From Salipiger mucosus DSM 16094 (GTDB taxonomy: Bacteria; Pseudomonadota; Alphaproteobacteria; Rhodobacterales; Rhodobacteraceae): a stretch of DNA of 64,000 nucleotides. The notes beneath the pieces were generated by a model. The model saw only the letters and a list, made by a program, of their open reading frames with translations, was not told the DNA's origin and ran no database searches. The position numbers were made by a program, and so were the translations under genes. Below, one piece after another: positions 1 through 64,000 of this stretch. Each line of letters begins with the position of its first letter. The first letter of the stretch is position 1. The DNA is taken from NCBI RefSeq assembly GCF_000442255.1, contig NZ_KE557274.1, positions 387,850-451,849 on the forward strand, given 5' to 3'.

Positions 1-2
1 TT

Positions 3-287
3 CTGGCGCTCTGGCCAAGGCTCACGCTCGCGGACTGGAGCCTCGCGTTCGTGCTCGGATGCCTCTTGGCGGTGATCGCCACGGCGGTCGCGACGGCCTA
101 CCGGGTGGCCCCGACGCCGGTTGTCGGTGTCTTCGATACCGCCTACCTGGGCTTCGCGGCCGTCTGTGGCGCCGTCTTTTTCGGAGACATTCCCACGGCC
201 CGGGAAGCCCTCGGGATCGCCCTGATCGCGTGCAGCGCGATCCTCATGAGCGGCAGACGACAGGAACTGAAAGATCATTGCTGCTGA
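3..287 (+). CDS. EamA/DMT-family transporter, C-terminal part (cut by window start)
   Basis: The reading frame is open from the first bases, so the gene begins outside the window. The visible 94 residues form about three hydrophobic helices. The pattern VVGVFDTAYLGFAAVCGAVFFGD followed by an alanine-rich helix ending in a short basic tail is typical of the last helices of 10-TM drug/metabolite exporters. It would act in the inner membrane; the substrate cannot be inferred. Family call fairly sure, function not. Confidence 0.6.
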   Translation: MALWPRLTLADWSLAFVLGCLLAVIATAVATAYRVAPTPVVGVFDTAYLGFAAVCGAVFFGDIPTAREALGIALIACSAILMSGRRQELKDHCC

Positions 288-804
288 TCTGGACCCTCAG
301 CCGGGTTCGAAGCGGACCCGCGCCACCGCAGCGGCCAACTCGCTCTGTTGAGACGGCCTGCCCGGCGGAGGCGGCCCAATCCGGCCGTTCGAAGCGACCG
401 CCGGTGTCGCAGCGCAGCGTCGCCGAAGCGGCCATCCATCCCCGCCGTAGCATTTCCAACGACCCGAGGTCGGCAGTGCGGACGAACCTGCCGGTCAAAC
501 GTTGAGATTCGATGTTCGCTTTCGCACATTGGTCGCCGATGGGGCCGCCCCTCTCATGGGCTTCGTTCTCCACGTCCGCAGCCATTTTTGGGGTTCGACC
601 GTGATCATGATAGAGCGTAGGTCATCATTTGCGCTCCGAATCTGGCCTGTGCAGAACAGGTGGGTTTCCCTCCAATACCAACCGAACCTTTCCAATGCCC
701 AATGCCCAATGCCCAATGCCCAATGCCCAATGCCCAATGACCTATGGCCGCAGTTGTGAAGGAAACGGGTCCATGCCTCAGGGCGCGCGAATTTTGTTTG
801 AGCT
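288..804. other. Non-coding stretch with heptamer array
   Basis: No ORF here has plausible composition; the frames on both strands are arginine/proline-rich shadows. The stretch separates two convergent genes. A short GC-rich motif near 306 (TTCGAAGCGGAC) recurs in similar form near 3829, suggesting a dispersed degraded repeat. The only clear structure is the tandem heptamer at 692-740. Confidence 0.5.
692..740. repeat. Tandem heptamer CCAATGC, seven units
   Basis: Six exact copies of CCAATGC and a seventh ending in A run head to tail in the intergenic gap, 64 bases past the end of the MFS pseudogene. Heptameric short tandem repeats of this kind are known from cyanobacterial genomes; I know of no described role in Rhodobacteraceae. 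Copy number is probably variable through slippage. Confidence 0.9.
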
Positions 805-2220
805 TCACACTGGCTCCGGCGCAACTTGTCTGCGCCTGGGATTGCTCCAGATCGCGACGCCAAGGGCGATCATGGCCAGAGCGGCGGCGAAGAAGAATGT
901 CATCGTAAAGGCATAGGAGACGTCCGCTATTGTCGCCTTTGCCGCGTCACCTGTGCCCATTGCTGCGACGAACAGGGTGGACATCGCGGAAGCACCTGTC
1001 ATCAATCCAAGGTTGCGAGACAGGCCGAGCAGACCGGAAAGCCGCCCGCACTGCTCCTTCGAAGCCCCGGACATGACTGCGGTGTTGTTGGCCGCCAGGA
1101 ACATCTGAAAGGCCGGAGTCAGTGTGATCAGCGCCGCGATATACCCGCCGACGCCGAAATAGCGCGGCAGAAGGGCAAGGCAGAGCAGACCGAGCATGGT
1201 CTGAAGAAGCCCGGCAAGCATCACGCGCCGCGCGCCGAACCGATCCGTCAACCGCCCCGCGGGCACGCCGGACAGCGCGGCGACAACCGGTCCAATGGCC
1301 AGCACCAGGCCGACGATTGCCTCGTCCAGTCCAAGGGGGAACGTCAGGAAGAATGGGCCGACGACCAGCGTCGCCATCATGATGGTGCCGACCAGGATGT
1401 TCATGGCAAACCCTGCTGCCGTCATCCTGTCCATAAGGACAGTCATTGGCACCAGTGGCGTGCTCACGCGGGTCTCGACGGCCACGAAGATTGCAGCCGC
1501 GAACAGCGCGCCTGCCATAAGCACCGCCGGCGAAACCGGAACGCCTGAGGCGCCACCGCTCGTGCCGAGTGAATAGGCCGCAAGGGCAACGATCAGCACA
1601 ACGGTTCCCGGGATATCCAGCGACTTGAACCGTGCCCGAGACCGCTGACTCTCATGCTGGATGAAGAGGACAACAAGAAACAGTGCCAGCGTGGCAAACC
1701 CGGCGAGGAGCCAAAAGGTCATACGCCAGTCGCTCCAGGCCAGCACGAAACCGCCAAGCGAGGGCCCGAGCGCGGTCCCGGCGGCGGAGGTGGTTCCTAG
1801 CAGGCCCATGGCGGTGCCGAGCTGCCCTTGAGGCACCATGTCCCGGGCGATCGACATCGGGAGCGCGATCAGGATCGCCCCGCCAACTCCCTGAAGCGCG
1901 CGCCCCAGGATCAACACGCCGAGACTCGGTGCCATAGCGCTGAGGAGCGACGCGGCCATGAAGACGACCTAGCCGGAAACCATGACCCGGCGGTGGCCGA
2001 ACAGATCGCCAAGCCGCCCGGCCGAGACGATGGCGACCGTCACCGCCATGAGATAGGCCAGCACGACCCACTGGGCGTCCGACACGGTCACATCGAAACT
2101 GCGTGTCAGGGTGGGCAGCAGCACTGAGGCGACGCTGAGCCCCAGCGAAGCGGTCAGGGTGGCGGCGGCCAGCGCCGTCAGGATGGGAAGCGGCGCGCGC
2201 GCCTCGTTCGGTTTTTTCAT
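805..2220 (-). pseudogene. MFS drug-efflux transporter (DHA2-like) interrupted by an in-frame TAG
   Basis: The minus frame from 2220 to 805 reads as one major-facilitator protein of about 471 codons. It has the motif-A region GRLGDLFGHRRV after helix 2 and the helix-4/5 region GRALQGVGGAILIALPMS. A TAG at 1971-1969 follows codon 83 (RVMVSG-stop-VVFMAAS) and is the only interruption, so a point nonsense mutation is the simplest reading. A restart at the ATG at 1959 would lack two helices. The gene is divergent from a MerR regulator whose operator lies in the shared promoter. Amber readthrough is possible but unsupported. Confidence 0.85.
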
Positions 2221-2252
2221 GGTAAGTTCACTAGCGTTGATGATCAGTGGAA

Positions 2253-2286
2253 GCTATCTTCCCACTTCAAGCCAACTTGAGGTCAA
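2253..2286 (-). promoter_or_regulatory. MerR/SoxR-type operator-promoter for the MFS gene
   Basis: Read on the minus strand there is a -35 TTGACC (2286-2281) followed by the imperfect palindrome CTCAAGTTGGCTTGAAG. The spacer to a weak -10 (GAAGAT or GATAGC) is longer than 17 bases. Stretched spacers with a central dyad are the signature of MerR-family activated promoters, and this dyad resembles the SoxR-type CCTCAAGTTAACTTGAGG. It sits between the MerR gene and the pump gene, so the MerR protein probably activates the pump. Confidence 0.65.
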
Positions 2287-2288
2287 CC

Positions 2289-2699
2289 GTGAAACTTCTC
2301 GATATCGGGATTCTGTCGGAAAAGAGTGGCGTCTCCTCCTCGACGCTGCGCTACTACGAGGAGATCGGACTGATCCAATCGGTCGGGCGGCACGGGTTGC
2401 GGCGGCAGTTCGATGCGCAAGCGGTCACCCAACTTGCGCTGATCTCGCTGGGCAAGATGGCCGGGTTCTCACTGGAAGACATCAAGGGCATGTTCGCCAA
2501 GGACGGTACGCCCCAGTTGCCGCGTGCCGAGTTGCAGCTGCGCGCCAATGCGCTCGACGAGCAGATCCGGGGTCTCACGCGGCTGCGCGACGCCCTGCGT
2601 CACGTAGCGGATTGCCCAGCCGAAAGCCACATGGACTGTCCGAAGTTCAAACGCCTGATGGAGTTCGCCGCCCGCACGGCAACCAAACGCCGGACATAA
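2289..2699 (+). CDS. MerR-family transcriptional regulator
   Basis: The protein starts with a winged helix-turn-helix (LDIGILSEKSGVSSSTLRYYEE), the hallmark of MerR regulators, followed by the second helical pair and a C-terminal dimerisation coil with two cysteines (ADCPAESHMDCPKF). GTG 2289 is chosen because MerR proteins begin a few residues before the IG..S motif and because the ATG at 2247 would lie inside the operator. The cysteine pair could bind metal or sense redox state, as in SoxR-like proteins, but spacing does not fix the ligand. The probable target is the divergent MFS pump. Confidence 0.85.
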   Translation: MKLLDIGILSEKSGVSSSTLRYYEEIGLIQSVGRHGLRRQFDAQAVTQLALISLGKMAGFSLEDIKGMFAKDGTPQLPRAELQLRANALDEQIRGLTRLRDALRHVADCPAESHMDCPKFKRLMEFAARTATKRRT

Positions 2700-2737
2700 G
2701 CCCTCACGACAGAAGATCTCGCTGAACAGGAAGACCC

Positions 2738-3715
2738 ATGCTGAAATCCATTTCGATCCTTCTGGTGGCATGTCTTTGTGCCGAACCCGGTATCGCGGAG
2801 CCCCGTATCGGGGTTCACACCATGACCACGCATGGCGAGGACGACCTGCGTCACCTTTCGCTTTCGATTTGGTATCCTGCGCAGGAAGGCAGATCGCTGG
2901 AAGATGTTGGTGGCAACGCGGTCTTCGTCGGACAACCTGCCTATCGCGATGCCGCGATGGCACCGGGACCGTATCCCCTTGTCCTGCTCTCGCACGGCGG
3001 ATTGCGATCAGCGGCGGATTCCGGGGCTTGGCTGAGTGGCCGGCTGGCAGAAGAGGGCTTCGTTGTGGTCGAAGTGAACGGCCCGCGTCCGGAGAGCGCA
3101 GTAGATGCCGTGGACGAGATCTGGCGGCGGCCGCAGGATGTCTCGCACGTGCTTGATCGGATTCTTCGGGACCCGGTCTGGTCTAATGCCGTGGATCACA
3201 GCCGGATTGCCGTGGCAGGATATGCGCTTGGCGGCACTGCCGCCCTGGCCCTGGCGGGCGGTGCGTTCGACACCGACGTTTTCGCGAGCTCGTGTGAGAC
3301 CAACGAAGGCGGTCCTGACTGCGGATGGTATAACGCACACGGTGTATCGTTGGCCTCCGTTGATGCCGGGGCATTGGAACGCACACATCGCGATCCCCGG
3401 ATCGGCACCGCCATTGCCATCGATCCGGAATATGCGGATGTCTTCCTTGCCGCGAGCCTGAGGGCGCAAGAGGCCGATATTCGGGTGATCTGGCTGGGCG
3501 CCCCGGATCGCGGCCGGTTCTCCACCGCCGGCCTGCCGCAGGCGGTGATCGAGTCCGCGAAACGCTACGACGCCTTTCCCATCTGCACGCCAAAGGGCAA
3601 ACATGTTCTGGCAGAGGACGGCGGCGTTGTCTCCCTGTGCGACACAGAACCCGCCGAGCGTGCACGCATCCACGACGAAATCGCGGATCGTCTCGGCGTG
3701 GTTCGCGGACAATAG
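2738..3715 (+). CDS. Secreted alpha/beta-hydrolase (dienelactone-hydrolase-like) lacking the nucleophile
   Basis: A signal peptide (residues 1-20, cleavage near GIA-EP) precedes an alpha/beta-hydrolase fold. The family's LSIWYPA and PYPLVLLSHGG segments are present, the latter forming the oxyanion-hole region. The nucleophile elbow, normally G-H/Y-S-x-G-G, reads GYALGG at 161-166, so the catalytic serine is alanine 163. Length (325 aa) is normal for the family. It lies 38 bases after the MerR gene and may be cotranscribed. It is either an inactive homologue or uses another residue; a sequencing error in one codon is the mundane alternative. Confidence 0.75.
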   Translation: MLKSISILLVACLCAEPGIAEPRIGVHTMTTHGEDDLRHLSLSIWYPAQEGRSLEDVGGNAVFVGQPAYRDAAMAPGPYPLVLLSHGGLRSAADSGAWLSGRLAEEGFVVVEVNGPRPESAVDAVDEIWRRPQDVSHVLDRILRDPVWSNAVDHSRIAVAGYALGGTAALALAGGAFDTDVFASSCETNEGGPDCGWYNAHGVSLASVDAGALERTHRDPRIGTAIAIDPEYADVFLAASLRAQEADIRVIWLGAPDRGRFSTAGLPQAVIESAKRYDAFPICTPKGKHVLAEDGGVVSLCDTEPAERARIHDEIADRLGVVRGQ

Positions 3716-4092
3716 GTATGTCGGCATGGCCCACCCCGATCCACCAGATGCCGGGACTGGACACCTAGTTTCACTGGCTGTGTCTGCTAGCGGACATTGG
3801 AACTGGCCGCGGCATTGGTCAAATTGGGCTCGAAGCGGACCTGCGGCGGCGCGGCAGGACCCTCGCCCTGGCGCGCCAGGCCTGCGGGCGCTGACGGCCC
3901 TGACCGGCCATTCGGCTGTCGCTCATCACTGCGGTGCTACTTCCCCTAACCGGCCCTTCGCAACACCCTGCAGCAAATTTGGATAGATGGAGATCACACG
4001 TACCGAAAAACCTGACATTTGATCGAATAGTCGACCATTATCTGTCGCAACTTGACCGGCTCGCCGATACAACACCCCCTAGGGCATCACTT
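3716..4092. other. Intergenic region without convincing gene
   Basis: An ORF beginning at 3934 extends into the 3' end of the opposite-strand FRG gene and has no recognisable domain, so it is treated as a shadow. A GC-rich stretch near 3820-3890 resembles the one near 300 and looks like a dispersed repeat. No hairpin with a T-tract was seen. Confidence 0.5.
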
Positions 4093-5175
4093 TCAGCCAT
4101 AGGTGATCCCAAAGTGCTTGAGGCGTTGAAGCGCATCGCACGCCGCTCCATGCGGGCCCGGCATAAGCGTAGCATAGCTGATATCGAACTCTCTGAGCCG
4201 GTCAGGAATTCGTACCGCGTCACGGTGGGGTAACGTCATGAGGATGGGTTTGCCAATGTGCTCAATTAAAGGTTTGATATAGTCTTTGCCGTCTGGGTTG
4301 TTCGTCAGATAGTCATCAAGAGGCAACACGGTCTTGGTAACTTCATTCACATCGTTCCACATATCCTCTGATTGATATCTCATGTTGTGCAGCGTGAAGA
4401 CCCCATTCTGCCGAGCGATATAGGTGTTCTGAAAACTCGCGGCCCTGACCACTTTAACGACGCCTAGCAGCTCGCACATTTCAAGATAGTCGAGAGGGAA
4501 GAGCCAAACGCCGATCCGCTTCTCTTCTTCTTTTGGGAGGGGGCCAATTCCTGCACAGGCAAAGAAAAGTGCTTTGAGCGGGTTCGTCGACCAGTCAAGC
4601 AAGCGGGTTGGGACGCCGTGGTGCTGGGCGATAGCTAGTTCGTGGAGAAGGTTTTCGTTTGGAAAGTTCTTCACATGGAAAAAAGGCAATGGTGGCCCAA
4701 GGAAATTCGCAACTTCTGTTGCCGCCCTGTTTTCATGCGACTGGAGCAACGCGATACTTTCCCTTGAAAGAAGTGCCGAACTATCGTTCAAACCGGACAA
4801 AAACGAGGAAAAAATGCTGGTCTCGTAGTCTATGGTCACCCCATGGATGTAGCCATTCATGAAGCCGTCGAACTGCTTTCCTGCATGTTCGCCTTGCGGA
4901 CGCCGGAAAATCGTGGGGGTGAGTGAATATCGCTCGGCATCAGTATGCCCGCGTGCCAAAAACTTCTTCCGACGTCCAACGTATTTCCCAGAGAAGGTAT
5001 CAGCTGTCGGCAACAATGCCTCCAGAAATGGGATATCGTCGTCAAAAGCGTAGTGTAGGTGTGTTGGGTGAACTTCAGGTTCATGAACACCCAAATGGAA
5101 ACTCTCATCCAGTTTCCGGTAATTTTGAAACATATCCGCCAGCCGTGCCGAGAATTCATCAACCGAAATTTTCAC
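4093..5175 (-). CDS. FRG-domain protein
   Basis: The 360-aa protein carries the FRG domain. An early FLARGHTDAERYSLTPTIFR segment gives the F/L-R-G motif, and a central LAIAQHHGVPTRLLDWSTNP matches the family signature closely. GTG 5175 is preceded by GAGGG at suitable spacing. FRG proteins are often found in prophages and defence islands and are suspected effectors, but the biochemical activity is unsettled. The gene looks more AT-rich than its neighbours, which suggests transfer. It stands alone, without an obvious partner or antitoxin. Confidence 0.85.
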   Translation of the reverse strand: MKISVDEFSARLADMFQNYRKLDESFHLGVHEPEVHPTHLHYAFDDDIPFLEALLPTADTFSGKYVGRRKKFLARGHTDAERYSLTPTIFRRPQGEHAGKQFDGFMNGYIHGVTIDYETSIFSSFLSGLNDSSALLSRESIALLQSHENRAATEVANFLGPPLPFFHVKNFPNENLLHELAIAQHHGVPTRLLDWSTNPLKALFFACAGIGPLPKEEEKRIGVWLFPLDYLEMCELLGVVKVVRAASFQNTYIARQNGVFTLHNMRYQSEDMWNDVNEVTKTVLPLDDYLTNNPDGKDYIKPLIEHIGKPILMTLPHRDAVRIPDRLREFDISYATLMPGPHGAACDALQRLKHFGITYG

Positions 5176-5918
5176 GAGTGACCCTCACAAACAGTTCGTA
5201 ATCATTGGAAGCATGCTCCACTTGGGACGAGATGGCAAACGAGCGAGAGCACAAAGAGAACTCTCTACGCATCGCGGCCGTTCGTGCGGGACGCAGCGAA
5301 AGTCAGCTCCCCGCCCTCCCTGTCGATCACCACGGCCCGGCAGGACATACCCGACTGAATGTCCGCTTACGCCTTCGGGCGAGGTCGCATTCGCACGCGC
5401 AGAGAAGGTCCGCTCCCCGCCCTTCTTGCAGTTGCGCCCGCGCATAGGAGATGCGGGCGGAATGACCGCTTCGTGCTGACGACGGACGAAGCGACGATCA
5501 ACTTATCCGGCACGCATGAATGTCGCGGTATGGCTCCCGACCGCCCGAATCCGGCGTGCTGACCCAACTCCTGCACGTCAAGTGCTTGAACGCAGGGCTC
5601 CGGTCGTCGTTGAGTGAGGGCGATAACGCTTTGCAGGTGGACGCCTCCAGAACCCTGCTTGCTTGGCCATGTAACCCTCCACCCGTCATCGGAAGTGAAT
5701 CACGACCGCTGCACATCAGCCAGAGGTTTCCGGAGGCGTCCAGCTTCTTTCTCAGATGCAATGCTTGCGGGACCGATCTTCAGGAGCGGTCGTTCTTGGC
5801 CAGTCGCGCGTAACGACCAATCGCGCGCGAAAATGGCACGAGAACGGGGGCCGCCGACAGGCCAACTGCTGCGCTGCCTGCCAATTGACGGGCGAGGGAA
5901 ACTCGGCCTAATGGGCAT
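5176..5918. other. Intergenic region, no gene seen
   Basis: About 740 bases. Both strands carry only short ORFs rich in arginine, proline and cysteine. Two GC-rich blocks (around 5275-5340 and 5370-5470) share words such as GCTCCCCGCCCT and resemble rhodobacterial degraded intergenic repeats. No promoter or structured RNA could be assigned. Confidence 0.5.
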
Positions 5919-7438
5919 ATGAATGATGCGCATCAGAGCACCGGTCCTTTGTGGCTTTTGATCGGGCTTCAGGCGGCGATTTCCGCCGGTGGACTGGTCG
6001 TGGAGATCGTCGCAGGCCGGATGATTGCACCGTACGTCGGGATGAGCCTTTACACTTGGACTGCGATCATCGCAGTGGTTCTGACCGGGTTCAGCATCGG
6101 GCATTGGTGGGGCGGCCGGCTGGCCGCGCGGGCGAGTGCGGAGGCTTTGACTGCCACCGGTTGGATCCTGGCAATGGCCGCACTTGTCACCGCTTCTGCA
6201 TCGCTTGTGCTGCGCTGGACGGCGACGCATGTCCTGCTCACCGTGGCAGAGCCTTTGCTGGCGATCTGGGTACTCACGGCGCTGGTTTTTTTCTGCCGTC
6301 GCTCTTTGCGGGCGTGCCCTCGCCGGTGCTGGCCGTCGTCGCTATGCGCGGTGCAACTCAGTCCGAACGCGTTCTGGGCGCCATGTTTGCCGCCGGCGCC
6401 GTGGGCGCGATCTTGGGGACGCTTCTCGCGGGCTTTGTCTTCATCTCATGGGTGGGATCGGTCGGAACACTATTGCTCATGGCGCTGATCTATGGGGTCA
6501 GTGCGATGCTGTGTTTCTATCTCGGCGGTCTTTCAGGCAAAGCACGACGACGCGCGGCAGTGGCGCTCGCACTGCCGATTGTGATGGGCGGTTGGGTGCT
6601 GAACTTTCCCAAGATCTGCGACGATGAGAGCAACTATTACTGCATCAGAACCGTCGCGCTCTCCGGTGCGCCGGACCCCGTCAACGTGATGGTTCTCGAT
6701 CACCTGGCTCATGGCATCAGCGCTCGCGACGAACCTCGTATTATGCTGACCGACCACACTGCAATGCTCGACGCGCTGCCGCGGATGCGAATGGGACGCG
6801 ACGATTTTTCGTCCTTCCATATCGGTGGCGGCTCCTACTCGGTGCCGCGCGCTTGGTCCGACCGCGGGGCTTCTACGATTGTGGTGAGCGAGGTCGATCC
6901 CGCCGTGACCGAAGCGGCTGTACGGGACTTCTGGTTCGACCCGGGCAGCGCCGAGGTGATCCACCGCGATGGTCGCGCTGCGCTGCACGAAAGCCTGCGC
7001 AAGTTCGATGTGATCGTGGGCGATGCCTTCACTGACATCGCCGTGCCTGCGCATTTGGTCACAGCAGAGTTCTTCTCGCTGGTGGCCGACAAGCTGCTGC
7101 CTGGCGGCGTCTTTGCCATGAATGCTATCGACTATGTGGACCGGATGCAGGCGCTGGCCGCCTTGGTCGTGACCTTGCAGGAAGTCTTTCCTAGCGTCGA
7201 GGTCTGGACCGAAGCGCTCCCCCCGGAACCCGGAGAGCGCCGCGTCTTTGTCCTGCTGGCAGGTAGCGCAGAAAGCCCGGTTTCACAGATCGAGACCCTG
7301 ACACCCGACCCAAAACGCTTTGCGGTGCTGGACCCGACCTATATCGAGCAAATCATCACCCGATTGGATGCCCAGCCCCTGACAGATGATTTCGCGCCAA
7401 TAGACCGGTTGGTGGGACTTGCACCGCTTCTTGAATGA
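5919..7438 (+). pseudogene. Fused membrane/spermidine-synthase-like protein with a frameshift
   Basis: The N-terminal half, read from ATG 5919, is hydrophobic with about six helices. The C-terminal half has a class I methyltransferase/spermidine-synthase fold: a glycine-rich FHIGGGSYSVPRAW, acidic VSEVDPAV and VIVGDAFTD. The frame changes at a run of seven T (6286-6292); eight T would give a continuous LVFFLPSLFAGVPSPV and one protein of about 506 codons. This resembles fused MFS/spermidine-synthase proteins. The shift may be a true mutation, a sequencing error in a homopolymer, or slippage during expression. Substrate unknown. Confidence 0.8.
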
Positions 7439-7903
7439 CTATGAGAGATGCGCGCTGACGAGATGATTACAAATCCCTACTCGATCAAATCGACACACGC
7501 TCCTAAACTCGGTAGCCCGTACTTAAAATAAAACGGACTTTTGCGGCCGTTGGCCGCTCGACAGATCCTGCGACACGGCTTCCCCGGAACAGCCGTGCGA
7601 ATGCTGCGTATCATCCTAATCAGTTGGATGACTGGGGTGCGGGCATTCCCGCAGTTCGCCGTGGGCGTTAAAATTTCTGACAAGGCGAAGAAACCCGCCG
7701 AGAACACGGTCTGGCACGTAATCTTGCATTCAGCGCATCACGCCCTCGTTGCTATTTTCAGAGCAGAGTTTAAGGGACAGCAACGCCTCCTTCTTCCGTG
7801 GAATTGACTTCACGATGGGGCGATTTGTTCCCAAATGGACTCGTTCTTCAGCGACTGGCAACAGGACCCCACTCGTCCAAATTCGGTTGAGTTTCCGTAC
7901 AGC
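7439..7903. other. Intergenic region, no gene seen
   Basis: An 88-codon plus-strand ORF at 7541-7807 has no recognisable domain, no ribosome-binding site and odd composition. I see no supported gene, repeat or RNA here. Confidence 0.45.
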
Positions 7904-8185
7904 TCAGCAGGTTCTCCATAGCGCTACTTCCGCCAGCTCGATCGACAATAAATCGATTAGGCCACGAACCTTTGCAGGCATCGGGCGAATGGGTGGCCAC
8001 GCTGCCGCGATGGGAAGTGCACTCGTCTCCCAGTATGGCAGCACGACCGTCAGATCGCCGCATTCATTATTCGGAAGCGCGATGAAGCCTGGGAACATGC
8101 CAATGCCAAGACCGGCCCAAACAAGGTCGCACACTGCTTCGCCGTCGTTGACGGTAAGGAGCGTTCGCGCGACTGGAGCGATCAT
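7904..8185 (-). pseudogene. LysR-type regulator, C-terminal remnant
   Basis: The minus frame reads VNDGEAVCDLVWAGLGIGMFPGF followed by ADLxxVLPxW-like and AAWPPIRPMPAKVRGLIDLL segments. This is the last part of a LysR substrate-binding domain (the G-L-G-I loop, then the strand before the terminal helix). There is no DNA-binding domain and no room for one. It is the tail of a deleted regulator. Confidence 0.75.
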
Positions 8186-8233
8186 TCTTCCCTTTCCGGG
8201 TATGACGCGGGTAGTCTAGCTCCGCCAATTTTC

Positions 8234-9013
8234 TCACCGATTAAAACGTAGGCTACGCGGAAGATTGACCGTGCTGTTCTCTTTTCCGAGGTACGTGTCC
8301 AGGTCGTGCCGGACGAGCTCGATCATCTTCCTTGTCCAGCGAACCCCGCTTTGGGTGTCTTGCTCACCGAGCCTGGACTCAGGGTACTGCAAGTTGTGGA
8401 GTTTCACGAAACTCGGGTCGACCTCGCTGAGGTACTCGCAGAAATCCGATGTCTCCAAGAAGTTCGGCCGCAAGAAGAAACCACTCGGATCCTGCGAGAC
8501 GGATTTCGCTCCCGACCATGTCCGAGCCAGCTCGCTCGCCATACCCATGCAGAAGTCGTTAGGCTTGATGCCGACATCCTCGCAAAAATCACAACGCGAC
8601 TTGTTCACGAAGTATGTTGCCAGTCCGTAGAGCGCAGTCGTCTCGCGCGTGACGCCGAAGTCACCGATGCTAACCAGGCGGTTCAGCACCTGCGCAACCA
8701 TGTGGCCAACCTGGTACGACGCATTCGACGCGGTCGCGCGTTCAGTGACCTTGGGGTTCTCCACCACGACAAGGCTCTCTTGCGGGACATCAATGTCGAG
8801 TTCTTCGTCTACCATGTCGCCGGCAGGCAGAAGGCGTTCAACCTCGTGCGCCTCGTGAAGCGAGACCCAGTTTTTCGCGTCCTTAGACGCGAGCCGAATC
8901 AACGGAATCGGCATGATTACCGAGAACATCCGCCCGGCGCGCGATTTGTAAGCCGGGCCGGCGAACTGGATGTCGTTGCTCCACAGGAGATGTTTGAATG
9001 TGCTGCGTTCCAT
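8234..9013 (-). CDS. Hypothetical protein at the edge of the conjugative module
   Basis: A 259-aa soluble protein without a recognised domain. It has a CDFCEDVG motif (CxxC) near residue 143 that could hold a metal or disulfide, and an acidic middle. Codon pattern and composition resemble the genes up to 23 kb, so it probably belongs to that module. No signal peptide or membrane segment is seen. Confidence 0.6.
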   Translation of the reverse strand: MERSTFKHLLWSNDIQFAGPAYKSRAGRMFSVIMPIPLIRLASKDAKNWVSLHEAHEVERLLPAGDMVDEELDIDVPQESLVVVENPKVTERATASNASYQVGHMVAQVLNRLVSIGDFGVTRETTALYGLATYFVNKSRCDFCEDVGIKPNDFCMGMASELARTWSGAKSVSQDPSGFFLRPNFLETSDFCEYLSEVDPSFVKLHNLQYPESRLGEQDTQSGVRWTRKMIELVRHDLDTYLGKENSTVNLPRSLRFNR

Positions 9014-9215
9014 AGTGTCTTCCGTCGTCGTTGGATTACGTGCCGACTGAGTAACGCCTCAGACGGCAGCGGGAAATCGCCGAATTGTAAGAATTTCTCT
9101 GGCGACGGTGGCAGATTCATAGCAATAACGCCACAATTCTCCTTGGCGAGACGCACAACCTAGGCGCGAATATCCTTCGCGATTTCTTCAACTCAAGGAG
9201 GAAAGCGGCGGATTT

Positions 9216-9683
9216 TCAGGAGACTGCCAGAGGTGCAATCAGAGCGATTTTGGCTACAATCAGGCCGAGTATGCCAAGAACTGGCCAGATTTTGTTGGAT
9301 TGGTCACGCTTTGCAATCCTTACAATTCTATCTCTTGCGAGCCGATTCGGCACACAAAAAAATTCGCGGTTCCTCCGAAACCGGTGTTTCGCCAGAATCG
9401 CATGCACCCCTTTCTCGACCAGATACGCGTCCGCCACCTTCAGACAGAAGCTCACCTCGAACGGTGCGGGAACGCCCGACGTCGAAGAAAGTTCCCTCGC
9501 CCGTTCCCGCGGCGTGCGCGTCGTGCATCCGATTTTCACCATGCCGGGCATCGCCGGGTTCGTCAGAACATAGACGTAGCCGCGCTGGCTGCTACGCCGA
9601 GATGACCTCTTCACCCTCTTGCGCGGCTTCCTGCGCATCCTGTTCTGTGTTCGACGGCGCACCATGCACTCGACATGAAGCAC
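9216..9683 (-). CDS. GIY-YIG / T5orf172-family protein with C-terminal membrane segment
   Basis: After a strongly basic N-terminus (residues 8-34) the protein reads GYVYVLTNPAMPGMVKIGCTTRTPRERARELS, the GIY-YIG-like core of the T5orf172/Mug113 group. It continues with VEKGVHAILAKHRFRRNREFFCV, which holds the group's conserved H-R-REFF region. A hydrophobic C-terminal helix (about 137-153) suggests membrane anchoring. Such domains occur in phage and plasmid proteins and are predicted nucleases. Start could be the ATG at 9683 or 9665. Confidence 0.75.
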   Translation of the reverse strand: MLHVECMVRRRTQNRMRRKPRKRVKRSSRRSSQRGYVYVLTNPAMPGMVKIGCTTRTPRERARELSSTSGVPAPFEVSFCLKVADAYLVEKGVHAILAKHRFRRNREFFCVPNRLARDRIVRIAKRDQSNKIWPVLGILGLIVAKIALIAPLAVS

Positions 9684-9720
9684 AGCGGTGAATTCATGAT
9701 GAATAGAGCGCGTGAAGATG

Positions 9721-9749
9721 TTGACACTATCTAATTGGAAGGATAGTAA
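9721..9749 (+). promoter_or_regulatory. Sigma70-like promoter for the coiled-coil gene at 9782
   Basis: TTGACA (9721-9726), 17-base spacer, TAGTAA (9744-9749). The word GGATAG overlapping the -10 also occurs in the promoters at 13280 and 18420 of the same module. Confidence 0.55.
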
Positions 9750-9781
9750 GGGGGGGCAGGAACAAAAGGCAAGCTTCAGGA

Positions 9782-10360
9782 ATGCAGTCGAGTATTAAGC
9801 TCCTCCGAGTAGACGAACTCATCAGCCGTCTCGAGAAAGACGTCGTCCAACACGCGATCAGCGGAGTGATCTCCATCCCCGTCTTCCAGAAAGACGCGCG
9901 CCGCGATGCGGAACACCAGCAATCCTCCGCCGCAGACATGCTGCAGCAGAAAAGCGACGCCCTGCGGATGATCGCCTCCCTCGAGCTCTCCCGCAAGAAA
10001 GCCTACATCCAGGCCGGCATTCTCGACCTCGAATGCGAAAAGACGGCGATGGAACGCTGGGTCGAGAGCGCTCGCGAGGTTCTCGAGGAGCTCGAAGCCT
10101 GCGAAGACCAGACGCTGCCCTTCATCAACGATCCCGCACTCGCTGACGACATCGAGCTCAAGTTCGCCGGACTGGGCTCCGAAGAGATCGAGCGTGTCCG
10201 CGCCCGGATCGAAAAAGCAAACAGCGCGCTGGGCGCAATCGAAGAGCGCATCCAGGACGCCTGGAACGCCGCCGAAGTGCAGCTCGACGAAAACGAACTC
10301 AAACTGCTCGAACGCCTGCTGCCAACCTACGTGCGCCAACACATGCAGTTCGCCGCCTGA
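9782..10360 (+). CDS. Coiled-coil protein of the conjugative module
   Basis: A 192-aa, charged, helix-rich protein. Heptad-like stretches run at about 40-110 (SLELSRKKAYIQAG, EKTAMERWVESAREVLEELE) and 130-185 (EEIERVRARIEKANSALGAIEERI). No enzymatic motif, signal or membrane segment. It is single, with its own promoter upstream and a strong terminator downstream, and converges on the minus-strand gene ending at 10443. Function unknown. Confidence 0.7.
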   Translation: MQSSIKLLRVDELISRLEKDVVQHAISGVISIPVFQKDARRDAEHQQSSAADMLQQKSDALRMIASLELSRKKAYIQAGILDLECEKTAMERWVESAREVLEELEACEDQTLPFINDPALADDIELKFAGLGSEEIERVRARIEKANSALGAIEERIQDAWNAAEVQLDENELKLLERLLPTYVRQHMQFAA

Positions 10361-10394
10361 CGCTCACGAACATCGCGCCGGCACAGAACGGAAA

Positions 10395-10422
10395 GGGGCG
10401 CCGGCGGCGCCCCCTCTTTGTT
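10395..10422 (+). terminator. Rho-independent terminator
   Basis: Perfect 8-bp stem GGGGCGCC/GGCGCCCC with a 3-base loop (10395-10413), followed by TCTTTGTTT. It lies just after the stop of the plus-strand coiled-coil gene. Confidence 0.85.
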
Positions 10423-10442
10423 TGCAGATGTCGAAGCGACCC

Positions 10443-11501
10443 TCAGCGACCCAGGCTCATCGAGCCGGGCAGGAACTTGTTGATGAAGTTCATGATCGCT
10501 TCGCGGATCCGCTCGACGGACTCTTTGATGCGTTCGCGGATCGTCTCGTCGTCATCGCTCATCGTCGCGGCCTGGCTCACCTTGTCGAGCGCGCCGTTGA
10601 CGTCGGTACTGCGGGTCATCGCATTCTTGAAACGTTCTTGGGCGTCTTCGGGCGCGACTTGAAGTGCCTTTTCGAACCCCTGCGATGCGTGGAGCGCCGA
10701 CATATGATCGTTCGCGAGCGTCTCGATGTCGTTCCACGATTTTTGGTACCCGTCCATCGCCTTGTCCGTCGCGAACTCGGGCATGTCATCGAACGCTCGC
10801 GACATCGCCTTCTCCCGGCGCTCCTTCTCGTCAGTGAAGCGCTGCCTGAACGTATCCGATGCCTCCAGCTCACGAACTCGCTGTGCAAAGGGCTCGTAAG
10901 ACTGGTTGTGCGCATCCACCTTCTTCACAAGGCGTTCCTCAGTATTCTCGAGAGCGTTGATGTGTCGAGTGAACTGTTCCTGCTGCTTCTTCCGCATTCG
11001 ATCCTGGAAGCCCGAGACCGCGTAATTTGCACCTTTCCCGGTGTACTCGACACCCTTCGCCGCACCCTGAACGCCTTTGACCGTGCCTTTCACCCCGGCT
11101 TTTGCGGTATTCCCGACCAACGTACCGGTGCCGATAATGACACCGGCGAGCGCGTCACCGATTGTACCGCTCGACCGTTGAGGCGCCATCATCTGTTGCC
11201 CTTGACCGGCTGAGGGGCTGGGTTGGTCTGGGTCGCTGATCTCCTGAGAGCCGTCCAACCGAAATGTCCCTGGGGCATGTTCCGGCGCAGAGGCATCGTC
11301 GTCGTTTTCACCGTACTTGTCGGCCGGCGGCTCTTCAGCCTCGCGGGCCTTCTGTTTCTCCTTTTCTTCGTCTTCCTCGCGCATCTGCTGCGATAGCTCC
11401 CAAGCCTCCTCAAACGGGTTGTGGACGCCCTTCCTTTGTTCTTCGGTCAAGGAATCCATCGTAATGGGCTTGTGCTGTTGCTCATCGTTCAAAGAATCCA
11501 T
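10443..11501 (-). CDS. Hypothetical glycine-zipper protein in the conjugation gene cluster
   Basis: The 352-aa protein has an acidic disordered N-terminus (1-110) with a duplicated MDSL-x-EEQ-like motif at residues 1 and 15. A glycine-rich block at 112-164 has the G-x3-G pattern of a glycine zipper that could insert in membranes. A charged coiled-coil C-terminal half follows. No known domain was recognised. It is the most downstream of a minus-strand series (12958 to 10443) following the traY-like gene, which suggests a transfer-related role. Confidence 0.65.
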   Translation of the reverse strand: MDSLNDEQQHKPITMDSLTEEQRKGVHNPFEEAWELSQQMREEDEEKEKQKAREAEEPPADKYGENDDDASAPEHAPGTFRLDGSQEISDPDQPSPSAGQGQQMMAPQRSSGTIGDALAGVIIGTGTLVGNTAKAGVKGTVKGVQGAAKGVEYTGKGANYAVSGFQDRMRKKQQEQFTRHINALENTEERLVKKVDAHNQSYEPFAQRVRELEASDTFRQRFTDEKERREKAMSRAFDDMPEFATDKAMDGYQKSWNDIETLANDHMSALHASQGFEKALQVAPEDAQERFKNAMTRSTDVNGALDKVSQAATMSDDDETIRERIKESVERIREAIMNFINKFLPGSMSLGR

Positions 11502-11555
11502 CTCGTACTCCTGAGTATTTTCGAGAGAACTGTCCGGACCGAGGCAAACCGCAAT

Positions 11556-12110
11556 TCACTTACTGTCGACCATTTGCTCAACAAGCGAACGAAGCTCGTC
11601 TCTTTCCTCGGTATCGGCCGTCTGGACCGCCTTGGCGATCTGTCCGGTGACAGACCAGACACTTCCGCGCTCGGCATCGACCAATATCCAGAACGCCACG
11701 AAGATGGTCGCAGACAGCACGATCACGAGACGTGACATTGATATCCGGAGCCCCTTCACGGCGATGCTTCCCTCAAGACGGCGACCAAAAATCACGATCA
11801 GGTATCCCGCGAAAACCGCGACAACTTGGAATGTCGCGGCACGCAGCATGTCGACGTCAGAGACTGACACGTCGTCGAAAACTGCCACAAAGGGCTCCAG
11901 CATCCCGATCATGACCGGCACCGAGATCAAAATGCCGACAAGAAACACGAACAGCGCGGCCGTCTGATCCGCGAACTTCCGCGGCTTGGCCGAGATCATA
12001 CCGAAGAGAACCTGAATGCAGGTCATGCACAGCGCGAGAACGAAGACACCCTTCAGCATCGTTTTTAAGACCGACTGCCACGCCGGAAGTTTTGCGAGCA
12101 GGTACATCAT
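11556..12110 (-). CDS. Inner-membrane protein with four predicted helices
   Basis: The 184-aa protein has hydrophobic segments at about 18-40, 50-73, 88-108 and 123-143, then a charged cytoplasmic tail rich in E and D. No family recognised. Its start codon overlaps the stop of the gene at 12107-12958 (ATGATGA), so the two are translationally coupled. Probably an accessory membrane component of the transfer module. Confidence 0.7.
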   Translation of the reverse strand: MMYLLAKLPAWQSVLKTMLKGVFVLALCMTCIQVLFGMISAKPRKFADQTAALFVFLVGILISVPVMIGMLEPFVAVFDDVSVSDVDMLRAATFQVVAVFAGYLIVIFGRRLEGSIAVKGLRISMSRLVIVLSATIFVAFWILVDAERGSVWSVTGQIAKAVQTADTEERDELRSLVEQMVDSK

Positions 12111-12958
12111 TTACCGACCTCTTCATATCGGGCCGCCTCGGCGTCCCAGCTCCAGTGAACTACGCCTCCGTCGGGGCCGGCCGTGTAGATCGACTTCAGT
12201 TTCCCGTCTTCTGCGTCACCAGGAACCGCTACCTCTTCAGCAGCAGACCGCAACCGTGCAAAAGGCCCGGTGTCGAGCGACGAGTACAGCAACAGCGGAC
12301 AGCCGGCGGCATCATTGCACAGATACTCGTAGTCGAGAAAAACCATGTACTCCGGCTGCCCATCGTGATTGAGATCCGCGCCGCCGAAGAGGGCCCTGTC
12401 ACCATCCGAGGCCATGGTCTCGATCAGTGCGTTTCGCTCAGCCGAAAACGAGGGACGCAAGATCTCCGACAACCGGTCAGGCTGGCTGTTCAGATCATCT
12501 GAGAATGGCACCAGATCTCCGAACTGACCGACATCGATCCGATACATGCCGGCACTCCAGGTGAGCTCGACGTCGTCAGCCGTGTAGCCATTTCCCTGGT
12601 AGACCGTGATCGGCGCGAAAGCGTCCCCTGTTGCCGGAGTTCTGACTGAGATCCGGCTGCCTGACGACCGCCCGATTTTCAGCCACCGGGAGGTCTCCGG
12701 ATCGTGCCTCGCGATGGTGATCTCACAGATGACGACGTCTGTGCACGACCGCCTGTCGAGAAAAATCACCTCGTTTCTGTTGTCGCCATCGAGGTCGAAA
12801 ACGAGGTGATCCAGACTGTCCGCACGAGCCGGCTTCCTGGTCACTTCTTCGAAAATCGGGCGCACGACGTCGATACGACCTGACTCGAAGGTTTGTTGCG
12901 CCGCTGCCGAAGTTGCCATGGCGAAAAGAATAGGTGTAGCGTAGGATAGATGGCGCAT
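12107..12958 (-). CDS. Periplasmic FG-GAP/VCBS-like repeat protein
   Basis: Starting at ATG 12958 the protein begins MRHLSYATPILFAMATSAAAQQ, a clear signal peptide. Two repeats contain calcium-loop-like motifs, FDLDGDNRNEVIFLD and ADLNHDGQPEYMVFLD, as in FG-GAP/VCBS beta-propeller blades. About 284 aa. The longer upstream ORF start is rejected because it would hide the signal peptide. It overlaps the next gene by four bases. A periplasmic or surface binding role is likely; the ligand is unknown. Confidence 0.7.
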   Translation of the reverse strand: MRHLSYATPILFAMATSAAAQQTFESGRIDVVRPIFEEVTRKPARADSLDHLVFDLDGDNRNEVIFLDRRSCTDVVICEITIARHDPETSRWLKIGRSSGSRISVRTPATGDAFAPITVYQGNGYTADDVELTWSAGMYRIDVGQFGDLVPFSDDLNSQPDRLSEILRPSFSAERNALIETMASDGDRALFGGADLNHDGQPEYMVFLDYEYLCNDAAGCPLLLYSSLDTGPFARLRSAAEEVAVPGDAEDGKLKSIYTAGPDGGVVHWSWDAEAARYEEVGK

Positions 12959-13279
12959 TGTTAGGCCTCTTGATGCTCTCCGTGCCTCATGTGTAAGCTC
13001 CGCGTTATGGAGACGTGAAATGTGCATACGGGGCGCTCGCCGTAACGGTGAGGACATGAGAATACAGCCGGGCTATCGACCGGCATACGCACGCGGGAGG
13101 CCAAGTCGGCTTCCCGCTCCTTTCTGCGTGTCTGGAAGCAGGGGCGGCGGCGCCCATCTATTCTTGTCGAGGTCCAAGGGAAGGCTTGGCTGCCGAGGCC
13201 TGCGGATTGGCGTACGGAGGGCGCGGAAGAACAGGTGGCGCCAGCCTACTCATCGAAGGCATTGGGTATGGATAGAATG
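12959..13279. other. Divergent intergenic region
   Basis: Separates the signal-peptide protein (minus) from the small coiled-coil gene (plus). Short ORFs here are arginine-rich and lack ribosome-binding sites. No repeat seen apart from the promoter element at the right edge. Confidence 0.45.
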
Positions 13280-13309
13280 TTGACAAAGGATAGATTGGCC
13301 CTATATACT
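13280..13309 (+). promoter_or_regulatory. Strong sigma70-like promoter
   Basis: TTGACA (13280-13285), 18-base spacer, TATACT (13304-13309), about 100 bases before the ATG at 13411. GGATAG occurs twice nearby (13270, 13288), as in the other promoters of this module. Confidence 0.7.
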
Positions 13310-13410
13310 CAACTACAGACGCGTGGGTTTCTGTCTTCAATTCCGGAGGCGAGGCTCCCGGAATGGGGCCCGACCGGTTACAGAAGCCCGCGACAGAAAC
13401 AGAAAGGACG

Positions 13411-13809
13411 ATGGCTGATATGAGCTACGCGATGTATTATAACAAAGCCTTGGCGGAAAAAGCCTTGGACAATGTCGAGCGCTGGAAAGCGCACTGCGCA
13501 GATCTCGAGAACACTATCCGAGGTCAAAAGGATCAAATCGACGCTTGGAACATGCATTATCTTGGCTTGGAGGCTGAGCGCGACTACTTGCTAACTGTTT
13601 TGGACGATAGGTGCGGTGGCGCCAACAAGAATCCAGCGCGAGAACTCACGAATGAAGAGCTTCGAATACCGAACGGGGCACGGAAGGGACAGCGCCTCCA
13701 GAAGCGCGATGTCGTATACTTAAAGAAGGTTCGTGAGCTTGCTCAGACCCGCTTCAAGCAATGGTCTGACTGGTGGGACCTCATACGTGGCTCGCGGATA
13801 TTTGACTAA
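13411..13809 (+). CDS. Small coiled-coil protein
   Basis: ATG 13411 is preceded by AGAAAGGACG, a good ribosome-binding site, and is preferred to the ATG at 13363. The 132-aa product is helical: ALAEKALDNVERWKAHCADLENTIRGQKDQIDAWN forms a coiled coil, and a basic C-terminus with several tryptophans follows. No domain recognised. It converges on the traY-like gene with a shared terminator. Confidence 0.7.
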   Translation: MADMSYAMYYNKALAEKALDNVERWKAHCADLENTIRGQKDQIDAWNMHYLGLEAERDYLLTVLDDRCGGANKNPARELTNEELRIPNGARKGQRLQKRDVVYLKKVRELAQTRFKQWSDWWDLIRGSRIFD

Positions 13810-13833
13810 GAAAGGGGCATTAGCCCCTTTCTT
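13808..13833. terminator. Bidirectional terminator
   Basis: Perfect 11-bp stem AAGAAAGGGGC/GCCCCTTTCTT with the 4-base loop ATTA. The A and T ends give U-tracts on both strands. It sits exactly between the convergent genes ending at 13809 (+) and 13832 (-). Confidence 0.9.
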
Positions 13834-16800
13834 ATTTGCCACCTGGTTTCAAGGGTTTTCCTCCTGATTCTTTTCCGGCTCCATCCTTCTCATCGCTACC
13901 TCCGGATTTCGGCTCCCCCCCAGCAGGGTTACGTCCACCATTGGCAACGCCGCCAAATTGTTGGAACCTATGCTCAGCTTGGCCAACAAAGAGCCCAACG
14001 GTGCGTTTCGCTTCGTCTGCCTCGCCGAGTTGCTCACCGCCTTGGCCGAACCAGCGCGTCACGCGATCAGGAACTTCTGTGATGAGTCCGAATGCGCGGA
14101 TCGCCATCTGGTAGTGCATGTACGTCATGATCGCGAGCATCAGTAGCGCCCCGATGACGCCGACACCGGTTGACATCGTGCTGCGCGCAGCGATCTTGAA
14201 TGTCTCATCCATGAACCAGATCCCTGCTGAAAACACACTGAAGCTCAGGATCAGGCCCAGGATCGCCAGTGTGGGACGGAGGAACAGGTTGAAAACGATC
14301 ATGTAGCCCGGCCGCTGCATCTGATCGACGAATTCGGTGCCGTCCATGCGGACGTGCATAAGCGCCCAGATTGGCGCCGCGACCATTGCTTCCGCGATCA
14401 AGATAACCATGCCGAGCACGAACATCGTGAACATGATGTAGGGGACCATCGGGATGATATACGCGTGCACCACCCCCAGGATCAGAATGATCGTACCCAC
14501 CATCTGACCGATTCCGGCAATGCCCATTGCTACTTTCCCGACGACACCTCCTGAGAGCTTCGATATAATTGTACTCTTGACGCCTGACGCGAGAACCGAG
14601 CCAAATAGTGAAATGCCCAGAATGACGGCGGCGATATTGATGATCGTGAGCCCCATATCGACGATATCCGTGAGAGCGAAGTAAGGATCTGGCTCGGTGC
14701 TAAGGATAAGATTGAGCACGAAGTTGCCGAGCATGTTCCCGATTTCTCTCAGCGCATCCCCGATTGCATTGATCGTTTCGTCCGGGACCAGGAGTTTTGC
14801 GGTCGGGTTTCCTTCCACCATGTCTTCAAGGAAGCCAGGCTCGTCGATTTCATCCTGAGCGAACTCTTCCGCAATCGAGTCGGCATGATCAGCGACAGAC
14901 TGGAATGTCGTTTTCGAATATGCTTCGAACACCGGAATCAGACCAAGACGGCCCGGATCACCGTAAAAGATTTCCTGAATGGAGTCCTGTGCCGAGATCG
15001 ATTCCCAGGTCAGAAACCCACCTTCAAAACTCGCGGAGAGCTCATCGAGGTTGTAGTCGTTCTCGACCGTGCGCGCGAGAACCATGTAGAACGCACCTGA
15101 AGCTGCCCAGCCTTTCTCCTGGGCAAGGTCGATGTACGGATCCATGTCTGTCGTGTCGACGAGGTCGTACACGTTGTCACCGACTGATGCCCGCTCATCC
15201 GCAAGGATGTCTTTCCACGCTTGGTAGGCGGCGGCGACGGACGCCATGACCTGAGTGTCCTTCCCGGCAAGCGTCTTGCGTGCGTCAGCCATGGGCATCG
15301 TTCCGGGATCCGCGGACGAAGCAGCGTAGATCACTTCTGCGACGGGAGCGAGCAGCGGTAGAACCTCCGAGTCAACGCGTGCGCCGATGTTCTCCGCGGA
15401 ATTCATGATCAGGTCGTACGCGACCCGGTGGCGAGCGAGGTCGTCAGCGAGCGCTTCGTCATCGAATTCCTCTTCTTGGGTCATCGGACCAAGCTGGCGG
15501 AATGTCTTGTAGCTGTCCGGATCGACGGACAAGATCTGTTCGAGATCTTCAATCGAGAACGGGTTGACGGTCATGCTGCCGCAGGGCCCGAAATTCCAAT
15601 TCACGGCCGCCGTGCCGCCCTCGCGGATAAGGTGCTGGGTGCTTTCGCCACCGACAGGTCTACCGTTTTCACTGAGAAGTACGCCGTTGTCCGTAGAAAT
15701 GCCCACAGCGTGTTCCGGACGTTGCGTGAATGCATGGAGATACGGAAGAGTCCCGCTCGATCCATCTTCGGTTATGCCTTGAGCAAGGTCCGGAGCGCGT
15801 TCTCGGAACATCGACATCAGGTTCTCCTGCTCGCTGCCCGAGAGCCCGGAGATGTCTTGAGGCAGGGAGTCCCCGTAGATGTTGTTGTAGCTCCCGGCGG
15901 TCTTCTCGAGCGCGCCTTCGACGCCGCGCAGACACGCCTGTCTCTCGAGGATCCCGAAAACGAACTGCTGGGCGGCCGAGCTGTCAATGAACCCCTTTAG
16001 AGACGCATCGAGGTTCCTGCGCGGGACGACATTTCCGTCCTCGTCACGGTAATCTTCTCCGACATCCAGCAAGTTCGTCATGTACGCACGATCACGGAAC
16101 GAGTCAGTGTAAGCGTCCCAAACTGTATCAGCGAACGCGCTGCCCCAAAGGGCGACTTGCAGAACAAGCAGCTGCACGGCAGCGAAGCCGCCGGCCGCGG
16201 GAACAAGCAAGCCGACGCCCGCCGTGACACGCACCGGTGCCCAGACCTGGTGCCACTTCTGGCCCAGCATCTTGCCTTCATGAGCTGTCGCGATCATGCC
16301 CGAAAGAGTATGCCAGCCGAGCATTGCGCCGCCGACGGCAAGGAGGGTCGTGTTGAACACCTTCATCGCGTTGCTGAGCGGTCCGGCCCACGGCGACTGC
16401 ATGACGCCAGGTTCGACCGGACCGACTGGCGCGAGAACTTGCAGAAGCTCGTAGTACAGCGTTCCCGGCTGAGATGCGCCGTCTGTCAGAAAGTCGAGCG
16501 GGGCGTCTTGAGCAAGTGCTGCGTCCGGCACGAGGGTCACTGCCGCGGCTCCGAACAGTGCGATGAGCAATGATTGCACCGTCGACGGCTTCGCAGACGG
16601 CAGCCAGTCACCGGATTTCAGGAAGGCACCGAACGAGTCGAGCGACCGCCGGCGGATCTGGTAGTTCCAGAAGAGCTGCCGGATCATCATCGGGACCGCG
16701 AAAATATGAGCGACGAATCCGAAGAGGCCGCCGGCCGCGCTGTCTGCATTGCCGGCATAGTAGACGCCCCAGGCGGTCAGCGCGACAACGATCAACATCC

Positions 16801-17149
16801 ACACGTAGCTCAGCATCGTCGAGCTGCGCTGGATGTCCTGGACGTCGGCGTCATCGAGGCCGTAGCGAGCCATTGCAGCGCGGAACCGGGTTGCCGGGTC
16901 GTTGCTGTCGCAGTTGAGTGGTGCTTCACGCTCAGCGCGGAATGCACTTCGCAGCAGCGACACCGTCCGTGTTCCTGCCGATCCGACACCGGAAAGCCCG
17001 CGTTTCGCGCCGGAGTAGATCGAGCCGAGTCCAGTCAGATACCAGAGTTTTGACTGTTTCCATTCACGCGATCCAAGAACACCTTCCTTGACGAAGTCTT
17101 GCGCTTCCGTCTTCACGTAGCTCTTTGTGTCACTGTGTTCGCCAGCCAT
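13832..17149 (-). CDS. TraY/DotA-family type IVB conjugation protein with fused N-terminal TraX-like domain
   Basis: An inner-membrane protein of 1105 aa. The segment about 257-345 (AMKVFNTTLLAVGGAMLGWH, GKMLGQKWHQVWAPVRV, GFAAVQLLVLQVALWGSAFADTVWD) is characteristic of DotA/TraY. A large periplasmic region (350-800) and a cluster of C-terminal helices follow. Residues 190-213 look like an internal signal peptide ending ALAQDAP. This suggests that a separate membrane protein of about 185 aa (two helices, ending FGAFLKSGDWLPS), plausibly TraX-like, was joined in front of DotA. In IncI plasmids traX lies just before traY. Residues about 769-779 are encoded by the region that resembles CRISPR spacer 4. 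No other type IVB core genes (dotB, C, D, G, H, O) are in the window. Confidence 0.85.
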   Translation of the reverse strand: MAGEHSDTKSYVKTEAQDFVKEGVLGSREWKQSKLWYLTGLGSIYSGAKRGLSGVGSAGTRTVSLLRSAFRAEREAPLNCDSNDPATRFRAAMARYGLDDADVQDIQRSSTMLSYVWMLIVVALTAWGVYYAGNADSAAGGLFGFVAHIFAVPMMIRQLFWNYQIRRRSLDSFGAFLKSGDWLPSAKPSTVQSLLIALFGAAAVTLVPDAALAQDAPLDFLTDGASQPGTLYYELLQVLAPVGPVEPGVMQSPWAGPLSNAMKVFNTTLLAVGGAMLGWHTLSGMIATAHEGKMLGQKWHQVWAPVRVTAGVGLLVPAAGGFAAVQLLVLQVALWGSAFADTVWDAYTDSFRDRAYMTNLLDVGEDYRDEDGNVVPRRNLDASLKGFIDSSAAQQFVFGILERQACLRGVEGALEKTAGSYNNIYGDSLPQDISGLSGSEQENLMSMFRERAPDLAQGITEDGSSGTLPYLHAFTQRPEHAVGISTDNGVLLSENGRPVGGESTQHLIREGGTAAVNWNFGPCGSMTVNPFSIEDLEQILSVDPDSYKTFRQLGPMTQEEEFDDEALADDLARHRVAYDLIMNSAENIGARVDSEVLPLLAPVAEVIYAASSADPGTMPMADARKTLAGKDTQVMASVAAAYQAWKDILADERASVGDNVYDLVDTTDMDPYIDLAQEKGWAASGAFYMVLARTVENDYNLDELSASFEGGFLTWESISAQDSIQEIFYGDPGRLGLIPVFEAYSKTTFQSVADHADSIAEEFAQDEIDEPGFLEDMVEGNPTAKLLVPDETINAIGDALREIGNMLGNFVLNLILSTEPDPYFALTDIVDMGLTIINIAAVILGISLFGSVLASGVKSTIISKLSGGVVGKVAMGIAGIGQMVGTIILILGVVHAYIIPMVPYIMFTMFVLGMVILIAEAMVAAPIWALMHVRMDGTEFVDQMQRPGYMIVFNLFLRPTLAILGLILSFSVFSAGIWFMDETFKIAARSTMSTGVGVIGALLMLAIMTYMHYQMAIRAFGLITEVPDRVTRWFGQGGEQLGEADEAKRTVGLFVGQAEHRFQQFGGVANGGRNPAGGEPKSGGSDEKDGAGKESGGKPLKPGGK

Positions 17150-17338
17150 GTCGAAATCCTTCGCAGTCCAGAAGGACCTGGACCGTCTTCTTTAAAATCG
17201 TGGTTATTTCGCGAAGTGCGCAGAGACTTGCGAATTCCAAGAGCGGCTTGAAGACGGAAGCGAAGGGCCGGGTTTCGAAGAAAAACAGCTTTTTCGAACA
17301 TCGTGTCGACACACGCCGAACACTGAACGCACTCAAAA

Positions 17339-18355
17339 TCACGAACAGAAGCCCGCGCCGCTCCCGACGAGGGTCGCCATCACGGCACATGACACCGGCT
17401 TCGCGTTGACGAGGGCGACCCCGCCGACGATGTGCGTTGCGCCCATGCCGAGGCTCGCTTGCTTCCCTTGATCCGTCGTGTCCTTGAGGATCAGCAGTCC
17501 GCGCACGAACGCGATCAGACCGAAGGGAACGAGTGCAAGAAACGCGATCTCGAGAACCGTGTCGAAGCGCTCTTGCACTGAGATGCCATCGGAGTTCGCA
17601 ACATGCGCGTATTCACTCGCTGTCTGAGTGATGCCGGTGAAGTGCCCCGTGTCTGCGCTCGGAAGTCCGAACGACGCGCCAATGACTTCCATAACAAGGA
17701 AAATATTGACCAGCGCGATGCCGACGACGAACTTCGTGCCGATTGAACCGAAGGACTGCTGTCGGCCGGACTGCGGGTTGTTCATGTTCGCGACGCCGAT
17801 CATCGAGCTCGCGACGAGGAAGATCCCGACGAGTACGGCAATCGCCATGACGAGCGTCGACAGCGGTCCCGCCGCGTTCAGCGCGAAGTTGCCCATCATG
17901 CTGATGAAGTTGTCGGAGCCGAGTGTTCCGTCAGCGCCGCCGACGTCATCTTGGATACCGAAATCCCAGGCGCCGCCGAAGCCGACTGTCGTCAAGCCAA
18001 CCATGATCGTCGACGGAAGCGCGACGAGGAACGTCGCCGCGGCAAGCGTCAGCAAGCCGTTGCTCAGAATACCTGGTTGAGCTTGATTGTCGCCGACTTT
18101 CATCAGCGTCGTGAGCGCTCGATAGAACAAGAACAAGCCGATCACGAAACACGCGGCAAGCAAGAGTGCGATCAACTGAGCAACAGACGACTCTTGCAGC
18201 GTGCAGAACATGCCGCCGAGGGTATCGCCGGTGCATGCTCCGCCAATCCCGTCACCGCCGTCCTGGGCCGCCACGGGGAGCGCCGAGAGGATCATGACGA
18301 AGAAGCTTCCGATTGCGCTTGTCAGCACTTCGCTTGTTTTCTTGTTCTTGAACAT
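17339..18355 (-). CDS. TraQ/IcmC-like type IVB transfer membrane protein
   Basis: ATG 18355 gives MFKNKKTSEVLTSAIGSFF and a signal peptide ending PVAAQDG; the TTG start further up would hide it. The 338-aa protein has about five helices. Near the C-terminus FVRGLLILKDTTDQGKQ and MGATHIVGGVALVN match the repeated R-G-L-L-L-L-K and G-x-A-L-T-H-I-x-G-G motifs of TraQ/IcmC/DotV-type proteins, and FLFYRALTTLMKVGD is a degenerate first copy. It precedes the traY-like gene on the same strand. Family call is by motif only. Confidence 0.7.
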   Translation of the reverse strand: MFKNKKTSEVLTSAIGSFFVMILSALPVAAQDGGDGIGGACTGDTLGGMFCTLQESSVAQLIALLLAACFVIGLFLFYRALTTLMKVGDNQAQPGILSNGLLTLAAATFLVALPSTIMVGLTTVGFGGAWDFGIQDDVGGADGTLGSDNFISMMGNFALNAAGPLSTLVMAIAVLVGIFLVASSMIGVANMNNPQSGRQQSFGSIGTKFVVGIALVNIFLVMEVIGASFGLPSADTGHFTGITQTASEYAHVANSDGISVQERFDTVLEIAFLALVPFGLIAFVRGLLILKDTTDQGKQASLGMGATHIVGGVALVNAKPVSCAVMATLVGSGAGFCS

Positions 18356-18419
18356 TGGACACCAGTTCTTACTCAACAACTATGTGCGCGAGAAGCTTTT
18401 CCGAAAGTTTTCTCTATTG

Positions 18420-18447
18420 TTGACATGGGGTGCTTGGATAGAATAAT
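18420..18447 (+). promoter_or_regulatory. Promoter of the SbcCD-like operon
   Basis: TTGACA (18420-18425), 16-base spacer, AATAAT (18442-18447). The start codon at 18469 follows a GAAAGGA ribosome-binding site. The motif TTGGATAGAAT between the boxes recurs near 13268. Confidence 0.7.
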
Positions 18448-18468
18448 GTTGGGCGAAAGGACGGATAG

Positions 18469-18747
18469 ATGACAGCAGACACGAACGTCAAAGAGCTCGA
18501 ACAGCTGAAAGCGAAGCACAAAGAGCTCGAGCGGAAGAAGATGGCGGCCGACGCAGAGATCACGCAGCACGAGCGTGCGCGCGCCGAGCTGGTATCCGAG
18601 ATGAAGGAGAAGTTCGGCGTCGACAACGTCGACGATCTCCGTGCGCTGTACGAGAAGCTGCTCGAAGAAGACAATGCGAAAGTTGCTGCGTTCCGCGAGC
18701 AGATCAACGGCATCTCTGAACGCCTTGCTTCGCTGGAGGCCGCATGA
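18469..18747 (+). CDS. Small coiled-coil partner of the Rad50-like ATPase
   Basis: A 92-aa protein that is coiled coil almost throughout (VKELEQLKAKHKELERKK, then DLRALYEKLLEEDNAKVAAF), with a short break at KFGVDNVDD. It has no cysteine pair. Its stop overlaps the start of the next gene (ATGA at 18744), so translation is coupled. The simplest idea is that it is the detached part of the coil arm that the rearranged ATPase lacks. Similar small coils precede SbcC-like genes in some phages as far as I recall, but this was not checked. Confidence 0.75.
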   Translation: MTADTNVKELEQLKAKHKELERKKMAADAEITQHERARAELVSEMKEKFGVDNVDDLRALYEKLLEEDNAKVAAFREQINGISERLASLEAA

Positions 18748-20624
18748 ACAAGCTTCGTCCACGCACCGGCCGGCTCCGCGGGGCACCTGCTGGTCCGGCT
18801 TCGACATCTGCTCCGGCGGCAGACGAGGCCGTTCGTGGAATCTCCGACGCGCTGTCTGAAATCGACAAAAAGCTCTCGAACGCGCGGCAAGCCGTTGCGA
18901 AATCCGACGGCCAGCGGGAAACGCTCGAGCGCCGGCTCGCGCAGCTCAACGACGACGTTGGCAAAGCAAAGGGGCGCGAGCTGCTCAAGACTGACGTCGA
19001 CGATTTTCTGCAAGATCTGCAAGCATCGTTGCACAAGAAGTCCGTCGGCAGTTACGAGCGGTTGCTGACTGCGCTCGCGTACGACGTTCTGAAGACCGAC
19101 GATGAAATTGGTCTCGATCTATACACTGAACGCGGCCTTCCCGCGCTCGATATCTTCGTGAAATCCGGCGAGCACCGCGAAAACATCATCGACGGCTGCG
19201 GTGGATCGATGACGAATGTCGTCTCGCTCGGTCTGCGCATGATCGCGACCGTGCGCTCGGGCATGCGCAAGTTCGTCGCACTCGACGAACCGGACTGCTG
19301 GATCGCACCGTCGAAGGTGCCAAATTTCTACGGCGTGATCGATGATGTCGGTGAGAAGCTCGACATGCAGTCGCTGCTCATCAGTCACCACGCGCTCGAG
19401 TTGATGCCCGAGGGTTTCGCGATCTCGAAGCTCTACAAGGACGGTGATCGCATCATCTGTCAAAACGATCCGACAGCCGATACGTGGTCAGACGAGCAAG
19501 CCGGCATCCGTCGGATCCGGATGCTGAATTTCATGAGTCACGAAGATACAGACGTCCGGCTCGCGCCTGGAGCAACTGCGATCATCGGCGACAATCACAT
19601 TGGTAAGTCATGCGTCATCAGAGCGCTGCGTGCGGTGACATACGGTGAGATCTCGGACGCGGACATTCAGCACGGATGCAAGAAAGTTGCTGTCGAGATC
19701 GAGATCGAGAACGGTCGCGTGATCCGGCTGACACGTCAGCCCGGCCGCAACCCTGTAAATGAATGGACGCTCGAAGATCTCGAAGGCAATATCTTGACGG
19801 ATGCCGACACACGGACAGAATATCGGAGCGGGGGCCGTTCCGCGCCAGACTGGGTCGGTGTCATTTCGGGCATCCAAAAATTCGAAGGTCTCGAGCACCA
19901 ACTCTCGCATCAGAAGTTCCCGGTATTCTTGCTCGGAGAGAAGCCGTCCACGCGCGCGAGCGTGCTCTCGATTGGCCGGGAGTCAGGCTACGTTCAGAAA
20001 ATGATCGAGCGGCAGCGCCAGAAAAGCCGCTCGGATGCCGATCTGATCAAGCGCGGGGAAACAGAAGTCGCACAAATTCAAGAACAACTGCAGAAACTGC
20101 ACGCGTTCACCGAGATCGCCGGGGATCTTCGTGACATTGACGGTGAGCTGAGCACATTCCGTGAAGCACACGCACGAACTGTAGACGCAGGGCGGCTTGT
20201 GCAGCGACTCGAAGCTGCGGACAGACAGATCGATGCGACGCAGCCGATCTTGGAAGTCCTCGAAGTCATCCCGGATGACGTTCCGTCGATCAGAGAGAAT
20301 ACCGAGAAGCGCGAAGAGATCTCGCGGATCGGCCGCGCATTTGCAGACATCGAGACACGCTTGAAGCGCGCGGAAGCAACGAAATCGGCGCTGCCCGATG
20401 AACTGCCCGAGCCGCCGGTGTCGTCTGATCTGTCGAGCATCGACGCACTGATCGAAAAGCTCGAAAAGACTGAAAATGCGATCTCTGCAGCACACACGTC
20501 GTCTTCGAAGATCGACGCCGATCTCCGCGTGACAGCTGAAAAGCTTGACGCGGCGCTCGCTTCTGCGGGCAACGTCTGTCCGCTTTGCAAAAACAACATC
20601 GAGCACGCACATGACATCCTCTGA
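18744..20624 (+). CDS. Rad50/SbcC-like ATPase with swapped lobes (circularly permuted or fused) and C-terminal zinc hook
   Basis: The 626-aa protein holds all Rad50/SbcC ATPase motifs in the wrong order. First a short coil (28-80). Then the C-lobe: signature GGSMTNVVSLGLRM (153-166), Walker B KFVALDEPD (176-184; D181, E182) and H-loop LLISHH (211-216). Next the N-lobe: IRRIRMLNFMSHEDT strand, Walker A GDNHIGKS (282-289) and the FLLGEKPSTRASVLSIG segment (395-411) typical of Rad50 before the coil. A coil runs 415-608 and the zinc-hook motif CPLC (612-615) lies 11 residues from the C-terminus. Normal Rad50 runs N-lobe, coil, hook, coil, C-lobe. All catalytic motifs look intact, so it is probably active in DNA-end processing with the next gene. 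Confidence 0.85.
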   Translation: MNKLRPRTGRLRGAPAGPASTSAPAADEAVRGISDALSEIDKKLSNARQAVAKSDGQRETLERRLAQLNDDVGKAKGRELLKTDVDDFLQDLQASLHKKSVGSYERLLTALAYDVLKTDDEIGLDLYTERGLPALDIFVKSGEHRENIIDGCGGSMTNVVSLGLRMIATVRSGMRKFVALDEPDCWIAPSKVPNFYGVIDDVGEKLDMQSLLISHHALELMPEGFAISKLYKDGDRIICQNDPTADTWSDEQAGIRRIRMLNFMSHEDTDVRLAPGATAIIGDNHIGKSCVIRALRAVTYGEISDADIQHGCKKVAVEIEIENGRVIRLTRQPGRNPVNEWTLEDLEGNILTDADTRTEYRSGGRSAPDWVGVISGIQKFEGLEHQLSHQKFPVFLLGEKPSTRASVLSIGRESGYVQKMIERQRQKSRSDADLIKRGETEVAQIQEQLQKLHAFTEIAGDLRDIDGELSTFREAHARTVDAGRLVQRLEAADRQIDATQPILEVLEVIPDDVPSIRENTEKREEISRIGRAFADIETRLKRAEATKSALPDELPEPPVSSDLSSIDALIEKLEKTENAISAAHTSSSKIDADLRVTAEKLDAALASAGNVCPLCKNNIEHAHDIL

Positions 20625-21651
20625 CACCGATCATTTCGATGAAAACGACGCGACGCGTGAGCTGGTCTTCGAAGACCGCGCGTCCGGATTCCTCTTCGTC
20701 GGAGATCCGCACGTCAGCACGCGACGGCCGGGCCGTCGCAAGGACGACGACTATCAGACGACGATCTTGAACAAGCTCGCGGAAGCCGTCCGGATCGCGA
20801 ACGAGCACAACTATGTTGTCGTGATCCTCGGTGATCTGCTCGACGAGCCGGTACCCGGCAGCGAAAGCTTGAAGAACCGGCTCATCCGGATTCTGAAATC
20901 GGCACGCTTCAAAGTCGTGAACTTGCTCGGCAATCATGAACGCACGCATGCGAAGCTGTCTGACGATGATACGCTGCCGCTTCTTGAAAATTCGGGTGCG
21001 TTCGATTTGATCCGAGAAAGTGGTCCCTACGGCGTGTTTGATTTCGAAGGGACCCGGATCGGTCTCGGTGGGACGCCCTACGGCGAAGACATTCCAGATG
21101 ATGTCTCGGACATGTTCCCGGGAGACTGCAAGAGCGTCGTCTGGATCACGCATCACGACCTTGCTTTCGAAGGTGCGTATCCCGGATCGCGGCCGCTGCA
21201 CGAAATCAAAGGCTGCAAGCTCGCGGTCAACGGGCACATGCATTTGATGAAGAAAATCCGGAAGGAAGGCGAGACGACATGGTTCAATCCCGGAAACATC
21301 ACGCGTCAAGCCGTTGACGCAATCGAACATACGCCGCGTGTCTGGGGCTTCGATCAGAATGGCCGGATCGAGCCGTTCGAACTCACGCATCGCAAAGACG
21401 TCTTCGATCTGACTGGTCGACTGATTTCGAGCATCACTGAAGACAGTGAAGACGAAGAACAGTCGCTCGAAAGCGTCTTCGTGCAGCTCATTCAAGTCGA
21501 AGACAGCGAAGACTTCTCGAAAACAGATGACGGCACAGTCATTCGAGAGCAGATCGAGACGATGTTCGAAGACGACAACACGGACACGAAAGTCCGGAGT
21601 CTCGTTGTCAGTCTTCTGAACGATGTCGTCGAAAGCGAGCAAGCAGCCTGA
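20611..21651 (+). CDS. SbcD/Mre11-like metallophosphoesterase nuclease
   Basis: ATG 20611 overlaps the end of the ATPase gene by 14 bases and gives 346 aa. All calcineurin-fold metal-binding motifs are present: GDPH, GDLLD, GNHE, THHD and GHMH, followed by FNPGN. The acidic C-terminal tail (TEDSEDEEQS, VEDSEDFSK) may contact the ATPase. Mre11/SbcD proteins are Mn-dependent exo/endonucleases that work with Rad50/SbcC. The upstream ORF extension to 20545 is rejected because it reads through the ATPase gene. Confidence 0.88.
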   Translation: MTSSDTDHFDENDATRELVFEDRASGFLFVGDPHVSTRRPGRRKDDDYQTTILNKLAEAVRIANEHNYVVVILGDLLDEPVPGSESLKNRLIRILKSARFKVVNLLGNHERTHAKLSDDDTLPLLENSGAFDLIRESGPYGVFDFEGTRIGLGGTPYGEDIPDDVSDMFPGDCKSVVWITHHDLAFEGAYPGSRPLHEIKGCKLAVNGHMHLMKKIRKEGETTWFNPGNITRQAVDAIEHTPRVWGFDQNGRIEPFELTHRKDVFDLTGRLISSITEDSEDEEQSLESVFVQLIQVEDSEDFSKTDDGTVIREQIETMFEDDNTDTKVRSLVVSLLNDVVESEQAA

Positions 21652-21658
21652 GCTGCTT

Positions 21659-21973
21659 TTTCTAGGCCGCCTATCCGGCGGAAATGGTAGGTCAACTGAC
21701 CTTACTCTTCTAAGCCGCCTACTCGGCGGAAAGGGATCTGCGCTCGTTGCCGTCGCCGATGTTGTACTTCTAAGCCGCCTACTCGGCGGAAAGGAGAGGA
21801 GTGGTGCGGCCCGCACCCGCTTGCGCTTCTAAGCCGCCTACTCGGCGGAAAGGATGAGCCAAGCTTCATCGAGGAAATGGTTGAACTTCTAAGCCGCCTA
21901 CTCGGCGGAAAGGGTGCGGATGATATCAGTCATGGCTTCGACCCTCTTCTAAGCCGCCTACTCGGCGGAAAGG
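21659..21973 (-). CRISPR. Small CRISPR array, I-F-like repeats, 6 repeats and 5 spacers
   Basis: Five identical 28-base repeats at 21707-21734, 21767-21794, 21826-21853, 21886-21913 and 21946-21973. A degenerate sixth at 21659-21686 differs at four or five positions. Spacers are 20, 32, 31, 32 and 32 bases, left to right. Read on the minus strand the repeat has a 5-bp stem CCGCC/GGCGG with a 5-base loop and ends in CTTAGAAG, matching the I-F layout (stem CTGCC/GGCAG, 5'-handle CTTAGAAA). Transcription is therefore leftwards, and the degenerate repeat and odd 20-base spacer are at the trailer end, as expected. No cas gene is visible in the window, so Cas proteins would have to act in trans. 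The array starts 8 bases after the nuclease gene. Confidence 0.93.
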
Positions 21974-22160
21974 TCTTCCGTTTGCCTTGCAAATCCATGT
22001 TTTCAAAGAGCGTTTGACAGCCTGCACCCTCGGAGGATCTTTTTCCAGCTGCCGAAAATGATCATACAAACAAGGGGTTTAAGGGAAGTTAACAAATTAT
22101 TGTCTTTCGATGCAAGGGGAAATTTTGCACGATTTCGGCTTCGGCGCAGCGCTCTCGTTT
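21974..22160 (-). promoter_or_regulatory. Probable CRISPR leader
   Basis: The sequence abutting the non-degenerate end of the array is AT-richer than its surroundings (22070-22110 is mostly A and T) and has no convincing coding content. With the minus-strand orientation inferred from the repeat handle, this is where the leader and crRNA promoter should be. No individual promoter box could be fixed with confidence. Confidence 0.5.
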
Positions 22161-22219
22161 TCGTTCTCATGACTACTTCTCGAGGCGAGTTCGAAACATT
22201 TCTCAACGTCGAGGACATC

Positions 22220-23239
22220 ATGGAAAGCCGACAAATGCGCGCTGCGCGAACGCCGCGCAGTGTTCACCACGCAATGAAGAAAGGGTTCCGGTCGTCCGGT
22301 GAAGCGGTGCACGAGCCACTTGTCGAGCTCGAGATACATGACTTGAACGGCAACGTGCGATTTCGGAAGAGCGGCCGCGGGAAGACACGAACGGAGCTCT
22401 TGCGTGAGATCGTCGATAACGCGCGGGACAATATCGAGCTCCGTGATTGGCGAAATCTCGATCTTTCCGGGCTCGATCTAAGCGAACAAGATCTTTCGAA
22501 CTTCGATTTTAAGGGTTCTGATCTGACGGACGCTGACTTGACCGGGAGCGAAGTCGGCGGATCGAACTTTTCGAAGTGCAAGCTGCATCGGACAGGTCTC
22601 GGTCTGACGACAGCGTCTAAGCAGACGTTGTTCTGCGGGTCCTCGGCTTTCCGGACAAACTTCACGGCATCGGTTCTGACGGCGCCGAACTTCCGCGGCG
22701 CGGCATTGAAAGAGGTCAGTGCAACGACATTCGGCAATCGGAAAACCGAATGGACGGACGCTGTCTTCACGCACACGCGGATCACGCGAAGTGACTTCTC
22801 CGGCGCGGTTCTCGACAATGCAGACTGGGGGCGTGCTGCTGTGACGAGAACCGATTTTTCCGGTGCATCTCTGAAAGACACGCTGCGCGACACGACGAAC
22901 TTCGAGCTCGAGCGGAAGGGATACGACGCACTCGAGAGCAAAGACTATCCGGATAAGTTTCGCGGATCACTGTTTGTCGGATGCAACACGAAGGGTGCCG
23001 ATCTGAGCTCGATGTCGCGCGGCCGGCTGCTCCGCGATAAGATCTGCACATCGGGGGCGTCACTCGTCGCGCACTTGCCGGCGCTCATGCTCGTTGCGGT
23101 CCCAAGTTTGGCTCTCGATGCGGGTCTGTCCGGCGGCTTGGCGGGCCTCGGCGCTCTCGGGCTCGTCGGCGCGACAGGGCTGATCGATCTCTTCAAGCAG
23201 AAGGTCCTCGATCCGGTCGAAGACAAGGTTAAGAGGTAA
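22220..23239 (+). CDS. Pentapeptide-repeat protein with C-terminal membrane hairpin
   Basis: ATG 22220 follows GAGGA; the frame is open from 22058 and ATG 22169 is an alternative. The middle of the protein shows A/D-L/F-x-x pentapeptide repeats, for example NLDLSGLDLSEQDLSNFDF and SDLTDADLTGS, and later SDFSGAVLDNADW and TDFSGASLKD. These form a right-handed quadrilateral helix. The C-terminus has two hydrophobic segments rich in G, A and L, then a charged tail, suggesting membrane attachment. It lies beyond the CRISPR leader on the plus strand. Some pentapeptide proteins mimic DNA; no function can be assigned here. Confidence 0.75.
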   Translation: MESRQMRAARTPRSVHHAMKKGFRSSGEAVHEPLVELEIHDLNGNVRFRKSGRGKTRTELLREIVDNARDNIELRDWRNLDLSGLDLSEQDLSNFDFKGSDLTDADLTGSEVGGSNFSKCKLHRTGLGLTTASKQTLFCGSSAFRTNFTASVLTAPNFRGAALKEVSATTFGNRKTEWTDAVFTHTRITRSDFSGAVLDNADWGRAAVTRTDFSGASLKDTLRDTTNFELERKGYDALESKDYPDKFRGSLFVGCNTKGADLSSMSRGRLLRDKICTSGASLVAHLPALMLVAVPSLALDAGLSGGLAGLGALGLVGATGLIDLFKQKVLDPVEDKVKR

Positions 23240-23281
23240 CCGACCGATTGGAGCCGCCTGCCTGACGGCGGGGTTCCTAGC

Positions 23282-23321
23282 TAAGACACGTGCATAACGA
23301 TGTCGTTATGCACGTGTCTTA
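23282..23321. repeat. Perfect 40-bp palindrome before the IS66-like gene
   Basis: Two 19-base arms (TAAGACACGTGCATAACGA and its complement) are separated by TG. It lies 12 bases before the ribosome-binding site GGAGGA of the tnpA-like gene and after the pentapeptide gene. It may be a terminator-like hairpin, a translation insulator for the transposase, or a recombination site. Confidence 0.9.
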
Positions 23322-23333
23322 TTCGGAGGAGCC

Positions 23334-23660
23334 ATGCTGGGCGAGGTTCTGGGCGTTGAGCGGCGCCGGCGGTGGAGCGAGGACGAGAAGCTCGAGATCC
23401 TGTCTGAGGTGGGTGTCTGCGGTGCTTCGGTGACACAGGTCGCACAGCGCCACGAGATCACGCGCTCCCAGATTTACGGCTGGCGGCGTGACCTGAAGAA
23501 GAAGGGCCTATGGTCGCCGGATCGCGGTGCTGTTTTCCTGCCGGTGGATTTCGGTTCGTGCCCGGAGCCGGCAAGCGCCCCCGCGCCGTCTCGGTCGGTT
23601 CCGGTCGAGCTGCGGCTGAGCAACGGTCGCTGCCTGAGGTTCGACAGCGGCATGGATGGG
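23334..23660 (+). pseudogene. IS66-family OrfA (TnpA), isolated remnant
   Basis: From ATG 23334 (GGAGGA upstream) the product reads RRRRWSEDEKLEILSEVG, then VTQVAQRHEITRSQIYGWRRDLKKKG, the helix-turn-helix of IS66 OrfA. PVELRLSNGRCLRFDSG follows, as in the end of that protein. The frame continues into unrelated sequence, and orfB and the orfC transposase that normally follow are absent. The element is truncated within about 330 bases. Confidence 0.75.
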
Positions 23661-23946
23661 GAGGGGAACGCGAAGGCTTGGGAATGGCGAGCTGCCTCGC
23701 CCGGGATGCACTCAGGCTCCGCCGCGAACGAAGGGTCGAAGGCTTCCCTGGCGACGCCCAAGCTGTTCATGTCCAGTGGGAGCCTTTTGAATATAACCCC
23801 GCTGTGCCTGGGGTGCCTCTCGAGGACCGCTGGCCCGTCATTGCCGTGTCGGGGCCGTAGAGTGCCCGGCATCGGTTTGCATCACCAGTGGCTCGCCGAG
23901 GGCGCTCGACCGCAATTGCGGGGCCACACTGGCTCCAACATCGAAA
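23661..23946. other. Junction sequence, no gene seen
   Basis: Sequence between the IS66 remnant and the ynfA-like gene, with only frames lacking recognisable content. It probably contains the break point of the lost IS66 element. Confidence 0.4.
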
Positions 23947-24267
23947 TCACCCCGCGCGCGGGGCGGCGAGGATCACGGCGGCACCGATCAGGCACAGGCC
24001 TGCGCCCGCGAGATCCCATAGGTCGGGTCGCTGCCCCTCCGCGGCCCACATCCATAGCAGAGAGGCGACGATGTAGATGCCGCCATAGGCGGCGAAGGCG
24101 CGACCGGCGAAACCGGCCTCGACCTGGGCGAGCAGCCAGCCGAACAAGGCGAGGCTCGTCAGGTCCGGCAGCAGCCAGAGTGTCGAGGCGCCACGCCACC
24201 AGGCCCAGATGGCGAAACACCCGGCGATCTCGGCCAGCGCGGCGAGCGGATAATCATGCTGAAGCAA
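23947..24267 (-). CDS. YnfA-family small membrane protein
   Basis: The frame contains [27 protein letters not shown], then [40 protein letters not shown], which is the YnfA/UPF0060 signature with four helices. Counting from TTG 24267 gives 107 codons, the normal size of the family. No ATG start is available, so the first residues may have been altered by the rearrangement that brought the restriction-enzyme remnant alongside. Role in the family is unclear (small multidrug-resistance-like fold). Confidence 0.75.
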
Positions 24268-24300
24268 CGCTGGTCGGGTGACGGCAATCTCGCGCTCTTG

Positions 24301-25071
24301 ATGGATGTGCTGCCTGAGCTTCAGACTGATGGCGGCACCCAGTGCTTTCCCCTCTACCTCTATGACTAGCAGGACGAAGACCCCGGTGGCCTCTTCGAAG
24401 GCCAGTCCTCCGGCCTTCAGCGCCGTGACGCGATCACCGATGCCGGGCTGGCGCATTTTCAGGCGGCCTATCCGGGCGAGGAGATCACCAAGAAGGACAT
24501 CTTCTATTACGTTTACGGCTTGCTGCATTCGCTCGACTACCACGACCGCTACGGCGACAACCTGACCAAGGAACTGCCCCGCATCCCCTGCGTGAAGACC
24601 TACGCCGATTTCCGTGCCTTCTCCGATGCGGGGCGCCGCCTTGGCGATCTACATGTGAACTACGAGACGGTGGAGCCATACCCCGTCACCTACAAGCAGG
24701 GCACGGCCGCACTTTGGAATGTGGGTGATCCCAAGGCCTTTTACCGCGTCAACAAGATGAAGTTCGGCGGCAAGGCGCGCGACAAGGACAAGACTACGGT
24801 GATCTACAACGCCAACATCACCATGACCGACATCCCGCTCGAGGCCTACGACTACGTCGTCAACGGCAAGCCGGCGCTGGAATGGGTGATGGAGCGTCAG
24901 GTGGTCAAGACCGACAGGGCCAGCGGCATCGTCAACGACGCCAACGACTACGCCAATGACACCATGGGCGACCCGGCCTATCCCTTGGACCTCTTCCGCC
25001 GCGTGATCACCGTGAGCCTCGAGACAATAAAGATCGTTCGGGGACTGCCGAAGCTGGACCTGCCGGCATGA
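24301..25071 (+). pseudogene. Type ISP restriction-modification enzyme, C-terminal remnant with in-frame TAG
   Basis: The frame reads [12 protein letters not shown], a TAG at 24367-24369, then [58 protein letters not shown] and NDANDYANDTMGDPAYPLDLFRRVITVS. This is the target-recognition/C-terminal region of type ISP (single-chain helicase-methylase-nuclease) enzymes, normally about 1600 aa. The nuclease, helicase and methylase domains are missing, so only about 250 codons remain. Confidence 0.8.
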
Positions 25072-25295
25072 TGGTGGAACAGTGTTTCTGGCTCACGTCG
25101 CCGCCCGTTCGCGCGTTTCGGTCCGTGGCGCGCCGAGACGGTTATGGTGGCCTAGGTGCCAATGAGTCAGCAGGGGCGCTGTGCTGGCCGCTGAGGGCGC
25201 TAGGGCTCTCGCTGCTCCCAAGGCTGCCGTCAGCGCCTTGCTGCGTTCTACGCCAACGCCTAAACCGTGCTTTTCAGGCGGATGTGTGGCCGGCG

Positions 25296-26875
25296 TCAGT
25301 CCAGTCTGATGAAGGCCCCAGCCCGGGCCAGACTGGAAATGTAGGTTTCCATCATCTCCGTCTCTCGGAACGGGTAGGTCGAGCGCACGTAGCTCTCGTT
25401 GAAGTCGGGCTGAAGGGTCAGAAGGTGCCGCGCGGCGTCCCGGGCTCGCTCGATCTCGCCCGCGTTGGCCAGTGCGGCGACCGCTCTTTGCAGGCCGCGC
25501 GAATAGTTCGGGGCTAGCGTGATCAATCGCAAGGCCACGTCGATAGCTTCCGAGTCGTGGCCCAACAACATGTGGCAGGTCGCGAGATCCCCGAGAACTC
25601 CGGAATTTGGGTGAGTGGGGTTCAGGACGAAGACCGTCTGCAGATGCTCCAGCGCTTCTTCCGTGGGGTCGACATTCTCGAGCACGCAGCCGAGGATGTG
25701 TCGCGCCTGCGCATCCGAAGGATTCAGTCGGACTGCTTCGCGGGCATGAAACTCGGCTTCCACGAACTCATGCCGCCCGAAAAGCAGGGCCAGGGCCCGG
25801 TAGCAGCGCGCCTCCCAGTTGGCCGGGTTGATTTCCATTGCGGTCTGCGAGGCGTCGAGCGTCTTGCTCATTCCAGCCTCGCGGTCGGTGGTCCAGCCCA
25901 TAAGCGTCTCGCGCCAATAGCATTTCGCCAGCCAGGCCCAGGCGCGCGCCATCTGCGGGTCCTTGTCCAGCGCCTGCGTGACCAGCTGCTTCTGCTCGTC
26001 ATTTGCTTCCGGAGTGCCATACCCGTCGCCGCCGCGTCTCTGCGACTGGCTGGCCGCCAGCAGGAGTTCCCATGCGGACAAGTCGGTCGGCGGCGACTGC
26101 ATCAGCCGCTGCGAGTTGGCGCGAGATAATTCAGGTTCAATTTGGGCGACGATTGCCCGGCTTACTTCTTCTTCGAAGTCGAACAGGTTCTCGAGCGAAC
26201 CGTCGAAATGCCGGGACCAGAGCGAGCGTCCGTCCTCGGTTTCGGTCAGTGTCACATTCACCCGGACGCGGTCGCCCATGGATCGCACGGACCCAGTGAG
26301 CGCAAAGGCCGCTCCAAGCTCGCGCCCAACATCCCGGATGTCGATGTCTCGAACGGTCCGATAGCCTAGAGCTTCTGGGCCTATGACCGGGAACCAGCGC
26401 CAATGAGATAGGTTCAGGCGCACCTCTTGCGCAAGCCCGAGAGCGAGGGTCGTGTCGCGCCCGCCCTGACCAGCGCATTCGAAACCGACCACCAGCACGG
26501 AAGGTCGGTCGAAGATCGCCATAGACGGTGTCTTGGGAGCAATTGGAGCATCCGGCATTGAGGTCTGGCTACGCTGAACCTCTCCGTCGAAGCGGAAGCC
26601 GCGACCACGCAGTGTGATCAGCCACGTCGGGTTGGCCGCGTCGTCGCAAAGCGCACGCCGCACGGCCTTTATCGCGGTCGAGATCGCGGCATCCGAGACG
26701 ATCCGTCCGCCCAGACCGCAGCGATCAACTCGTCCTTGTCGACTAGGCGGCCGGATTGCTCAAGCATGTGTGCCAGCAGGGTGAAGGCGCGCGGCTCCAA
26801 TGGCACGAGCCCGTCGGGCCCCTGCAGCTCTCCCCTCGTCACGTCGAGGATGTATTCCCCAAACACGTATTCCAT
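25296..26875 (-). pseudogene. Winged-helix/TolB-like/TPR regulator with frameshift
   Basis: From ATG 26875 the protein starts with an OmpR-type winged helix (MEYVFGEYILDVTRGEL to DELIAAVW). The frame then changes near 26706-26715: one missing base turns the expected GRIVSDAAIS-like continuation into a different frame. The second frame resumes KAVRRALCDDAANPTW and LRGRGFRFDG (end of the winged helix). It continues with a TolB-like segment (LALGLAQEVRLNLS, GAAFALTGSVRSMGDRVRVNVTL) and several TPRs (ANWEARCYRALALLFGRHE). The layout equals the intact regulator at 28395, so this is a decayed paralogue. Confidence 0.8.
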
Positions 26876-27002
26876 GAGGGCAAGGTTACCCAATCCCCAT
26901 GCAATCACCAAGGATTCCTGATGCGGTGTTCAAGCAGCGCCTGTGGACCTTCGGCAAGGTGGGTGCACGACCCGTTCAAACCAGACAGGAAGGAAGACCC
27001 AG

Positions 27003-27275
27003 ATGATCACCGCAACCTGGACCCGCCCCGCCATCTTCCGCATTTTCCACCTGATCGGTTTGCGCGGCCGTACAACGCCCCCGCGCTGCGGCCCGATGCC
27101 CCACTGGATCAACGATCCGCAGATGTCCGAGCAACTGCTCAATGACACCGGCCTCAGCGCTGAGGATCTTGGCTTCGCCGAAGCAATAACGAAACCACGC
27201 CCGTCTTCATGCAGCCAGGCCAGTGGTGACAGCGCTCGCCAGGCCCACCAAAGGCGCTGCGCGGAGATTCAGTAG
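27003..27275 (+). CDS. Small hypothetical protein
   Basis: ATG 27003 has an AGGAAGGA ribosome-binding site. The N-terminal 65 residues, with WINDPQMSEQLLNDTGLS, resemble short DUF1127-like proteins that end in a conserved leucine/aspartate-rich helix; the last 25 residues look like read-through sequence. It lies divergently from the broken regulator. Low certainty that it is expressed as shown. Confidence 0.45.
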   Translation: MITATWTRPAIFRIFHLIGLRGRTTPPRCGPMPHWINDPQMSEQLLNDTGLSAEDLGFAEAITKPRPSSCSQASGDSARQAHQRRCAEIQ

Positions 27276-27280
27276 CCGCG

Positions 27281-27554
27281 GCCGAGGCTGCCCGGGCAGC
27301 GCTCGTAGACGGCACGGTGATGCAGGTTGAGCCCTACGCCCAGGACCGGCTTGAGGACAACTTGACCCCTATCGGGCGGCTCTACTACGCCGTCTCCATC
27401 ATGCTCTGCTGCGCGCATGCAATCTCGCAGGAGGGCAATCACGTTCCTGGCGCGCAGGCCGGTGAGGCGCGGCTGTCCGACATCTTACGCAAGGCGGGCT
27501 TCGGCTGCTTCGGCCGAGACGTCGTTCAATCTCATCCGCGAAGCGCGGCCTTGA
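27281..27554 (+). pseudogene. Class I SAM-dependent methyltransferase, C-terminal remnant
   Basis: The sequence encodes ALVDGTVMQVEPYAQDRLEDN, then PIGRLYYAVSIMLCCAHAISQEG and AQAGEARLSDILRKAGF. These are the last strands of a winged-helix plus methyltransferase protein family. The expected ending SFNLIREARP is present but in a shifted frame (to TGA 27554). The N-terminal two thirds, including the SAM-binding motif, are missing. Confidence 0.65.
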
Positions 27555-27716
27555 CCTCGCGATGCGACGGGGAGGGCGATCGTCGAACCGATCAGACCAC
27601 GCACGGCGGCGCGACGCGCTGCCGTCATCGCCGCGCCGGTACCGGCCTGGAGCGAAGAAACCGCAACGAGCAGGTGTCGGACAGTTTATCGCCATACCAG
27701 GCGAGGGCTCGTCGAA

Positions 27717-28295
27717 TTATTCCTGCATCACGGGAGTGATCTTGCCGATAGGGGCTCCGGCGAGCGCGCCATGCTCACGCAGCGTGTCCGGACTGTCGGC
27801 GCGATAGACGCAATAGGTCCCATCGCCGGTGAGATAGGAGTGGTCCCACTCGATGATGTCGCCGAGCTTCGCGATGGCCGCGTTCGATCCTGCCGAGATC
27901 TTCTGTTTCTTTTCCAGGCCGAAGAAGCCGACTCCGGGGATCGGGCGCTCGATGACGTAAACCTGGTGACCCGCACGCGGTTCGGGTCCGGCGGGTCGAC
28001 CGCCGCCAACAGTCGGCGAGTTGACGAACAGGACCTCGGAGATCTTTTCGGATGTTACGGATGCATCCCGCAGCAGGGCATGCACGTTCGCCTCGTCGTC
28101 GGCGCTGAGCACCACATAGCTGTCGGCGCCGGCCGACAGGGTTTCGTCAACGGTCAACCCGTGCTCCCGCAAAAGCGCCTTCGGCGGCGTCTCGAAAGGT
28201 GCCTCGAGTTCAACGACGTATTGTCCGGCCATCGCTGCGACCGGGGTGAGACACAGGGCGGCAAGGCCGCTGCGGATCAGGGATGAGTGGGACAT
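27717..28295 (-). CDS. Secreted DUF4242-like protein
   Basis: ATG 28295 gives a signal peptide (LAALCLTPVAAMAGQYV). The C-terminal half carries VYVIERPIPGVGF, then SNAAIAKLGDIIEWDHSYLTGDGTYCVYRAD, matching DUF4242 proteins (sometimes called nickel-binding-like or SCO4226-like). The N-terminal half contains a related, weaker copy. It is divergent from the regulator at 28395, with about 100 bases between, and may be controlled by it. Confidence 0.7.
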   Translation of the reverse strand: MSHSSLIRSGLAALCLTPVAAMAGQYVVELEAPFETPPKALLREHGLTVDETLSAGADSYVVLSADDEANVHALLRDASVTSEKISEVLFVNSPTVGGGRPAGPEPRAGHQVYVIERPIPGVGFFGLEKKQKISAGSNAAIAKLGDIIEWDHSYLTGDGTYCVYRADSPDTLREHGALAGAPIGKITPVMQE

Positions 28296-28394
28296 GTTGG
28301 CCTCCCATGATGAGGTTGGAGTGTTCCGGCTTCCGTGGCTATGCCGCCAGAAACCCTTTAAACTCTTGCCGGAAAGAGTGCCGGGATGTCCTGA

Positions 28395-30041
28395 ATGAAA
28401 CCCGATATTGTCACGAAATCCGGTAGCTTGCTGATCGGAGTATATCGCTACGATCTCGACTCGGGTGCGCTTGTCGGGGCGGATGGCAATCCGGTGCGAT
28501 TGCGGCGGCAGTCCGCGGAGGTCCTCTCGGTGCTGGCCGCGCATGCGGGCGAGGTGGTCGGCCGCGAGCGGCTCATCGACGCCGTCTGGAAGGGCGTCGC
28601 GACCACAGACGACTCACTCATCCAGTGTATCGCCGACATCCGCCGCGCGCTCGGCAAGGATGCGGTGGAGACCCATCCAAAGATCGGCTACCGGCTGGTG
28701 GCGACCGCGACCCCGGAGGCGCCCCGGGTTGCGGCCTGGACGCGCCTTCCGCGCGTCATGGCGATCGTGGCGGCGATCGCGTTGCTGGCCACTGGGGCGA
28801 GCCTCTGGCGGGGCTGGTCCGGGTCCGCTCCCGGCACCGCAGACGCCACCATCGTCACGCCCGACATCGTTCCAGACAAGACACTCGCCGTCCTGCCCTT
28901 CGTGAATCTCGGCGGTGGCGAGGCCCTGCAGTATTTCGGCGACGGGCTCAGCGAGGACCTGACCACCGACCTTGCCAAGGTCTCGGACCTGACCGTTATC
29001 TCGTTTGCCTCGAGCGGCGACTTTACCGATGCCGAGGCGGGGTTCAGGGATATCGCGCAGGATCTCGGTGTGCGCTATCTCGTTCGCGGAACCGTGCGCC
29101 ATTCCGGCGCGCGCGTGCGCATCAACGTTTCGCTGATCGACCCCTACAAGGGCGTCAATGTCTGGGCTGAGCGCTTTGACCGCGTCAGGCAGGATCCCTT
29201 CGACGTCCAGGAGGACGTCACACGCGCCGTGGTCGACGCGCTTTCGCTGACGCTCGAGGCGGAAGATGCCCCCTCGCGCGTTTCGCCTGACGCCTATTTC
29301 ATGCTGCTGCGCGGGCTCGAGCCCTTGCGGGAAAACACTGTCGCCGGGAACCGCCTTGCGCGCGAGTATTTCGAACGCGCGCTCGAACTCGACCCGGATT
29401 ATGCGCGCGCCCATGCATACATTGCTGTTGCTCACGGGCGCGACACGCTCTTCGCCTATTCAGGCGGACACGGGCGCAGTTCCGTTCAGACGGGACTCGA
29501 GGCGGCGATCACGGCGATACGGCTCGAGCCGGACCTGCCCAACGCGTATCTCGCTCTTGCGATCCTGAACCTCGCCATTGGACAGCACGACAAGGCGCTT
29601 GCCGCCGCGCGGCATTCCATCCGTCTCAACCGGAACTTCGCCGATGGTTACGCCATCCTAGCCGAAGCAGGGGTCTATGGTGGTGATCTGGACGAGGCGC
29701 TGGAGGCGATCCGGCATGCCAAGCGTCTGCATCCGCATCATCCTGCAAGCTATCACTGGATCGAGGGCCACATCCGGTTCCAGATCGGGGATGCCGGTGC
29801 TGCCCGGTCACTATTGGAACTCATGGTCGAGACGTCGCCGGGGTTTGTGCCTGCCTTCGTAACGTTGGCCGCGACCTACTCCGAATTGGGGGAACCGGAA
29901 CGCGCCCAGTCGGTATTGGCGGCCGCCAGTGCGCTAACCCCTGACTTCTCGGTCGCCGAGTATATGGAGGCAACGCCATACGCCGATGAAGATCGCAGCA
30001 AGCGTTTGGCCAAAGCCTTGGCACGGTTGAGGTCCGATTGA
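28395..30041 (+). CDS. CadC-like winged-helix membrane regulator with TolB-like and TPR domains
   Basis: The 548-aa protein has an N-terminal OmpR-type winged helix (1-104; RLIDAVWKGVATTDDSLIQCIADIRRALGKDA, PKIGYRLVA). One membrane helix follows (about 119-137). A TolB-like periplasmic domain comes next (LAVLPFVNLGGGEALQYFGDGLSEDLTTDL, VRYLVRGTVRHSGARVRINVSL), then TPRs (YARAHAYIAVAHG, ADGYAILAEAGVYGGDLDEALEAI). Such proteins are often annotated as adenylate cyclases but contain no cyclase domain. It probably senses an envelope signal and controls nearby genes such as the divergent DUF4242 gene. Appears intact. Confidence 0.85.
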   Translation: MKPDIVTKSGSLLIGVYRYDLDSGALVGADGNPVRLRRQSAEVLSVLAAHAGEVVGRERLIDAVWKGVATTDDSLIQCIADIRRALGKDAVETHPKIGYRLVATATPEAPRVAAWTRLPRVMAIVAAIALLATGASLWRGWSGSAPGTADATIVTPDIVPDKTLAVLPFVNLGGGEALQYFGDGLSEDLTTDLAKVSDLTVISFASSGDFTDAEAGFRDIAQDLGVRYLVRGTVRHSGARVRINVSLIDPYKGVNVWAERFDRVRQDPFDVQEDVTRAVVDALSLTLEAEDAPSRVSPDAYFMLLRGLEPLRENTVAGNRLAREYFERALELDPDYARAHAYIAVAHGRDTLFAYSGGHGRSSVQTGLEAAITAIRLEPDLPNAYLALAILNLAIGQHDKALAAARHSIRLNRNFADGYAILAEAGVYGGDLDEALEAIRHAKRLHPHHPASYHWIEGHIRFQIGDAGAARSLLELMVETSPGFVPAFVTLAATYSELGEPERAQSVLAAASALTPDFSVAEYMEATPYADEDRSKRLAKALARLRSD

Positions 30042-30303
30042 ACCTATAGAAGCCGACCGTCAATCTTAGAGGCAAGATCCCCTCTCCGGGTCGTGCGATA
30101 CTCGTTGAATTTGAGGCACTCCAAGGTTCTGCACCTGGGGCGGGCCAAGACCTCGGCGGGTAGTACCCCAACGCTTGGTGTAGGAGGCCGCGCGCGGAGC
30201 CCCCGGCGTAGCGCAGCGCGCGGCCGGGTGTGACGCTGGCGGCCACCGTCGATCTTCGAGAAGGTTCGGGTTGCGAGACCTTGAACCAAGAACGGAGCTG
30301 ACG
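30042..30303. other. Upstream flank and probable left end of the IS256 relic
   Basis: No gene. The last part directly precedes the IS256 transposase start (GAACCAAGAACGGAGCTGACGATG) and is presumably the leader and left end of that element; I could not fix its terminal inverted repeat. Confidence 0.4.
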
Positions 30304-30679
30304 ATGACCGATGACAGAATGGCGCTGATTGAGCTGGTTGAGAAGCAGGCGGATGGCGACCTCGTCCGCGCGATGCTGGCCTTCGCGGCCGAGCGGATCA
30401 TGGAAGCGGAGGTCGAGGCGCGAACCGGTGCCGGGAAGGGCGTTCGCTCTCCCCTGCGGGAGGTTCAGCGGAACGGTTACCGGGACCGCGACTGGGACAC
30501 TCGTGCCGGGCGGATCGCGCTTGCAATCCCGCGGCTGAGAATGGGGAGCTACTTGGCCAGCTTCCTGGAGCCGCGACGGACAGCTGAGAAGATGGGGTGG
30601 ATGCCGCGCTCCCCTAACGGCATCGCGATGTGCCATGCTTGTGATGTCAAAGCACAAGACAGAATAGGAGACGGCATCC

Positions 30680-31708
30680 ATGGAAGAGGTTACTATGATC
30701 GGGATCGATCTGGCAAAGAACGTGTTCCAGCTACACGGCGCCACGGCGGAAGGGCAGCCTGTATTCCGAAGGAAGCTCACGCGTCCGCAGTTCCAGCGCT
30801 TCATGGCTGCGCATCCGGCCTGCACGGTGGCGATGGAGGCCTGCCCAGGCGCACACTACTGGGCGCGGGAGATGGAGCGGCTGGGCCATACCGTAAAGAT
30901 GATCTCGCCTCACTATGTCACGCCCTACGTCAAGCGGCAGAAGAACGATGCAGCTGACGCCGAAGCGATTGCCGAGGCTGCCACCCGGCCGCACATGCGT
31001 TTCGTAGAACCGAAGTCTGCCGACCAGCAGAGCCGTGCCGTGGTTTTCCGTGTCCGTCAGATGGCCATCGCGCAACGGACCGAGCTGGTGAACGCGCTAC
31101 GCTCGCATCTATACGAGTTCGGCTACATCGCGCCAGTCGGCGTGCGGCATCTGCCGAAGCTGATTGCGATGGTCGAGGACGAGCGAAGCAATCTGCCCGG
31201 GCCCGCACGCCCCGCCTGTCGAGCGATCCTACGCCAGATTGAGAGCCTCGATCACGAGATTCGCGCGCTCGATGCGCAAATCGCGGAACTGTCTAAGGAA
31301 AGCCACTGCGCCGAACTTGTGCAGACTATGTCAGGGGTCGGCCCGATTACCGCCATGGCCATCGAGGCCTTCGCACCGCCCATGGAGAGCTTCAAGCGCG
31401 GCCGCGACTTTGCCGCGTGGCTGGGTCTCGTGCCACGACAGAACTCGTCCGGCGGCAAGGCGCGGTTGGGCAAGGTCTCGAAGGCCGGGCAACACGATAT
31501 CCGGAGATTGCTGATAGTGGGCGCCATGTCCGCAATAGTGGGGGCTTCCAGGCGTGGAATCTCCGAAAACACATGGTTGGGACAGCTGATGCTTAGAAAG
31601 CCCCGCATGCTCGCGGCCATCGCGCTGGCCAACAAAATGGCACGGCGCATCTGGGCGATGATCACGAAGGGTGAAAGTTACCGGGATCCGGCACTGGCGA
31701 TGACCTAA
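30680..31708 (+). CDS. IS1111-group (IS110 family) DEDD transposase
   Basis: A 342-aa protein. The N-terminal RuvC-like DEDD domain has [15 protein letters not shown] (D), [13 protein letters not shown] (E) and [15 protein letters not shown] (D/D). After a coiled coil comes the Tnp20 domain: [16 protein letters not shown], then [21 protein letters not shown] with the candidate catalytic serine, and [16 protein letters not shown]. It is intact. The known mechanism of the family is RNA-guided excision and insertion through a circular intermediate. Confidence 0.93.
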
Positions 31709-31958
31709 CAGGTTGCTGCCGGTCCGCCGGATATCGGGGATGTGAGGAAGGCACGAGCTGAATGGACAACTGATCGACCGGATCGGGGCAGGGAAAACCA
31801 GATAATGCGTAAGGGCTTCAAGCCCGGTGAGAAGTATTGGACCCGGCCCGCGAACCACCATCCCGGCCCGCGGCGCATGTGAAGAGCCGCAATCAGAGGC
31901 CTGACTCAAGCACGCACTCGATCACAGTCTCACGAGGTTCAATCTGTCCTTGCACTCC
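31709..31958 (+). ncRNA. Candidate bridge/seek RNA region of the IS1111 element
   Basis: About 250 non-coding bases lie between the transposase stop and the right subterminal repeat, where IS1111-group elements encode their guide RNA. A segment around 31858-31927 is conserved at roughly 75-80 percent in a relic at 39852-39920, which suggests functional constraint. Exact RNA ends were not determined. Confidence 0.55.
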
Positions 31959-32223
31959 GCGCGGCATCCACACAAGGCGTTGGTGGCGTTGATCCAAGAG
32001 GCTTACGTCCATGGGGTCTCCACGCGCTCCGTAGACGATCTGGTGAAGGCGATGGGCGCTGGCGGCATGTCGAAGAGCCAAGTCAGTCGCCTTTGTGTCG
32101 AAATCGACGAGCGGGTGAATGCATTCCTCTCCCGGCCGCTCGAAGGCGCTTGGCCCTAACTCTGGCTTGACGCGACCTACGTGAAAGTGCGGGAGAGTGG
32201 GCGGATCACCGACACTACAACCG

Positions 32224-32745
32224 TTAGGCTGTCCGCCGTGGCGACCTGATCAGCCTTGGACCTCTCCGAAGGTCGGCGCTCTTACACCATCTCTCGGGGG
32301 CACTACCGTGGTTCTGCATTCCGCATTCGTTCAGCAGCATGTCACTGACGAAAAGATGCCCCATGAACACCGCCGCCCTGTGCCCGGAAATGTTGGGACG
32401 AACACGGTTCGGTCGGTGCCGAGCGCCTGCATCAATGCCTCCGCCACCGGGCCGATGTTGCCCTCTGCGGTGCTGTCGAAGGTCGAGCAGTACTTGAAGA
32501 GGAACTGCGTTGCTCCCTGCGAGCGCAGCCAATCGAGCGCGACGAGCGATTGTGCTACCGCCTCCTCCACAGGGATCGAGCGGGTCTTGAGCGCGATGAT
32601 GGCCGCTTCGCAATCCAAGGCATCTTGGCTTGCGGGCATCCTGGTCATCAGCGTGGTGCGAAGACCGACACGGGTCAGTGTATTTCAGTGTATTGCCAAG
32701 GTCGCTTGCCCCGGTGAAATCATCGGCAATGCATCCCAGAAGCAT
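32224..32745 (-). pseudogene. DUF1537 four-carbon acid sugar kinase (OtnK-like), broken and truncated
   Basis: From ATG 32745 the frame starts MLLGCIADDFTGASDLGNTL, the OtnK/DUF1537 N-terminus. It shifts frame to continue AAIIALKTRSIPVEEAVAQSL, LDWLRSQGATQFLFKYCSTFDSTAEGNIGPVAEAL. It then shifts back to VFMGHLFVSDMLLNECGMQNH. About 170 of 420 residues remain. The 3' end is cut at the junction with the IS256 relic (about 32213-32224). Intact relatives phosphorylate 3-oxo-tetronates, fitting the sugar-acid locus next door. Confidence 0.82.
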
Positions 32746-32759
32746 CGGTCTCTCCTTTC

Positions 32760-33044
32760 TCAGCCGATCAGGTCGAGCGGTAGTAGTTTTGTCTGCGCGA
32801 CCCAGTCACGACTTTCCTCAACATGAGAGGTCAGGTGATCCGATGCAGCGTGGGCGTCGAGATGAGTCTGAGTTTCCCAGATCTCGTAGAACAGGAAACT
32901 CCCTGGCTCGACGCTGGATTCATGCAGGTCGTATTGCACGCAGCCAGCCTCGCTCCGGGTCGGTTCGATGAGGTCCTTCAACGACTTGCGTAGCCTGTCT
33001 TCACAGCCGGAACGGGCCCGGTGCATGGCAACGAGGTAGATCAT
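32760..33044 (-). CDS. YgiN/antibiotic-biosynthesis-monooxygenase-fold protein
   Basis: A 94-aa protein with MIYLVAMHRARSGCEDRLRKSLKDLIEPTRSEAGCVQYDLHES and FLFYEIWETQTHLDAHAASDHL, the ABM dimeric alpha-beta barrel signature. It is probably cotranscribed with the dehydrogenase at 33100 and the TRAP genes. Its role in such catabolic operons is usually unknown. Confidence 0.8.
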   Translation of the reverse strand: MIYLVAMHRARSGCEDRLRKSLKDLIEPTRSEAGCVQYDLHESSVEPGSFLFYEIWETQTHLDAHAASDHLTSHVEESRDWVAQTKLLPLDLIG

Positions 33045-33099
33045 GGGAAGTCTCCGAGGGTGGGGCCGGCAGCCGCGTCACGGATGCCGGACACAGGGA

Positions 33100-34473
33100 T
33101 CAGGCGGCGCTCTTCAGGCGTGCCCGGAACATGTCTTCCATGGCACGGCGTACAGTTACGGCTTGGCTGTCCGTGGCTTCGATATCGTCCCAGGTCAGCA
33201 TGGCGCCTTCCGCAACATCGCGCTTGAGTTTCATGCCGTGGGCCAGACCGATGGGTAGACCGTGGTTCTCCAGAGAGTCCTCTGCACGGGCGATCCGGCC
33301 CCAGACGGTGAAGCCGCCCTCGCCGTCGAGCATTTCGCCGGGCTTCAGTGCCTTCTTGGCCACCGCCACCACGTCCGAGGTCAGGTCGTTGGTGCGGCCC
33401 GTCGGCTCGTTGCGCAGCGCGGCGCTGGCGACACTGACGCCAAGCTCGAGCCCGATCAGGTGGGACGGACGATAGAGCGTGGCATAACGACCTGAGCTGT
33501 CGATGGTCACGCCGTATTCTTTGAAGCAGCGGCGCACGTAATCGGCACCAAGTCCGCTTTCGTCGCTCGCCTCCAGCGTCACGTAGACGCCCCAGCGCAG
33601 ATCACCGACGACCTGTCGGCCATCGCGCTCAAGGCTCGAGACCACCTCGACCATGCCCGACTCTTCGAGCACGCCGCCATGTGCCCTAGGCTTGAGCACC
33701 TCGGGCAGGTCATGAGTGCCGACCGGCGGGAAGAGCAGCCCGTCGCGCGGCGCGAGCAGGCCCGTCGCGTTCGAGATTGCCGCCATCTCCAGCGCAGATT
33801 TTGTGCCGTCGAGGAAGGAGTTGAACATCTGCGGATTCATCCCGCCCTCGGCCGCCTCCTCCGGCGTCAGGCCATAGTAGTCCCACACGGTGTCGGGGGT
33901 AGAGGTGGCGAACTTGGGCAGATACTTGGTGCCTTTGCCCGCCGCGACGACCTTGAAGCCGCAGGTGCGCGCCCAGTCAATCTGCTCGCAGACCAGCGCC
34001 GGCTGGTCGCCATAGGCCATCGAGTAGACGAGGCCTGCCTCGTCGAACTCCTGCACGAGGTAGGCGCCGGCCAGGACGTCGGCCTCGACGTTGACCATGA
34101 CCATGTGGCAGCCGTTCTCTGCGGCCAGGAGCGCATGACGGATGCCCGCGGCGGGGTTGCCGGTAGCGTCGACCACCACGTCGAGACCGGGTGTCGCGAT
34201 CAGCGCGGCACTGTCTTCGGTTAGGCACGTCTTGCCGGTGTTCATGGCATCGCCAAGATCGGTCGTGGTGGCGGCATCCGCATCCCAGCCGGTGTTGAGC
34301 ATAGCCTTTCGGGCACGCTCGGCCGAAAGGTCAGCAATGCCGACCAGGTGCATGCCGGGAATGTGCCGCACCTGGCTCAGGAACATCGAGCCGAACTTGC
34401 CCGATCCGATCAGGCCAACGCGCACGGGCTTTCCGTCGTTCTGACGCTGCATCAGTTTGGCATAAAGGTTCAT
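33100..34473 (-). CDS. NAD(P)-dependent homoserine-dehydrogenase-like oxidoreductase with SAF domain
   Basis: ATG 34473 follows GAGGAGAAT; the longer ORF start is rejected. The Rossmann fold starts at residue 18 (VRVGLIGSGKFGSMFLSQV). The catalytic/dimer region includes AYGDQPALVCEQIDWART and AAGKGTKYLPKFATSTPDTVWDYYG. A C-terminal SAF-like part begins near KALKPGEMLDGEGGFTVWGR. Such proteins occur with DUF1537 kinases and TRAP transporters in four-carbon or branched sugar-acid catabolism. Substrate cannot be fixed from sequence. Confidence 0.8.
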   Translation of the reverse strand: MNLYAKLMQRQNDGKPVRVGLIGSGKFGSMFLSQVRHIPGMHLVGIADLSAERARKAMLNTGWDADAATTTDLGDAMNTGKTCLTEDSAALIATPGLDVVVDATGNPAAGIRHALLAAENGCHMVMVNVEADVLAGAYLVQEFDEAGLVYSMAYGDQPALVCEQIDWARTCGFKVVAAGKGTKYLPKFATSTPDTVWDYYGLTPEEAAEGGMNPQMFNSFLDGTKSALEMAAISNATGLLAPRDGLLFPPVGTHDLPEVLKPRAHGGVLEESGMVEVVSSLERDGRQVVGDLRWGVYVTLEASDESGLGADYVRRCFKEYGVTIDSSGRYATLYRPSHLIGLELGVSVASAALRNEPTGRTNDLTSDVVAVAKKALKPGEMLDGEGGFTVWGRIARAEDSLENHGLPIGLAHGMKLKRDVAEGAMLTWDDIEATDSQAVTVRRAMEDMFRARLKSAA

Positions 34474-34484
34474 GTCTATTCTCC

Positions 34485-35744
34485 TCAGAAGACGGTGAAG
34501 GCAGGGACGAAGGCGGTCAGGCCAAGAACCGAGGCCGCGATCAGGTAGAAGGGCCACATCTCGCGGGCGACGGATCCGACCGGAACGCGCGCGATCGCGG
34601 ACGAGATGAACAGCGTGGTGCCCACGGGCGGCGTGAACAGGCCCACGCCGAGGTTGATGGTCATCATCACGCCCAACTGCGTTAGATTTAGACCGATGGC
34701 ATTGGCCAGTGCGACGAAGAGGGGCGCCATGAGCAGCATGGCTGCCGAAAGGTCGATGAACATGCCCACGACAAGCATTGAGACGTTCATCAGCAGGATG
34801 ATCTGCCAGGGTTCGCTGAAGTTACTGGTTGCCCAATCGGCGACCTGGCCCGGCACGTTGTCGAATGCCAGCACGAAGCTTACCAAGTTCGAGGCCGCGA
34901 TCACCAGCATGACGACACCCGTGGTGATCACCGTGCCGATCAGCGCCGCCGCGATCGAGGCCCACGTCAGGTCGCGGTAGAGAGCCGCGCGCAACAGCAA
35001 GGCATAGCCAGTCGCCAAGACGCTGACCTCGGTCGGAGTGGCGATGCCGAAGCGAAGCGAGACCACGATCAGCACCGGCAGCGAGATCGCGGGAAGCGCC
35101 GCGAGGATCACCCGCCCGATGGCTGGGCCGCCGGCGCCGCCCTCGAAGACCTGGAAACCCCGGCGCCTGGCGATCAGCCAGCAGGTGAACATAAGGCCGA
35201 AGGATAGCGCCAGCGCGGGCGCGACCCCGGCGGTGAACAGGTCGGCCACGGATTCGTTTGAGACGGTGGCAAATAGGATCAGCGGGATAGAGGGCGGGAT
35301 CAGCACGGCGATGATCGAGGACGAAGCAGTAATCGCCGCCGAGAACGCGGCCGGATAGCCTTCGCGGGTCATCCAGGGGATCATCATCCCGCCCATGGCC
35401 GAGGCATCCGCCACCGCCGAGCCAGAGACTCCGCCGAATAGGGTCGAACCCATGACGTTGACCTGCCCGAGCCCGCCGCGGAAACGCCCAACCAGCCGCG
35501 TGGCGAAGTCGATCAGTCGCTGGCCGAGCGCACCGGTCATCAACAGCATCCCCGAGAGGATGAAGAACGGAATGGCGATCATCACGAAATTCTGCGTCGG
35601 CTGGTAGAAGCGCAGCATGACGATGGTATCCGGCAGGCCGCCGAACCCGACAAGGGCGATGGCGGCAGCAAGGATCAGAGAAAAACCGATAGGTAGGCCG
35701 GTCAGCATGAGAAGCCCGAAGGCAACGAGGAGGGCAATGCTCAC
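34485..35744 (-). CDS. TRAP transporter large permease, DctM family (locus 1)
   Basis: A 419-aa polytopic protein with typical DctM stretches: GLPIGFSLILAAAIALVGFGG, PFFILSGMLLMTGALGQRLIDF, FGGVSGSAVADASAMG and GLFTPPVGTTLFISSAIA. It overlaps the small permease gene by four bases (35741-35744) and starts 12 bases before the dehydrogenase. It would import an organic acid driven by a sodium gradient. Confidence 0.93.
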   Translation of the reverse strand: MSIALLVAFGLLMLTGLPIGFSLILAAAIALVGFGGLPDTIVMLRFYQPTQNFVMIAIPFFILSGMLLMTGALGQRLIDFATRLVGRFRGGLGQVNVMGSTLFGGVSGSAVADASAMGGMMIPWMTREGYPAAFSAAITASSSIIAVLIPPSIPLILFATVSNESVADLFTAGVAPALALSFGLMFTCWLIARRRGFQVFEGGAGGPAIGRVILAALPAISLPVLIVVSLRFGIATPTEVSVLATGYALLLRAALYRDLTWASIAAALIGTVITTGVVMLVIAASNLVSFVLAFDNVPGQVADWATSNFSEPWQIILLMNVSMLVVGMFIDLSAAMLLMAPLFVALANAIGLNLTQLGVMMTINLGVGLFTPPVGTTLFISSAIARVPVGSVAREMWPFYLIAASVLGLTAFVPAFTVF

Positions 35745-36334
35745 AGCGTCACCTCCGTTTCGGTGCCGGCGGCAATGCCGCGGCGTTGCTGGCTGGCATC
35801 CTCACCGGTCAGGAGGGTTCGTAGGATGCCGGTCAGGGAAGTGAGGGAGAGAAGCGCGCATGCCATGGTAAGCCCGCCATAGCCCCATGCGGTGGGGATG
35901 CGCAGGATGGGGTAGAACTCGGACATGGTCACCTCGATCACCGTCAAGCCCGTGCGGGTCAGCCAAGCAAAGAGGAGCATGGCGGTCGCGTGGACAAGCA
36001 GGGACATGAGCGCGGCGGGGCGGTGCGGCAAAGACGACTGCAGCGCCTCGACGCAGATATGGCCGCCAGCCTGGGCCGCGAGCACGAAGGCGCTCGCGCA
36101 GAGCCAGGGAAATAGGAGATAGGGGATCTCGTTCACCCAGCCCGCCCCCTGTTCGGTCAGATAGCGCAGCGCGACCCCGGCGAGGATGGCCACGAACAGT
36201 CCGACCAGGGAGAGGATACCGGTGATCTGGGATAGGCGCGTGATGATCGCGTCCGTTCCCTCGGCGAGGCGCCAGCCGATCCGGGCTATGCCCGGATCCT
36301 GCGCGTCGCGACAGGTCGCGCTGCGGTCGGTCAT
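35741..36334 (-). CDS. TRAP transporter small permease, DctQ family (locus 1)
   Basis: ATG 36334 overlaps the stop of dctP (ATGA). A 197-aa protein with four helices: ILSLVGLFVAILAGVALRYL, GWVNEIPYLLFPWLCASAFVLA, a third around LLVHATAMLLFAWL, and WGYGGLTMACALLSLTSL. The N-W/E-I-P-x-L-LFPWL motif is diagnostic. Confidence 0.9.
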   Translation of the reverse strand: MTDRSATCRDAQDPGIARIGWRLAEGTDAIITRLSQITGILSLVGLFVAILAGVALRYLTEQGAGWVNEIPYLLFPWLCASAFVLAAQAGGHICVEALQSSLPHRPAALMSLLVHATAMLLFAWLTRTGLTVIEVTMSEFYPILRIPTAWGYGGLTMACALLSLTSLTGILRTLLTGEDASQQRRGIAAGTETEVTL

Positions 36335-37320
36335 TGCGACACGGCCTCGGACGAATGGGCCTGCGACTGGCTGATCAGGGCATCGACGAAATCGCCGTAT
36401 TTCTCGCGCCACTTGTCATAGACTGGCGCGGTCGCTTCGCGGAACGCCTCAGTGTCGATCTCGTTCACCTCCGCGGCTTCGGAGATGATCTCGAGCGATC
36501 TCTCGTTGGCTTCGTTGGCATTGTTGCGCTGGTACTCGGTCGCGGCGGCCGCGGCCTCGGACAGCCAGCCCTTCTCTTCTTCGGTGAGCTGCGCCCAAGT
36601 CATCTTGCTGGCCAGCAGCGGCAGGAACTCCCACTTGTGGTAGGACAGCGAGATATAGTCCTGCACTTCCTGGAACTTCTGGCTTTCGATGTTCACGGCG
36701 GGGTTCTCTTGGCCATCGGCGACGCCTTGCTGGAGCGCCACGTAGGTTTCCGCGAAGGGGATCGGCACCGGGTTCGCGCCGAGCGTCGAAAAGATGTCAT
36801 TCGCCATCGGGTCCGACGGAATGCGGATCTTGAGGCCCTGGAGGTCGGCAGGCTCGACGATGGCGCGCGCGTTGTTGGTGATAAGGCGGATGCCGTTGTC
36901 CCAGTAACCCAGAACGATCACCCCCTTTTCTTCAGCGCGTTCAGTCAGCATGTCGCCGACCTCGCCATCCATTACGGCCCAGGCCGCATCAGCGCTGTCG
37001 AACAGGAAGGGAAGGCCGACAACAGTGGCCTGTTCGATGATACTTGCCATGGCTCCTTGGCTAGAAATCGACATGTCGAGCGTGCCAAGGCGCAGGGCGG
37101 TCATCATCTCGGCATCGTCGCCGAGTTGGGCGTTGGACGCGACCGAGACGGTCAGCTCGCCCCCCGACAACTCTTCGACCTTGTCGGCCAGGAACAGAGC
37201 GGCATCGTGGCGCGGGTTTGCTTCCGTGGATGCGTGACCAAGGCGTATTTCGCGTGCGTCCACTGCTACGGCGGACACGACCAGAGACAGCGCAGAAAGC
37301 GCCAGGTGATTGAATTTCAT
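36331..37320 (-). CDS. TRAP transporter solute-binding protein, DctP family (locus 1)
   Basis: A 329-aa protein with signal peptide (FNHLALSALSLVVSAVAVDA) and DctP motifs: RLGHASTEANPRHDAALFLADKVEELSGGEL, LGLPFLFDSADAAWAV, YWDNGIRLITNNARAIVEPADLQGLKIRIP and LQQGVADGQENPAVNI. The arginine in KIRIPSDP is the usual carboxylate clamp, so the ligand is an acid. First gene of an operon reading dctP-dctQ-dctM-dehydrogenase-ABM-(broken kinase), facing a LysR regulator. Confidence 0.92.
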   Translation of the reverse strand: MKFNHLALSALSLVVSAVAVDAREIRLGHASTEANPRHDAALFLADKVEELSGGELTVSVASNAQLGDDAEMMTALRLGTLDMSISSQGAMASIIEQATVVGLPFLFDSADAAWAVMDGEVGDMLTERAEEKGVIVLGYWDNGIRLITNNARAIVEPADLQGLKIRIPSDPMANDIFSTLGANPVPIPFAETYVALQQGVADGQENPAVNIESQKFQEVQDYISLSYHKWEFLPLLASKMTWAQLTEEEKGWLSEAAAAATEYQRNNANEANERSLEIISEAAEVNEIDTEAFREATAPVYDKWREKYGDFVDALISQSQAHSSEAVSQ

Positions 37321-37480
37321 TGGTTTCCTCCCAGGGCGCCAAAACAGGCGCTTACGATTTGCCCCCGATTGCCTCGCTCCTCCGAAGCGCAGATCGACGG
37401 CATGCCGGTACCGTAGGCTCCCGAAATGATGAAGTTCAAACGACTTTTCAGACGAAACTCATTAGATTATCTTAAGTGTT

Positions 37481-38389
37481 ATGTCTCCTCCGTTCCGTGC
37501 CATAACCGCTTTCCACGCTACCGCCAGAACTGGCAGCATGCAGGGCGCTTCCGAAGTGCTGGGGGTGACCGCTTCTGCCGTCAGCCAGCAGATCCAGGCC
37601 ATCGAAGCGCATATCGGTGTCCGTCTGTTCAGCCGCACCGGCCGCAAGGTGGTGCTGACCGAGGCAGGGGAGCGGTACTACGAGCTGATCCGGGACGAGA
37701 TAGAGCGCATCACCGTGGCCACCGAGCAAATGCGCGGCTTGAGCTCTTTCACCGTGCTGAACATCCGCGTGACCCCTACCTTCGCCAACAAGTGGATTCT
37801 GCCCCGCCTGCCGGATTTCATGGAAAAGCACCCCGACATCGAGCTGCGTCTCGATGCCACCAATGACCCGCCGGATTTCGGGCGCGAGAACATCGATCTC
37901 GAAATTCGCCACGGGACTGGAGACTGGCGCGGCATGTACGTGGAATGTCTGGCCGATGAGCGGGTGCAAGTGCTATGCGCGCCGGACTACGCCGCTGCCG
38001 CAAGCCTCGATATCGAGGACCTCCCGGACTATCGGCTGATCCACTCGGTGAAGAACGTGACGCAATGGGCAAATTGGTTCGAGATACAGGGTTTTGAGCC
38101 TGCCAAGCCGCTTTGCCGAACTTTGTTTGACCGGGCGCATATGTCGATCGACATGGCGGCAAGCGGCGTCGGCATTGTGCTGGAATCGCGTCTCACCGCC
38201 TCGGCAGAACTTGCCAGCGGCCGACTGATCTGCCCAATGAAGCCGGGCCTGAAGGACGTCTGGCAGCAATCGCTCTGGCTGGTCTGCCCCAGCCCTCATC
38301 TGAACAGGCGCAAGGTGCGCCGCTTCATCGACTGGCTGAAATCCACTCTTGAGCCTCTTGAAACCGCCCCTGCGCTACCCCGGGGATAG
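37481..38389 (+). CDS. LysR-family regulator (GcvA-like), likely controls TRAP locus 1
   Basis: A 302-aa protein. N-terminal helix-turn-helix FRAITAFHATARTGSMQGASEVLGVTASAVSQQIQAIEAHIGVRLF; effector domain with IRVTPTFANKWILPRLPDF and IEIRHG-like (LEIRHGTGDW) motifs of the GcvA subgroup. It is divergent from dctP with a 160-base gap, the usual arrangement for a LysR activator of a neighbouring operon. Confidence 0.9.
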   Translation: MSPPFRAITAFHATARTGSMQGASEVLGVTASAVSQQIQAIEAHIGVRLFSRTGRKVVLTEAGERYYELIRDEIERITVATEQMRGLSSFTVLNIRVTPTFANKWILPRLPDFMEKHPDIELRLDATNDPPDFGRENIDLEIRHGTGDWRGMYVECLADERVQVLCAPDYAAAASLDIEDLPDYRLIHSVKNVTQWANWFEIQGFEPAKPLCRTLFDRAHMSIDMAASGVGIVLESRLTASAELASGRLICPMKPGLKDVWQQSLWLVCPSPHLNRRKVRRFIDWLKSTLEPLETAPALPRG

Positions 38390-38689
38390 GTTCCAGTAGG
38401 TTTTCGTACGCCAAGGACCCGATGGCACGGCTGGAGAACCTTGATCTTTTCGGGAGATCTTTTGGGCCTCATTGCGTGCCGCCGGTCCTGATAGACGGCT
38501 AGCTCTTGAACCGAGCACCGTGGTAACGGTCGGGCATACGGGAGCATGTGAGGTGATCCCGGAAAAGCGGAACTCTTGCTAAGTTTGCCGTCAACGATGA
38601 CTAGGAAGAACAGCGTGACTGTCCATGATTGCGCTAGGACCCAAACCGTTACTGTGACAGAGCACTCGGGCATGATGCGACATGGCTTG
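38390..38689. other. Intergenic region with no supported gene
   Basis: About 300 bases after the LysR gene. Both strands hold only short frames without recognisable content. Confidence 0.4.
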
Positions 38690-38782
38690 TGCAAGGGCGC
38701 GATCCGGATCGGCGCGGATGCGGACGTGACGCTTTGGGACCCCGAGGGAAAGAAGGATATCCGTAGCGAGGACCTTTGTTAA
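38690..38782 (+). pseudogene. Dihydropyrimidinase/hydantoinase fragment
   Basis: About 30 codons reading KGAIRIGADADVTLWDPEGKKDIRSEDL, which matches the C-terminal part of dihydropyrimidinases just before the end of the metal-dependent hydrolase barrel. Nothing else of the gene is visible, so it is a deletion relic next to the insertion sequence cluster. Confidence 0.6.
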
Positions 38783-38949
38783 TCGGCACGCAATGTTGAT
38801 CCCCTATCGGCGTCCATGTTTGGATGCCCCCTTCGATGCAAGGATTTTCTCTGACCTTTTGAGCGCGTGTCTGGATGACACGAGGATTTTCAAATCATCC
38901 TTTGCGTTGTTCTATCAACAGTGTCGTTGCTACACACATGCAATTCTAG

Positions 38950-39798
38950 GTCATGTTGACAAATGGCGGAGCCAAAGCCGGATTGACGTGATGTCGATGA
39001 AGCCCAGGAAGCTCTCCGCAGTCTTGTCGTAACGGGTGGCGACCCGGCGGGCATTCTTGAGCCTGTTGAAGCAGCGTTCGACCAGGTTACGCAGCCTGTA
39101 GAGGGAGCGATCCACGCCGACGCGCCTCTTGCGGGACTTCCGCATTGGTATCACTGGCAAGGCATTGCGCTGCTCTATGGTTCTCCGAATACTGTCAGCG
39201 TCGTATGCCCGGTCGGCGAGCAAGGCACTCGGGGCGGGCAGGTTGTCGGCCATCACCAGATCGAAGCCGACATAGTCCGACGTTTGGCCCGGCGTGATCT
39301 CCGTTCTCATGGGCAGGCCGTGCGCGTTGACGAGAAGGTGGATCTTGGTCGTGAAACCACCACGAGAACTGCCGAGACCCGGTCGTGGAGTCCCCTTTTT
39401 GAGCCCGCCGCCAGATGATGAGCGCGAACCACTGTGCTGTCGATCATCTGGAGCGCGTCCGGCACGGCCCCGCTGCGGTTCAGCGCTTCCATGATGTCCT
39501 CCCAGATTCCTGCCAGGGTCCAGCGCCGGAACTGCCGGTAGACACTCGACCACTTGCCGAACTCCTCGGGCAGGTCCCGCCACGGGGCTCCGGTTCGGGC
39601 GATCCAGAAAATCCCATCGAGAACAAGGCGGTGGTTGATCGGTTTGCGCCCGTTCGAGGCGCGGACGGCGCAGATGAACGGCTCAAAGAACGCCCACTCG
39701 TCGTCGGACATCAGGTCTCGTGCCAAGCTAGTCTCCATCGCAGTTGCCAGCTTGAATCACGCCTGCCGCGCGCTGTGAATCCCTTTTGTCAACACGGC
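38950..39798 (-). mobile_element. IS5-family, IS427-group element
   Basis: Flanked by CTAG on both sides (38946-38949 and 39799-39802), a target-site duplication. Terminal inverted repeats G-T/C-C-A/G-TGTTGACAAA are seen at 38950 onward and ending at 39798. Length 849 bp, as expected for the group, and apparently complete. Confidence 0.88.
38951..39738 (-). CDS. IS427-group transposase in two overlapping frames
   Basis: OrfA (39738-39307) encodes LMSDDEWAFFEPF to IDSTVVRAHHLAAGSKRG with the first catalytic D. OrfB, in the other frame, continues GGLKKGTPRPGLGSSRGGFTTKIHLL, LLADRAYDAD (second D) and LYRLRNLVERCFNRLKNARRVATRYDK (E). The change falls on AAAAAGGGG (minus strand, 39400-39392), the type of slippery run used for programmed frameshifting in this group. 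The product is therefore probably made by frameshift and not broken. Confidence 0.88.
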
Positions 39799-39851
39799 CT
39801 AGCAACTGCGAGCCCAAGCTCGTAATTCAGATTTGGACCTCATCCGCTGAT

Positions 39852-39920
39852 CACCATCCCGGCCTGCGGCTTTTGAAAATGCCGCCTCGTGAAGGCTTGA
39901 CAAAAGTACGCACTCGATCA
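39852..39920. repeat. Relic similar to the 3' non-coding end of the IS1111 element
   Basis: Resembles 31858-31927 (both contain CACCATCCCGGC and CGCACTCGATCACA with matching spacing, roughly 75-80 percent identity by eye). It lies between the IS427 and IS110 copies with no transposase, so it is the leftover right end of a related element. Confidence 0.6.
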
Positions 39921-39974
39921 CATGCAAACAGCGTCAGTAACTTCTTGCATCACGGGCGGCAACCACAAACGTTG

Positions 39975-41387
39975 TTAACAGGCTGCTTCCGTAATGGGCA
40001 TTGGTTGGTCAAGTCCCGAGTGTCACACGTCGCCGGTTTCATACTTCCGTTCGTGGTCGGCGCGCGGCCGCCACATCATGCCATCCAGGTGAACCCCGAG
40101 CGCCTATCTGAAAAGCGTGCTCCACGGCCGAGGACGTGTCACGAGCAACCTGCCGGCGTCATCGAGGTTCGCGTCCCGGCGACGGGACCTCTAAGAACCG
40201 GCAGCCCAGTGCCGGCTCAAACCTTTTCCGATGGGCTCAGCCGGTCCGGACGACCTCCTTGCCGAAGCGGAACGTCGAGCCGTCGATCCACATGCGATGG
40301 AGAACGGTGGCCAACTTCCGCGCCACGGCGACGATTGCCCGGTTTCGCCCTCGCCGCTGTGCAACTCGCAAGCCCCACGCCTTGAGCCGCGAGAAGCTCT
40401 GCGTCCGGGTCAGCATCGCCTGCGCCGCCTCGTAGAGCATCGAGCGCACCATTCCGTCGCCGGCCTTGGTGATTCCGCCGGTGATGTCCGTCTCGCCGGA
40501 TTGGTGCTTCTTCGGGGTCAGACCGAAATGCGCTCCGACCCGTTTCGATGAGCGAAAGCGGCCAGGATCGTCCACCGCGGACATGAAGGTTAGCGCCGTC
40601 AGCGCGCCCACTCCCGGCACCGTCATCAGCCGGCGGCAGGTCGCTTCATCCCGCGCAAGATCGCGTGCGCGCTTGTCGAGCGCCGTCATCTCCGTCTGCA
40701 GCGCGTCGCGCGCGCGCAGCATCGCCGCTGACACTTGTTCGAGCATCGGATTGCCGTGCGCCAGCTCCCGCACCCGCCGGGCGAAGCGGCCCCTACTGAT
40801 CTTGCCGATCCTGAGCCCGAAGCCCCTGAGCACACCACGGAGACCGAGCTCGATGTCGAGCATCTTCTTCTGGAGCTGCTTGCGCGCCGTCAGCAAAGCG
40901 CGCACCTCTTGAGCCGAGGCGGACTTGCAGTGCACCGGTCGGAACCATCCCATCCGCAAGAGCTGCGTGATCCCGCGAGCGTCGCGCCGGTCTGTTTTGA
41001 TCGGCATCGCCGATAGTGCCGCCTTCACCTGCCGGGTCTCCATGAGAACCACCTCGACACCCGCCGCCGTCAAGCCGGCATGGAGCCACTGCGACAACGG
41101 CCCGGCTTCCATGCCGAGGAGCGTCACCGGATGGTCCAGGCGCCCCAGGAAGTACAGAAGCGCCTCCGGGTCGCTCGCTACCTTCGCCTCCCGCTGGATC
41201 TTGCCCGTGCGATCCATCACACAGACGCTCGACTCTTCCAGCGACACGTCGATGCCGACATACTGTTCCATGGCTGTCTCCCTTTGTGGCCCTTGGGGCC
41301 GCGTCTGCGGACCCCGTCACAGCTTCATACTGGGGGACAGCCACCGACCCCGCCAACCGGCGCGGCCCGCCCATTACGGCATCTGAA
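39975..41387 (-). mobile_element. IS110-family element, left copy (inverted)
   Basis: Identical in length (1413 bp) and nearly identical in sequence to 42724-44136 in the opposite orientation; I saw one base difference, in the non-coding end (TTTCATACTTCC against TTTCATGCTTCC). Subterminal repeats contain CCGTAATGGGC at both ends. The transposase start side faces the IS1182-like gene. Confidence 0.9.
40237..41271 (-). CDS. IS110-family DEDD transposase (left copy)
   Basis: A 344-aa protein: YVGIDVSLEESSVCVMD (D), LGMEAGPLSQWLHAGL (E) and MPIKTDRRDARGITQLLRMG (D/D), then Tnp20 segments LMTVPGVGALTALTFMSAV, GAHFGLTPKKHQSGETDITG (candidate catalytic S) and KAGDGMVRSMLYEAA. Intact and identical to the right copy. 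Confidence 0.93.
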   Translation of the reverse strand: MEQYVGIDVSLEESSVCVMDRTGKIQREAKVASDPEALLYFLGRLDHPVTLLGMEAGPLSQWLHAGLTAAGVEVVLMETRQVKAALSAMPIKTDRRDARGITQLLRMGWFRPVHCKSASAQEVRALLTARKQLQKKMLDIELGLRGVLRGFGLRIGKISRGRFARRVRELAHGNPMLEQVSAAMLRARDALQTEMTALDKRARDLARDEATCRRLMTVPGVGALTALTFMSAVDDPGRFRSSKRVGAHFGLTPKKHQSGETDITGGITKAGDGMVRSMLYEAAQAMLTRTQSFSRLKAWGLRVAQRRGRNRAIVAVARKLATVLHRMWIDGSTFRFGKEVVRTG

Positions 41388-41477
41388 GAAGTCGGGGTGA
41401 AAGGACGTTGTTCCGGACTGAATGGCGTCGAAGGCAGCCCGACACGGACGCGATCACCAGCCCCGCCGGTCCCGCAG

Positions 41478-42659
41478 TCAGGCTGCCAAGAGCTTTGGCA
41501 ACCGGGCGAGGTTGCAGGCGGCCATGGTCATCGTGAACTGCGCTTGGACCCGGTCGAGACCTCGGTGGAGCGTCTGAGCCATGCCGCCCACCGTCTTGGC
41601 CCAACCAAAGGGCTCCTCGATCTTCTTCCGGCACCGCTGTGACAACGCGTAGCCGGCATGCTGCGTGGTCCGCCCGTCGATGGCGGAATACCGGGCCTTC
41701 TGCGCGACATGCGGGGTCACGACCATCCGTCTGAGCGCGGCGACGAAGTCGGCGCTGTCATAGCCCTTGTCAGCTCCAAGCGTCAGGCGCCGGGTTGAAC
41801 CGGGCGAATGCCGGTTGATCATCTCGAGCGCCGCCCTGCGCTCACCGCGGCCGTCGGCATGGGTCAGGTCTGCCTGCACGACCAGGCCGTTGCGGTTCTC
41901 CATCAGCGTATGCCCCATGAAGCACAGCATGGCCGCCGCGCCCGGGGATTTCTTGTAGAGCCGCGCATCGGGATCGGTGCTTGAAGCATGCGTCGCGTTC
42001 GAGCGCTTTTCGCCCCGGAAGTTCACCTCTGCGTTCCGGGTCTGGCGGGGCGTGTCGGGCATCGGCTGGGTCTCAGTCTGTTTTAGGCCGTCGGGGTCTG
42101 CGGAGGTTGCGCCGGATGGTGGCGGTGGTGGCCCGCCGGGATCATCGTCATGCGGCGGCGGAGGGGGATCATTCGGCTGGAAGCTCTTCATGGAAGCCCA
42201 CGCCTTGATCAGGGTGCCATCGACCGAGAAGTGCTCGTCGGACAGCAACGGTGTGACCTCCGGATGCGCAAGGATCGCGGCCATCAGCTTGCGTGACATG
42301 TCGGTCGTCAGCAGACGGTCGCGGTTCTTGCTGAACACCGTTGGGACCCAGACCGGGTCGTCGATGCCAAGCCCGACGAACCAGCGGAACAGCAGGTTGT
42401 AATCCATCTGCTCCATCAACTGCCGCTCCGAGCGGATCGAGAACAGGATCTGGAGAAGGCTCGCCCGGATCAGCCGCTCCGGCGCGATGGAGGGACGGCC
42501 GAAATCCGTGTAGAGCGCGTTGAACTCGGCATCGAGGCTCGCCAGCGCGTCGTTCACGATCTGCCGGATCTTGCGGAGCGGATGACCCTCGGGAACCCGT
42601 TCCTCAAGGTCCACATAGCTGAAAAGCGTCCCGCTTGCCTCGTCCGTTCCGCGCATCAC
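41478..42659 (-). CDS. IS1182/IS5-like DDE transposase between the IS110 copies
   Basis: A 393-aa protein with an N-terminal DUF772-type domain (LRKIRQIVNDALASLDAEFNALY, RLIRASLLQILFSIRSERQLMEQ). The catalytic DDE region has HFSVDGTLIKAWAS, LTLGADKGYDSADF and CRKKIEEPFGWAKTVGGM. A proline-rich insert (residues about 165-185) has two runs of five prolines. Intact. I could not find its terminal repeats in the 90 and 64 bases left on either side, so the ends may have been removed by the IS110 insertions. Confidence 0.88.
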   Translation of the reverse strand: MMRGTDEASGTLFSYVDLEERVPEGHPLRKIRQIVNDALASLDAEFNALYTDFGRPSIAPERLIRASLLQILFSIRSERQLMEQMDYNLLFRWFVGLGIDDPVWVPTVFSKNRDRLLTTDMSRKLMAAILAHPEVTPLLSDEHFSVDGTLIKAWASMKSFQPNDPPPPPHDDDPGGPPPPPSGATSADPDGLKQTETQPMPDTPRQTRNAEVNFRGEKRSNATHASSTDPDARLYKKSPGAAAMLCFMGHTLMENRNGLVVQADLTHADGRGERRAALEMINRHSPGSTRRLTLGADKGYDSADFVAALRRMVVTPHVAQKARYSAIDGRTTQHAGYALSQRCRKKIEEPFGWAKTVGGMAQTLHRGLDRVQAQFTMTMAACNLARLPKLLAA

Positions 42660-42839
42660 ACCCGCCTCCGTCTCCGTGACAGGGGTGAATCATGTTCTCG
42701 AAACCGCGTCGAGGCCGGCCTTTTTCAGATGCCGTAATGGGCGGGCCGCGCCGGTTGGCGGGGTCGGTGGCTGTCCCCCAGTATGAAGCTGTGACGGGGT
42801 CCGCAGACGCGGCCCCAAGGGCCACAAAGGGAGACAGCC

Positions 42840-43874
42840 ATGGAACAGTATGTCGGCATCGACGTGTCGCTGGAAGAGTCGAGCGTCTGTGTGATGGATC
42901 GCACGGGCAAGATCCAGCGGGAGGCGAAGGTAGCGAGCGACCCGGAGGCGCTTCTGTACTTCCTGGGGCGCCTGGACCATCCGGTGACGCTCCTCGGCAT
43001 GGAAGCCGGGCCGTTGTCGCAGTGGCTCCATGCCGGCTTGACGGCGGCGGGTGTCGAGGTGGTTCTCATGGAGACCCGGCAGGTGAAGGCGGCACTATCG
43101 GCGATGCCGATCAAAACAGACCGGCGCGACGCTCGCGGGATCACGCAGCTCTTGCGGATGGGATGGTTCCGACCGGTGCACTGCAAGTCCGCCTCGGCTC
43201 AAGAGGTGCGCGCTTTGCTGACGGCGCGCAAGCAGCTCCAGAAGAAGATGCTCGACATCGAGCTCGGTCTCCGTGGTGTGCTCAGGGGCTTCGGGCTCAG
43301 GATCGGCAAGATCAGTAGGGGCCGCTTCGCCCGGCGGGTGCGGGAGCTGGCGCACGGCAATCCGATGCTCGAACAAGTGTCAGCGGCGATGCTGCGCGCG
43401 CGCGACGCGCTGCAGACGGAGATGACGGCGCTCGACAAGCGCGCACGCGATCTTGCGCGGGATGAAGCGACCTGCCGCCGGCTGATGACGGTGCCGGGAG
43501 TGGGCGCGCTGACGGCGCTAACCTTCATGTCCGCGGTGGACGATCCTGGCCGCTTTCGCTCATCGAAACGGGTCGGAGCGCATTTCGGTCTGACCCCGAA
43601 GAAGCACCAATCCGGCGAGACGGACATCACCGGCGGAATCACCAAGGCCGGCGACGGAATGGTGCGCTCGATGCTCTACGAGGCGGCGCAGGCGATGCTG
43701 ACCCGGACGCAGAGCTTCTCGCGGCTCAAGGCGTGGGGCTTGCGAGTTGCACAGCGGCGAGGGCGAAACCGGGCAATCGTCGCCGTGGCGCGGAAGTTGG
43801 CCACCGTTCTCCATCGCATGTGGATCGACGGCTCGACGTTCCGCTTCGGCAAGGAGGTCGTCCGGACCGGCTGA
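42840..43874 (+). CDS. IS110-family DEDD transposase (right copy)
   Basis: Same 344-residue protein as the left copy, including GIDVS, MEAGP, KTDRRDAR and the HQSGETDITG region. The ATG follows AAAGGGAGACAGCC. Both copies being intact and identical implies recent duplication. Confidence 0.93.
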   Translation: MEQYVGIDVSLEESSVCVMDRTGKIQREAKVASDPEALLYFLGRLDHPVTLLGMEAGPLSQWLHAGLTAAGVEVVLMETRQVKAALSAMPIKTDRRDARGITQLLRMGWFRPVHCKSASAQEVRALLTARKQLQKKMLDIELGLRGVLRGFGLRIGKISRGRFARRVRELAHGNPMLEQVSAAMLRARDALQTEMTALDKRARDLARDEATCRRLMTVPGVGALTALTFMSAVDDPGRFRSSKRVGAHFGLTPKKHQSGETDITGGITKAGDGMVRSMLYEAAQAMLTRTQSFSRLKAWGLRVAQRRGRNRAIVAVARKLATVLHRMWIDGSTFRFGKEVVRTG

Positions 43875-44111
43875 GCCCATCGGAAAAGGTTTGAGCCGGC
43901 ACTGGGCTGCCGGTTCTTAGAGGTCCCGTCGCCGGGACGCGAACCTCGATGACGCCGGCAGGTTGCTCGTGACACGTCCTCGGCCGTGGAGCACGCTTTT
44001 CAGATAGGCGCTCGGGGTTCACCTGGATGGCATGATGTGGCGGCCGCGCGCCGACCACGAACGGAAGCATGAAACCGGCGACGTGTGACACTCGGGACTT
44101 GACCAACCAAT
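43875..44111 (+). ncRNA. Candidate bridge RNA region of the IS110 element
   Basis: About 240 conserved non-coding bases after the transposase, against about 100 before it, so the guide RNA is most likely encoded downstream, as in IS1111-like members. The region is GC-rich with several local complementarities (for example GCCGGCACTGGGCTGCCGG). The same region exists in the left copy at 40000-40236. Ends not determined. Confidence 0.5.
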
Positions 44112-44132
44112 GCCCATTACGGAAGCAGCCTG

Positions 44133-45065
44133 TTAAACGTGTTTTCCCGGGAAGGGATAGAGGCGTTCGGATGTGCCAGCCTTCATGATGAAGCCCGGCA
44201 CGTCGTGTCCGAGTATTTCTGGCAAGTCCTTTGAGATTTTGACGAGCGATGCGAGGTCGCTTCCCGTTTGGACTCCGCACTGGTGAAACATGTGCACGAG
44301 GTCTTCAGTGCAAACATTGCCCGTAGCGCCTGGCGCGTAAGGGCAGCCGCCGATTCCGCCCAAGGAAGTATCGAAGCTGCGGATTCCGGCATCATAGGCT
44401 GCGAGCGCATTGGCGATGCCCATGTCGCGCGTGTTATGAAGGTGCAGCGTCAAGGGCAACGTCGGGTGGTGGCTGAGGATGGTGGATACGACCTCGGAGA
44501 CGTGGCGCGGATTGGCTACCCCGATCGTGTCAGCAATGGTGATGCCTTCGATCCCCAGCGCGAGGTATTCCTCGATCCCCCAGAGAATGCGGTCCAAGGG
44601 CTGGCGCCCGTCGAAGGGGCAACCAAATGTCGTCGCCAACGTCCCGTTCACAAAAACTCCGGACCCCTCCATCACGCGCATGATATCGGCGAATTGTTCT
44701 AGCGACTGCGCGCAGGTCATGCGCATGTTTGCGAGGTTGTGCTGCTCTCCTATGGACATCACGAGGTTTACTTCATCGATGTTGCTTTGAAGGGCACGCT
44801 CGGCCCCGCGCACGTTCGGCACCAACGCCGTGTAACGAACACCGGGGACGCGCTCGATGCCCGCCAGCACTTCTGCAGCGTCTCGGAGATTCGGGATCGC
44901 CCTGGGTGACACGAAAGAGGTGACCTCCAGCCGTCGGATGCCCGTGCGCGACAGTCTTTCGGCAAGGCGGATCTTGTCCTCGGTCGCAACGAATTCCGGT
45001 TCGTTCTGAAGGCCGTCGCGCAGCACGACCTCGTTGATCTCTACCTTTTCCGGCTGTGCAGTCAT
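44133..45065 (-). CDS. HMG-CoA-lyase-like (DRE-TIM) enzyme
   Basis: ATG 45065; the longer ORF start reads into the promoter. The 310-aa product has the DRE-TIM signature VVLRDGLQNEP (R-D for metal/substrate), TSFVSPRAIPNLRDA, LTLHLHNTRDMGIANALAAY (H-x-H metal ligands) and FDTSLGGIGGCPYAPGATGNVCTED with the catalytic-loop cysteine. It would cleave HMG-CoA or a similar acyl-CoA. It is divergent from the acylating dehydrogenase across a region with palindromic operator sites. The stop codon coincides with the end of the IS110 copy, so the natural last residues may be altered. Confidence 0.85.
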   Translation of the reverse strand: MTAQPEKVEINEVVLRDGLQNEPEFVATEDKIRLAERLSRTGIRRLEVTSFVSPRAIPNLRDAAEVLAGIERVPGVRYTALVPNVRGAERALQSNIDEVNLVMSIGEQHNLANMRMTCAQSLEQFADIMRVMEGSGVFVNGTLATTFGCPFDGRQPLDRILWGIEEYLALGIEGITIADTIGVANPRHVSEVVSTILSHHPTLPLTLHLHNTRDMGIANALAAYDAGIRSFDTSLGGIGGCPYAPGATGNVCTEDLVHMFHQCGVQTGSDLASLVKISKDLPEILGHDVPGFIMKAGTSERLYPFPGKHV

Positions 45066-45134
45066 GGTCGTGTTCCTACGATTACGGTCGACGAAACATA
45101 AGCAATCGCGCTTTGACACATCAACAGAAATTTT

Positions 45135-45150
45135 AACTGATGCATCAGTT
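45135..45150. promoter_or_regulatory. Palindromic operator, probable GntR site 1
   Basis: Perfect 16-bp palindrome AACTGATGCATCAGTT in the divergent gap between the lyase and dehydrogenase genes. Its TGATGCATCA core recurs at 45208. The GntR-family gene downstream in the same cluster is the likely binder. Confidence 0.7.
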
Positions 45151-45207
45151 GACAGGGCAGGGCGCAGCTGGCAGCTTGACGCTTGAAACCGAATCTGATG
45201 TATTTTC

Positions 45208-45217
45208 TGATGCATCA
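45208..45217. promoter_or_regulatory. Operator copy, probable GntR site 2
   Basis: TGATGCATCA, same core as site 1, 73 bases away start to start (about seven helical turns). A further half site CTGATGTA is at 45195. Two in-phase sites suggest looping or cooperative control of both divergent promoters. Confidence 0.65.
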
Positions 45218-45256
45218 CAGGCCTTGGAGAGAGCGGTGATGCGATGCGGAGGGCCT

Positions 45257-46669
45257 ATGACCGAACCGGCAAAACAGATCGCAGAACTCGTGGCGCGTGC
45301 ACGCCATGCTCAGGCAGTGCTGAACAGCTATACGCAGGATCAAGTGGACCTGATAACAGGCGCCATCGTCTATCACCTGTCGCAGCCAAAAATGGCTTCA
45401 CACATCGCCGAAATGGCCTTTGAAGAGACCGGCATGGGGCTAGTCGAGAGCAAGCGCGCCAAGCTGGCGCAAAAGATGCCAGCGATCTTCCACGACATCC
45501 GCAAGGAGCCGACCGTCGGCGTCATCGACCGCGACACGGCGAACGGGATCACCACCATCGCGAAGCCCTACGGCGTGATCGCCGCCCTCGTGCCCAGCAC
45601 GAACTGCGAGGCAACGCCGATCTTCAAGGCGGTCCTGGGCATCCGCGCCCGCAATGCCGTGATCTGCGCTCCGCATCCGGCCAGCAAGAAAACGACTCTT
45701 TACGTGGTCGAGGTCATCCGGCAGGTGCTGCGCGCCATGAACGCGCCCGAGGACCTTGTACTCTGCATCGAGACCCCCTCGAAAGCGCTGGCTGGAGAAC
45801 TGATGGCACAATGCGACGTCAGCATGGCGACAGGCTCCGGCGACATGGTCCACGCGGCCTATTCGGCGGGCAAGCCCGCCTACGGCGTGGGGGTCGGCAA
45901 CGCCGCCGTCATCGTCGACGAGACGGTCGACCATGCAGAGACGGCAGAGAAGATTCGCATCGGCAAGACCGGCGACAATGCCTCGGGCTGTTCGGCGGAA
46001 AACTCGATCATCGTGCAGTCCAGCATCTATGACGGTTTCCTGACGGCTCTTGAAGCCGAGGGGGCGCACATCGCCTCCGACGAGGAAAAGGCCAAGCTGC
46101 GCGCGGTGCTCTGGGAAAATGGCCATGTCTCGCGAAAGGTCGTGGCCCGTCCCGTGGAGGAGATCGCCGCCGTCGCCGGGATTGAATTGAAGCCGGGCAC
46201 GCGCTTCTTCGTGGTGGAAGAAACCGGCACCGGCGCGGATCATCCCTTCTCGGGCGAGAAGCTGAGTCTCGTCCTGACCTGTTACAAGTACGACAACTTC
46301 GACGAGGCCATCGGTCTAGTGAATGCCATCACGGAGTACTCGGGGTCGGGCCATTCCTGCGGCATCCATTCCAACGACGCCGATCGCATCCTGCGCCTCG
46401 GCCTCGAGACGCGCACCTCGCGGGTCATCGTACGCCAGCCACACGGTGTGGCGAACTCAGGAAGCTGGGCGAACGGCCTTGCCAAGACTTTCTCGCTTGG
46501 CTGCGGAAGCTGGGGCGGCAACTCGATCTCCGAGAACGTGACGCAGAAGCACTACTACAACACGACCCGCATCGCTGAGCCGCTTGGCCACCCGGTGCCC
46601 GACGACCAGGCGATCTACGGCGCGCTTCTTGACCGGATCGCCGCCATGCGCATCGGCGCGGAGGCCTGA
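45257..46669 (+). CDS. Acylating (CoA-dependent) semialdehyde dehydrogenase
   Basis: ATG 45257 follows GCGGAGGG; the frame is open further up through the operators, so the longer start is rejected. The 470-aa protein resembles CoA-acylating dehydrogenases of the SucD/SauS/EutE type: EMAFEETGMGLVESKRAK, KPYGVIAALVPSTNCEATP, ICAPHPASKKTT, NASGCSAENSIIVQ with the catalytic cysteine, and GCGSWGGNSISENVT near the end. It converts an aldehyde with CoA and NAD(P) to acyl-CoA. The neighbouring Fe-ADH points to a 4-hydroxybutyrate or succinate semialdehyde type substrate, but sulfoacetaldehyde is an alternative. Confidence 0.85.
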   Translation: MTEPAKQIAELVARARHAQAVLNSYTQDQVDLITGAIVYHLSQPKMASHIAEMAFEETGMGLVESKRAKLAQKMPAIFHDIRKEPTVGVIDRDTANGITTIAKPYGVIAALVPSTNCEATPIFKAVLGIRARNAVICAPHPASKKTTLYVVEVIRQVLRAMNAPEDLVLCIETPSKALAGELMAQCDVSMATGSGDMVHAAYSAGKPAYGVGVGNAAVIVDETVDHAETAEKIRIGKTGDNASGCSAENSIIVQSSIYDGFLTALEAEGAHIASDEEKAKLRAVLWENGHVSRKVVARPVEEIAAVAGIELKPGTRFFVVEETGTGADHPFSGEKLSLVLTCYKYDNFDEAIGLVNAITEYSGSGHSCGIHSNDADRILRLGLETRTSRVIVRQPHGVANSGSWANGLAKTFSLGCGSWGGNSISENVTQKHYYNTTRIAEPLGHPVPDDQAIYGALLDRIAAMRIGAEA

Positions 46670-46673
46670 CACT

Positions 46674-47786
46674 ATGCATTTTGCCCTGCGGCCACAGCTC
46701 CACGGCCATGAAACTTTTGCAGCGTTCGCCGAGGCGCAGACCCTTGGCGCGCGGGACCTGATCTTCACTCAGCGCATCCTTCACAAGACGTTCATGCAGG
46801 ACAGCGCCGCTCAGGTCCTTTTCTACGACGACTTTTGTGATGGCGAGCCGACGGACGTCGCCGTGGACGAGATGTTGACGGCTATCCGCAAAATGGATTT
46901 CGACCGGCTCGTCGCGATCGGCGGTGGATCCATCCTAGACAGCGCCAAGGTGCTGGCACTGGATTCCGAGGTCGATGTCGCGGGGCTCTTCGAGGCAGGC
47001 GTGCAGCCGAGCCGCAAGGCGGGGCTGATCCTCGTCCCAACCACCTGCGGCACGGGCTGCGAGGTAACCTGCGTTTCCGTCTTCGACTTCCCTTCCATCG
47101 GTAGCAAGATTGGCAAGGCCTTTGACGCCGGTTTCGCGGATCACGCGGTTCTCGTGGACGAGTTCCTGTCGAAGATTCCCTACCCCGTTTTCGCCACCTC
47201 CTCGGCCGATGCGCTGGTTCACGCGATGGAGATCTACCTCGCGCCCAAGGCCACCCCCTACACAGACATGTTCTGCATGGCCGCGATCAAATCGATCCTT
47301 GAGGGCTACATGCGTATCGTCGAACACGGGCGCGAATCCATCCAGCAGGACGCGCGAGCCTACCTTATCGCAAGCAACATGGCCGGGATCGCCTTGGCCA
47401 ACGTGCTTGCGGGGGGCGTTCACGCCATCGCGATGCACTTCGGCAGCGTTCATCACGTGCCTCACGGAGAGGCGACGCGGCTCTTCCTGCCGCCCGTATT
47501 CAAGATCTACTACCGCAAGGCGCCCGAGGGAAAGATCACCGAGATCGCTCAATTGATCACGGAAATTCTCAAGGTGCCGCAGGACGGTACGAACCCCTTC
47601 GACGCGCTGGACTCGCTTTTGGCGAAGGTCGTTCCGACCAAGCGCCTGGACGAATACGGCATGACCGAGGGCGACCGCCGTCCCTACGCGGCAAAGGTCA
47701 TCGAGACCCAGCAGCGGCTACTTGTAAACAATTACGTCCCCCTTTCGGACAAGGACATCGCAGCGGTATACACCGACCTCATGTGA
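46674..47786 (+). CDS. Iron-type alcohol dehydrogenase, 4-hydroxybutyrate-dehydrogenase-like
   Basis: ATG 46674 starts five bases after the previous stop. A 370-aa group III ADH: LVAIGGGSILDSAKVLAL (NAD loop), PTTCGTGCEVTCVSVF, and metal-binding DALVHAMEIYLAP and GGVHAIAMHFGSVHHVPHGEA. The end YAAKVIETQQRLLVNNYVPLSDKDI is, to my memory, very like clostridial 4-hydroxybutyrate dehydrogenase (4hbD), whose gene partner is sucD. It would oxidise a hydroxy acid to a semialdehyde for the enzyme encoded just upstream. Confidence 0.85.
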   Translation: MHFALRPQLHGHETFAAFAEAQTLGARDLIFTQRILHKTFMQDSAAQVLFYDDFCDGEPTDVAVDEMLTAIRKMDFDRLVAIGGGSILDSAKVLALDSEVDVAGLFEAGVQPSRKAGLILVPTTCGTGCEVTCVSVFDFPSIGSKIGKAFDAGFADHAVLVDEFLSKIPYPVFATSSADALVHAMEIYLAPKATPYTDMFCMAAIKSILEGYMRIVEHGRESIQQDARAYLIASNMAGIALANVLAGGVHAIAMHFGSVHHVPHGEATRLFLPPVFKIYYRKAPEGKITEIAQLITEILKVPQDGTNPFDALDSLLAKVVPTKRLDEYGMTEGDRRPYAAKVIETQQRLLVNNYVPLSDKDIAAVYTDLM

Positions 47787-47812
47787 CCGAACTGGCATCT
47801 CAGAGGGGGCGT

Positions 47813-48478
47813 ATGGCTCAGAACTTTTCGCGGAAGGCGTACGAAATTCTTCAGGACCAGATCATGACCGGCGCGCTCAGGGCAGGAACGCCTCTCGACA
47901 CCCATCGCATCGCGGCGGAGTTGGAGATGAGCATCACGCCCGTCAGGGATGCGATCAAGAAGCTCGAGGCCGACGGCCTGGTCGAGGTGCTTCCACGCTC
48001 GGGAACGTTCGTGCGCCACTACACGATCGAGGACCTGATCAAGGGATATGAGCTGGTCGAGGGACTGGATGGCATGGCCGGCTACCTGGTGGCCGAGAAG
48101 GTGAAGGCAGGCGAAATCGAGGGCGGAAAAATCGATGCGCTTCTGACCCCGCTCGTGGATGAGATGGAACGGAATCTGTCTCGCGATCAGGTCCGGACCT
48201 GGGCGGACCTGGACAGGCAGTTCCATGGGGCAATTTTTGAGATGGCGGACAATCCGCTGCTCGCCAACGGCTACAAGTCGGCGAGAAACCAGATGCGGTC
48301 GGTGCTGTCCTTCATCAGCCCCGTCCATGTCGACCGGGCGAATTCGGTGAAGGAGCATAGGCTCATCGTTGCTGCAATCACGGCAGGCGACTGCGAGCGG
48401 GCCCGGAAGACCTGTCAGGATCACAGGCACCTTATCCGGCAGATCCTGAAGACCTTACATGGTGAATGTCAAACATAA
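47813..48478 (+). CDS. GntR/FadR-family (FCD domain) regulator
   Basis: ATG 47813 after CAGAGGGGGC; a GTG at 47783 overlapping the ADH stop is possible. The winged helix reads YEILQDQIMTGALRAGTPLD, RIAAELEMSITPVRDAIKKLEADGLVEVLPRSGTFV. An FCD domain with DLDRQFHGAIFEMADNPLL and KEHRLIVAAITAGDCERA (D-H-H metal/ligand residues) follows. It probably binds the TGATGCATCA sites upstream of the cluster and responds to the imported acid or a CoA product. Confidence 0.88.
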   Translation: MAQNFSRKAYEILQDQIMTGALRAGTPLDTHRIAAELEMSITPVRDAIKKLEADGLVEVLPRSGTFVRHYTIEDLIKGYELVEGLDGMAGYLVAEKVKAGEIEGGKIDALLTPLVDEMERNLSRDQVRTWADLDRQFHGAIFEMADNPLLANGYKSARNQMRSVLSFISPVHVDRANSVKEHRLIVAAITAGDCERARKTCQDHRHLIRQILKTLHGECQT

Positions 48479-48492
48479 CGGAGGAGTGAGAC

Positions 48493-49455
48493 ATGGCTAC
48501 CAGAATGACTGCAATCGCGGCGGGGACCATCCTGCTGGCGGGAGCTGTACAGGCCGAGGACGTCATCTTCGCGCATGGCGAAAACCCGGGCAACCCGCGC
48601 TACATTGCTGCGGAGAAATGGGCCGAGCTCTACTCGGAATGCACCGGATCCTCGGTGAACGTCGCCCCTTCGGCGACCATGGGAGACGACGTGGAAATGC
48701 TGACCTCGGTTGGCGCTGGCATCATCCAGATCACCGCCAATTCCCAGGGTTCCTTCAGCCAGATCGTGCCCGAGATCGGTCTTTTGGGTCTTCCCTTCCT
48801 GTTCCCCGACCTCGAAACTGCATGGGCAACCGTCGATGGTGAGGTTGGGAAGATGATCGACGAAAAAGCGCATTCGTCCGGCTTGAAGGTCGTCGGCTAC
48901 TGGGACAATGGGATCCGCCATATCACGCACCTGTCCAAGCATATGCTGGAACCGGCAGACCTTGCAGGCATGCGTATCCGCACCCCTCCGGCGGAGATGA
49001 CCGTCGACATCTTCGAGGCGCTCGGTGCGTCACCGGCTCCTTTGGCGTGGTCCGAGGTGCCTTCGGCGCTTCAGTCGGGCGTATTTGAAGGACAGGAAAA
49101 TCCCCTGACCAACATATACTTCGCCAAGCTTCACGAGATCACGCCTTACATTACTCTGACTGGCCACATGTACGAGGCTTCGCCGGTCGTCGTCGGCCTG
49201 GCATGGTGGGAAGGCCTGGACGAAGCGACCCAGACTTGCGTTACTGATGCCACACGCCAAGCCGGCACACTGCAGCGCCAGCTGAATAAGGAAGGTAACG
49301 AGCAACTTCAGGCCACGATGGAAGAGGAAGGGGCGGTCTTCGCGACCGCCAACCGCGAAGCCTTCGTCGAGGCGACTGCCTCTGTCTATGACAAGTATGC
49401 GGAAACGTATCCGGATCTGGTCGCGGCCCTGCGCGAGGCAGCGCAAGGGCAATGA
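48493..49455 (+). CDS. TRAP transporter solute-binding protein, DctP family (locus 2)
   Basis: A GGAGGAGTGAGAC site precedes ATG 48493. A 320-aa protein with signal peptide (AIAAGTILLAGAVQAED), VIFAHGENPGNPRYIAAEKWAEL, LGLPFLFPDLETAWATVDGEVG, YWDNGIRHITHLSKHMLEPADLAGMRIRTPP and LQSGVFEGQENPLTNI. The R-I-R-T-P arginine is the acid clamp. It also has two cysteines (residues about 50 and 253) not present in the locus 1 protein. Confidence 0.92.
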   Translation: MATRMTAIAAGTILLAGAVQAEDVIFAHGENPGNPRYIAAEKWAELYSECTGSSVNVAPSATMGDDVEMLTSVGAGIIQITANSQGSFSQIVPEIGLLGLPFLFPDLETAWATVDGEVGKMIDEKAHSSGLKVVGYWDNGIRHITHLSKHMLEPADLAGMRIRTPPAEMTVDIFEALGASPAPLAWSEVPSALQSGVFEGQENPLTNIYFAKLHEITPYITLTGHMYEASPVVVGLAWWEGLDEATQTCVTDATRQAGTLQRQLNKEGNEQLQATMEEEGAVFATANREAFVEATASVYDKYAETYPDLVAALREAAQGQ

Positions 49456-50027
49456 GCCAGTCTTCTTCGGAAGCGACAGGGGGGCGGCAGCGCCCCCTTG
49501 TCCATAGATTCCTGACACTGTGCCGAGTGCTGACCCGCGGGCTCGACATCAGCGCACGCGTGATTGCGGTCGCGGCCATGGCCATCATGTTTACCTTGCT
49601 GCTGATGAACGTCGTGTTGCGCTACATCTTCACGACTGGCATCCCCATGGCCTATGAGGTCCATGCGGTGCTGTTACCGTGGCTAGTGGCTGGTGGGCTG
49701 GTCGTGGCCTCAGCGAAGAACTGCAACATCGCTGTGACCTTGCTGCCCGACCTCGTGCCCACCGCGATGCGGCGCCTCATCCTCATCATGGTGCAAGCTC
49801 TCATGCTGCTGATCGCCGTCTCAATCCTATGGAGTGGCCAGCCGATCCTGCGCGCCTCGACCTTCCAGTCGTTGTCGACGCTGGGGATCAAGCAGGTCTG
49901 GGGCTACGCAAGCCTGCCATATTCCTTCGCCTGCGTAAGCGTGATCGCTACATGCGACCTGCTGCGCCTCATCCTGCGGGACGAGACCCTGGAAGAGAGT
50001 CTCGCAACGCCCACGAGTCTGAGTTGA
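49452..50027 (+). CDS. TRAP transporter small permease, DctQ family (locus 2)
   Basis: ATG overlaps the dctP stop (ATGA). A 191-aa four-helix protein: VIAVAAMAIMFTLLLMNVVLRYIF, GIPMAYEVHAVLLPWLVAGGLVVA, a third around LILIMVQALMLLIAVSIL, and VWGYASLPYSFACVSVIATCDLL. Confidence 0.9.
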   Translation: MSQSSSEATGGRQRPLVHRFLTLCRVLTRGLDISARVIAVAAMAIMFTLLLMNVVLRYIFTTGIPMAYEVHAVLLPWLVAGGLVVASAKNCNIAVTLLPDLVPTAMRRLILIMVQALMLLIAVSILWSGQPILRASTFQSLSTLGIKQVWGYASLPYSFACVSVIATCDLLRLILRDETLEESLATPTSLS

Positions 50028-50054
50028 TCAGACCCTGACAGGAAAGCCTCGACC

Positions 50055-51311
50055 ATGTCTGCGACAATGATCTGGATGTTCGTATTGCTGCTGCTCGGCG
50101 CCGTCCCGGTGGGCTTTGCCATCCTCGGTGGCGTTGCCGGCGCGCTCTGGCTCGACGGAAAGTCGATGGCCGTACTGGCGCAGCGGCTCTATTCCCCGAC
50201 GCAGAGCTTCCCCATGCTGGCGATCCCCTTCTTCATCCTTGCCGGCAACCTGATGATGTCCGGCAAGTTCGGCACGTATCTCGTCAACACCGCACGCCTT
50301 CTGGTGGGCCGCTTCAAGGGCGGCATGGGGCAGGTGTCGGTGCTTGGCTCGGTGATGTTCGGCGGCGTCTCCGGCTCGGCCGTGGCCGACGCCACGGCGC
50401 TCGGCAACGCGCTGATCCCCGTTCAGAAGCAAAGCGGCTATCCCCCCGCCTTTTCGGCAGCGGTCAACGCCTCCTCCTCCACCGTCTCGGTGCTGATCCC
50501 GCCGTCGATCCCATTGATCCTCTACGGGCTGATCGCCAACGTCTCGATCGTCGACCTCTTCGTCGCTGGCATCCTGCCGGGGGTGCTGCTGGCGGTGGGC
50601 ATGATGGGGACGGTGGCACTGGTCGGCAACCGGCGCAGCCTGCCGCGCGCTCCACTGGAAGGAGGTTTTTCTGCCTTCAAGGGGCAACTGCTCATTGCTC
50701 TGCCCGCCATGTTAATGCCTGTTTTCGTGATCGGCACGCTTCGCTTCGGCATCGCCACGCCCACGGAAGTCAGTGTCATGGCTGTGGCTTACGCGATGGC
50801 CGTCAGCGGGTTTCTCTACCGTGACCTGTCGTGGCGCGTACTGTGGGAATCCTCGGTCGCCACGGTGATGATGACGGGGGCAGTGATGATCATCATCATG
50901 GCCTCCTCAACGATGCAGTGGGTGCTAACGCTTGAACGGGTGCCGCAGCATTTGGCGGAATGGGTCAGTCTGACCTTCTCGCAACCGTGGATGGTCATCA
51001 TGGCCCTCAATGTGGTGATGCTGCTCGTAGGGACCGTGCTTGACCTTCCGGCCGCTGTTCTGCTGCTGGGTCCGATCTTTGTCGGCATCGGTCAAGCAAT
51101 CGGGCTGGATCCGGTGCAACTGGGGCTGATGATGGTCGTCAACCTTTCGATCGGACTTTACACGCCACCCGTTGGGACGACACTGTTCATCTCATCGGCA
51201 ATCGCGCGCGTGGGTGTCGGGGCAACTGTGAAAGCACTGCTGCCGTTTTACTTGGTGTCTATGCTGGTGTTGCTGCTGATTTCGTATCTGCCTATGCTGA
51301 CTTTGTACTGA
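50055..51311 (+). CDS. TRAP transporter large permease, DctM family (locus 2)
   Basis: A 418-aa protein. DctM stretches PFFILAGNLMMSGKFGTYLVNTARLLVG, MFGGVSGSAVADATALG, STVSVLIPPSIPLILYGL and GLYTPPVGTTLFISSAIARVG. Last gene of the HMGL-linked catabolic cluster; a hairpin follows the stop. Confidence 0.93.
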   Translation: MSATMIWMFVLLLLGAVPVGFAILGGVAGALWLDGKSMAVLAQRLYSPTQSFPMLAIPFFILAGNLMMSGKFGTYLVNTARLLVGRFKGGMGQVSVLGSVMFGGVSGSAVADATALGNALIPVQKQSGYPPAFSAAVNASSSTVSVLIPPSIPLILYGLIANVSIVDLFVAGILPGVLLAVGMMGTVALVGNRRSLPRAPLEGGFSAFKGQLLIALPAMLMPVFVIGTLRFGIATPTEVSVMAVAYAMAVSGFLYRDLSWRVLWESSVATVMMTGAVMIIIMASSTMQWVLTLERVPQHLAEWVSLTFSQPWMVIMALNVVMLLVGTVLDLPAAVLLLGPIFVGIGQAIGLDPVQLGLMMVVNLSIGLYTPPVGTTLFISSAIARVGVGATVKALLPFYLVSMLVLLLISYLPMLTLY

Positions 51312-51316
51312 GGGCG

Positions 51317-51339
51317 GCTGGCGCGGGATATGCGCCAGC
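51317..51339 (+). terminator. Terminator-like hairpin after dctM
   Basis: Perfect 8-bp stem GCTGGCGC/GCGCCAGC with a 7-base loop, five bases after the dctM stop. It has no T-tract, so it may be an mRNA end-stabilising or weak termination hairpin. Confidence 0.55.
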
Positions 51340-51466
51340 TGATCAGACCCGGGAAATGTCATTCCCAGCGATAGGTTTTTGCTTACGGGGGGATGTTGTG
51401 CGTATATGTTCCGCGTGTACATTTCAGCTCGCTAATTCCTCCCGGGCTTATGTAGTTATTGCACAC

Positions 51467-52496
51467 GGGGGCTTGCACTGTCGCAGTTCATGCCAATTTG
51501 GACGGCATGCCAAAGTCGAAGTTTTCCTTCTCAGAGATCGTGAGGCAGACCGGAACAGAAGAGCAGGCCATCGCGTTCGCGGAACGTCTCCGCTGGGGAG
51601 ACCGGATTACCTGCCACAGGTGCGAGTCTCAGGACATCTCCAGGATTGCAGGCAGACCGGGCCGGTACCGGTGTCGGAACTGCCGCAGGCAGTTCTCTAT
51701 CCGCACCGGGACACCCATGGAGTGCTCTCGCCTGCCGGCGTCCCTCTGGATGCGCGCCATGTGGCTCATCCTCTCCTCCACAAGAGGCATCTCGTCGACG
51801 AAACTCGGCGAGATGCTGGGCATCCAGCAAAGGTCGGCCTGGTTCCTCGCCCACCGCGTCCGCGCGATGATGGCCCGGGTCGTGAGCCCGCCCATCTCCG
51901 GCGAGATTGTCGAGATGGACGAAGTCTATGCCGGCGCGCCGCCACGCCGGCGACAGGGCGGACAGCCCACCGGCGTGGCGTCCGGTCGAGGGCCACGCCG
52001 ACCGCTGGTATTGACGGCGGCCGCGCGTGGTGGCGAGGCCCGATTCCGCGTGATCGCCAGCCATGGCCGCAAGGACATCCAATCCGCGGCCGAGGCCATG
52101 ATCGGTGCCGCGGGCACCGTCATGACGGATGCGCTCCCGGCCTACGGCTACCTCGCGGAGACGCGGCGCTCGGTGACGCATTCGGCCAAGGAGTACGCCA
52201 GGACCGATCCGGACGGAACTGAAGTACACGTGAACACCGCCGAGAGCTGTCACGCTGATCTGCGCCGCATGGTGATGGGGGTCCATCACTGGATCAGCCG
52301 GAAACACCTGGCGCGCTACCTCGCCGATATTTCGTTTCGAAGATCGAGACGTGAAACGGACGTACTGTCCTGGCTGTCATCGGCGATGTCCGCCCGAGGC
52401 AGGCTCAGATACGAAGATCTTGTGGGTTTTGTTCATTGAGCGGGTTCCAATCTGTTCTGGATTGTTGTACATGACCCTCAATGTGCACTACCGCCC
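51467..52496 (+). mobile_element. IS1595-family element (ends tentative)
   Basis: The transposase gene is bracketed by GGGGGCTTGCACTGTCGCAG (51467 onward) and, on the other strand, a sequence starting GGGCGGTAGTGCACATTG (from 52496 leftward). They share GGG, TGCAC and a later TCATG with compatible spacing, so they may be diverged terminal repeats. No 8-bp target duplication was found. If these ends are right, the start codon of the TnpB-like gene lies inside the right terminal repeat. Confidence 0.4.
51507..52439 (+). CDS. IS1595-family (ISXO2-like) DDE transposase
   Basis: A 310-aa protein. It has an N-terminal zinc ribbon (CHRCESQD, then CRNCRRQFSIRTGT) and a helix-turn-helix (SSTKLGEMLGIQQRSAWFLAHRVRAMM). 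The catalytic core has EIVEMDEVYAGA, VMTDALPAYGYL and VHVNTAESCHADLRRMVMGVHHWISRKHLARYLADISFR. Intact. Confidence 0.9.
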   Translation: MPKSKFSFSEIVRQTGTEEQAIAFAERLRWGDRITCHRCESQDISRIAGRPGRYRCRNCRRQFSIRTGTPMECSRLPASLWMRAMWLILSSTRGISSTKLGEMLGIQQRSAWFLAHRVRAMMARVVSPPISGEIVEMDEVYAGAPPRRRQGGQPTGVASGRGPRRPLVLTAAARGGEARFRVIASHGRKDIQSAAEAMIGAAGTVMTDALPAYGYLAETRRSVTHSAKEYARTDPDGTEVHVNTAESCHADLRRMVMGVHHWISRKHLARYLADISFRRSRRETDVLSWLSSAMSARGRLRYEDLVGFVH

Positions 52497-54292
52497 GTTC
52501 CAGGATTGAACCGAGCCGACGTGAGAGTCGCGATCTCCGCGATGGTGGGTGGGCTGGCGCGGAACCTGTTCCGGCAAAGAAGAAAAAGGACAAGATCAAA
52601 CGCGCCGATGTGTTCGAGGTCCCGGCAAATGCCTGCAAGATCGAGGCGGTCGAGCAGCTCTGGGTCAACTGGCAAAAAGGTCTGCGCGCCGAGGCCCTGG
52701 TTGCACGGCGCGACGTGATGAGCGGACGCGGCCTCCGGGAAAAGCTTCTCGCCGCCGAGGAAGCGCGCGAACCCGAAATTGTCGCGTCGAAAGCCCGCCT
52801 CGGCGCGGCCGAGCAGCAGATGGTGCGTGCGCAGGCCGTCGGCACCATCAAGAGCTGGATCAGCAACCGCGAGAACGAAATCGCCGAGATGATCGAGCGG
52901 CGGTACACCCCGAAGCGGTGGCGCGGAAAGGCCCGGCGCCGCTTCGAAGCCCTGCCGGACGACGGACGCCGCGCACTCGAAGACGAATTCGCCGAGTTGA
53001 AGGCCGATCTCAGGGCCATCAATGACCAGCAGATGTGGATGGTGTCTCCTGACGCCACCATCCTGCGCAAAAAGGGCGGACAACCGGTCTCGGCCAAGGC
53101 GCAGTGGATCGCGCGGAAAATGTTCCTCGGCCTTGCCGCCCGCCGGTCCTGGCCGAAGTTCCGCAACATGGCCATGCGCCTCGACTCCCGGGCGGGCGCC
53201 GGTAACCGGTGGCTCGAGCCGGAACAGGACGGGCTTTTTACCTGGTGGATCAATCTCAAGACACCCTCCGGCCGCGTCGCCCTGCCGGTCCGCGGCTGGC
53301 GACGCGGCAAGAACAAGACCGGCAAAGGCGCCAATCGCGAAGGGGCCCTCGGCAAGACGATCAACCTCGTTGGCAACGAGGACGGAACACTGCGTGTCGC
53401 GTTGGACCGGGACATGACCGAGGTATTCGCGGCTTCCCGGGACGCCTATGAGCCGAAGATCGACGTGCTGGGCCTCGACTTCGGCCTGCGCACCCTCTTC
53501 GCGACCAGCGAGGGCGATCTCCTGGGCCAGGGGTACCTGGGCAACATCATGCCGCTCGTCGAACGCGCGGACCGGATCGCCGCCAGGGAGCAAAGAAATG
53601 GCCGCAAGCCGCGCGACTGCGCGGCCTACCGGGATGCGATCACGCGCATTCGGGGGTTGATCGAGACCGAGGTGAACCGCGCGCTCAATCTGGCCGTCGA
53701 GCTGCACAAGCCGCGCGTGATCGCTGTCGAGAGGCTCGACTTTCGCGGCTCAAACCTGAGCAAGCGAATGAACCGGATCCTGTCGAGCTGTGGCCGCGGC
53801 GTGGTGCGCGAGAAGCTCAAGGATCTGACGGATCGACACGGGATCGAGATCCACGAAGTGGATCCGGCCTACACCAGCAAGACATGCTCCAGCTGCGGCT
53901 ACGTCGATGGCCGCCAGCGCAACGGAGAGAAATTCCACTGCCGCCATTGCGGCAAGAAGATTCATGCGGACGTTAATGGGGCCCGGAACATCGCTGCGGC
54001 GGCCGGGTCGGCAGAGGACGCTGGCGGATGTTCCGCCCAGCGCGGCGTTAAGCCCTGCCGCCACCGGAGACGGCCGCGTGTTCCCCTGTCGGTGTCGCGA
54101 ACGAGAAGCGCAACCCTGCGCGAGATTGTTCGCCGCTTCGATGGGCAGTACCCGAACCTCGCCGCGGTCTCTCGACCAAAACGAGGCAAGGAGGGCACCA
54201 GGGAGAGTGCTTGTGATCCAAGGGAGACAAATCCCTACTTCAAGCAACATTCGTTGCGCGAAGAGTATCCGATGTGTGCTGTAAGTACATAA
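52481..54292 (+). CDS. TnpB-like RNA-guided nuclease (RuvC, zinc finger), catalytic residues intact
   Basis: A 603-aa protein starting 41 bases after the IS1595 transposase stop. After a basic N-terminus and a long helical region (60-235), the RuvC domain has IDVLGLDFGLRTLFAT (D333), RVIAVERLDFRGSN (E417), and a four-cysteine zinc finger CSSCGY/CRHC (469, 472, 487, 490). HADVNGARNIAA (D497) follows. All three acidic residues are present, so cleavage activity is expected, unlike nuclease-dead TldR repressors. It is larger than typical IS605 TnpB (about 400 aa) and has an extra 100-residue basic C-terminal tail. The first 30-40 residues may be non-native. It is either a solitary TnpB or a miniature Cas12-like effector; no CRISPR repeats lie beside it. 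Confidence 0.85.
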   Translation: MCTTARSRIEPSRRESRDLRDGGWAGAEPVPAKKKKDKIKRADVFEVPANACKIEAVEQLWVNWQKGLRAEALVARRDVMSGRGLREKLLAAEEAREPEIVASKARLGAAEQQMVRAQAVGTIKSWISNRENEIAEMIERRYTPKRWRGKARRRFEALPDDGRRALEDEFAELKADLRAINDQQMWMVSPDATILRKKGGQPVSAKAQWIARKMFLGLAARRSWPKFRNMAMRLDSRAGAGNRWLEPEQDGLFTWWINLKTPSGRVALPVRGWRRGKNKTGKGANREGALGKTINLVGNEDGTLRVALDRDMTEVFAASRDAYEPKIDVLGLDFGLRTLFATSEGDLLGQGYLGNIMPLVERADRIAAREQRNGRKPRDCAAYRDAITRIRGLIETEVNRALNLAVELHKPRVIAVERLDFRGSNLSKRMNRILSSCGRGVVREKLKDLTDRHGIEIHEVDPAYTSKTCSSCGYVDGRQRNGEKFHCRHCGKKIHADVNGARNIAAAAGSAEDAGGCSAQRGVKPCRHRRRPRVPLSVSRTRSATLREIVRRFDGQYPNLAAVSRPKRGKEGTRESACDPRETNPYFKQHSLREEYPMCAVST

Positions 54293-54534
54293 TCTCCATT
54301 CGTCCGGATATGCGAACTCAAGGATGTAGGTAATGTCATCCAAGGTGCCGCTCAGGATAAGCGGAAAGAAGATAACTTCAGTCGTGGTGCAAAACTAATG
54401 GGCTTCGCCCTTCGTTTGGACCTTTGGGGAAGCGGTGTCACGTGGCACCGCGACCTCGCGGCCTGCGGCGCTGGCATCATCACGCGTCCTGGCGACCAAG
54501 ATTGGCGCACGTTCACAAAGAACTGGCGAAAGGC
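54293..54534. other. Non-coding 3' flank of the TnpB-like gene, candidate guide-RNA region
   Basis: In TnpB systems the omega RNA overlaps or follows the 3' end of tnpB and ends at the right end of the element. This 240-base stretch contains a compact hairpin (GGGCTTCGCCC at 54401-54411) and no supported gene; the plus-strand ORF from 54424 overlaps the opposite gene. No element end could be recognised, so this is only a place to look. Confidence 0.3.
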
Positions 54535-55974
54535 TTAAGCACCTCCTGTCCGCTCCCAGAATGCCGATTTGCGGCCGTGAACGGCCCGCAGATGCTCCAC
54601 GAAGGCATCATGGCCCGGGTGTCGCTGGTAATCGGCAATCGAAGCATCCGCCGCCGCACAGGAGGCGAGATGGCGGGCGGCGTGCCCGTAGCGGCTCGAC
54701 CTGCCGCGCTCGAGCGCGAAGGTGATCATGGCGCGCCAGATCAGGACCGCAGCTAGCGGGTGTTCGCTGCACAGCGCCTCCGCAGCCGGCGTGAGGTTCT
54801 CGTAGGCGTTGCCGTCAAGCTCGTCGGATCGGCTGTGCACGAGTCTGGACGCCAATGCGGTATCCGGCCAGGACAGGCAGAACGCGAGCCCGGCCTCGAT
54901 GGGCGTGTAAGCCAGGACCACATCGCGGGCCCGATCCTCGGCCTCGATATCGTCGAAGTCGGGCAGACGTTTCAGAAGGCCCCTCAATGCATTTGGGCAG
55001 AGGCGGCGCTCGAAGCGGGCCCAAAGGGCGTGCCGCAGTTCTTCTTCGCGTCCGAGAGCCTCGAGGCAGGCGAAATGCGCCTCGTTGAGCTCAGGCGTGT
55101 CGAACCATGAGCTGTCGCGCGCGTCGCGGTTTAGCGCCTGCCTGACGATCCGGAGCGCCTCCTCGGCACGCCCGGCGTTCAGCAGGCGGGTGGCGGCCTC
55201 GGGAGCGATGATATGATAAGTGAGTTGCTCGGCCGAGTATCTTGCGAGCCAGGCGTCGACATCGCCCTGAAGGTCCGCGACATCCTGCAGGATCATCTCG
55301 GCCGTCAGGTTTCGGCGATCCCGCGCAAGCGCCTGCTGCCGTTCCGGTTCATCGACGAAGTCATAGATTGCCAGGTCCGTGTCGCTCAGCGGTGCCGTGC
55401 GCATCTCCTCGGCAAGGTCCTTGAGACGCTCGAGGCCTGTCTGACCGAGAGGGTCGGCGAGGGCCGGCACCACTTGATCGAATTCGCCATATCCGTTGTC
55501 CTGCAGCGCGTCGAAGATCATCTCTGCCAGTTGCGCCGGGTCTTTGGTGATCTTCAGCGAGAGATGTGCGATGACGTCCATTGCCTCGTCCATGACGTCA
55601 CCGATCAGGCCGTTGCTGTCATCGGTCCGCTCGTGGATGCCGGGTGCGAGGCGTAGCAGGTCCCAGAGGAGATCGAAGGCGATGTCAGGGCTGTCCGGTG
55701 CGATCCGGGTCTCGATCAGTCCGGTGAGGTCGGACAGCTCCGTCGCGACCTTCTTTTGCGTCTGTCGCGAGATGTAGCTGCGGGACCGGCGGATCGATGC
55801 AAATCGCTTGCGAACGTCCGCGGCCGCGTCCCGCGGGCTCTGCTCGGCTGACAGCGCCATGCGCACCCGCCGTTGTCGCGCCGCGTCTCCCTTGACGGCC
55901 TCGAGCAGCAGGTCGGCCAGGACGTCAGGTCCGAGGTCGACGAGGTTCTTCTTGTTGAGGCTCTTCCGGGCCAT
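54535..55974 (-). CDS. DUF6880-like hypothetical protein
   Basis: A 479-aa soluble, alanine- and leucine-rich helical protein. It begins SLNKKNLVDLGPDVLADLLLEAVKGDAARQRRVRMAL, a start I associate with DUF6880 proteins of alphaproteobacteria. The rest looks like helical repeats (AEEALRIVRQALNRDARDSSW, LNEAHFACLEALGREEELRHALW). No catalytic motif or signal. Single gene, convergent with the TnpB-like gene. Function unknown. Confidence 0.7.
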   Translation of the reverse strand: MARKSLNKKNLVDLGPDVLADLLLEAVKGDAARQRRVRMALSAEQSPRDAAADVRKRFASIRRSRSYISRQTQKKVATELSDLTGLIETRIAPDSPDIAFDLLWDLLRLAPGIHERTDDSNGLIGDVMDEAMDVIAHLSLKITKDPAQLAEMIFDALQDNGYGEFDQVVPALADPLGQTGLERLKDLAEEMRTAPLSDTDLAIYDFVDEPERQQALARDRRNLTAEMILQDVADLQGDVDAWLARYSAEQLTYHIIAPEAATRLLNAGRAEEALRIVRQALNRDARDSSWFDTPELNEAHFACLEALGREEELRHALWARFERRLCPNALRGLLKRLPDFDDIEAEDRARDVVLAYTPIEAGLAFCLSWPDTALASRLVHSRSDELDGNAYENLTPAAEALCSEHPLAAVLIWRAMITFALERGRSSRYGHAARHLASCAAADASIADYQRHPGHDAFVEHLRAVHGRKSAFWERTGGA

Positions 55975-56411
55975 TGGCGATCCTGTTGGCAGTCGGATCA
56001 GTCATGCACCGTGTCGTGGGCGATTACAATCTGCCCCCTGTTTTCAAAGCATCTTGCAACGCTTCCAAACGGCATGGCAGCGATGGTTGAACGATCCGCA
56101 CCATTCTCATCTCGATGTGCGAGTGGTTTCCTGGCCGTGCCATGCAAACTGTTCTGAAAAGGAAGAGATCACGGTTTCGGCTCCTATCCACTGCCAGGTT
56201 GGAGGGCTCAGCCTCTTCCAGGATTTACTCTTGGACCTGCTCGCGGACCCTACACCGCCTGTATTACTCGACCCGTGACGGAACATCGGGCGTCGTCATA
56301 TTGTGACAAATCCTGCGCAAAAAGTTCGCATCGCATACACGTCGGAGATTCATTCGGATGAAAGTCGTGGGTTGCGCGGCTCGGCCGCAAGCCACAACCC
56401 GGAGAAACCCG
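55975..56411. other. Promoter region of the ABC transporter operon
   Basis: Divergent gap between the DUF6880-like gene and the peptide-type ABC operon. No gene seen. The ORF overlapping the operon start (from 56358) is an in-frame extension without a ribosome-binding site. Confidence 0.45.
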
Positions 56412-57992
56412 ATGCTGAAAAGCTTCAAGACATATTTAGCAGCGGCTTTCGTCTCGCTGTCGGCGGCCCTTCCGGTCGCGGCACAGGACGAGCGCCCCGA
56501 CCTTACGGTAGCCGTCAATGACCTTCCCGGCAGCTTGGAAGGTATCGAGGAGATGGGCAATGTTGCCGTACGGATCTCTTACTCGATGTTCGACAGCCTG
56601 ATCCGCCGCGATTTCCTCGCCGACGGTTCCGGAAGCGCATCCAAACTCGTGCCGGGTCTGGCCGAAAGTTGGACCCGGATCGACGACCGGACGCTCGAGT
56701 TGAAACTGCGCGAGGGCGTCAAGTTCCATGACGGCTCGGAACTGACCTCGGATGACGTGGTTTTTTCATTCAGTGCCGGCCGCGGCCATGGCTACGACCC
56801 GCTGATCGGCGCCGCCAAGCGCTTCATGCTGACCATCAGCCACATTGAACCGGTGGACAAGTACACCGTACGTGTCGTCTCGAAGGAGCCCGACGTGCTG
56901 CTTGAACAGCGCCTCGCAGGCTATGCCTTCTGGGTGGTCGAGAACAAGAATTACATGACGCAGGGCAAGGACGCATTCGCGCGGAACCCTGTCGGCACCG
57001 GTCCATACAAAATGGACGAATGGGTCGACGGAGAGTACATCCGCCTTGTCGCCCACGATGATTATTTTGGAGGCGAGCCGACCGCCAAGTCGGTGACCTT
57101 CGTGCAGGTTCCTGAAGTCTCGGCGCGGATCGCGGGCCTCGTGTCCGGTGAATACGACATCTCGGTCAACATCCCGCCGGACCAAATCCCTGTCGTGGAA
57201 GGCTACGACGATCTGAAGGTTGAGCAAATCGTTCTCGACAACACGCACATGCTGGTCTTCTTCAACGACGGGCCGACCGCGCACAAGGCCGTGCGCCAGG
57301 CGCTGAGCCTGGGCATTGACCGCGATCTGCTGCGCGAGGCGCTCTGGGCCGACAAGAACTACACGCCCAACGGCCACCAGCTGCCGGCCTACGAGATGTA
57401 CATGGAGGACTACCCGGATTTCGCTTACGATCCGGAGAAGGCACGCGAGATTTTGGCCGCCTGCGATTGCTACGACGGTGAAGAAATCGTCTACAAGCTG
57501 CCGCTCAACTATTACCTGATGTCGCTCGAGGCGGCGCAGGCGATGCAGCAGATGTGGAGCGAGGTGGGCCTCAACGTGACGCTGCAGCCGGTCGAGAATT
57601 GGTCGCAGGTGAACGACCCTGACCAGACCGTCCATATCCGTCCCTGGTCGAATACCCACCGTCTTCCCGATCCGACCGGCAGCTTCGTGCCGCAATGGGG
57701 CAAGGAAAGCTGGGTGCAGAACAACAACGAAGATCCGGCGCGCAGCTGGAAGGCGCCCGAGGCATTCAACGACCTGCAGGACGTGATCGTGACCTCGACC
57801 GACTGGGATGAGCGCCAGCAAGCGTATCGCGACGCGCTGGACATCTGGGTCGACGAGGCCCCCGGTACGATGCTGTACAACCCGCTGGAAACCTACGCGA
57901 TGCGTCGCGACATCCAGTGGCAGCCCTACGGCCTCTATTACATGGACCTGCGGCCCTACAACCTGACCTTCGGAGACGCTCCGAACAACTGA
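56412..57992 (+). CDS. ABC transporter substrate-binding protein, family 5 (OppA/DppA-like)
   Basis: ATG 56412, with GGAG upstream. The 526-aa protein has a signal peptide (TYLAAAFVSLSAALPVAAQDE) and the SBP_bac_5 pattern: LVPGLAESWTRIDDRTLELKLREGVKFHDGSELTSDDVVFSF, NPVGTGPYKMDEWVDGEYIRLV and VRQALSLGIDRDLLREAL. It binds a ligand in the periplasm for the two permeases and two ATPases that follow. The family binds peptides, sugars, opines and other solutes, so the ligand is open. Confidence 0.92.
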   Translation: MLKSFKTYLAAAFVSLSAALPVAAQDERPDLTVAVNDLPGSLEGIEEMGNVAVRISYSMFDSLIRRDFLADGSGSASKLVPGLAESWTRIDDRTLELKLREGVKFHDGSELTSDDVVFSFSAGRGHGYDPLIGAAKRFMLTISHIEPVDKYTVRVVSKEPDVLLEQRLAGYAFWVVENKNYMTQGKDAFARNPVGTGPYKMDEWVDGEYIRLVAHDDYFGGEPTAKSVTFVQVPEVSARIAGLVSGEYDISVNIPPDQIPVVEGYDDLKVEQIVLDNTHMLVFFNDGPTAHKAVRQALSLGIDRDLLREALWADKNYTPNGHQLPAYEMYMEDYPDFAYDPEKAREILAACDCYDGEEIVYKLPLNYYLMSLEAAQAMQQMWSEVGLNVTLQPVENWSQVNDPDQTVHIRPWSNTHRLPDPTGSFVPQWGKESWVQNNNEDPARSWKAPEAFNDLQDVIVTSTDWDERQQAYRDALDIWVDEAPGTMLYNPLETYAMRRDIQWQPYGLYYMDLRPYNLTFGDAPNN

Positions 57993-58054
57993 GTGCGACC
58001 TGGTCTCGGCGTCTTGAACGCCGGGACCGTTCCTCCGATTTCCGAAAGTCCGAA

Positions 58055-59044
58055 ATGCTGTTTTCAGCTGAAAACGTGTCGGTCGAAGTTGACCGTCCCC
58101 GTAACTCTCCCGTGCGCCCGGTCCGGGATGTGAGCTTTTCGCTCGAGGCCGGCATGACCCTGGCGTTGGTCGGCGAGTCCGGTTGCGGCAAGTCGATGAC
58201 CTGCCTTGCGATCGCGGGCCTTCTGCCGAAGCGTGGGCGGGTCGCCGGTGGCGCGCTGCGTATCGAGGGACGCGACCTCTGCGCGCTTTCCGAGAAAGAC
58301 GCCCGCACCCTGCGCCGCCGCAGCCTGTCCAGCGTCTTTCAGGATGCCACGGGCGGGTTGAATCCGGTCCGTTCTATCGGTTGGCAGGTGGCCGAGGCCG
58401 TCCGCCTGCGCAAGGGCGCCACCAGACGGGAGGCGCAGGCCGAGGCGGTACGTCTTCTTGGCCGTGTGGGCCTGCCAGACCCCGAGCGGCGCGCCCGGGA
58501 ATATCCGCACCAGTTCTCCGGGGGCATGAACCAGCGCGCGATGATCGCGCTTGCCATCGCCGGGAACCCGAAGCTTCTGATCGCCGACGAGGCGACGACC
58601 GCGCTCGACGTCACGCTGCAAGCCCAGATCCTCGACCTGATCGCCGATCTTCGCGAGAGCCTCGGCATGGGCGTGATCTTCGTCACCCACGACCTTGGTC
58701 TCGTGGCGCAGAATGCCGACCGGGTGGCGGTCATGTATGCCGGTCGCGTCGTGGAGCGCGCCGATGTGGCCGACCTCTTCGCCGCACCGCGTCACCCTTA
58801 CACGCGGGGATTGCTGGCGTCGCTGCCGGAGCGCCAACGCAAGAACGAGAGACTTTCCACTATCCCGGGCACGGTGCCGACCATCGACGCGCTTCCGCCG
58901 GGCTGCACCTTTGCGCCCCGCTGCCCGCGCGCGAGCGAACGGTGCGCGGCGGATGTGCCAGAAATGGCTCTGGGATATGCCTGCCACCATCCGCTGACGC
59001 CCGCGCCCGCCCCGGTCGTGCGGCGCGAGAGAGAATACTCATGA
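58055..59044 (+). CDS. ABC transporter ATPase, OppD/DppD-like
   Basis: ATG 58055 is preferred to an upstream in-frame start inside the binding-protein gene. A 329-aa protein: Walker A GESGCGKS, Q-loop VFQDATGGLNP, signature FSGGMNQRAMIALAIA, Walker B LLIADEATTALDV, H-loop VTHDLG. The C-terminal oligopeptide-transport extension has PGCTFAPRCPRASERCA with the cysteines of the Fe-S-binding motif. Overlaps the next gene by four bases. Confidence 0.93.
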   Translation: MLFSAENVSVEVDRPRNSPVRPVRDVSFSLEAGMTLALVGESGCGKSMTCLAIAGLLPKRGRVAGGALRIEGRDLCALSEKDARTLRRRSLSSVFQDATGGLNPVRSIGWQVAEAVRLRKGATRREAQAEAVRLLGRVGLPDPERRAREYPHQFSGGMNQRAMIALAIAGNPKLLIADEATTALDVTLQAQILDLIADLRESLGMGVIFVTHDLGLVAQNADRVAVMYAGRVVERADVADLFAAPRHPYTRGLLASLPERQRKNERLSTIPGTVPTIDALPPGCTFAPRCPRASERCAADVPEMALGYACHHPLTPAPAPVVRREREYS

Positions 59045-60000
59045 CCGCACTTCTGCACGCCGAAAGCCTGCGCAAATCCTACCAGGTGGGGCGCAGGAGC
59101 CTTTTTCGAAAGGCTCGCCGGTTCAACGCCGTGGATGGGGTCTCACTCACGCTCGAGCGGGGCGAGACCCTGGGGATCGTGGGCGAGTCCGGGTGCGGCA
59201 AGTCGACGCTCTCGCGCCTCGTGCTGGGGCTCAGCCCTTGCGATGAAGGCGGCGTGGTCTTCGACGGGACGCCGTTGCCCGGTCAAGATACCGAAGCGTG
59301 GCGCCGCCTGCGTCGCAGGGTCCAGCTGATCTACCAGGATGCTGCAGGCGCCCTCGACCCGCGTCAAACCATACGCACCCAGATCGAGGAGCCGCTGCGG
59401 ATTCATGGCCTTCCGCTGGAACGTGCCCAGAAGGCGATGGCAGACGTGGGGCTTGTTCCCGCAATGGGATCGCGGCACCCCTTCGAACTGTCGGGCGGCC
59501 AGCTCCAACGCGTGGTTATCGCCCGCGCCTTGACGCTCAATCCGGATCTGATCGTCATGGATGAACCGGTCTCGGCGCTCGACGTGTCCATTCAGGCCCA
59601 GATTGTGAACCTGATCCAGGATCTGCAGCGTGATCGGGGGCTGGCATATCTTTTCGTAACCCATGATCTGTCTGTGCTGCGCCACGTCTCGGATCGGGTC
59701 GCCGTCATGTACCTAGGAGAGGTGGTCGAGGAAGCGCCGCGCGACGCATTCTTCGACGGTGCCCTGCACCCCTATGCCCGCGCGCTTCTCGAGGCGGTGC
59801 CGGTCCCCGATCCGGCCAGGCGCAGCCGGGCCGCACCCCGCATCGGCGATCCGCCGAACCCGGCGGCGCCTCCGCCGGCCTGTCGCTTCCATCCGCGCTG
59901 CCCGTTCGCAACGGACGTATGCCGCGCTGAGCGCCCCGCGCTGCGCGATTTCGGAGGCCGACGAGCCGCCTGCCACCGCGTCGAGGAATTGTCACAATGA
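59041..60000 (+). CDS. ABC transporter ATPase, OppF/DppF-like
   Basis: A 319-aa protein: Walker A GESGCGKST, Q-loop IYQDAAGALDPRQT, signature LSGGQLQRVVIARAL, Walker B LIVMDEPVSALDV, H-loop VTHDLS. The C-terminal motif ACRFHPRCPFATDVCRAERP supplies cysteines. It pairs with the preceding ATPase as a heterodimer. Confidence 0.94.
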   Translation: MTALLHAESLRKSYQVGRRSLFRKARRFNAVDGVSLTLERGETLGIVGESGCGKSTLSRLVLGLSPCDEGGVVFDGTPLPGQDTEAWRRLRRRVQLIYQDAAGALDPRQTIRTQIEEPLRIHGLPLERAQKAMADVGLVPAMGSRHPFELSGGQLQRVVIARALTLNPDLIVMDEPVSALDVSIQAQIVNLIQDLQRDRGLAYLFVTHDLSVLRHVSDRVAVMYLGEVVEEAPRDAFFDGALHPYARALLEAVPVPDPARRSRAAPRIGDPPNPAAPPPACRFHPRCPFATDVCRAERPALRDFGGRRAACHRVEELSQ

Positions 60001-60926
60001 CCTGGATTTCGCTGAAACTCCTCCGGGCCCTGGTCACGATGTGGCTTGTGCTGACCTTTGTATTTTTTGTCCTGCGCCTTTCCGGCGATCCGACGATGGT
60101 TCTTCTTCCAGATGACGTCGACCAGGCAACACGGGACTTTTATCGTGCAAAATGGGGTCTGGATCTACCCCTGTGGGAGCAATACACCTCCTACCTCCGG
60201 GCGCTTCTGCAAGGCGACTTCGGCGTTTCGTTCCGCAACAACCTCGACGCCTTCCAGGTGGTGTGGGAACGCGTTCCGAAGACTGCGCTCCTGGGGCTCG
60301 CCTCCATCGCGGTCGCCTTGCTGATCGGCATGCCCCTTGGCGTTCTTGCCGCGGTCTATCGCAATAGCTGGCTGGATCGCATCGTCATGAGCATCGCTGT
60401 CTTCGGCTTCTCGATGCCGAATTTCTTTCTCGGCATCCTGCTGATCCTGATTTTTTCCTTGAAACTTCGGGTGCTTCCTTCGTCCGGCTCCGGCACATGG
60501 CAACACCTCATCATGCCGGCCGCAACGCTGGGCACGGGGTTCGCCGCGCAGATCGCCCGCTACACGCGATCTTCGATGATCGAGGTGCTGTCGAAGGCTT
60601 ACATGCGAACGGCGCGCTCCAAGGGCGCGAGCCTGGGGCAAAGGGTTGTGCGCCACGCGCTTCCCAATGCCTCGGTGCCGGTCGTCACCGTCCTCGGCAT
60701 AAAAATCGGGGAAATGCTGGGCTGGGCTGTTGTGACCGAGACAGTCTTCGCATGGCCCGGGATCGGGCGACTGCTGACCAGTGCCGTGGCCACGCGCGAT
60801 CTCGCGGTCGTCCAGTGCATCATGATCATCCTCGCTTTCACCATGGTCATGGCCAACATGCTGGTCGACCTGATCTATGGCTGGCTCGACCCGAGGGTCC
60901 GCGTGGGACGGAGGGCACAGGCATGA
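59997..60926 (+). CDS. ABC transporter permease, OppB/DppB-like
   Basis: Starts in the ATGA overlap with oppF. The 309-aa membrane protein has the usual extracytoplasmic segment GLDLPLWEQYTSYLRALLQGDFGVSFR. The coupling-loop EAA motif reads YMRTARSKGASLGQRVVRHALPNASVPVV. Typical six-helix layout. Confidence 0.93.
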   Translation: MTWISLKLLRALVTMWLVLTFVFFVLRLSGDPTMVLLPDDVDQATRDFYRAKWGLDLPLWEQYTSYLRALLQGDFGVSFRNNLDAFQVVWERVPKTALLGLASIAVALLIGMPLGVLAAVYRNSWLDRIVMSIAVFGFSMPNFFLGILLILIFSLKLRVLPSSGSGTWQHLIMPAATLGTGFAAQIARYTRSSMIEVLSKAYMRTARSKGASLGQRVVRHALPNASVPVVTVLGIKIGEMLGWAVVTETVFAWPGIGRLLTSAVATRDLAVVQCIMIILAFTMVMANMLVDLIYGWLDPRVRVGRRAQA

Positions 60927-61807
60927 GCGTTATTGACTCAGTTGGCCCGGGGCGCACCCGCAGGTGGCTAGCAGGGCTTTCCCAGCTTCCTGTCGTGGTG
61001 ATCTGCGCCATGTGCTTTATGGCCCTCATGCTCTTCGTCGCGGCCTTTGCCCAGCTCGTGCAGCCATACGCGTTCGACCACGTGGACCTGATGAACCGGA
61101 TGACCCCGCCTGTTCCGCTGTCGGGCGCTACCTGGACGCATCCCCTGGGAACTGACACCCTGGGGCGCGATTTGCTGTCGCGGCTTCTCGTTGCTGCCCA
61201 GACATCGATGCTCCTTTCGATCCTCGGAACGGTTCTGGGAGCCGTCATGGGCATCGCGCTGGGGTTTGTCGCAGCGCACAAGGGCGGACTCTGGGACGAG
61301 GTCATCATGGGGCTGGTCGATTTCCAAGCCGCCATGCCGTGGTTCATCATCGCGCTCGCCATCCTCGCCTTCATGGGGAATTCCATGGTGATTTTCATCG
61401 GGATCATGGCGCTCTACGGATGGGAGACCTACGCCCGCATCACCCGGGGCTTGGTTCTGTCTGCTCGCGAACAAGGTTACGCTCTGGCGGTCCGAGGGCT
61501 TGGAGGGAAGCCTTCGCGCGTCTATGTGCACCACATTCTGCCCAATATCGCGGGCCCGCTGATCGTACAGCTGACGATCAATTTTCCCAGCACCATTCTG
61601 TTCGAGACTTCGCTCAGTTTTCTCGGCCTCGGAATACGGCCGCCGATGACATCGCTCGGCCAGATGCTGGGCGACGGGCGCGACTACCTTATCAATGCAT
61701 GGTGGCTCGCCGTGATCCCCGGAATGGTGATTTTCCTAACGACACTCAGCATGTCGGTCCTGGGTGACTGGCTGCGTATCAAACTCGACCCATCTCTGGA
61801 GACCTGA
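60923..61807 (+). CDS. ABC transporter permease, OppC/DppC-like
   Basis: ATG 60923 overlaps the stop of the previous permease. A 294-aa protein with HPLGTDTLGRDLLSRLLVAAQTSM, and EQGYALAVRGLGGKPSRVYVHHILPNIAGPLIV as the EAA loop. Then FETSLSFLGLGIRPPMTSLGQMLGDGRDY. Completes the transporter. Confidence 0.93.
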   Translation: MSVIDSVGPGRTRRWLAGLSQLPVVVICAMCFMALMLFVAAFAQLVQPYAFDHVDLMNRMTPPVPLSGATWTHPLGTDTLGRDLLSRLLVAAQTSMLLSILGTVLGAVMGIALGFVAAHKGGLWDEVIMGLVDFQAAMPWFIIALAILAFMGNSMVIFIGIMALYGWETYARITRGLVLSAREQGYALAVRGLGGKPSRVYVHHILPNIAGPLIVQLTINFPSTILFETSLSFLGLGIRPPMTSLGQMLGDGRDYLINAWWLAVIPGMVIFLTTLSMSVLGDWLRIKLDPSLET

Positions 61808-61810
61808 GAC

Positions 61811-62767
61811 ATGACAGCCACCGATATCCTTACCCCCGAAACCCCGGCTGGCGCCGTCCGTATCGCCGCGGTTGGTTTCAACACCGGGGCCGAAGCCGAT
61901 CTGGACCGTCTCGATGCCCGTCTGGCGCACATGACGGAGATCGGATGCAATGGTGCCGAGATCACCGCGACCGGGCTGGACGCCGTGGTTTCGTGCCGGC
62001 TACTCCCGGAACGGGTAGCCCGCATCCGCGAGATCATGGCCCGCTATCCATTGAATTATTCCATGCATGCGCCCATCGCCATCAACCTCATGGACGAGGA
62101 GCACGGTGATCTGATGCAGCGCGCTGCGATGGTGTCGATGGAACTCGCGGCCGAGATTGGCGCAGGTGCTGTCGTTATCCACCCGGGGCGTTGCCATCCC
62201 GCTGCCTGGGCCGAACGTCGCGAGGAGCTGCTGGCGCGCGAACTCGAGCGGTTGGCGCCCGTGGCAGCGCACGCCCGGAACCTCGGCACTGCCATCGCAT
62301 ACGAAAACATCTCGCCCAACCGGCGGGTGATCGAGGGGCTTGAGACCTCATATTCTCTGGATCCGCGACAGCTTGCCGATCAGCTTTCGATGCTCGACCA
62401 TAAGGCGGTTTTCGCATGTCTCGACATCAGTCACGCCCAACAGGGTGCAGTGCTGTGTGGCTTCGACATGATCGAGGCATGCGTCGCGTTGGGGCCCTGG
62501 ATCGGACACATCCACTACTCCGACAGCACCGGCGTGCCGGCAACCTTCCCCTACACACACGAGGGTGAAAAGCACTTCTTCGGTGTCGGCGACATGCATG
62601 CGCCGCGCGGCATGGGGTCGGTGGACTTCGACGCGCTGGCCGACCGACTTCCGGTACGCTCGGGCACCCGCGCGGTCATCGAGATCAAGCGCAACTTCCA
62701 CAGCCACGCGGAGCGGGCAACGCTTCGCGCTGCACAGGACTTTGCGGCAAGGGTGAACGCGGCATGA
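61811..62767 (+). CDS. TIM-barrel protein (sugar phosphate isomerase/epimerase-like)
   Basis: Starts three bases after the permease gene. A 318-aa AP2Ec/xylose-isomerase-like barrel. Candidate metal/substrate residues lie in GAEITATGLD, SMHAPIAINL, VVIHPGRCH, AYENISPNR, CLDISHAQ, IGHIHYSDS and AVIEIKRNFH; this H/E/D set matches the family's divalent metal site. Operon position suggests it acts on the imported compound after or before the phosphodiesterase. Confidence 0.82.
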   Translation: MTATDILTPETPAGAVRIAAVGFNTGAEADLDRLDARLAHMTEIGCNGAEITATGLDAVVSCRLLPERVARIREIMARYPLNYSMHAPIAINLMDEEHGDLMQRAAMVSMELAAEIGAGAVVIHPGRCHPAAWAERREELLARELERLAPVAAHARNLGTAIAYENISPNRRVIEGLETSYSLDPRQLADQLSMLDHKAVFACLDISHAQQGAVLCGFDMIEACVALGPWIGHIHYSDSTGVPATFPYTHEGEKHFFGVGDMHAPRGMGSVDFDALADRLPVRSGTRAVIEIKRNFHSHAERATLRAAQDFAARVNAA

Positions 62768-64000
62768 GCCCCGTTGTCGAAAAGGCGGTCGTCGTCGTCT
62801 TCGACGGACTGCGTCCGGATCTCATCGACGAGACGATGCCCAACCTGCAGGCCTTTGCAGCCGAGAGCCTGAATTTCGCGAACGCGCGCTCAGTCTTCCC
62901 GTCGCTCACGCGGGTCTGCACCACGTCTCTTGCCACGGGGACGTGGCCAGAGTCGCATGGGATCGTGGGAAACGCCTTCCATCTGCCGCAGGTCTTGCAG
63001 GGACGAGCCGTCGATACATCGGACTTCGAACATTTGGCTCGGATCCGTGCGACGCTCGGCGACATCGTGACTGCGGACAGTCTGGGGCATGCATTGGCCC
63101 GGGCGGGCAAGAAGATGGCTACGGTACATGCCGGGTCGGCAGGCTCTGCATTCCTTGTGAACCACGAAGCCGCAAAGCACGGTCACTGGACGATTTCCGT
63201 CCATGGTGAAGGCAAGACCCAAACACCTGAAGCCGTCCGGCGTGCCGTAGCCGCATGCGGGCCATTGCCGGAGATGGAGATTCCCAAGATCGATGCAACC
63301 GGGTACGCTGGCAGGGTGCTGCGCGAGCTTGCTCTTGCACAGGACCGTGCCGACGTCGCGTGGCTCTGGTTACCCGAACCGGACACGTCGTTCCACTTTC
63401 GAGAAATTGGATCCGAAGCCAGCCGGAAGGCGCGCCGTGCCGCCGATGCGGTATTCGGAGAAGTTGTCGATTACATCCGTAGTGGGCCGGACGCCGAACG
63501 AACGGCCATCCTTGCGCTTTCAGACCACGGTCAGATTTCGACGGATGAGGAAGTCGACCTTGCTGCCGCGCTGACGAGGGAAGGTTTGACGGCGAGCACA
63601 ACCCCAGACACCGACACAAAGCTCGCCATGGTTAATGGCGCCACCGGCGAGTTGCGGGCTCTGCGTGAGGATCCAGCGCTCCTTCCGGCGACGACCGCGT
63701 TCTTGCTGGGGCATCCGAAGGTCGGAGCTGTATTCGCCCGCGACGAACTCTGCGAAAGGCTTCCGGGGGCACTGCCTCAATCCTTGGTTCGGCACGGACA
63801 CGCACGAGCGCCTGATCTATTTTTTGTCATGCGGTCAGATGATGGACTGGACACATGGGGCTTGCCCGGGCGTCGAGCGTACACCGGCGGCGTGCCGCTC
63901 GGCGGGGGAATGCATGGCGGGCTCAATCGCCACGAGATGACCACCACCATGATATGGAACGTACCCGGTGGGCGGATTGGGACCGAAACCGCACCGACCA
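62764..64000 (+). CDS. Alkaline-phosphatase-superfamily phosphodiesterase (cut by window end)
   Basis: Overlaps the previous gene by four bases. At least 412 residues are visible. It starts VEKAVVVVFDGLRPDLIDETMPNLQAFAAESLNF with the metal-binding D, then ARSVFPSLTRVCTTSLATGTWPESHGIVGN with threonine in the nucleophile position. Later ALSDHGQIST (D-H) and GMHGGLNRHEM supply further metal ligands. This fits the nucleotide pyrophosphatase/phosphodiesterase group. No signal peptide, so it would be cytoplasmic and act on an imported phosphodiester or phosphonate-like compound. Confidence 0.85.
   Translation, partial: MSPVVEKAVVVVFDGLRPDLIDETMPNLQAFAAESLNFANARSVFPSLTRVCTTSLATGTWPESHGIVGNAFHLPQVLQGRAVDTSDFEHLARIRATLGDIVTADSLGHALARAGKKMATVHAGSAGSAFLVNHEAAKHGHWTISVHGEGKTQTPEAVRRAVAACGPLPEMEIPKIDATGYAGRVLRELALAQDRADVAWLWLPEPDTSFHFREIGSEASRKARRAADAVFGEVVDYIRSGPDAERTAILALSDHGQISTDEEVDLAAALTREGLTASTTPDTDTKLAMVNGATGELRALREDPALLPATTAFLLGHPKVGAVFARDELCERLPGALPQSLVRHGHARAPDLFFVMRSDDGLDTWGLPGRRAYTGGVPLGGGMHGGLNRHEMTTTMIWNVPGGRIGTETAPT

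Follow-up and report, generated by a model that had tools for sequence, protein, structure and literature searches.

A short CRISPR array lies within a type IVB-like transfer module of Salipiger mucosus DSM 16094, which raises the question of where its spacers came from and what the array can be used for. We examined it in a window of 64,000 nucleotides (contig NZ_KE557274.1, positions 387850-451849), to which the coordinates below refer. We consider it quite probable that this is an orphan type I-F array whose spacers were acquired by I-F Cas proteins, with traY and a plasmid element as targets, that the resident traY is spared and that the array is silent in this genome.

The array and its neighbourhood

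The array spans positions 21659-21973 and consists of five perfect 28-nt repeats (21707-21973) and one degenerate repeat (21659-21686), which is identical to the perfect ones at 23/28 positions. Its period is 60 nt, once 59, and there are four full spacers of 31-32 nt. Read on the minus strand from the presumed leader or promoter side (21974-22057, placed by the orientation of the array), its parts are the repeat adjoining the presumed leader (21946-21973), the leader-proximal spacer 5 (21914-21945), a repeat (21886-21913), spacer 4 (21854-21885), a repeat (21826-21853), spacer 3 (21795-21825, 31 nt), a repeat (21767-21794), spacer 2 (21735-21766), a repeat (21707-21734), a short spacer of 20 nt (21687-21706) and the degenerate, I-F-like terminal repeat. 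A sigma-70-like site was sought on the presumed leader side and was not found. The short spacer, AGTAAGGTCAGTTGACCTAC, is a near-perfect palindrome beside the degenerate repeat, perhaps an operator or a spacer that has been truncated.

The Rfam model CRISPR-DR4, which we take to be the I-F repeat family, aligns with part of all six repeats on the minus strand; its scores of 22.3-22.7 bits (E about 0.02) are below the gathering score of 35. The minus strand is therefore taken as the crRNA strand. The array also has the format of type I-F, with a 28-nt repeat that folds into a 5-bp stem and a 5-nt loop (folded for 21886-21913) and spacers of about 32 nt. The I-F call is supported by a csy3-bearing relative (G289): the contig with csy3 also holds an array whose period is likewise 60 nt and whose repeat agrees with the present one at 22/28 positions. 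Allowing up to 3 mismatches, we found no further copy of the repeat elsewhere in this genome and none in 393 other genomes of the family.

The array directly follows a gene for an SbcD/Mre11-like phosphoesterase (20545-21651, plus strand; PF00149, 3.8e-10), whose stop codon lies 7 bp before it. The neighbouring genes encode an SbcC/Rad50-like ATPase (18744-20624, plus strand; AAA_23, 6.9e-15; phrog_16465, 1.5e-19), a TraQ-like protein (17339-18379, minus strand), of which residues 158-337 match NF033883 at 3e-8, below the cut-off, and a DotA/TraY-family protein of 1105 aa (13832-17149, minus strand; TIGR04346, 1.6e-88, 298 bits against a cut-off of 100). There is a second weak TraQ-like place on the contig, at 101094. 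TraY and the SbcC/SbcD-like pair are also linked on R. leguminosarum pRlX5 and are both present on the M. extorquens AM1 megaplasmid (NC_012811), the SbcD/Mre11-like protein being about 42% identical to its homologues in these two; a search for its relatives in viral contigs gave none that was confirmed. The contig of the window carries a called tmRNA and two tRNAs and thus looks chromosomal.

Several other features of the surroundings were observed. The ATPase of the SbcC/SbcD-like pair matches Lamassu LmuB models (2.6e-12), and a 92-aa ORF before it has a weak match to LmuA (0.0097); judged from these matches, positions 18469-21651 are a possible defence-like unit, which also stands beside traY on pRlX5. 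On the M. extorquens AM1 megaplasmid, two repeats around one 32-nt spacer, presumably I-E-like, lie about 90 bp upstream of traY (L027:14822-14908), and this spacer is without a clear target (best foreign E 0.06 among the best 10 of 129). Elsewhere in the window there are an FRG-domain protein matching the PADLOC candidate PDC-S15 (4093-5175, 1.8e-24), a fragment (24520-25071), following a transposase-like gene, from the C-terminus of a type ISP / IIG restriction-modification enzyme, and an inverted pair of ORFs of 344 aa each with identical starts (MEQYVGIDVSLEESS...) and another ORF between them (40237-43874), which look like IS copies.

Spacer 4 and the resident traY/dotA gene

The earlier note on this DNA held that spacer 4 resembles the module's own traY/dotA gene beside a CC flank, and this was confirmed: spacer 4 matches positions 14813-14844 at 24/32, and the second-best site in the window reaches 20/32. 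The matched site is on the plus strand, the antisense strand of the gene, so that crRNA 4 is antisense to the traY message. The 5' flank of the site is TCC, with CC at 14811-14812. The type I-F PAM is CC on the 5' side of the protospacer, and mismatches in the seed count against targeting. The peptide likeness and the mainly wobble-position mismatches described in the earlier note were also borne out. Spacer 4 translates as EPSFIEEMVE and the resident gene as EPGFLEDMVE (changes S/G, I/L and E/D), and the 8 mismatches fall at codon positions 1, 2 and 3 in the numbers 2, 0 and 6 (hypergeometric p 0.0099). One of them is at crRNA position 4, the seed mismatch which had been pointed out before.

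We compared the match with several null distributions. In the shuffled-spacer control which the earlier note had proposed, mononucleotide shuffles reached at least 24 matches in 108/627,984 cases and did so with CC in only 6/627,984; smaller runs gave 0/1,500 for mononucleotide and 0/1,500 for dinucleotide shuffles. A set of 200,000 real 32-mers was drawn from the rest of the contig. Among these, 746 with 29-32 matches were set aside as presumed paralogues, and 1,614 others had a best match of 24-28, 144 of them with CC; with the presumed paralogues included, the counts are 2,360 and 200. Among 3,000 32-mers from related megaplasmid loci, with true homologues kept in, 27 reached this level, 3 of them with CC. 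A separate draw of 500,000 real 32-mers gave 4,356 sites at 24-28 matches, of which 380 had CC, 102 had the codon pattern (a called gene in which third codon positions hold 75% or more of the mismatches) and 5 had both. It should be noted that the codon-pattern criterion is post hoc, having been set after the match was seen, and that the gene calls are a greedy choice of ORFs. Over four spacers, the chance of such a match in real sequence is about 3% without the PAM, 0.3% with CC and about 0.004% with CC and the post hoc codon pattern.

Near-perfect matches to traY/dotA or other type IVB genes with CC, which the earlier note had hoped to obtain by database alignment, were not found. None of the spacers had an exact or near-exact protospacer in the collections searched for it, and only diverged matches were seen. 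The best BLAST E values of spacer 4 were 0.7 in plasmids (among the best 20 of 42 records) and 0.9 in phages (among the 20 records listed); trbE was rejected as its source, with just 21/32. Exact 20-mers of spacers 4 and 5 had no match in viral contigs. The TraY protein itself had no plasmid match covering at least 80% of its length, and the three best-ranked matches were 31.6-31.8% identical. TraY relatives were matched in 13/293 and 6/394 genomes, this one included, the others being at most 34% identical over local stretches; none was found in 19 other genomes of the same genus and none was confirmed in viral contigs. The segment corresponding to spacer 4 was not seen in any of the 23 other aligned rows of TraY homologues, some of which are pieces of one gene. 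A search with the degenerate codons of the segment gave eight stretches, 7 from genome contigs and 1 from viral contigs. All were rejected as TraY, with no homology beyond the pattern (best E 0.025 over 30 aa, L039). A coding site of Legionella wadsworthii (52-aa frame), itself selected by the pattern, matches spacer 4 at 25/32 and is without a CC PAM.

Two alternatives bear on this match. If it were due to chance, the true source would be an unsampled phage or plasmid gene, and we regard this as distinctly improbable. Real sequence does reach 24-28 matches in 0.8% of queries (0.07% with CC), a close donor was not found and a pattern-selected site elsewhere gives 25/32. However, the PAM side, the reading frame, the third-position bias and the location in the same module agree, a combination met jointly at 5 sites in 500,000 queries, and four other candidates that were inspected among the 42 BLAST records match at 12-22/32 over the full length. 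Less probable still, in our view, is that crRNA 4 acts on the resident traY, as a CRISPR-derived regulator or self-targeting guide which dampens conjugation. The site in the same module, the 24/32 match, the CC PAM and a crRNA antisense to the traY message would fit such a role, but the seed mismatch at position 4 and the 8 scattered mismatches are against it, the mismatches are patterned like gene divergence and the genome gave no match to Cas1, Csy3 or Csy4. The differences are mainly synonymous or conservative, and a decaying array copy has no reading frame to keep, so the divergence is best placed between two genes. The most likely donor of spacer 4 is thus a traY/dotA gene that is homologous to the resident one and has diverged from it.

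Spacer 3 and a structured plasmid element

Spacer 3 (21795-21825) has its best plasmid matches in Paracoccus albus p2 (27/31, E 4e-3) and P. sediminicola p1 (26/31), at sites with no listed gene which lie near mob, ParA-like and ArdC-like (zincin peptidase) genes. An unannotated site on a Rhodococcus plasmid equals the best of these, with 27/31 (E 0.01). When a 161-bp piece around the match was searched, 61 plasmid records were found at E ≤ 0.01, with up to 5 places per record; 32 of the records cover at least 80% of the piece and 35 are from Paracoccus or Phaeobacter.

These places share a structured element with a variable outer stem, a covarying inner hairpin and invariant caps, which is present in 1-6 copies per plasmid or genome and has the consensus CCGTGTCCTC, a small hairpin and TGCGGGCCGCACCA. 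The 51 pattern matches represent 47 distinct contexts and 25 distinct hairpins. The first three positions of the hairpin are paired in 23 of the 25, compared with a shuffled mean of 8.35 and a maximum of 16 in 2,000 shuffles, and in 10 distinct rows all three pairs are changed on both sides. For the outer stem, the native partner was within the best 10% by RNA energies in 16 of the 27 copies kept of 54 after dereplication. Of four copies folded singly, one was clearly more stable than its shuffles (z -4.6) and the other three were not. Within the range of spacer 3 there are 15 alignment-invariant columns, and spacer 3 matches all of them. A covariance model of the element scored spacer 3 at only E 0.68 (rank 5/28), because the conserved 5' part of the element lies outside the spacer.

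The same model found the element in 17/195 relatives, including 6/19 other genomes of the same genus, with 1-6 matches each, and did not find it in the present genome. Examples in related genomes are L084:3940-4060, L091:20007-20127, L092:19935-20050 and L097-L126. Of 17 annotated copies, a count which leaves out the Rhodococcus site and one loose L091 match without the conserved 5' part, 13 lie 105-306 bp upstream of a CDS on the same strand (limit 350 bp), and some of the genes downstream of element copies are ArdC-like or ParB-like. In the viral collection, the loose element pattern was seen in 23 stretches, 18 of which have the full GGxCCGTGTCCTC form; an exact 20-mer of spacer 3 gave one match in viral contigs, at 24/31.

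At the PAM position, the 47 distinct copies have CG (27), CT (16), GC (3) and TC (1), and none has CC. From the pairing rule of the hairpin, CC would be predicted immediately 5' of the donor site of spacer 3. No spacer-3-like site with CC and up to 3 mismatches was found in 393 other genomes of the family. On these sequence comparisons, the most likely source of spacer 3 is a noncoding, structured element carried by Rhodobacterales plasmids.

No Rfam family reached its gathering score for the element, with matches at chance level only; radC RNA was rejected as its identity, with 12.7 bits against a gathering score of 40. The element resembles the Frpo/ssi single-stranded promoters of plasmid leading regions, as far as the account in PMC11541004 describes them, and the STAXI motif as described in PMC2864571, in being structured, repeated and beside early, antirestriction or ssDNA-binding genes. 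The likeness to Frpo/ssi is one of description. The element is possibly a single-stranded promoter or a priming site. No description of it was found among the matches listed in a literature search.

The other two full spacers gave less. Spacer 2 (21735-21766) has a weak in-frame resemblance to a Roseobacter plasmid rfbB (26/32; best E 0.06 among the best 12 of 205 records) which is probably due to chance, and rfbB was rejected as its source, with mismatches that are not at wobble positions and CC at 1 of 3 inspected sites. Against phages its best E was 3 (best 12 of 177), and an exact 20-mer gave one match in viral contigs, at 24/32. The source of spacer 5 (21914-21945) was not found among plasmids (best E 0.7, best 12 of 38 records) or phages (best E 0.9, best 12 of 30 records).

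Use of the array and comparison with known systems

We searched the genome, which is 97.5% complete, for Cas1, Csy3 and Csy4 and found 0 matches to each, while the controls gave matches. Csy3 was found in 1/311 relatives, and its carrier (G289) is a genome of another family. The array is therefore probably silent in its present host, unless Cas proteins come from elsewhere.

According to the reading which we prefer, I-F Cas proteins would have acquired the spacers at another place or an earlier time, and at least some of them from conjugative elements entering the cell. Spacer 4 would stem from the traY/dotA of a module related to the resident one but diverged from it, and the most likely origin of spacer 3 would be a structured noncoding element near early plasmid genes. 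Were I-F Cas proteins supplied in trans, the crRNAs would guide Cascade to elements of these kinds at sites flanked by CC PAMs, and crRNA 4 would bind a donor-like traY beside CC; the resident traY would probably be spared by its 8 mismatches, one of them in the seed. Without Cas proteins, the effect of the array would stop at transcription. The array had been proposed to be aimed at the transfer genes of competing relatives. This stands for spacer 4, which points to traY/dotA, but not for the array as stated, as a transfer gene is indicated by only one of the four full spacers, and a plasmid noncoding element by spacer 3. With spacer 4 probably from a diverged traY and spacer 3 most likely from a plasmid element, what the array seems to record is conflict between transferable DNA elements.

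An inert relic, in which the I-F cas genes have been lost and the spacers merely record past encounters, shares this origin and differs on use, and we see the chances of it as evenly balanced. The missing matches to Cas1, Csy3 and Csy4, the presence of Csy3 in just one of the relatives, the degenerate terminal repeat and the promoter search without a sigma-70-like site all fit a relic. However, five identical repeats and spacers of 31-32 nt are no sign of decay, and orphan arrays are described as common on plasmids, where they may use Cas proteins in trans (PMC9071438). It is scarcely credible that the array is part of a Tn7-like CRISPR-associated transposon (I-F3); the I-F-like repeats, the degenerate terminal repeat and the odd short spacer would suit one, but the genome has no match to Csy3 or Csy4. 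A bolder version of the reading preferred above is also unlikely. It would have the Cas-less I-F array of a conjugative island strike at plasmid entry in two places, the folded element, which would control the genes expressed on arrival, and the TraY channel of elements of its own kind. The divergence of its own traY would be the mark of self and non-self; the array would work only in recipients which supply I-F Cas proteins, and spacer 3 would reveal a widespread, undescribed control element of the ssDNA type on alphaproteobacterial plasmids.

Arrays with anti-plasmid spacers are already known from mobile elements (PMC8743540, PMC9071438). The nearest case on an integrative element is CampyICE1 of Campylobacter, an integrative conjugative element which is described as having short arrays, an incomplete system and spacers most of which are predicted to be anti-plasmid (PMC8743540). 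The present array is likewise short, part of an incomplete system and, in part, probably plasmid-directed. CampyICE1 is, however, reported to be a type II-C system that has many spacers and a Cas9 of its own (PMC8743540), whereas the present array is of type I-F, with Cas1, Csy3 and Csy4 not found and four full spacers, one of which is like its own transfer gene. A survey of plasmids is reported to have found 207 orphan arrays and 66% of matched plasmid-borne spacers targeting plasmids, and to suggest the use of Cas proteins in trans (PMC9071438). In contrast to the arrays of that account, the present one is part of a type IVB-like module on a contig that looks chromosomal, and its matches are diverged homologues and not near-exact protospacers. 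Viral mini-arrays are described as small, element-borne arrays which use host Cas proteins against related viruses (PMC11656645); here the carrier is a transfer module and not a virus, and host Cas1, Csy3 and Csy4 were not found. The same account describes type IV-A spacers as enriched for conjugative plasmids, transfer genes included (PMC11656645), but the present repeat is I-F-like and there was no effector gene among those searched (Csy3 and Csy4). Among the matches listed in a literature search there was none on an orphan array of type I-F within a type IVB module.

The known mobile elements which record their rivals are thus joined by a type IVB-like transfer module that carries an orphan I-F array. 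It also indicates that the codon pattern of mismatches can trace a diverged spacer where the exact protospacer is not known. The structured noncoding element is a more open, and perhaps a newer, lead than the array itself. It is present on many Rhodobacterales plasmids, is often multicopy and has antirestriction (ArdC-like), partition and other genes for neighbours. Should it turn out to be a single-stranded promoter, the expression of early plasmid genes in Rhodobacterales would become directly testable.
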